From IMG/VR virus record IMGVR_UViG_3300038466_000011, positions 1 to 22,594 of that record: a DNA stretch of 22,594 bases; one strand, written 5' to 3'. Below are positions 1-22,594 of the stretch, one piece after another (within the stretch, counting starts at the first letter, position 1; every line of letters begins with the position of its first letter). This stretch comes from a virus. The notes beneath the pieces were generated by a model that was not told the DNA's origin, made no database searches, and saw nothing but the letters and a program-made list of their open reading frames with translations. The translations under genes and the position numbers were made by a program.

Positions 1-197
1 GGGCGACACTAGGCAACCGGGCGACACTAGGCGACGACGTGACACTAGGCAACGACGTGACACTAGGCAACTGGGCGACACTAGGCAACCGGGCGACACT
101 AGGCAACCGGGCGACACTAGGCAACGACGTGACACTAGGCGACGACGTGACACTAGGCAACGACGTGACACTAGGCGACGACGTGACACTAGGCAAC
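1..197 (+). repeat. 18-bp tandem repeat, 11 copies
   Basis: The core ACACTAGGC recurs exactly every 18 bases, at 6, 24, 42, 60, 78, 96, 114, 132, 150, 168 and 186. The rest of the unit varies between AACGACGTG, GACGACGTG, AACCGGGCG and AACTGGGCG. The array runs off the left edge. The period is a multiple of three, so it encodes a hexapeptide in frame; the other two + frames hit TGA or TAG in every unit. The core is identical even at synonymous positions, which points to recent expansion or homogenisation. Confidence 0.95.
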
Positions 198-491
198 GAA
201 TGTTTTGCAGCTGGATTGGTTTGGCACTTCGCGTACCGCCCGTCAGGTCTAATCGCCCGTCGCATCCAGGCCCACAGAGCGTCGTTTGCGGAACGCATAA
301 GACGCTACTCGCCCAAGCTGGGGAACGTGATAGCGGATGAGCAAAACTGCACATCTCAAATTGACGCAGCCATAAAGTCACTCTCAAAAGACGAGCTTAA
401 AGCCATTAAAAACGGTGATTGGCTGGACTATGAAATGTGGATAATCGAGAGCTGGCTTAATCCACCGAAACCGCCAAGAAAGAAGGGGTAA
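1..491 (+). CDS. Repeat-bearing protein, 5' end outside window
   Basis: The reading frame is open from base 3 through the TAA at 489-491, so the true start lies upstream; the GTG at 39 is only an in-repeat codon. About the first 65 residues are eleven copies of a six-residue unit TLG(N/D)xx, with xx being DV, RA or WA. This matches the left-handed beta-helix hexapeptide pattern [LIV]-[GAED]-x-x-[STAV]-x. The remaining ~97 residues are non-repetitive, Arg/Lys-rich and end in a Pro/Lys tail. I do not recognise this C-terminal part. The next gene starts inside its stop codon (TAATG), so the two are translationally linked. Function unknown; surface or polymer-forming roles are speculative. Confidence 0.6.
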   Translation, partial: ATLGNRATLGDDVTLGNDVTLGNWATLGNRATLGNRATLGNDVTLGDDVTLGNDVTLGDDVTLGNECFAAGLVWHFAYRPSGLIARRIQAHRASFAERIRRYSPKLGNVIADEQNCTSQIDAAIKSLSKDELKAIKNGDWLDYEMWIIESWLNPPKPPRKKG

Positions 492-748
492 TGAAAAAGA
501 TCGACGAGATGCGACAACAAGTGCCGCAAACGCTGGACGCAATCGACATAGACGAGAACACGAAGTTGCAGCCTACGATCAACGGGGTTTCTTTGCAGTC
601 CGGCGACAGTGTGAGTATGCGTATGAGCGACGAGGCGGGCATGGCCTTGAGAGATGTGCTCACATTCCTTTACGGGTCGTCGGAATCAAAAGAGTGCGCT
701 TGTTCGGCAAATCAGGATGAGATAGAGGAGGCATCTTCCAATGAATGA
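491..748 (+). CDS. Small hypothetical phage protein (85 aa)
   Basis: This 85-residue protein starts at an ATG overlapping the previous stop (TAATG) and overlaps the next gene by eight bases. It is acidic and hydrophilic, with a C-terminal segment holding two Cys close together (ECAC) and a Glu-rich end. No transmembrane segment or known motif is visible and I do not recognise the family. Its place in an unbroken string of overlapping genes supports it being real. A role in host takeover or replication support is possible only by position. Confidence 0.6.
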   Translation: MKKIDEMRQQVPQTLDAIDIDENTKLQPTINGVSLQSGDSVSMRMSDEAGMALRDVLTFLYGSSESKECACSANQDEIEEASSNE

Positions 749-1181
749 CAGACACCGTTTTAAGGTTTGGGATAAACATAAGGGACTGTGGCTAGATGAG
801 GGCAAAGTTGCCTTCGACAATCTGGACAATTTTTACATCTTTGATGATGCCTGTGAGGACACCAATAGGAAAGACGAAGATGGAAACTACTACTGGGAAA
901 TACTGCTGCTTAAGAATTCCGACCGTTACATCAAAGCAGATTGCACCGGACTCAAAGACAAGAGCGGCAAGCTGATCTATGGGGGAGATATTCTGCAAAT
1001 CAATTGGGATGCTGAAAGCGAACTCGCATTGGTTATGTATGTAGGCGCTGGATTTGATTTTGTTAAGATTGGCGCAGATGAACACGTTTGGGTGTCCTGG
1101 CGAGAACTGCCCGCAGCAATTGAAATCATCGGCAACATCTATGAAAATCCTGAATTGTTAGAGGAGGTTGAAAGCAAATGA
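741..1181 (+). CDS. yopX: YopX family protein
   Basis: The 146-residue protein has the YopX layout seen in Bacillota phages and prophages: an N-terminal segment with FKVWDKHKGLW, a central TGLKDKSGKLIYGGDI motif around residues 70-86, and a C-terminal EIIGNIYENPELLEE motif. These are the recognisable conserved blocks of the family. The biochemical function of YopX proteins is not established. A GAGGAGG ribosome site lies about 11 bases before the ATG. The start overlaps the previous stop as ATGAATGA, and the stop overlaps the next start as ATGA. This is the clearest taxonomic marker in the left part of the window. Confidence 0.9.
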   Translation: MNDRHRFKVWDKHKGLWLDEGKVAFDNLDNFYIFDDACEDTNRKDEDGNYYWEILLLKNSDRYIKADCTGLKDKSGKLIYGGDILQINWDAESELALVMYVGAGFDFVKIGADEHVWVSWRELPAAIEIIGNIYENPELLEEVESK

Positions 1182-1858
1182 AAAGATACGAGAAGTGGTT
1201 CATCGTAGCCATGCTAATCCTTGCGTGGCTTTTCGGCTGGCTCATTGTAGTGAACGGCAAGACGAATATGGAAAACGAGAGCTATAAAACCCTTAATCTC
1301 CGCTGTCTTGCAAGAGAGGTCAACCACTACCGGACGTTCGTTAAGAAACAGAATAAGGCACATGAAGCCGAACTCAAAGCCAAAGACGATGAGATCGCCA
1401 AAAGGGACGCCGTGATCGAGGACAACAACAAAACAGCCAAACAAATCTATGAGAAGTTGGTCCAGTTAGGGATACTACAGATCACATTTAAGAGGGCAAA
1501 TAGTAATCCGGTAAGGACAGATCAAGGGGAAGTGATATCTGGTCCGCAAGAAAGCACTGGTGACGTCAATCCCTACTACGGGGGCCCGCGCTTCGTATCT
1601 CACGAGTTCGTTTATGACCTGGCTGTTAAATATTCCTATTGCGGGTGGGATCCGAACGTTATGGTCCGCATTGTCTTTGAACAGGAGACGCATTCCGGTG
1701 ACACGATGGCCGATAACGGTTCGGGCTGTTGGGGTCTGCTTCAATGCAACTCGGATTATCTGACGCGCGAGGAACTGTGGAACCCGGACAAGAACTTCGA
1801 GATCGGCGCACAGAAGTACGTCGGCGCGGGACATAGCTACAGTCCGTGGAATTGGTAG
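1178..1858 (+). CDS. Membrane-anchored lysozyme-like protein
   Basis: This 226-residue protein has three parts. Residues 7-26 form a strongly hydrophobic helix after a short basic N terminus, consistent with a signal anchor. Residues about 45-95 are charged and heptad-like, a likely coiled coil. Residues about 140-226 resemble a lysozyme/transglycosylase-like fold: candidate catalytic Glu168 or Glu170 (VFEQE), then GSGCWGLLQ at 181-189, then a WNP-N-A-Y-G-W series to the end. The likely role is cell-wall glycan cleavage from the membrane outer face. There is no holin-like gene directly beside it. It could be an endolysin with anchor, a spanin-lysin hybrid, or an exclusion factor. Start chosen for the AGAGGAGG site upstream and ATGA overlap. 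Confidence 0.7.
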   Translation: MKRYEKWFIVAMLILAWLFGWLIVVNGKTNMENESYKTLNLRCLAREVNHYRTFVKKQNKAHEAELKAKDDEIAKRDAVIEDNNKTAKQIYEKLVQLGILQITFKRANSNPVRTDQGEVISGPQESTGDVNPYYGGPRFVSHEFVYDLAVKYSYCGWDPNVMVRIVFEQETHSGDTMADNGSGCWGLLQCNSDYLTREELWNPDKNFEIGAQKYVGAGHSYSPWNW

Positions 1859-1860
1859 AG

Positions 1861-2079
1861 ATGACAAAAATTGTCGACATTGAATGTGCAGCTGCACAGT
1901 GGTGTGCAGGTTGTGATTATGAGCCGAGCTGTGCCTATGGCAGAACTGAGCCGCCCTCATGTATTGGCAGGTGCACTACTACAGAGGAATTGTATGATTT
2001 TTGCCTGAACTCTGGTTGTTCATGTGAGGAGGATGATCAGACTGAACGTAATAATCGACGAGAATTACGAGGGACTTAA
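1861..2079 (+). CDS. Cysteine-rich small protein (72 aa)
   Basis: Start ATG at 1861, three bases after the lysozyme-like stop; an in-frame ATG at 1846 would overlap that gene. The first ~55 residues contain nine Cys, including WCAGC and GCSC pairs, then a charged tail. The spacing suggests metal binding or disulphides, but no standard zinc-finger signature fits. The 3' end overlaps the next gene by 47 bases in another frame. No family recognised. The dense Cys content is hard to explain as chance, which is the main argument for it being real. Confidence 0.5.
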   Translation: MTKIVDIECAAAQWCAGCDYEPSCAYGRTEPPSCIGRCTTTEELYDFCLNSGCSCEEDDQTERNNRRELRGT

Positions 2080-2370
2080 AGATGATGGCTGGTGTTTCCG
2101 ACTTTCGGGCGACCTGATCGTCGAGGGATCGCTCGAAATCAAGCTCGGAAAGTGGCTCGTCGTCGAAAAATCCATCAAGGCAGGCACGGTATCGAGGCAG
2201 GCTTGTTCATTATGTGCAAACTCGCCTTAAAGATCGGCTATCGGATTTTCGCTGGCACAGCTACATGGAGGAAAGACGTAACAGACGAGGAAAAGACGAT
2301 CACCTGCAAGAGACTGGAATCCGGTAAGGTTGAGTACGGCATCCTCAAAGAGACGGGAGATAATAAATGA
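2033..2370 (+). pseudogene. Beta-helix-like phage protein, frameshifted
   Basis: Two overlapping frames together make one protein. The first (from ATG 2033 or GTG 2024) gives NVIIDENYEGLK, then GDLIVEGSLEIK and EKSIKAG. The second continues GIEAGLFIMCK, RIFAGTATW and TDEEKTITCKRLESGKV to the TGA at 2368-2370. From memory, intact phage relatives run EGNLxIEG, then repeated GIxAG units, then IFAGxxxW and EEKTI in one frame. The break falls between about 2183 and 2190; adding one base (for example a third G in ACGG) restores the frame. No canonical slippery heptamer is present, so this is a real mutation or an assembly error rather than programmed frameshifting. The repeats suggest a solenoid fold; function unknown. 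Confidence 0.65.
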
Positions 2371-2714
2371 ACACAATACCGTGGGACAAGTTAGAAAAAG
2401 CACTAGAAAAAGCAGGGGCAGCGGCTAAGTACGCCTGGGGGCTGGGAATCAGACAGGCATATATCGATGGCGTATTTTCCTTACTCCTTTTCGTCATGCT
2501 GATGAGCGCGGTCATCGGATTGGTCAAGTGGTCAAGACGGATAGCAAAAAAAGAACATGGCACCTATAGCGATTGGGAGATGGGGTATGCATTCATTATC
2601 CTGGGAGCATCGATTGCGCTCTTTTTATCCTTACTCTTCCTGTACTACGGTATGGTCAACCTTCTGAACCCAGAATGGCAGATCATACAGACATTGGTAG
2701 GTGTTGTTAAATGA
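2367..2714 (+). CDS. Small two-helix membrane protein
   Basis: This 115-residue protein has two clear hydrophobic segments, about residues 36-53 (FSLLLFVMLMSAVIGLV) and about 75-97 (FIILGASIALFLSLLF), separated by a basic loop. The N-terminal third is amphipathic and charged. It starts in an ATGA overlap with the frameshifted gene and ends in an ATGA overlap with the next. It acts in the host membrane. Two-helix phage membrane proteins near a lysozyme gene can be holins, but there are two small genes between them and no diagnostic motif, so holin is only one candidate. Confidence 0.65.
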   Translation: MNTIPWDKLEKALEKAGAAAKYAWGLGIRQAYIDGVFSLLLFVMLMSAVIGLVKWSRRIAKKEHGTYSDWEMGYAFIILGASIALFLSLLFLYYGMVNLLNPEWQIIQTLVGVVK

Positions 2715-3025
2715 ACATCAACGTAGAAGAAGGCACAATTCAGGCAAAGAGCTATCACAGCAACTACATTAAGGAAGCGGCCGGAGTCACGCCTCACACA
2801 GTCCGGATCGTGGACGAGGAAGAGAAACAAGCACTTTCGTCACTGCAGCCGAAAATACTCGATGAGGCGGTCACAGTCGAGATCACTGATGCGGACGATA
2901 CGACACAGACATTCCGCCGGCGGGTGACGGACATCACTTTCGAGGGTCCCGCCTTTGGAAGATGGTGGGCGAAGATCACATGGACGCACATTGATTTAAA
3001 CAAGATTGACCGTGAAAACATATAG
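2711..3025 (+). CDS. Hypothetical phage protein (104 aa)
   Basis: The 104-residue product begins in an ATGA overlap and is translationally coupled to the membrane protein. It has no transmembrane segment. The C-terminal half alternates strand-like and polar stretches (AVTVEITDADD, RRVTDITFEG, WWAKITWTH), suggesting a small beta-rich fold. I do not recognise the family. It overlaps the start of the next gene by 14 bases. Its codon use and tight packing look like those of its neighbours. Confidence 0.65.
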   Translation: MNINVEEGTIQAKSYHSNYIKEAAGVTPHTVRIVDEEEKQALSSLQPKILDEAVTVEITDADDTTQTFRRRVTDITFEGPAFGRWWAKITWTHIDLNKIDRENI

Positions 3026-3311
3026 TCTCATAACGATCTATCGTCTATCAAAGACCGATGGCTATAAGGTCTCGATAAGGATCTCTGGATTCCGCCATAC
3101 GGCGATGACGAACTCGTATGCGAATTTCAAAGACGCGAGGCACTTAGCTTTGACGATCGCCGCGATCATCGGTGTCGAAAGAGTAGGACGAATAAGGTAT
3201 CGCGGATCCAGCGGTGAAAGAAAGGGTGTACGAAAGAACCGCCAGAAGGACATGGATACGAGTTTGCTTGAGATGAAACAAGACAGACAAGCGGAAGGGA
3301 CGCTGCTGTGA
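3012..3311 (+). CDS. Basic hypothetical protein (99 aa)
   Basis: GTG at 3012 is preferred because it gives MKTYSLITIYRL, a compact N terminus; TTG at 3006 is an in-frame alternative. The protein is very basic, especially in its second half (GERKGVRKNRQK), consistent with nucleic-acid binding, but no motif is recognised. It starts inside the end of the previous gene and ends in a GTGA overlap with a Cys-rich microprotein gene. Confidence 0.55.
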   Translation: MKTYSLITIYRLSKTDGYKVSIRISGFRHTAMTNSYANFKDARHLALTIAAIIGVERVGRIRYRGSSGERKGVRKNRQKDMDTSLLEMKQDRQAEGTLL

Positions 3312-3460
3312 TCAAGTGCGGGAAGACGGAAGCATGCAAAGACTGTCCACACTTTTTCGTACTCCGTTGCTCTAATCCGGCGAATAGGTGTGAGTGGTTG
3401 GAGCGTTGCGACTGTCATGCTTGCAAACACAGGGACGAAAAGAAGAAAGGAAAAGGGTAA
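3308..3460 (+). CDS. Cys-rich 50-residue microprotein
   Basis: A GTG start in a GTGA overlap opens a 50-codon frame ending with TAA directly before the next ATG. The product begins MIKCGKTEACKDCPHFF and contains eight Cys within about 36 residues, plus several His, then a Lys-rich tail (EKKKGKG). The Cys arrangement (C-x6-C-x2-C, then C-x6-C, then C-x-C-x2-C) suggests one or two structural zinc sites. The gene exactly fills the gap between its neighbours, and its 3' end supplies the purine-rich ribosome site for the following gene. Family not recognised. Confidence 0.6.
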   Translation: MIKCGKTEACKDCPHFFVLRCSNPANRCEWLERCDCHACKHRDEKKKGKG

Positions 3461-4084
3461 ATGGCCGATAAGGACACCTTGAGTCCGGAAGAACAACCTA
3501 TACGACTCGCATCAGACCGCGTATGTGCAAAGCCGAAGTGCGGCTGTCCGGTTGTCATTAAGGGCGATTTCTGTGGGGTACATAAAAACGAGATCAAGCA
3601 AGAGATAGCCTCTCTCATAGATCGGTGCGATGATTGCACACTCCGTGTTCGTGCTTTCGATACCCTCCGCGACTGGCCTGACTTTACGAGTGCCGGCGTT
3701 CTCTCTCTTGCCATAAGGATTTGTAAGATGATCGGATTCGACCCGGAGAAGGTCTTCGGCACACTTCTACCGTTATGGGTCACAGGAATGGAAGAAAAGT
3801 CTAAGCCGGAAAAATCCGTTCTTGAGACGAAGATCTGCCCTTATTGCGAAGAGGAGTTCAAATCCAACAGGAGGGGACGGCATCCGAAAGTCGTATGCGG
3901 AAAGCCGGAATGTAAAAAGTTGGCGGGACGGGACAGGGGTCGGAAAAAACTCGGACTTCACGTCTTCACAGCGAGCCGCCTGAAGTTTAAGAGCACTGAC
4001 GGCAAGCTCTATGACGTCCAGGGCGTGATTGATTTAAGGTTTAAACTCAAAGAAGGCAAAATTGTTAAGAAGGGGGATAGATGA
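3461..4084 (+). CDS. Double zinc-finger-like hypothetical protein
   Basis: This 207-residue protein has two Cys clusters. The first is C22-x4-C27-x-C29-x8-C38-x2-H41. The second is C126-x2-C129-x16-C146-x4-C151, followed by a run of Arg, Lys and Gly. Both look like zinc-binding sites, and the basic region after the second would suit DNA or RNA contact. The middle section (about 50-115) is helical with a further CDDC pair. It starts one base after the microprotein stop, with AGGAAAAGGG just upstream, and ends in an ATGA overlap. A regulatory or recombination role is inferred only from the fingers. Confidence 0.65.
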   Translation: MADKDTLSPEEQPIRLASDRVCAKPKCGCPVVIKGDFCGVHKNEIKQEIASLIDRCDDCTLRVRAFDTLRDWPDFTSAGVLSLAIRICKMIGFDPEKVFGTLLPLWVTGMEEKSKPEKSVLETKICPYCEEEFKSNRRGRHPKVVCGKPECKKLAGRDRGRKKLGLHVFTASRLKFKSTDGKLYDVQGVIDLRFKLKEGKIVKKGDR

Positions 4085-4446
4085 TTAAAGTGGATAAGAA
4101 GAAAAACGTGGCGGAACCTAATAGTTTCAACTTAGCAGTTCGGGCATTCAATCTCTACGCACTAGCATTAGATGTCGAGGAACGGCGTGATGAGCTGAGT
4201 AATCAAATCTTCTATCCACATGAAGCTAGAAAACACAATGAACCCTCTGCTTCTGATGATCCTAAGGGCAAACGTGGCAAGGGAAGTTCTCAACTAGAGG
4301 TAAAACAAGAACATCTATTGCCTCGTGCCTCGGAGTTTGATTATCGTATGAGGAAAATAGCAGTTGATATGCACAAGCTAGAGCAGGATATAAAAATTTG
4401 CATAGAAGCTGACGACGAACGTAAAATGAAAAAGGATGAAGATTAG
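4081..4446 (+). CDS. Helical hypothetical protein (121 aa)
   Basis: The 121-residue protein starts in an ATGA overlap and is the last gene before the non-coding gap. It is highly charged with a Lys/Gly/Ser-rich middle (DPKGKRGKGS) between two predicted helical regions, the last ending in a Lys/Asp tail. No motif recognised. The DNA looks more AT-rich than the neighbouring genes, which may mark separate acquisition. Confidence 0.6.
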   Translation: MIKVDKKKNVAEPNSFNLAVRAFNLYALALDVEERRDELSNQIFYPHEARKHNEPSASDDPKGKRGKGSSQLEVKQEHLLPRASEFDYRMRKIAVDMHKLEQDIKICIEADDERKMKKDED

Positions 4447-4544
4447 ACCGAAAATCCCGATTTTATAATTCATTAAAAGGGCAGCTCAGAAAACACAGTT
4501 ATGAGTATCAAAAAGGTATCTGACCAGCAGTAATAAAAAGTTTG

Positions 4545-4574
4545 TTGACAATAGATAGGATATAGTTTTACACT
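4545..4574 (+). promoter_or_regulatory. Candidate sigma70 promoter
   Basis: A perfect TTGACA at 4545-4550 is followed after 18 bases by TACACT at 4569-4574 (4 of 6 consensus matches), predicting a start near 4581. The sequence GATATAGT occurs at 4559-4566 and again at 4581-4588, exactly 22 bases (about two helical turns) apart and flanking the -10, which could be an operator. A second, weaker possibility is a perfect TATAAT at 4464-4469 without a good -35. This is the longest non-coding gap in the window (4447-4652). Confidence 0.55.
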
Positions 4575-4610
4575 AGTCTTGATATAGTATCTTCATATGG
4601 ACGTTCTTAA

Positions 4611-4636
4611 GGCACTCGAACCCCGGGTGTCTTTTT
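4611..4636 (+). terminator. Intrinsic terminator downstream of promoter
   Basis: GGCACTC (4611-4617) pairs with GGGTGTC (4625-4631), seven pairs including two G-U, with a possible extra G-C pair inside the loop. Five T follow directly at 4632-4636. It sits about 30-50 bases after the predicted transcription start and before the first gene of the next operon. It shares flanking sequence with the terminators at 15459 and 21931. Confidence 0.65.
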
Positions 4637-4652
4637 CGTTTACCCAAATATC

Positions 4653-4859
4653 ATGCCTAAAATAATCGACTCACTTCACGCTAACAATTTAGCCCGACTT
4701 ATAGAGGGCGGTATCCTATCCAAGAAAACAATCGAAATATTTGCGTATAAACCTGTTTGTATCGAGAGCACGGACGAGTTGGCAAGGATAATGAAGCAAC
4801 CGCCGTCAAGTTTATATCGCAAACACAATGGGGCTAAAAGACTTTATAATCCACGATGA
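4653..4859 (+). CDS. Small HTH-like hypothetical protein
   Basis: A 68-residue basic protein; the segment TDELARIMKQPPSSLYRKHN near the C terminus reads like a short helix-turn-helix. There is no Shine-Dalgarno sequence before the ATG, which lies 17 bases after the terminator T-run, so translation would have to be weak or the start misjudged. The stop lies just before the preferred start of the nuclease-like gene. It may be a small regulator. Moderate support only. Confidence 0.45.
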   Translation: MPKIIDSLHANNLARLIEGGILSKKTIEIFAYKPVCIESTDELARIMKQPPSSLYRKHNGAKRLYNPR

Positions 4860-4866
4860 ACTGATC

Positions 4867-5115
4867 ATGTATAAACCGACAATCTATAGCCAAAAACGCA
4901 ATTGTGAGATCTGCGGCGGGATCACTTCTAATCAACCTCATCACATTTTTACGGTCGGAGCCAACAAAGATGACGCGTACACAGCAGAAAATGAGATATG
5001 GCTCTGTGGACCGCATCACGTAGAGGCTCAATCCATAGGGGTTAAGACCTGGGCGAGGAAGTATCACTTGGAAGCTCGTGTAAGAGTCGCAAGGATAACG
5101 GTTAAGGGGTTTTAG
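4867..5115 (+). CDS. HNH-like nuclease
   Basis: Start ATG 4867 gives 82 residues and lies just after the previous stop; ATG 4828 is in frame but would overlap the upstream gene by 32 bases. Residues 13-16 are a CEIC pair, followed by HHIF at 25-28, then a WLCGPHHVEA block and a WARKYHLEA block. This Cys-pair, HH, N-x-LC-x-x-HH order resembles compact phage HNH proteins of the NinG/DUF968 kind. The likely role is DNA cleavage in recombination. The clear difference from the HNH gene at 9395 is the missing DHI core, so the exact family is uncertain. Confidence 0.55.
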   Translation: MYKPTIYSQKRNCEICGGITSNQPHHIFTVGANKDDAYTAENEIWLCGPHHVEAQSIGVKTWARKYHLEARVRVARITVKGF

Positions 5116-5149
5116 TTACAAACTTGGTCGCATAGTAGGAGGTTAAATA

Positions 5150-5668
5150 ATGGCAATTATAGCAAGTGATATCGAAGTCAGACTTTCAGGCGGGGCATCT
5201 AACACGAGCCCAGCAGCAGCACTGGGTGGTGCCATGAGTACCGTCGCTGGCGGAGTCATAACCACAAACGTCTTGAACAATCTGTTTGATGATGTATCTG
5301 GTGACGAGAGCGCAGCCGGAGACATCGAATACAGGGGTATCTATGTCAAGAACAATCACGGTAGTCTCACGTGGCAAACGGTCAAAGCATGGCTGTCATC
5401 GCTCACGACTTCAACAGACGACGAACTGGCAATCGCACTGGCAGACGAGGGACTAAACGCAGCGATGGAAACGATTGCAGATGAGAGTACGGCTCCGACT
5501 GGCCCAAGTTTCTCAAGTCCTGTAAGTAAGGCCACGGGTTTAAGTCTCGGTAACATACCGTTCGGTCAGTACTACGGGATATGGGTCAGACGGACAGTCA
5601 CAGCAGCAGCAGCAGCGATAGACGCAAACTCTGGAGAATTAAGCTGTGAAGGTGATACGAGTGAGTAG
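5150..5668 (+). CDS. Putative virion structural protein
   Basis: This 172-residue protein starts after TAGGAGG at a good distance. It is rich in Ala, Ser, Thr and Gly, with no membrane segment. The blocks VRLSGGASNTSPAAALGG, GDIEYRGIYVKNNHG and LSLGNIPFGQYYGIWVRR resemble a conserved phage structural protein type I know from annotated phages, whose exact virion position is not established. Neighbours on the 3' side are also structural. It may be a fibre or decoration component. Confidence 0.65.
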   Translation: MAIIASDIEVRLSGGASNTSPAAALGGAMSTVAGGVITTNVLNNLFDDVSGDESAAGDIEYRGIYVKNNHGSLTWQTVKAWLSSLTTSTDDELAIALADEGLNAAMETIADESTAPTGPSFSSPVSKATGLSLGNIPFGQYYGIWVRRTVTAAAAAIDANSGELSCEGDTSE

Positions 5669-5681
5669 GGAGGTTAAATAA

Positions 5682-6113
5682 ATGGCAGATGTGATATATA
5701 ACAGTTTCAAGAAAAATATAATGAATGGTACAATCGACCTCGACACGGATACCATTCAGGTTGGCTTGGTGACGAGTTCCTATACTCCAAACCAAGATAC
5801 TCACGAGTTCTGGTCTGACGTGACCAACGAAGTATCGGGAGCTGGTTATACAGCCGTTGGCGCAAGCGGTAAGGCCCTGGCCAACAAGGCGGTCACAGCG
5901 GACACCACGGACAATGAAGGCGTGTTTGACGCCGATGATGTTGTGTGGACTTCTTCTACCATTACAGCCAGGGCTGCGGTTTTGGTCAAGTGGACAGGCA
6001 ACGCGGCAACATCACCGATTATCGCTTATATCGACTTCGCCGCAAACAAGACATCGGATAATGGTACGTTTACTATCACATGGAACTCGGAAGGCATAGT
6101 CAACCTGAACTAG
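5682..6113 (+). CDS. Putative phage structural protein
   Basis: The 143-residue product begins MADVIYNSFKKNIMNGTIDL and contains DTIQVGLVTSSYTP, FDADDVVWTSSTITARAAV and the ending NGTFTITWNSEGIVNLN. These blocks fit a widespread phage structural protein of unknown location, beta-rich and about this length. A GGGAGG site precedes the ATG, and 13 bases separate it from the previous stop. It is often found beside fibre-like genes, as here. Confidence 0.65.
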   Translation: MADVIYNSFKKNIMNGTIDLDTDTIQVGLVTSSYTPNQDTHEFWSDVTNEVSGAGYTAVGASGKALANKAVTADTTDNEGVFDADDVVWTSSTITARAAVLVKWTGNAATSPIIAYIDFAANKTSDNGTFTITWNSEGIVNLN

Positions 6114-6147
6114 TCACTGCTTAAACTCAAAGGAAGGTGGTGACTAA

Positions 6148-9066
6148 ATGTCAACTGTAATCCTAAGACCAAGCGGCGCAGGTGGTCTAACAGAACTAAC
6201 ACCCGTTGGTGAAGCCAGTAATTATCTCTGTGTAGATGAGGCAACGTCTGATGGAGATACTACCCGTGTTTCTCAGCCGTCATTTAACTATTTAGACCCA
6301 AAGAGGGACTTGTACGCCACCACTCATTCTATTCCCGCCGACGTAACAATTAACTCTGTCACTGTTTACGCCAAAGCAAGAAATAATGAGGTTGACCCTG
6401 GCGAGTTCGCTCTTGGGGTTGACGACGCTTCCGGTGCTGCGAGATGGTCTGCCGACAAAGCAACCACAACCAGCTACGCTGATTACAGTCAGGTCTGGAC
6501 AACACGAGCTGCCGGTGGTGCGTGGCAACACGCTGATATGGATAGTCTCGAAATCGGTGTTAGGACTAATGGCGACGACGGTAGTGGTTTTTACAACTAC
6601 ATAACCCAGGTCTGGTGTGTCGTTGATTATACTCCACCTGTCGGAATAGATGTGAACATCAATGCGACGGTCTTGTCGACTACGTTCAGCATGCCGACGA
6701 GTTTAGTCAGCATCGACAAGACAGTATCAGTTTCTGTTCTGGCAGCGACGTTTAGTATACCCGTCGCAATCGCCAAGGGTAACGTAGGGCTTGCAAACTA
6801 CAACTACAGCAAGGATATAGGGTTTGACACGAGCGCTGTTACCGGCATAGACATAGCTACCAATCAAGCGAACGTTCCAGTTTGTGTTCATATAGACTCA
6901 TCTTCTTGGCCGATAGCAACAGAGAGGGATGCGTTTTTCTGTTCAGCTAATGCGAATGGTAAGCGTGTCCAGTTTTATGATGCAGATGGTACGACTAACT
7001 TGCCTTATGAGGTTGAGAAGTATAACGAGGACACCCAGGAAGCTATCTATTGGGTTATGGTTACACAGATTGACGGGAACTCATCGACCGACAAAATGGT
7101 AGTCGGTTACGGGAATGATCCCTTAGGAGTAAACCAAGATAATCCGACAGATGTTTGGGATTCAGGTCACAAGGGGGTCATCCATTCTCCGTCTTATCCC
7201 TGGAAGCGAGAAGGGACTGTTCTTTCAGCATCCCAAGCATGGGAAGGTGGTAATGTTTACGAACCAAGTGTCTTATATGACAGTCCCACCTGGAAGATGT
7301 GGTATACGGGCGGATGGGTTAATCGTAACATCGGTTATGCTGAAAGCATTGATGGCAAAATCTGGACTAAGCATGCTAGCAATCCGATAGTAAGTAATGC
7401 TTCCAGGTCATTTGTCTTTATAGATAACTCAATCTACTATATGTTTTGCGCTAATGCAGACGATACCGCAATCAATTTATTGACATCAGAGGATGGTATT
7501 AGTTGGACACCACACGCAAGCAACCCGATGCTTTCACTTGGTACCGGCGGGGACTGGGATAACAATCATCTTGCCAATATAAGCGTTTATAACGACAACG
7601 GTAGTTGGAAGATGTTGTATGAGGCCAGTGGCAATGGTAGCGGTTGGCGCATAGGACTAGCAACAGCAAATAGTCCTTCTGGTACATGGACTAAATATAG
7701 TGGGAATCCGGTTATAAGCAAAGAGCCAAGCGCAGTTGGCGGACCCTCATTAACAAAGATCGGAAGTTACTATTATCTATGGCATCACCAAGGCTTGAAC
7801 AGTGGACTCCCAACAGACTTAAACAGGATGAGGTCAGTCGATTTAATTACATGGGAGAACTACCCTGATTATCGTACATCCATTAGAGAAGGAGCGGACG
7901 AAGGAGAACAAACATCTGTAGGACAGATGGCCGATCCCGACATCTTTGAGGTAGCTGGTAGGGCAGTCCTTTATTACGCAGCATCCAGTGATGGTGGCGA
8001 TGAAAACGCGGGACAGCACATCAAACTGTTAAGTTCTCAAATACCGATTTCAGAGATACTAAATACGTTTGAAGAAATACCTTATGACTCGACAATAAAT
8101 GCCTATCATGGAACTCCTGATGGTTCATCACGCACACCTGCAATGGTCAGCGATGGCCGAAGTTTTGACGGTGTGGATGACCACATAGACCTTCCGTCCG
8201 GCTTGCAACTCGGTACTGGCCAGTTCACTATTGAATGTTGGATTAAGACCGCAGATACGGGCGTGGCGGGATTTGTTAGTAACATGCACAACTCTGGTGC
8301 ATATGAAGGCGCGTCTATCTATTTAGATGCTGACAATAAACTAAAATTAAGATGCGCCGGTACCTCTAGTGGTGCAGAGATACAGGGAAACTCTACGATC
8401 AATGATAATACCTGGCATTATGTAGTTGGCAGAAGGAGCGCAGCAGGAGCGTTAAAGCTGTTTGTTGATGGTGTTGCTCAATCCTCCAGTGGTACGAATA
8501 CCGACGACGTAAGCTATGCGAACTACGTAATTGGTACGACTTATCCAGCAGCACCCACGACCAGCCCTCTTAATGGATTAATAGATGAGGTCAGAATATC
8601 ATCCATTGATCGTTCTGACGACTGGATAAAGCTAGTCTACTATTCGATAAAAAAGACCAACTGGCACGGTGATTCCTGGATAACCTGGGGCGACCAGGTC
8701 ACCAACGCTACGAACACAACAATATCTCCTGATGTTCTAAGTATGACGGCAAGTTTACCTAGTGCGACTGTTGCTATATCCACTCTAAAAAAAATCATTA
8801 TTAAATACAACATCGCAGAATTCGCAGGCAATGAGCTAATCCTCAAATACAACATTAGGCAGTTGGCTAGTAAAGATTTAGTTGTTAAGTATAACATCAG
8901 GAATTTGGTGGGGAAGGCTGTTAGATTCGTCTATAACATATTCGAGTCACTTCTAGGCAGATCTGTAGAGCCGATTGTAGCTAAAGCTATTCAACCTATA
9001 AGGGCAAGAGCAATAGATTCCATTAAAGCTAAGGCAATATCAGTCATTAAGGCAAGGAAGGGATAA
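6148..9066 (+). CDS. Mosaic tail fibre-like protein with beta-propeller and LamG
   Basis: This 972-residue protein is modular. Residues 1-160 form a phage-type N-terminal domain. About 165-210 holds paired VLSTTFSMP / VLAATFSIP repeats, with a third related copy (VLSMTASLP) near 860. About 215-340 resembles DUF2341 (PYEVEKYN, VVGYGN, VWDSGHKG). About 365-630 is propeller-like, with recurring blades such as SIDGKIWTKHASNPIV and SEDGISWTPHASNPML, reminiscent of GH43/GH32-type five-bladed folds. About 672-820 is LamG-like (SFDGVDDHIDLP ... LIDEVRIS). Residues 881-938 are four 14-15-residue KYNI repeats, then an AKAI-type 8-residue repeat to the end. The likely role is host glycan recognition, possibly hydrolysis. 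GGAAGGTGG ribosome site upstream. Confidence 0.75.
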   Translation: MSTVILRPSGAGGLTELTPVGEASNYLCVDEATSDGDTTRVSQPSFNYLDPKRDLYATTHSIPADVTINSVTVYAKARNNEVDPGEFALGVDDASGAARWSADKATTTSYADYSQVWTTRAAGGAWQHADMDSLEIGVRTNGDDGSGFYNYITQVWCVVDYTPPVGIDVNINATVLSTTFSMPTSLVSIDKTVSVSVLAATFSIPVAIAKGNVGLANYNYSKDIGFDTSAVTGIDIATNQANVPVCVHIDSSSWPIATERDAFFCSANANGKRVQFYDADGTTNLPYEVEKYNEDTQEAIYWVMVTQIDGNSSTDKMVVGYGNDPLGVNQDNPTDVWDSGHKGVIHSPSYPWKREGTVLSASQAWEGGNVYEPSVLYDSPTWKMWYTGGWVNRNIGYAESIDGKIWTKHASNPIVSNASRSFVFIDNSIYYMFCANADDTAINLLTSEDGISWTPHASNPMLSLGTGGDWDNNHLANISVYNDNGSWKMLYEASGNGSGWRIGLATANSPSGTWTKYSGNPVISKEPSAVGGPSLTKIGSYYYLWHHQGLNSGLPTDLNRMRSVDLITWENYPDYRTSIREGADEGEQTSVGQMADPDIFEVAGRAVLYYAASSDGGDENAGQHIKLLSSQIPISEILNTFEEIPYDSTINAYHGTPDGSSRTPAMVSDGRSFDGVDDHIDLPSGLQLGTGQFTIECWIKTADTGVAGFVSNMHNSGAYEGASIYLDADNKLKLRCAGTSSGAEIQGNSTINDNTWHYVVGRRSAAGALKLFVDGVAQSSSGTNTDDVSYANYVIGTTYPAAPTTSPLNGLIDEVRISSIDRSDDWIKLVYYSIKKTNWHGDSWITWGDQVTNATNTTISPDVLSMTASLPSATVAISTLKKIIIKYNIAEFAGNELILKYNIRQLASKDLVVKYNIRNLVGKAVRFVYNIFESLLGRSVEPIVAKAIQPIRARAIDSIKAKAISVIKARKG

Positions 9067-9410
9067 TGGTAGCCACTCCTATAATTGTCGATGCTGACAT
9101 AGAGCGAATCACCCCTTGGAAATATCCAGACGAGAAAGAGACATACGAGTTCGACTTCTCAAGTCGCATATCCACAGGCATTACGATCTCGTCAAAGTCT
9201 GCGACCATAGTCAAGGTGTCAGACACCTCGGTTGATGTCAGCACGCTGATAACTGCGAGTACCATAAGCGGAACTAGCGTAATGGTTACTGTTGATGGAG
9301 GCACGGATAAAGAGGACTACAAGATAACAGTTATCGCTACATTGTCCGACGGGCGCAAACCAGAGCTTGTCGCGGTATTGCCGGTAAGTAAGAAATGGAA
9401 AGCGGCGTGA
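9066..9410 (+). CDS. Putative Ig-like phage structural protein
   Basis: The ATG overlaps the fibre-like gene stop by one base (TAATG). The 114-residue product has ITPWKYPDEKETYEFDFSSR, then ITISSKSATIV, and ends ITVIATLSDGRKPELVAVLPV. The arrangement of strands is that of a small beta-sandwich, like phage proteins that accompany structural or fibre genes. It probably assembles with or caps the preceding protein. The 3' end overlaps the HNH gene by 16 bases. Confidence 0.6.
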   Translation: MVATPIIVDADIERITPWKYPDEKETYEFDFSSRISTGITISSKSATIVKVSDTSVDVSTLITASTISGTSVMVTVDGGTDKEDYKITVIATLSDGRKPELVAVLPVSKKWKAA

Positions 9411-9745
9411 CACCTTATCCAGCAAAGAAACCTTGTCGTCATCCTGGTTGCCCAAACCTCACGGACGACGCTTACTGTAAAGAACACATCCAAGATGCCA
9501 GGCAATACGATAAGGATCGCGGGACGGCATCGCAGCGTGGGTATAACAGACAATGGCAGCGATATAGGAAATGGTATCTAGGACAACATCCAGTCTGTGT
9601 CAGATGTGGACAAGAAGCGACAGTAGTTGATCATATTAAGCCAGTCAACCAAGGCGGGGATTTCTATGATCCGAACAATCATCAAGCTATGTGTGAGTCG
9701 TGTCATAACAGGAAGACGGCAACGGAGGATAGAAAACATGAATGA
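9395..9745 (+). CDS. HNH endonuclease next to terminase
   Basis: The 116-residue protein carries a canonical HNH core: C68-x2-C71, D79-H80-I81, GGDF at 87-90, N95, C100-x2-C103 and H104-N105-x-K107. An additional N-terminal Cys/His set (C14, C19, C28, H31) looks like a second zinc site. HNH proteins in this position act with the terminase complex in cohesive-end cleavage in several phages. GTG 9407 in a GTGA overlap is an alternative start; it would remove only four residues. It is followed by a small membrane protein gene and then TerS. Confidence 0.9.
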   Translation: MESGVTPYPAKKPCRHPGCPNLTDDAYCKEHIQDARQYDKDRGTASQRGYNRQWQRYRKWYLGQHPVCVRCGQEATVVDHIKPVNQGGDFYDPNNHQAMCESCHNRKTATEDRKHE

Positions 9746-9914
9746 CAATGTCGTTGTCATGGTTAAGGCGAGAATTAGACGTATTAATATGGCAAGGCTA
9801 CGTTTGGTAGTACATTTGATCGCCCTCGTTAATCTGTTATTGCCAGGACAGTCAACCATATCAGGCAAGGTTGACATCGATGCACAAGATCTTATAAAGA
9901 TAAGGATCAATTAA
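9738..9914 (+). CDS. Small hydrophobic protein (58 aa)
   Basis: The 58-residue product starts in an ATGAATGA overlap with the HNH gene, with GGAGG about nine bases upstream. It has a basic N-terminal half with RIRRI and RLRLV, then a hydrophobic run (LVVHLIALVNLLLPG) long enough for one membrane helix, and a short polar tail. No family recognised. Its position between HNH and TerS is unusual but the ribosome site and overlap support it. Could also be a non-expressed reading frame across the packaging region. Confidence 0.45.
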   Translation: MNDNVVVMVKARIRRINMARLRLVVHLIALVNLLLPGQSTISGKVDIDAQDLIKIRIN

Positions 9915-10022
9915 TATCTGGTCATGGTAGGGGGATCAAATCTCTACAAACATGCAGGTCAGAACCGTTGGATAACTTCGCGCACTAAATCGCATAATTG
10001 AGTTTTCTTGAAGGAGGCACCA
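9915..10022 (+). other. Candidate packaging (cos-type) region
   Basis: This 108-base gap between the HNH block and TerS contains GGGGGATCAAATCTCTACA (9940-9958) and CTTCGCGCAC (9976-9985), followed by the TerS ribosome site. From memory, many phages with an HNH-TerS-TerL cluster have a similar G-rich/TCAAATCTCTA motif followed by a CGCGCAC motif at this exact place. That conservation plus the HNH gene suggests cos or terminase recognition. No direct evidence of cleavage is visible. The stretch is also open in one frame (GGSNLYKHAGQNRW...), which may be incidental. Confidence 0.45.
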
Positions 10023-10496
10023 ATGAAGGGTGCAAAGCCCAAACCAACCAACCTAAAGATAATCGAGGGAAATCCAGGTAAACGACCATTACCCAAGAAT
10101 GAGCCTAAGCCGAAGCCCACAACTCCGGGCTGTCCTCGTTTCTTGACGACCGCTGCAAAATGGGAATGGAAGCGTGTCGCGCCGGAACTCGCTCGCTTAG
10201 GGTTATTGACTATTGTCGACCGGACAGCATTGGCCGCTTATTGCCAGTCTTGGGCTGACTATAAAGAAGCTATCAAGTGGATGAAGGAGAACGGCAAAAC
10301 ATATTCTGTGAATGCTGGAGGTGGGCGGCAATATAGGTCGTATCCGCAAGTCAAGATAGCTGATGCAGCACTCAAACAAATCCGCGCGTTCTGTACAGAG
10401 TTCGGCTTAACGCCTTCTGCTCGAGCGAGAATGCAAACGCTGCAGACAATTGACGACGACGAGATGGAGAATCTTCTAAGCCGCAAGAGGCTATAG
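10023..10496 (+). CDS. terS: Terminase small subunit, P27 family
   Basis: Start ATG 10023 is chosen because AAGGAGG lies six bases upstream; the in-frame TTG at 10008 lies before that site. The 157-residue product has the P27-type features: KPKPTNLKIIEGNPGKRPLP at the N terminus, then CPRFLTTAAKWEWKRVAPEL, LTIVDRTALAAYC, and QIRAFCTEFGLTPSARARM near the C terminus. It recognises viral DNA and loads TerL. TerL follows one base after the stop. Confidence 0.9.
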   Translation: MKGAKPKPTNLKIIEGNPGKRPLPKNEPKPKPTTPGCPRFLTTAAKWEWKRVAPELARLGLLTIVDRTALAAYCQSWADYKEAIKWMKENGKTYSVNAGGGRQYRSYPQVKIADAALKQIRAFCTEFGLTPSARARMQTLQTIDDDEMENLLSRKRL

Positions 10497-10497
10497 T

Positions 10498-12081
10498 GTG
10501 CACTGGTATGAGAAACACCCCGGCTATTCGAAAAAAGAGGCCGACTACGCTGTTGATTTCATTAAGAATCTCAAACACACAAAAGGGCGTTGGGCCGGGA
10601 TACGATTTAATCTCCTGCCGTGGCAGGAACACGATATTGTCCGGCCGCTGTTCGGGATTTTAAGACCTGACGGGTATAGACAATACAACACGGTCTATGT
10701 CGAGGTTTCTAAGAAAAATGGTAAGACGGAATTAGGTAGTGCGATAGCATTGCTCTTATTGTCTGCAGATGGTGAAGTCGGCGCCGAGGTCTATTCTGCG
10801 GCCGCAGACAAAGACCAGGCGACTCTTGTATTTAGACCTGCCGCTGCGATGGTCAGGGGCGACAAGGTCTTAAAGAAACACCTTAAGGTCTTGGATTCTT
10901 CACGGCGAATCGTCGATTACAAGATGGGTAGCTATTATCAGGTCTTGAGTTCCGACGTGCCGACGAAACACGGTCTTAACGTACATGGCGTCATTATTGA
11001 TGAACTCCATGCGCAGCCGAACAGAAATCTTTATGACGTACTAACCGAGGGTTCGGGGGACGCTCGCACACAACCGGTATTTCTGTTTCTTACCACGGCG
11101 GGATATGACAAACATTCCATATGCTGGGAAGTCCACGAATACGCTATCAAGGTAAGAGACGGCATTATCGAGGATCCTACTTTTCTACCGGTGATCTACG
11201 CCGCTGCCGATGAAGAAGAATGGGATACGGTTGATTGGACGGACGAGAAGATTTGGAGACGAGCGAATCCGTCTTTGGGTGAGACGATTGATATTGAGCG
11301 GTTGCGGGCGGCTTGCAAGAAGGCGCAAGAAGTCCCGGCTCTTGAAAATAGTTTTAAGCGTCTGCGATTAAACATCTGGACAGCTCAAGAGACCAAATGG
11401 CTACCGATGACGGCCTGGGATGCAACCGGCGGGATTGTTGATCCAAGTAAGTTAAAGGGTGAAGAGTGTTACGGCGGGTTAGACCTTGCTTCCTCTATAG
11501 ACATCGCCGCGTTCGTCTTAAATTTTCCGGGCGAAAACGGTCATATATGGCTGCCGTTCTTTTGGATTCCCGAAGAAAACATTGCCGAACGAGTGAAGAA
11601 AGACCGCGTACCTTATGACATGTGGGTAAAGCAAGGTCTCATCAGGACCACGTCGGGAAGAGTTATAGACTATCGCGTTATCCGTGAGGACATCGTGAAG
11701 CTTGGAGACATGTATGACATACGAGAAATCGCTTTTGACCGGTGGGGAGCGATTCAGATCACTCAGGATTTAACTGATGAGGGATTTACAATGATTCAGT
11801 TCGGTCAGGGAATGGCTTCGATGGCTGCGCCGACCAAAGAATTGTTGGCGGTGGTTCTTCAGGAGCGGTTGATACACGGCGGGAACAAGGTTTTAAGATG
11901 GATGGCTTCGAACATGATGGTCAAGGAAGACCCCGCCGGAAACGTCAAGCCGGATAAGGCGAAGTCGAGCGAGAAGATAGACGGTATCGTGGCGGGAATC
12001 ATGGCTTTGGCTCGCGGGATGCTTCACGTACCGACAGAATCTGTTTATGAATCAGACGGCATGTTCACGCTGGGGGCTTAA
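10498..12081 (+). CDS. terL: Terminase large subunit
   Basis: This 527-residue protein has the ATPase Walker A motif SKKNGKT (71-77), Walker B VIIDEL with D168/E169, and the coupling motif FLTTAG (197-202). The C-terminal RNase H-like nuclease shows Asp329 (GGLDLAS), Asp414 (IAFDRW) and Asp495 (EKIDGIV), the expected acidic triad. Length and motifs fit the Terminase_1 type paired with P27 TerS. It powers DNA packaging and cuts concatemers. GTG start directly after the TerS stop, with no separate ribosome site, indicates translational coupling. Confidence 0.95.
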   Translation: MHWYEKHPGYSKKEADYAVDFIKNLKHTKGRWAGIRFNLLPWQEHDIVRPLFGILRPDGYRQYNTVYVEVSKKNGKTELGSAIALLLLSADGEVGAEVYSAAADKDQATLVFRPAAAMVRGDKVLKKHLKVLDSSRRIVDYKMGSYYQVLSSDVPTKHGLNVHGVIIDELHAQPNRNLYDVLTEGSGDARTQPVFLFLTTAGYDKHSICWEVHEYAIKVRDGIIEDPTFLPVIYAAADEEEWDTVDWTDEKIWRRANPSLGETIDIERLRAACKKAQEVPALENSFKRLRLNIWTAQETKWLPMTAWDATGGIVDPSKLKGEECYGGLDLASSIDIAAFVLNFPGENGHIWLPFFWIPEENIAERVKKDRVPYDMWVKQGLIRTTSGRVIDYRVIREDIVKLGDMYDIREIAFDRWGAIQITQDLTDEGFTMIQFGQGMASMAAPTKELLAVVLQERLIHGGNKVLRWMASNMMVKEDPAGNVKPDKAKSSEKIDGIVAGIMALARGMLHVPTESVYESDGMFTLGA

Positions 12082-12222
12082 ATGAAAATAGACTTGAATG
12101 ACATATTGATCGTGATCGGAAGCGTCCTTGTTGGAACGGGCGTTTTTTTAATATACAGGCCCGCAGCATTCATAGCGATCGGCGTTGTTGTCTTTTATTT
12201 CGGGTATAAGGGTGGCAAATAA
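12082..12222 (+). CDS. Two-helix miniprotein between TerL and portal
   Basis: A 46-codon frame begins with ATG right after the TerL stop and ends in a TAATG overlap with the portal gene. The product starts MKIDLNDILIVIGSVLVGTG, contains a second hydrophobic stretch (AAFIAIGVVVFYFGY), and ends KGGK, so it probably spans the membrane twice. Very small hydrophobic proteins between TerL and portal are known from many phages of this type; their function is not established. Confidence 0.7.
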   Translation: MKIDLNDILIVIGSVLVGTGVFLIYRPAAFIAIGVVVFYFGYKGGK

Positions 12223-14252
12223 TGGGGATCATTCAGAAGGCGGTTGAAAAACGAGCCAGCTCCCTCTTTGGTTCATCCCTCGCCAACCCCGAACGTTGGT
12301 TTGAGGATATGTTCGGGACCAGATCAAAGTCCGGCGTGAATGTCACCGAGATGACGGCTATGCAATCAACCGCAGTTTTCGCCTCGATCCGTGTTTTGAC
12401 GGAAACTGTCGGATCATTGCCTATACATTTGTATAGACGTCTGGACGTCGGAAAAGAAAGAGCGACGGATCATCGGATTTATAGACTCCTGAATGTTCAG
12501 CCCAATCCTGAAATGACACAGACGACATTCAAAGAGACATTGACAGGTCATATCGCCGGATGGGGTAACGGGTATGCCGAAATAGAGTTTGGAAGAGACG
12601 GTCACCCTATCGCTCTATGGCCTTTGAGGCCGGACAGGATGATGGTCTTTCGGAAAAACTACATGGGAGATGTGGGTGATAGATATTTAGGCCCGTTGGT
12701 TTATCGGTACTTCACGTCATCGGGGACGATGATAGATTTCCCGCCGGACAGGATCCTTCACATACCGGGTTTCGGCTACAACGGTGTCCAGGGATACTCT
12801 CCTATTTCTCTAGCGCGTGAAGCGGTGGGGTTGCATCTTGCCGCCGAACAATTCGGGGCCGAGTTCTTCAAGAACGACGCCCGGCCCGGAATCATTCTCG
12901 AACACCCGGGTAGGTTGGGAGGCAAGGGGAGAGAGAACCTTCGCAAATCCTGGGAGTCCAAACACATGGGACTCGACAACGCCCAACGGATGGCTATTTT
13001 AGAAGAGGGTGTGACGATAAAGGAGGTCGGCATACCTCCACAGGATGCACAGTTCTTAGAGACGAGAAAGTTTCAGACTGAGGACATAGCACGGATATTC
13101 AGAGTCCCGCTCCATCTTATTCAAGATTTAGAACATGCAACGTTCTCAAACATTGAGCACCAGTCAATAGATTTCGTGATGCACACGATGAGACCGTATT
13201 TTGTTCGTTGGGAAGAAGCATTGTATCTAAAGCTCCTCTCAAGCAAGGATCAGTTGATTTACTTCCCCGAATTTCTTATCGACGCGCTTATGCGAGGAGA
13301 TATGAAGAGTCGCTATGAGGCGTATCAGATAGGCAGAAACGGTGGCTGGCTGACGGCGAATATGATCCTTGAGATGGAGAACAAGAACCCCTTGCCGGGA
13401 GAGGAAGGGAATATCGCCCTTGTTCCTTTGAACATGATGAACGCGGCGGACATCTCTAGTTCACCAACACCGCCAACCTCGAGCAATCGAGCAATCGAGC
13501 GTCGCGCGCAGGGGAAGATCAACAGGCAACGCTTGAGAAAAGCGTATCATCCGCTATTTTCAGACACAGCAAGCAGAGTCGTCAAGCGTGAAGTGACCGA
13601 TCTTAAGGCGGGTGTTAAAAAACATCTCTTGCGCGGGAATGTCAAGGAGTTCAATGACTGGTTAGGGAGTTTTTATAACGACTCGTCTTTTAAAGATTAT
13701 GTGACGAAAACGGTCAAGCCCGTCATGACAACCTACGGCGGCGAGATTCACGCGGTCGCGTCTCAAAGAATTGGGGTTGACGCAAAACCAGACGAGATGG
13801 CTTTGTTTCTAGCGAGTTACTCGGATATGTACGTTTCCCGTCATGTCGGAAAGTCTATGAAGGCTATTCAGCGTTGTCTTGAGAAGAGAAGCAATCGAGC
13901 GTCGGTTGACGACATGGCCGCGATAGCAGACGATCTTAATTCTGAATTCGACTCATGGGAAGAGGACAGGGCAGAAGCGATAGCAACCAATGAGACTGTC
14001 CGAGAGGACAACGCGGTTTCCAAAGAGACCTGGGCGCTCGGTGGAATCACCGCTTTAGTTTGGTCTGCTAACGCTAACGCTTGTCCTATTTGCCAGGAGA
14101 TGGACGGGAAAGTCGTCAGTATCAGTGTCAATTTTTTGGATGCCGGAGTTGCTTTAGACGTTCCCGGCATAGATACGCCGTTTGAATCCAGCTCGGACGC
14201 CGGACATCCACCGCTACATAACACGTGTCAGTGTTCGGTCGAGCCGCAATAA
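12222..14252 (+). CDS. Portal protein fused to MuF-like domain
   Basis: The 676-residue protein is an HK97-type portal (about 1-410) joined to a MuF-like C-terminal domain. Portal hallmarks include STAVFASIRVLTETVGSLPI, RLLNVQPNPEMT, GWGNGYAEIEF, IARIFRVPLHLIQDLEHATF and IEHQSIDFVMHTMRP. The MuF part carries AIATNETVREDN, then C621-x2-C624 and H662-P-P-L-H666-x2-C669-x-C671, the typical Cys/His set. The portal forms the DNA gate; the MuF part probably sits inside the head and may enter the host. Usual portals are about 400-450 residues, so this is a fusion. The linker around 13481-13504 contains a short duplicated sequence. Confidence 0.9.
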   Translation: MGIIQKAVEKRASSLFGSSLANPERWFEDMFGTRSKSGVNVTEMTAMQSTAVFASIRVLTETVGSLPIHLYRRLDVGKERATDHRIYRLLNVQPNPEMTQTTFKETLTGHIAGWGNGYAEIEFGRDGHPIALWPLRPDRMMVFRKNYMGDVGDRYLGPLVYRYFTSSGTMIDFPPDRILHIPGFGYNGVQGYSPISLAREAVGLHLAAEQFGAEFFKNDARPGIILEHPGRLGGKGRENLRKSWESKHMGLDNAQRMAILEEGVTIKEVGIPPQDAQFLETRKFQTEDIARIFRVPLHLIQDLEHATFSNIEHQSIDFVMHTMRPYFVRWEEALYLKLLSSKDQLIYFPEFLIDALMRGDMKSRYEAYQIGRNGGWLTANMILEMENKNPLPGEEGNIALVPLNMMNAADISSSPTPPTSSNRAIERRAQGKINRQRLRKAYHPLFSDTASRVVKREVTDLKAGVKKHLLRGNVKEFNDWLGSFYNDSSFKDYVTKTVKPVMTTYGGEIHAVASQRIGVDAKPDEMALFLASYSDMYVSRHVGKSMKAIQRCLEKRSNRASVDDMAAIADDLNSEFDSWEEDRAEAIATNETVREDNAVSKETWALGGITALVWSANANACPICQEMDGKVVSISVNFLDAGVALDVPGIDTPFESSSDAGHPPLHNTCQCSVEPQ

Positions 14253-14261
14253 GGAGGAACT

Positions 14262-15347
14262 ATGGAGGAAAGAAAAGCGATAGCCGTTCATCATACCGAT
14301 ACCACTGATTCGAGTTGGGATGCCGCTGCGATGCAACGTCGGATCCCAAAAGGCGTGACGGCGGCACAACTTAGACTTATGTATGCATGGGTTGATCCTG
14401 ACGGAAATCCGGACACTAAATCAGCCTATAAATTCCCGCATCATATGGTCGATTCGTCCGGCAAGATCGGAGTGGCAAATATGAAAGCTTGTCAGTCGGG
14501 ATGCGGTGTTTTGAACGGTGGCATGGGTGGGGCGAACATCCCCGACGAAGACAGGAAGGGAGTTTGGAATCACCTTTCGGCACACCTCAAAGACGCAGGT
14601 AAGGAGGCACCAGAATTGAAAACATCAAACAGTTTCAAGGGCAAGATCGAGCGCCGGTTCTTTCCGGCCAATGATATGGAAGTTAGGCAAACGGACGATG
14701 GAAAACCAATCATTTCGGGGTATGGTGCGATATTTAATCAGTGGAGCGATGATCTCGGAAGCTTTAGGGAAAAGATTCTCCCAGGCGCTTTTTCAAAGAC
14801 CATCCGAGAGGCCGATATACGGGCTTTGTGGAATCATAATCCGGACATAGTTTTGGGTAGAAACACATCGGGCACGTTGACCTTAAGGGAAGACGTACAC
14901 GGTCTCTATTACGAAATAACTCCACCGGACTGGGCGTCAAATTATGTCGAGACCATTAGACGTCGGGACGTCAGTCAAAATTCATTCGGTTTCTGTGCCG
15001 TGCAGGATGAGTGGAATTCATCGTCTGATGAAACGAGTTCTTTGACTGAGCGGACACTTATCGAGTGCGAGCTATTTGACATCTCACCCGTCACATACCC
15101 TGCTTATCCACAGACCGATGCCAACGTGCGAGCGAGCATGATAGAAGCTGGCATAGACATAGCGGCATTAAATGGATTATTTATTAGGGCTGGTCGTGGT
15201 TTAGGATTGACCGACTCAGATATGGATTTACTGAAGACCTCCATCGAGTTCTTGACAAGCTATTTGCCAGGCGAGCCGGAGAGTTCTCCACTCGTGCCCG
15301 TTGCAAATTTAAGACGGCGGCTAGAGCTTGTCGAAAAGGGACTTTAA
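14262..15347 (+). CDS. Prohead protease with N-terminal extra domain
   Basis: Of 361 residues, about 120-330 match HK97-type prohead protease: GYGAIFNQWSDDLGSFREK, ILPGAFSKTI, ALWNHNPDIVLGR with His192, and SQNSFGF with Ser238/Ser241, followed by LIECELFDISPVTYPAYPQT. It cleaves the capsid scaffold domain during maturation. Residues 1-118 are an extra domain (HHTDTTDSSWD, AWVDPDGNPDTKSAYKFPHH, NGGMGGANIP, VWNHLSAHLKDAG) that I have seen fused to such proteases in other phages; its role is not established. A strong AAGGAGG at 14601 lies just before TTG 14616, where the protease part begins. The gene itself has AAGGAGG upstream. Confidence 0.92.
   Translation: MEERKAIAVHHTDTTDSSWDAAAMQRRIPKGVTAAQLRLMYAWVDPDGNPDTKSAYKFPHHMVDSSGKIGVANMKACQSGCGVLNGGMGGANIPDEDRKGVWNHLSAHLKDAGKEAPELKTSNSFKGKIERRFFPANDMEVRQTDDGKPIISGYGAIFNQWSDDLGSFREKILPGAFSKTIREADIRALWNHNPDIVLGRNTSGTLTLREDVHGLYYEITPPDWASNYVETIRRRDVSQNSFGFCAVQDEWNSSSDETSSLTERTLIECELFDISPVTYPAYPQTDANVRASMIEAGIDIAALNGLFIRAGRGLGLTDSDMDLLKTSIEFLTSYLPGEPESSPLVPVANLRRRLELVEKGL
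14601..14618 (+). promoter_or_regulatory. Internal ribosome site and TTG start in protease gene
   Basis: AAGGAGG (14601-14607) is followed eight bases later by an in-frame TTG (14616-14618, codon 119). Initiation here would produce MKTSNSFKGKIERRFFPAND, about the usual N terminus of a free-standing prohead protease (243 residues). The match to the ideal ribosome site and its position at the domain boundary make an internal start plausible. Confidence 0.45.
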
Positions 15348-15363
15348 GGGGTATTTTACAAAA

Positions 15364-15464
15364 CAGCAGGTCATGCTCTTGTATAGACGGCTCCTAAGCG
15401 AGTTTTAGGGGTTTGGGTAGGTATAAGTACCTGCTGAAGCGAATATGGAAAAACAAGGAGCGTC
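15364..15464 (+). promoter_or_regulatory. Structured leader of capsid gene with alternative pairings
   Basis: CAGCAGGT (15364-15371) can pair with ACCTGCTG (15429-15436). Inside this, CTCCTAA (15391-15397) pairs with TTAGGGG (15405-15411), one G-U. AGGTA (15419-15423) can pair with TACCT (15428-15432), which excludes the outer stem. GACGGCTCC (15386-15394) can pair with GGAGCGTC (15457-15464) with one bulge, which would break both the inner hairpin and the terminator below. The set has the logic of an attenuator. All read by eye; no folding energies were computed. Confidence 0.4.
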
Positions 15465-15481
15465 TTAATCGGCGCTTTTTT
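15459..15481 (+). terminator. Intrinsic terminator upstream of capsid gene
   Basis: AGCGTC (15459-15464) pairs with GGCGCT (15471-15476) around the loop TTAATC, one G-U pair, followed by six T through 15481. A-rich sequence before and T-rich after (AACAA ... TTGTT) extends the pairing, so it could also act on the other strand. It separates protease from capsid transcription unless antiterminated. Its presence argues against the capsid gene starting upstream of it. Confidence 0.65.
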
Positions 15482-15511
15482 GTTACCCAAGATTACTTAA
15501 AGGAGGAAGTA

Positions 15512-16744
15512 ATGGAAAGAGCAAATGAAATGAGGCAAGACCGCGCTAAATTGATCAACGACGCCCGCGTCATCCTGGATAAAGCGGATGAGGAAAAGCG
15601 CGATCTTAGCGCCGAGGAACAAGGACAGTACGACAAGATGATGGACGATGTCGAGAAGCTGGGTAAGAAGATCGACATTGAAGAACGTCAGAAGAAGCTC
15701 GAAGCTGATCTTGAGGGCTCACTCCCCACGCCGGAGCCCAAACCGGCTGGGGGCGCTGAAGGAAACACTCAAGATCCGATGAAAGAGCTTAGGAAGACGG
15801 CTTTTCAAAAGTTCATCCGTGGCAATGTCCATGCTATGAGTGACGAAGAAAAGCGCGCTCTGCAAGCGGACTCGGACACCGCCGGTGGGTATACGGTTCA
15901 GTATGAGGAGTTTGTCAACCAGCTCCTGAAAAAGCTGGACGACGATTTATTCATTCGTGGGCTGGCGACCAAGTATCGTCTGACCAAGGCCGAGAGTCTT
16001 GGAATCCCGACTCTGGAAAACGATCCAGCCGATGCCGACTGGACGCCTGAGATCGCGTCGATAGTGGCCAACGCTGATTCGACCATGAGCTTTGGGAAAA
16101 GGGAGTTGAAACCTCACCAGCTATCGAAGCTGATCAAGGTTTCAAACAAACTGATCCGCTCATCGGCAATACCGATCGAGTCAGTCGTGAATGACCGGAT
16201 GGCTTATAAGTTCGGTGTCACAAACGAAAAGGTGTTTCTTACCGGTCATGGAAGCGAGCAGCCACTTGGTTTGTTCACCGCATCAGCTGACGGTATCTCG
16301 ACTGGTCGTGACGTTTCGACCGGCAATACTGGGACCTCGATCACGACGGACGGTCTACTGGAAGCGAAGTACACATTGAAGGCGCAGTATCGCAAGAACT
16401 GTAAGTGGTTGTTCCACCGTGACGCGGTGAAGCAGATCGCCAAACTGAAAGATGGTGACGGTCAGTATATCTGGCACGGTTCAATCGTCACCGGAACGCC
16501 GGACACACTTCTTAACTTCCCGTTCATGGAGAGTGAATACGCGCCGAACACATTCACGACCGGACTGTATGTCGGTCTGCTTGGCGACTACTCTTACTAC
16601 TGGATCGTGGACGCGCTTGATATGACGATCCAGCGGTTGATGGAACTTTATGCCGAGACCAACCAGGTAGGCTTCATCGGCCGGATGGAAACTGACGGTA
16701 TGCCGGTCATGGAAGACGCGTTTGTCCGCGTCAAGTTGGGCTAA
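15512..16744 (+). CDS. Major capsid protein, HK97 fold
   Basis: ATG 15512 is chosen for the AAAGGAGG site six bases upstream; the longer in-frame start at 15413 would run through the terminator hairpin. The 410-residue protein has a charged coiled-coil scaffold (delta-like) region over about 1-105. Then ALQADSDTAGGYTV marks the likely mature N terminus, where the protease would cut. The body has ELKPHQLSKLIKVSNKLI, KVFLTGHGSEQPLGLF, CKWLFHRDAVKQIAKLKD and the ending AFVRVKLG, all typical of the HK97 capsid family. It forms the icosahedral shell. Confidence 0.93.
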   Translation: MERANEMRQDRAKLINDARVILDKADEEKRDLSAEEQGQYDKMMDDVEKLGKKIDIEERQKKLEADLEGSLPTPEPKPAGGAEGNTQDPMKELRKTAFQKFIRGNVHAMSDEEKRALQADSDTAGGYTVQYEEFVNQLLKKLDDDLFIRGLATKYRLTKAESLGIPTLENDPADADWTPEIASIVANADSTMSFGKRELKPHQLSKLIKVSNKLIRSSAIPIESVVNDRMAYKFGVTNEKVFLTGHGSEQPLGLFTASADGISTGRDVSTGNTGTSITTDGLLEAKYTLKAQYRKNCKWLFHRDAVKQIAKLKDGDGQYIWHGSIVTGTPDTLLNFPFMESEYAPNTFTTGLYVGLLGDYSYYWIVDALDMTIQRLMELYAETNQVGFIGRMETDGMPVMEDAFVRVKLG

Positions 16745-16766
16745 TCACCCTTAAGGAGGATTAACT

Positions 16767-17213
16767 ATGAATTTGAGCAAAGATGTAAAAGTCTCGACGG
16801 CCATCACGCCGACTGCCGGCGTTGCCGGTGCGACTGACATCACGGGTACGATCCTGGATATGGCCAACTATGAGGGTGTGCTGATGATCGTAAGGTTCGG
16901 CGCGATCACTGGTTCGGCCGTCACTTCGATCAAGGCGCAACAGGATACGGATTCGGCCGGTGGTACGATGGCAGACCTTGAGGGCACGTCTATCACCGTT
17001 GCTGACGACGACGACGATCAGATTTTCATAATCGATCTATGCAGACCGCGTGAACGATATGTCCGTCTGTATGTTGATCGAGCTACTCAGAATGCCGTGG
17101 TGGCGAATGCCGAATATATCCAGTACGGAGCGAGAAAGAAACCGGTCTCGAATAATGTGGCCAATGCGGTTACTTGTGAGACCAATGTTTCACCGGCGGA
17201 GGGCACAGCATAG
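16767..17213 (+). CDS. Probable head accessory/structural protein
   Basis: A 148-residue protein with AAGGAGG before its ATG. It is Thr/Ala/Asp-rich with beta-type blocks: ILDMANYEGVLMIVRFG, then a run of Asp (VADDDDDQIF), and CRPRERYVRLYVDRATQNAVV. Position directly after the capsid gene suggests a decoration or head-associated protein. The same block order is familiar from phage proteins downstream of capsid genes, but the function is not established. A GC-rich hairpin follows. Confidence 0.6.
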   Translation: MNLSKDVKVSTAITPTAGVAGATDITGTILDMANYEGVLMIVRFGAITGSAVTSIKAQQDTDSAGGTMADLEGTSITVADDDDDQIFIIDLCRPRERYVRLYVDRATQNAVVANAEYIQYGARKKPVSNNVANAVTCETNVSPAEGTA

Positions 17214-17236
17214 ATCAGTGTCTTAAGTGACTAGGG

Positions 17237-17264
17237 AGGGGCGGGGTTGCCATGCCTCGCCCTT
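17237..17264 (+). terminator. GC-rich hairpin, weak terminator or processing site
   Basis: GGGCGGGG (17239-17246) pairs with CCTCGCCC (17255-17262) with one G-U, with an eight-base loop and an outer extension. Only three T follow, then C, so it may act as a partial terminator or as an mRNA stabilising end that sets the ratio of the two flanking structural proteins. Confidence 0.5.
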
Positions 17265-17291
17265 TCTGCAACCAACTGAGAGGAGTATAAA

Positions 17292-18341
17292 ATGGCAGAT
17301 ACAACATATCAACCAAAATGTTATCGCAAACAGGGTGGCGATGAGTTTGTTGTTGCGAGTGGTGGCAAGATCAACATCGAATCCGGCGGAACGATTGAAG
17401 TTGCCGGTGTTGACCTGCTTGATGAGATCGCCGCATTGTCCGGTCTTGATTCCGGCGAGCTCGGAGTCCTAAACGGCGTGACGGCCGGAACCGTGGCGGC
17501 CTCCAAAGCAGTCGTCGTCGATGCCAATAAAGACATCGGCACGTTTCGCCACCTGACCATATCTGGCAACTTCGTCACGGGGTCGACGACTCTTTCAGAG
17601 GCAGAGCTCGGTGTTTTGGATGCTGTGACTGCGGGCACGATTGCCGCATCGAAGGCGGCTGTTGTCGATTCAAACAAGCGGGTGAACGAGTGGACGGTAA
17701 GCGGTGTTCTGCAACTCGGGACCACAGCGACCGCAGCTCTTGCGCTCGGCGGCGGAACGAGCACGACTCCACTTACGTCAGCGTCGACTTCAAAGAACTT
17801 CGTCGGTTTTTGGACACAGAGCACCGACGCAACGGGTACGGATATGAGAGGGATGTATTTCCGTCACTATCTCGCGGGTGCGGGTGGCGCTCAGTCAGGC
17901 GAGGCAGTAAGAGCGTATTGTACGGTTTCCGCCTCGGCGGCAAACGCTGCCAGGGGTATCCATTCATCCCTCGATTTCGGGACAAGCGGCGACATAGCGG
18001 GGCTGGGTGTCGCGGTCGACGCTACTCTTCACGTTCCCAACGGGAACTTAGGCGGAACTACGGCGGCTATCTCGGCTGACATCAACGCCGATGGCGCAAG
18101 CTCTAATAACACAGGAACAATGAGCTTCATCCGTACGTCGCTTCAGGGCGATGCAACGGGCGTCTCGAACTTGCAGGATGTCTACCTGCTCAGCGTGGAG
18201 GGAACAGGCTCGGCGGCGGCCTACAACTCAGGAGAAATGTACGTCCTGACAAACAGCGGCGCGATCGCCGAGGCGATAAAGATCAAAACTCCTGCGGGAG
18301 ACCGCTGGATACCGCTTCTGTCTGCGACCGTGGCACCGTAA
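17292..18341 (+). CDS. Repeat-containing structural (head fibre-like) protein
   Basis: The 349-residue protein has GAGAGGAG before its ATG. Residues about 55-135 hold two related units, ELGVLNGVTAGTVAASKAVV and ELGVLDAVTAGTIAASKAAV, each followed by VD(A/S)NK. Such units recur in phage fibre-type proteins. The C-terminal part is Ala/Gly/Thr/Ser-rich, beta-type, with GTMSFIRTSLQGDATGVSNL and a KIKTPAGDRWIPLL end similar to virion spike or decoration proteins. The position after the capsid gene suggests a head fibre rather than tail fibre. The two repeat units differ at many synonymous sites, so the duplication is old. Confidence 0.65.
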   Translation: MADTTYQPKCYRKQGGDEFVVASGGKINIESGGTIEVAGVDLLDEIAALSGLDSGELGVLNGVTAGTVAASKAVVVDANKDIGTFRHLTISGNFVTGSTTLSEAELGVLDAVTAGTIAASKAAVVDSNKRVNEWTVSGVLQLGTTATAALALGGGTSTTPLTSASTSKNFVGFWTQSTDATGTDMRGMYFRHYLAGAGGAQSGEAVRAYCTVSASAANAARGIHSSLDFGTSGDIAGLGVAVDATLHVPNGNLGGTTAAISADINADGASSNNTGTMSFIRTSLQGDATGVSNLQDVYLLSVEGTGSAAAYNSGEMYVLTNSGAIAEAIKIKTPAGDRWIPLLSATVAP

Positions 18342-18344
18342 ATC

Positions 18345-18360
18345 AAAAAAAAAGGGGGGG
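18345..18360 (+). promoter_or_regulatory. Polypurine ribosome site A9-G7
   Basis: Nine A then seven G form an unusual ribosome binding site for the ATG at 18368, with seven bases between. ATG 18361 is in another frame and does not yield a long protein. The double homopolymer is prone to length change and to sequencing error. Confidence 0.6.
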
Positions 18361-18367
18361 ATGTTGT

Positions 18368-18682
18368 ATGTTGTTCAGTGTCGCAGAACGGTTGATTTTG
18401 CAAAGTGTGTTGCCTGTTCAGGGTAACTTTGTGACCATGAAGGTTATGAGCGACTTGCGTATGGCTCTCAGTTTTTCGGAAAAAGAGATAGATGACTACG
18501 AAATCACAGACACCGATGGTCGTGTTACCTGGAATCAGGCAAAGGAAAAGCCGAAAGAGATCGAGCTCGGAGCAAAGGCAACCGAGATAGTCAAATCAGC
18601 TCTTGAGAAGATGGACAAGGAAGGTAGTCTGACACAGCAACATCTCTCCCTTTACGAGAAGTTCATGGAAGGGAGTGGTTAA
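18368..18682 (+). CDS. Conserved-type phage protein (104 aa)
   Basis: The 104-residue product begins with MLFSVAERLILQSVLPVQGN, then FVTMKVMSDLRMALSFSEKE, and ends ALEKMDKEGSLTQQHLSLYEKF. It is helical and acidic, with no membrane segment. I have seen similar small proteins in head-to-tail regions of phages, without a known function. The next gene starts directly after its stop (TAAATG, ATG 18683). Confidence 0.65.
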   Translation: MLFSVAERLILQSVLPVQGNFVTMKVMSDLRMALSFSEKEIDDYEITDTDGRVTWNQAKEKPKEIELGAKATEIVKSALEKMDKEGSLTQQHLSLYEKFMEGSG

Positions 18683-19047
18683 ATGACTGTTCAGATGATT
18701 GCTAGTCAGCATCGTCAGGTAGCAGTCGACATATTGTCACCTGTCGCACAGACCTCAACGAATACAAACACAGTACTAAGCGGCTCGGAAGCCGACGCCG
18801 AATGTGGCGTTCTCTCGCTTACACGATTGCCGTTGCGACAAATGATGTTAAATGGACGGTTTACGGCGCGAACGCAAGCGACTATTCGGACGAACAAGTC
18901 GTGCAGGCAGAGGCAAGTGTAGTAGCGGGTACTACAGGGACATATATCGTTGCTCAAGCGCCATACGCTTATTATCGCGTGAAGATCGATAGCACGGTCG
19001 ACGATGCTCACGGCGTTGTGACTCTTCGCGCAATCATGAAAGGATGA
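18683..19047 (+). pseudogene. Beta-rich phage structural protein, frameshifted
   Basis: The first frame from ATG 18683 gives MTVQMIASQHRQVAVDIL through SEADAECG; the second gives RSLAYTIAVATNDVKWTVYG, DYSDEQVVQ, TYIVAQAPYAYYRVKI and a TGA at 19045-19047. Together they form one ~120-residue beta-type protein of a kind seen in phage virions. The break lies within about 18800-18812; one added G in the GG at 18806 (TGTGGCG to TGTGGGCG) restores the frame. No slippery heptamer is evident. It may be a true mutation or an assembly error. The intact form would be made between the 104-residue protein and the KM-GP paralogues. Confidence 0.65.
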
Positions 19048-19053
19048 TGAAGG

Positions 19054-19368
19054 GTGAAAATAAAAATGCAAAACTTATCAGCCGGACCGGACGGCGTTAT
19101 GGAGTCCGGTAAGGTTTACGATGTCAATGGAGCCACAGCCCGAAGATTGATTGATGGAGGCTACGCAACAGCGGTTGCTACGGTCAAAGCGCCGGAGACT
19201 GTTGAGCCGGAAGTAGTTGAAGAGTCAGCCAAAGTCGAACCGGAAGAGGAAGTGATCAAGGAAGCGGTTGAGGAAGTTGCTGCGAAAGATGAAGCAGAAA
19301 TCGAGACCGCCACGGTCAAAGTGCCGGAAAAAGCGGTCGGGAGAAGGCAGCGAAGGGCGAAGAAATGA
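19054..19368 (+). CDS. Phage protein with acidic Glu/Val-rich tail
   Basis: GTG 19054 preceded by a GAAGG motif gives a 104-residue protein. The first ~45 residues (KIKMQNLSAGPDGVMESGKVYDV, then ARRLIDGGYATAV) look like a compact domain seen in small phage proteins near connectors. After this comes a low-complexity run rich in Glu, Val, Ala and Lys and a basic end (GRRQRRAKK). The next gene encodes a shorter version of the first domain. Function unknown; a role in head-tail joining is suggested by location only. Confidence 0.65.
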   Translation: MKIKMQNLSAGPDGVMESGKVYDVNGATARRLIDGGYATAVATVKAPETVEPEVVEESAKVEPEEEVIKEAVEEVAAKDEAEIETATVKVPEKAVGRRQRRAKK

Positions 19369-19490
19369 AACAGATCAAGATGCTAACTATCGGGCCGAAC
19401 AAAAACTATCAGGTTGGTCAGGTATTAGAGGTCGATAACAAACGGGCCAAAAAGCTCATCCAGATGAAACAGGCAGTGTTAGTTAAGTGA
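19365..19490 (+). CDS. 41-residue paralogue of preceding N-terminal domain
   Basis: An ATGA overlap opens a 41-codon frame, ending in a GTGA overlap with the connector gene. The product MKQIKMLTIGPNKNYQVGQV then LEVDNKRAKKLIQMKQAVLV aligns by eye with the first ~45 residues of the preceding gene: KM-L--GP, then a Y-V-G-V-EV stretch, then AK-LI and AV. It looks like a tandem duplicate reduced to the core domain. Tight overlaps on both sides support expression. Confidence 0.6.
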   Translation: MKQIKMLTIGPNKNYQVGQVLEVDNKRAKKLIQMKQAVLVK

Positions 19491-20077
19491 GATACAAGGT
19501 CACGACTGAGCCAGCATCAGAGCCGGTGACACTTGCTGAAGCTTGTTCACATCTACGGATAAACACGGGCGACGATGATACCTACATTAATCGCTTGATA
19601 AAATCGGCACGTCAGTATGTTGAAGATACAATACTCGGTCGCTCTCTCATCACGCAAACCAGAGACGCATACCTTGACGAATTTCCTACTGACCGTTTTA
19701 TCGAGTTGCCAGGCCCCATTTTGCAATCGGTCACATCTGTTAAATACACGGACTCGGACGGGGTTGAGGCAACAATGTCGGCAGCCGACTACCTTGTCGA
19801 TACTGTGTCCGAACCTGGACGTATTGTCTTGAAGACTGACGAGATATGGCCTTCTTTCACACCGGAAGTGGCAAATGCCGTCACTATCCGTTACGTCTGT
19901 GGCTATGGAGACACCGAAGTGGATGTCCCCGAACCTATAAGACAGGCAATACTCATCCTCATCGGGCATCAATATGAGTCACGCGAGCTGTTCATAGTGG
20001 GGAACATAATTCAAAAAGTTTCGTTCAGCACCGATGCGCTTCTTGCCGACTTTCGCATCAACGGGTTTGGTAGTTAA
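19487..20077 (+). CDS. Head-tail connector, gp6-like
   Basis: The 196-residue protein starts with GTG in a GTGA overlap. The N-terminal EPVTLAEACSHLRINTGDDD, then INRLIKSARQYVEDTILGRS, and the central IELPGPILQSVTSVKYTD are the hallmarks of HK97 gp6-like connector proteins, as is the helical end PEPIRQAILILIGHQYESRE. It forms a ring on the portal between head and tail. Position before the head closure gene is the usual order. Confidence 0.88.
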   Translation: MRYKVTTEPASEPVTLAEACSHLRINTGDDDTYINRLIKSARQYVEDTILGRSLITQTRDAYLDEFPTDRFIELPGPILQSVTSVKYTDSDGVEATMSAADYLVDTVSEPGRIVLKTDEIWPSFTPEVANAVTIRYVCGYGDTEVDVPEPIRQAILILIGHQYESRELFIVGNIIQKVSFSTDALLADFRINGFGS

Positions 20078-20079
20078 AA

Positions 20080-20400
20080 ATGCGAGCCGGTCAGTTAAGA
20101 CATAAAATTACCATCCAGAACACTACTGTCACACAGGATTCTTATGGGTCAAAAGTTGATACCTGGGCAATATTCGCTACAGTCTGGGCTTCGGTCGAAC
20201 CGGTAAGTGGGCGGGAGTATTTCGAGTCCGCGAAGCTGAACGCTGAGATAACGCACCGCGTACGGATCCGATATACGGCTGGTGTCACACCAGATATGAA
20301 GATCCTCTATGGCGATCGGACTTTCAACATCAAGAGTGTCATCAATCGTGAAGAACGGAACCGTGATATGGAACTTATGTGTGCGGAGGTCATCAAATGA
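20080..20400 (+). CDS. Head closure (head-tail adaptor) protein
   Basis: The 106-residue product has MRAGQLRHKITIQNTTVTQD, then WAIFATVWASVEPVSGREYF and HRVRIRYTAGVTPDMKILYG, with DRTFNIKSVINREERNRDM near the end. These blocks fit the SPP1 gp16 / HK97 gp7-type head closure family, of about this size. It seals the head and attaches the tail. It begins just after the connector gene stop and ends in an ATGA overlap with the next gene. Confidence 0.88.
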   Translation: MRAGQLRHKITIQNTTVTQDSYGSKVDTWAIFATVWASVEPVSGREYFESAKLNAEITHRVRIRYTAGVTPDMKILYGDRTFNIKSVINREERNRDMELMCAEVIK

Positions 20401-20786
20401 GTGTCGATGTCATCGGTGAGAAAGTTCTACTTGCTCAACTGGCAAAACTCGAAAATGCTGTTCAGAAAGACTCTTTAGAGGAAGCCGCAAATGCAGGCGC
20501 TAAGATTGTAGTAGAAGCGGCCAAAGAAAATATCTCTGAAGACACTGGTCGCGCCAAAGAAAACATCCATCAAGAGACTTATTCTAAAACTCAAACTAAA
20601 GCAGAGGTAGATGTAGCACCGGAATCAAAAGGCGCTTTTTATACGCGGTTTCTTGAGTTCGGCACATCGAAGATGAGTGCCAGGCCGTTTATGCGTCCTG
20701 CTATTGACAATAATCAAGATATAGTTGTAGAGAAGATCAAGACAACTCTGGCGGATAAGATCGAGGGTATCGGTGATGGCTCGTGA
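20397..20786 (+). CDS. HK97 gp10-like tail-joining protein
   Basis: ATG 20397 in an ATGA overlap is chosen over the in-frame start at 20379, which would begin inside the preceding gene without a ribosome site. The 129-residue product has helical AANAGAKIVVEAAKENISED, then TGRAKENIHQE and the conserved tail YTRFLEFGTSKMSARPFMRP, diagnostic of the HK97 gp10 family. It acts in tail assembly or head-tail joining. It ends in a GTGA overlap. Confidence 0.85.
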   Translation: MSVDVIGEKVLLAQLAKLENAVQKDSLEEAANAGAKIVVEAAKENISEDTGRAKENIHQETYSKTQTKAEVDVAPESKGAFYTRFLEFGTSKMSARPFMRPAIDNNQDIVVEKIKTTLADKIEGIGDGS

Positions 20787-21157
20787 GCATTGAAGAAACT
20801 ATTTTTACTCGTTTGTCTACACATGCTGGGCTTGTCGCTTTGGTCGGTGTGCGTATTTATCCGCTTGTTGCTCCTGAAGGAGTAACAAAGCCCTTTGTTA
20901 TCTATCAAAAAATCTCTACTGGAACGGTACACGCGATGAGTGCAGATCCGTCTTTAGAATCACCTCGTTTCCAGGTATCGGCTTACGGTGATACTTATGC
21001 AAGCGCCAAGACAGTTGTCGCACAAATACTTGATGCACTGCGAGACTACACTAATGCAACTATCCAGCGTTCGTTCTATGAGAACTCGTCCGATTTTTAT
21101 GAGCCGGAAACGTCTCTCTACCACGTTCCTGTTGATTTCGTTGTCTGGCATATCTAG
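20783..21157 (+). CDS. DUF3168 tail completion/terminator protein
   Basis: GTG start in a GTGA overlap. The 124-residue protein has the DUF3168 layout: N-terminal helix EETIFTRLSTHAGLVALVG with VRIYPLVAPEGVTKPFVIYQ, the SPRFQVSAYGDTYASAK segment, a helix AQILDALRDY, and a final strand FVVWHI. Family members cap the tail tube and set the tail-head interface. The order connector, closure, gp10, DUF3168, tail tube is the classic arrangement. Confidence 0.85.
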   Translation: MSIEETIFTRLSTHAGLVALVGVRIYPLVAPEGVTKPFVIYQKISTGTVHAMSADPSLESPRFQVSAYGDTYASAKTVVAQILDALRDYTNATIQRSFYENSSDFYEPETSLYHVPVDFVVWHI

Positions 21158-21167
21158 GAGGTAAGAT

Positions 21168-21899
21168 ATGGGTTCGTATATATTGAAAAACTGCAAGCTT
21201 TACGTGGGCGGTTTTGATTTGAGCGGAGACTTAAATAAGATGGCCGTCGCCTCCGCTGTTGAGAGTAAGGATAAGACGTTCTTTGGTTGCACGACTAAGA
21301 TCGGCCAGGCCGGAATGTTTGAGAATGGGTTCTCGCACGAGGGCATGTGGCAAGCCGGTGACAGTCCTGATCTAATCGATCATGTTCTGTGGGACAAGAT
21401 GGGATTATCTGATGAGGTCATGACCGTTTGTCCGACAGACGGCGCGCAAGGTGATCCGGCTTACGTGATGAAAACACTCCAAGCCAACTACGTACCCGAG
21501 GGAACAGTCGGCGAGATGTTCAAGTTCAAGGTTGATGGCAAAGGAGACAATCTCATCCGGGCGACTGTCATGGAGACAGGGGCTAAAATAGCCACCTATA
21601 ATGGTACGGCCCGAAATCTCGGGGCCGTCACGTCTAGCCAAAAATTGTACTGTGCGATACACGTAACAGCGGTTGCGGGGACCACACCGACTCTGAACGT
21701 TGTGATCGAATCGGATGACGCTGAAGGGTTTGCATCTCCTGTAACAAGAGCGACTTTTACTCAGGCAACGGCGATCGGCGCGGAGATGCTGGCGGCTGTC
21801 GCGGGCCCGATCACGGATACGTGGTGGCGGGCAAAATGCACGATAGGCGGTACGGGTAGTCCGAGCTTTACAATTGTCATTACTGTAGGTATCCAATAG
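21168..21899 (+). CDS. Tail-tube-like protein 1
   Basis: TAGGAGG precedes the ATG. The 243-residue protein begins MGSYILKNCKLYVGGFDLSG, then FFGCTTKIGQAGMFENGF, a pattern like the start of the next gene product (KDASVVLNSVDLSDHV ... AMGATTKHSIPGLK). The middle has MFKFKVDGKGDNLIRATVME and the C-terminal part is an Ala/Thr/Gly-rich beta domain (TWWRAKCTIGGTGSPSF). It is likely a tail tube or tube-associated protein with an added domain. A terminator separates it from the shorter relative. Confidence 0.65.
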   Translation: MGSYILKNCKLYVGGFDLSGDLNKMAVASAVESKDKTFFGCTTKIGQAGMFENGFSHEGMWQAGDSPDLIDHVLWDKMGLSDEVMTVCPTDGAQGDPAYVMKTLQANYVPEGTVGEMFKFKVDGKGDNLIRATVMETGAKIATYNGTARNLGAVTSSQKLYCAIHVTAVAGTTPTLNVVIESDDAEGFASPVTRATFTQATAIGAEMLAAVAGPITDTWWRAKCTIGGTGSPSFTIVITVGIQ

Positions 21900-21930
21900 T
21901 CGGAAAACAACCAAAAAAATATACGAGAAG

Positions 21931-21954
21931 GGGCACCTTACAGGTGTCCTTTTT
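21931..21954 (+). terminator. Intrinsic terminator between tail-tube-like genes
   Basis: GGGCACCT (21931-21938) pairs with AGGTGTCC (21942-21949), eight pairs with one G-U, three-base loop TAC, followed by five T (21950-21954). A CCCAAAATAT motif follows. It may reduce transcription of later tail genes or require antitermination. The following gene has its own strong GAGGAGG ribosome site. Confidence 0.75.
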
Positions 21955-21988
21955 ATCGCCCAAAATATGAGATGAGGAGGTTAAAACA

Positions 21989-22405
21989 ATGGCAAGTTTT
22001 GTACTGAAAGATGCGAGTGTCGTCTTAAATAGCGTGGACTTAAGCGACCACGTCAAGCAGGTTGAACTTCCGATGGAGATGATGGCACAGGACAACACGG
22101 CTATGGGTGCCACGACCAAGCATTCCATTCCAGGACTCAAGGATGCGAAGATTTCCATCACGTTCCTGCAGGATTTTGCGGCCTCTAAGGTAGATGCGAC
22201 CATATGGCCGCTCTACAACGCCGGTACCAGTTTCACACTGGTAATCAAGCCGACAAGCGCAGCGGTAAGTGCGACCAATCCGTCATTCACGATGACGGTA
22301 TTCTGCAAGACCTACAATCCGATCTCGGGCAATGTCGGTAGTGTAGCCGACACGAAGGTCGATTTCGAGATCAGTTCCGGCGACGTTGTCAGAGCGACTA
22401 CATAA
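21989..22405 (+). CDS. Major tail (tube) protein
   Basis: The 138-residue product has MASFVLKDASVVLNSVDLSD, then AMGATTKHSIPGLKDAKISI, TFLQDFAASKVDATIWPLYN, AVSATNPSFTMTVFCKTYNP and DTKVDFEISSGDVVRATT. This block order and length match siphophage major tail proteins I know. It polymerises into the tail tube. GAGGAGG lies nine bases before the ATG. The assembly chaperone follows, the expected gene order. Confidence 0.8.
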   Translation: MASFVLKDASVVLNSVDLSDHVKQVELPMEMMAQDNTAMGATTKHSIPGLKDAKISITFLQDFAASKVDATIWPLYNAGTSFTLVIKPTSAAVSATNPSFTMTVFCKTYNPISGNVGSVADTKVDFEISSGDVVRATT

Positions 22406-22418
22406 GGAGTGAGTAGAT

Positions 22419-22594
22419 ATGGCAAAACCGAAATATCTCACCCGCGAGAGTATCCTGGCGGCTGATGATGTCCAGATCGAAGATGTAGAAGTCCCTGAAT
22501 GGGGTGGGAAGGTCAGGGTTAGGGGTCTTTCCGGTACGGAGCGGGATGCTTTCGAGGCAACCATGCTTGACAACAAATGCAACGTGACAAAGAA
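22419..22594 (+). CDS. Tail assembly chaperone, 3' end outside window
   Basis: ATG 22419, with AAGGAG upstream, opens a frame that runs to the window end (58 residues seen). The visible part, MAKPKYLTRESILAADDVQI then VPEWGGKVRVRGLSGTERDA, is typical of siphophage tail assembly chaperones placed right after the major tail gene. They bind the tape measure protein during tail assembly. Many use a programmed frameshift to a longer product, which would lie beyond the window. Confidence 0.8.
   Translation, partial: MAKPKYLTRESILAADDVQIEDVEVPEWGGKVRVRGLSGTERDAFEATMLDNKCNVTK

Follow-up and report, generated by a model that had tools for sequence, protein, structure and literature searches.

What is a propeller of glycosidase type doing inside a tail-type protein of a phage, and did it arrive there by insertion? 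The question is raised by an open reading frame of 972 codons in the window analysed here, a stretch of 22,594 bases that makes up an entire virus record and encodes a terminase large subunit, a portal and a major capsid protein. The terminase shares at most 55% identity with known phages, with phages of Firmicutes as top matches, and no close relative of the contig was found among the isolate phages searched. At the start of the contig (positions 5-199) lies a tandem array of an 18-base unit, GACACTAGGCAACGACGT, in 10.8 copies with 89% matches. The reading frame and its neighbours are listed below.

5682-6113: phrog_644 gene, upstream neighbour.
6148..9066, + strand: mosaic tail-type protein, open reading frame of 972 amino acids, with the strong ribosome-binding-like stretch aaggaaggtggtg just 5' of its ATG.
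9066-9410: Gp77-type fibre-tail adaptor gene, downstream neighbour (Pfam PF23148, 52 bits; cut-off 27).

The neighbouring phrog_644 and adaptor genes suggest a possible position at the tail tip for the 972-residue protein, which would be carried on the virion. Its domains follow one another in the order N-terminal beta domain, DUF2341, nested propeller, LamG, and C-terminal repeats.

Residues 1-216 (6148..6795, + strand): N-terminal phage tail-type beta domain, and linker with short TFSxP repeat units.
Residues 217-334 (6796..7149, + strand): DUF2341 domain (Pfam PF10102, 32.8 bits; cut-off 23.4).
Residues 336-347 (7153..7188, + strand): junction motif VWDSGHKGVIHS, of which the V, W, D, S, G, V, and H columns are invariant in alignment A4.
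Residues 348-646 (7189..8085, + strand): inserted segment of 299 residues (single MAFFT gap; junction census).
Residues 352-640 (7201..8067, + strand): five-bladed beta-propeller of the GH43/32/62/117/130/137 fold group (AlphaFold2, Foldseek, profile hits).
Residues 647-836 (8086..8655, + strand): LamG (concanavalin A-like) core (Pfam Laminin_G_3, PF13385, 81.7 bits; cut-off 27.6).
Residues 837-972 (8656..9063, + strand): C-terminal tail (direct reading).

Residues 1-216 resemble part of a 1482-residue phage protein (L006), found near the same upstream neighbour gene. The C-terminal tail holds four YNI units at residues 887, 901, 915, and 929 (14-residue spacing; window 8806-8946), followed by units of I-A-K-A-I type; comparable short terminal repeats occur in other large proteins adjoining phrog_644 genes (L003, L005).

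Both scaffold domains, DUF2341 and LamG, are nearly complete on either side of the insert. A DUF2341 profile built from phage relatives scores 67.2 bits on residues 217-346; the Laminin_G_3 match is near full length (profile 1-150 of 151), and a phage LamG profile gives 130.6 bits on the window protein (model 1-204). The DUF2341-LamG unit is common in phages, and several consecutive units are present in giant phage proteins of one contig (L100, IMGVR_UViG_3300022698_000267; the frames seen have 3146 and 1642 residues). The DUF2341 part gave no match in isolate phages. In the papers found to name DUF2341, none describes a role in phage tails; the only virus study among them lists the domain with transferred cellular genes.

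Phage DUF2341-LamG proteins have the same two domains as the window protein, and the same VWDS...GV.H and DSTxN motifs, but lack the propeller. According to the initial annotation, a LamG segment directly follows VWDSxxxGVWH in related mosaic proteins, and about 300 residues would have been inserted at this point; both statements are borne out. Searched for as a DNA pattern, the motif has 55 in-frame sites, which lie on 53 stretches of viral DNA and nearly all continue directly into DSTxNxxxGT and a LamG domain; the GVIH of the window matches the GVWH of these relatives, its exact form having no instance in the scan, and the scaffold resumes with YDSTINAYHGT at residue 646. With the insert skipped, the window protein aligns contiguously with its relatives from DUF2341 through IDEVRIS (about 330 residues, 21-31% identity); with the insert kept and only insertion-free relatives given, MAFFT opens one clean gap, about 295 columns wide, that separates VWH from DST. 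In a census in which profiles from the relatives were run on every open frame of the collected loci, the gap between DUF2341 and LamG was at most 20 residues at 109 of 110 distinct junctions (89 loci), against 300 in the window; since most loci had been found by patterns needing VWD and VWH close together, the census describes that junction form, and other forms may escape it. One other exception was met (L123, IMGVR_UViG_3300013103_001392), a DUF2341-LamG protein with a junction gap of 191 residues and a domain of about 190 residues between GVWHL and KDSTSN (residues 163-352): it carries a whole domain at the same junction as the window protein, though a different one and not a propeller, with a complete LamG after it (157.7 bits). 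The reading of the propeller as an insertion is thus strongly supported.

Whole-protein searches of viral contigs and isolate phages returned no full-length relative of the 972-residue protein, and no relative was found that combines DUF2341, a propeller in the junction, and LamG. As no such relative was found, the mosaic rests on a single metagenomic contig, and an exact architecture with no second example might stem from an assembly that wrongly joined two genes. We regard such a joining error as very improbable: the frame is intact across both joints, which lie within a few residues of domain boundaries; scaffold and insert match their own families on either side; and GC content shifts only gradually across the joints.

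The place of the insert within the scaffold can be narrowed further. A strand is predicted at residues 341-345 (block pLDDT 86) in a structure model made from alignment A4, of which only the LamG part was used, the propeller part being poor because that alignment holds no propeller rows. The end of the junction motif (GVIH, or GVWH in the relatives) is probably the first LamG strand, an assignment kept at this strength because phmmer with the LamG of a relative found no match in the PDB at 1e-5. The loop receiving the insert would belong to LamG. We propose that this loop, just past the first LamG strand (GVWH ... DSTxN), took up a complete five-bladed propeller; as the two ends of the insert lie together in a single surface loop, the LamG sandwich could fold around it and project the propeller from the scaffold.

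The fold of the insert was predicted with AlphaFold2 from the insert alone and an alignment of seven relatives: five blades of three strands each, with a closing strand from the N-terminus (pLDDT 84.1, pTM 0.86). The initial annotation had placed a propeller at residues 365-630; the propeller stands, with a wider span of 352-640. Its case had been made to depend on such a fold and on the existence of insertion-free relatives, and a propeller is predicted while insertion-free forms are the overwhelming norm. The nearest solved structures in Foldseek are BT_0996 (TM 0.72; of a family that we take to be GH137), GH130 phosphorylases, and GH43, GH117, GH62, and GH32 enzymes; many viral proteins match as well, all at low identity. 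The five-bladed propeller fold that the GH43 family requires is present in the insert (AlphaFold2 and Foldseek). By sequence, the propeller-family profile matches GH43, GH117, and GH130 chains with E down to 5e-16; Pfam GH43 (PF04616) scores 29.1 bits on the whole protein and 32.5 on the domain alone (cut-off 32.2), and Pfam GH32N (PF00251) 24.4 and 30.4 bits, respectively (cut-off 22.1), the latter matching only one of the seven relatives. Descent of the propeller from the sugar-acting enzyme group GH43/32/117/130/137, the carbohydrate-active ancestry suspected at the outset, is supported by these matches. The propeller shares fold and blade motifs with these families, but its identity to solved GH structures is about 10-18%, and whereas they are secreted enzymes it is part of a tail-type protein.

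Whether it still cuts sugars was judged from the residues conserved among its relatives.

7261..7263, + strand: E372, conserved acid where the inner strand of blade 1 begins (invariant in seven of seven relatives).
7885..7938, + strand: R580, D584, G586, G592, Q593, and D596, polar cluster leading into blade 5 (ADP motif; invariant in all six relatives covering blade 5).

The inner strands of blades 1-5 start, in order, with E372; no acid; N477 (N in six of seven, D in one); G, C, or H; and D596 (six of six). The catalytic triad of GH43 consists of Asp in blade 1, Asp in blade 3, and Glu in blade 4. In the alignment of the insert with its relatives this triad is absent at blades 1, 3, and 4 in all five blade rotations, and direct reading of residues 348-646 finds none of the GH32 catalytic motifs NDPNG, RDP, and EC. 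Matching of the blades to GH43 blades by sequence was dropped, different profiles picking different registers; a circular permutation relative to GH43 is possible, given this disagreement.

The GH43/GH32-type depolymerase that the initial annotation had raised as a possibility is not supported: the catalytic residues of these families are out of place in every blade register, and the GH32 motifs are missing. As a broader proposal, namely that the propeller hydrolyses glycosides and opens the phage's way to the cell by cutting capsule or exopolysaccharide, it is doubtful and in our estimate rather unlikely, even though the fold group consists almost wholly of enzymes (Foldseek), n-bladed propellers are a recognised and well-known fold among phage depolymerases (PMC11326577), and E372, D584, and D596 are conserved acids that could serve a non-canonical catalytic mechanism; no register yields the triad, and the GH32 motifs are not in the insert. 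The invariance of R580, D584, G586, G592, Q593, and D596 suggests a working pocket. Since the canonical catalytic sets are missing and a different polar set (E372, R580, D584, Q593, D596) is conserved, glycan binding, that is, receptor recognition, is on the sequence data more likely than canonical hydrolysis, and we infer binding rather than cutting as the main activity.

Phage surface proteins often bear decorative domains, and the unrelated domain that L123 carries in this loop would suit a passive spacer, or a module of weak general stickiness to carbohydrate, in place of a specific receptor head. This we consider improbable, as a specific polar cluster is kept at 30-43% identity, and a spacer would not need one.

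The reading that we favour, with some reserve, is that of a tail adhesin of a tailed phage, in which a DUF2341-LamG scaffold carries a GH-derived propeller in a LamG loop as its glycan-binding receptor head. The product of 6148-9066 would be a tail-associated adhesin, the central pocket of the propeller would bind a glycan of the host surface, and the propeller would act as a recognition head resembling that of phage phi11. In the receptor-binding protein Gp45 of Staphylococcus phage phi11, a five-bladed propeller holds a cavity of GlcNAc size, and most of the folds closest to it belong to carbohydrate-degrading enzymes (PMC4901313). The Gp45 propeller follows a triple-helix stem, and the protein also has tower domains, whereas the window propeller is nested in a lectin loop; no triple-helical stem of the Gp45 type precedes it, its place being taken by DUF2341 (predicted mostly beta, with short helices), and no sequence relationship to Gp45 was seen in PDB searches. 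A receptor-binding role, also suggested by the initial annotation, is plausible from the position of the protein and from the Gp45 precedent. The propeller probably supplies the phage with a new element for attachment to its host.

Relatives of the propeller turn up in other settings. Close ones (30-43% identity) sit in phage tail-type proteins of other, unrelated layouts: at the C-terminus of a fibre-like protein of 1099 residues, three genes past the tape measure (L155); behind a complete LamG (L187); inside other long proteins (L188, L189); and in a prophage-like tail region of an Anaerolinea genome (L198), a locus that is probably a prophage, as a tape-measure gene is close by. More distant propellers appear to be nested at other points of the same kinds of scaffold. 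One appears to interrupt DUF2341 itself (L147:7260-10325), where joining the flanks turns a DUF2341 profile match over positions 28-62 into a continuous one over 2-63, below the cut-off; another (L178) lies between an FSGSESIE strand and the remaining LamG, where joining raises the LamG score slightly, from 48.3 to 53.2 bits, without extending its span, so that this nesting rests mainly on sequence reading. Similar nesting was judged by eye in L149 and L172. The contig that holds L172 and L176 (IMGVR_UViG_3300037498_000121) has, in L176, an open frame of at least 3,985 residues, mostly propeller-type blade repeats behind a LamG-like start. From these sequence comparisons we read the propeller as a mobile module, repeatedly inserted into one widespread kind of scaffold.

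Phages switch hosts by exchanging domains of their tails, and the exchange mostly takes place at the ends of fibres. In the window protein an entire propeller of enzyme type has seemingly been loaded into a single loop of a lectin-like scaffold, and the literature search turned up no earlier description of a propeller nested within DUF2341-LamG. A bolder proposal, which we put forward tentatively and hold to be unlikely in its entirety, is that the DUF2341-LamG loop is a general exchange port for whole recognition or enzyme domains, and that the window propeller is the founding member of a phage family not described before, made up of glycan-binding heads derived from enzymes (or else of enzymes with a new catalytic set), whose members enter further loops of these scaffolds as well. 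If the loop is such a port, it would provide a simple and testable rule for the diversification of the poorly known DUF2341-LamG proteins, and would single out a family of propellers with glycan targets that arrays could reveal.
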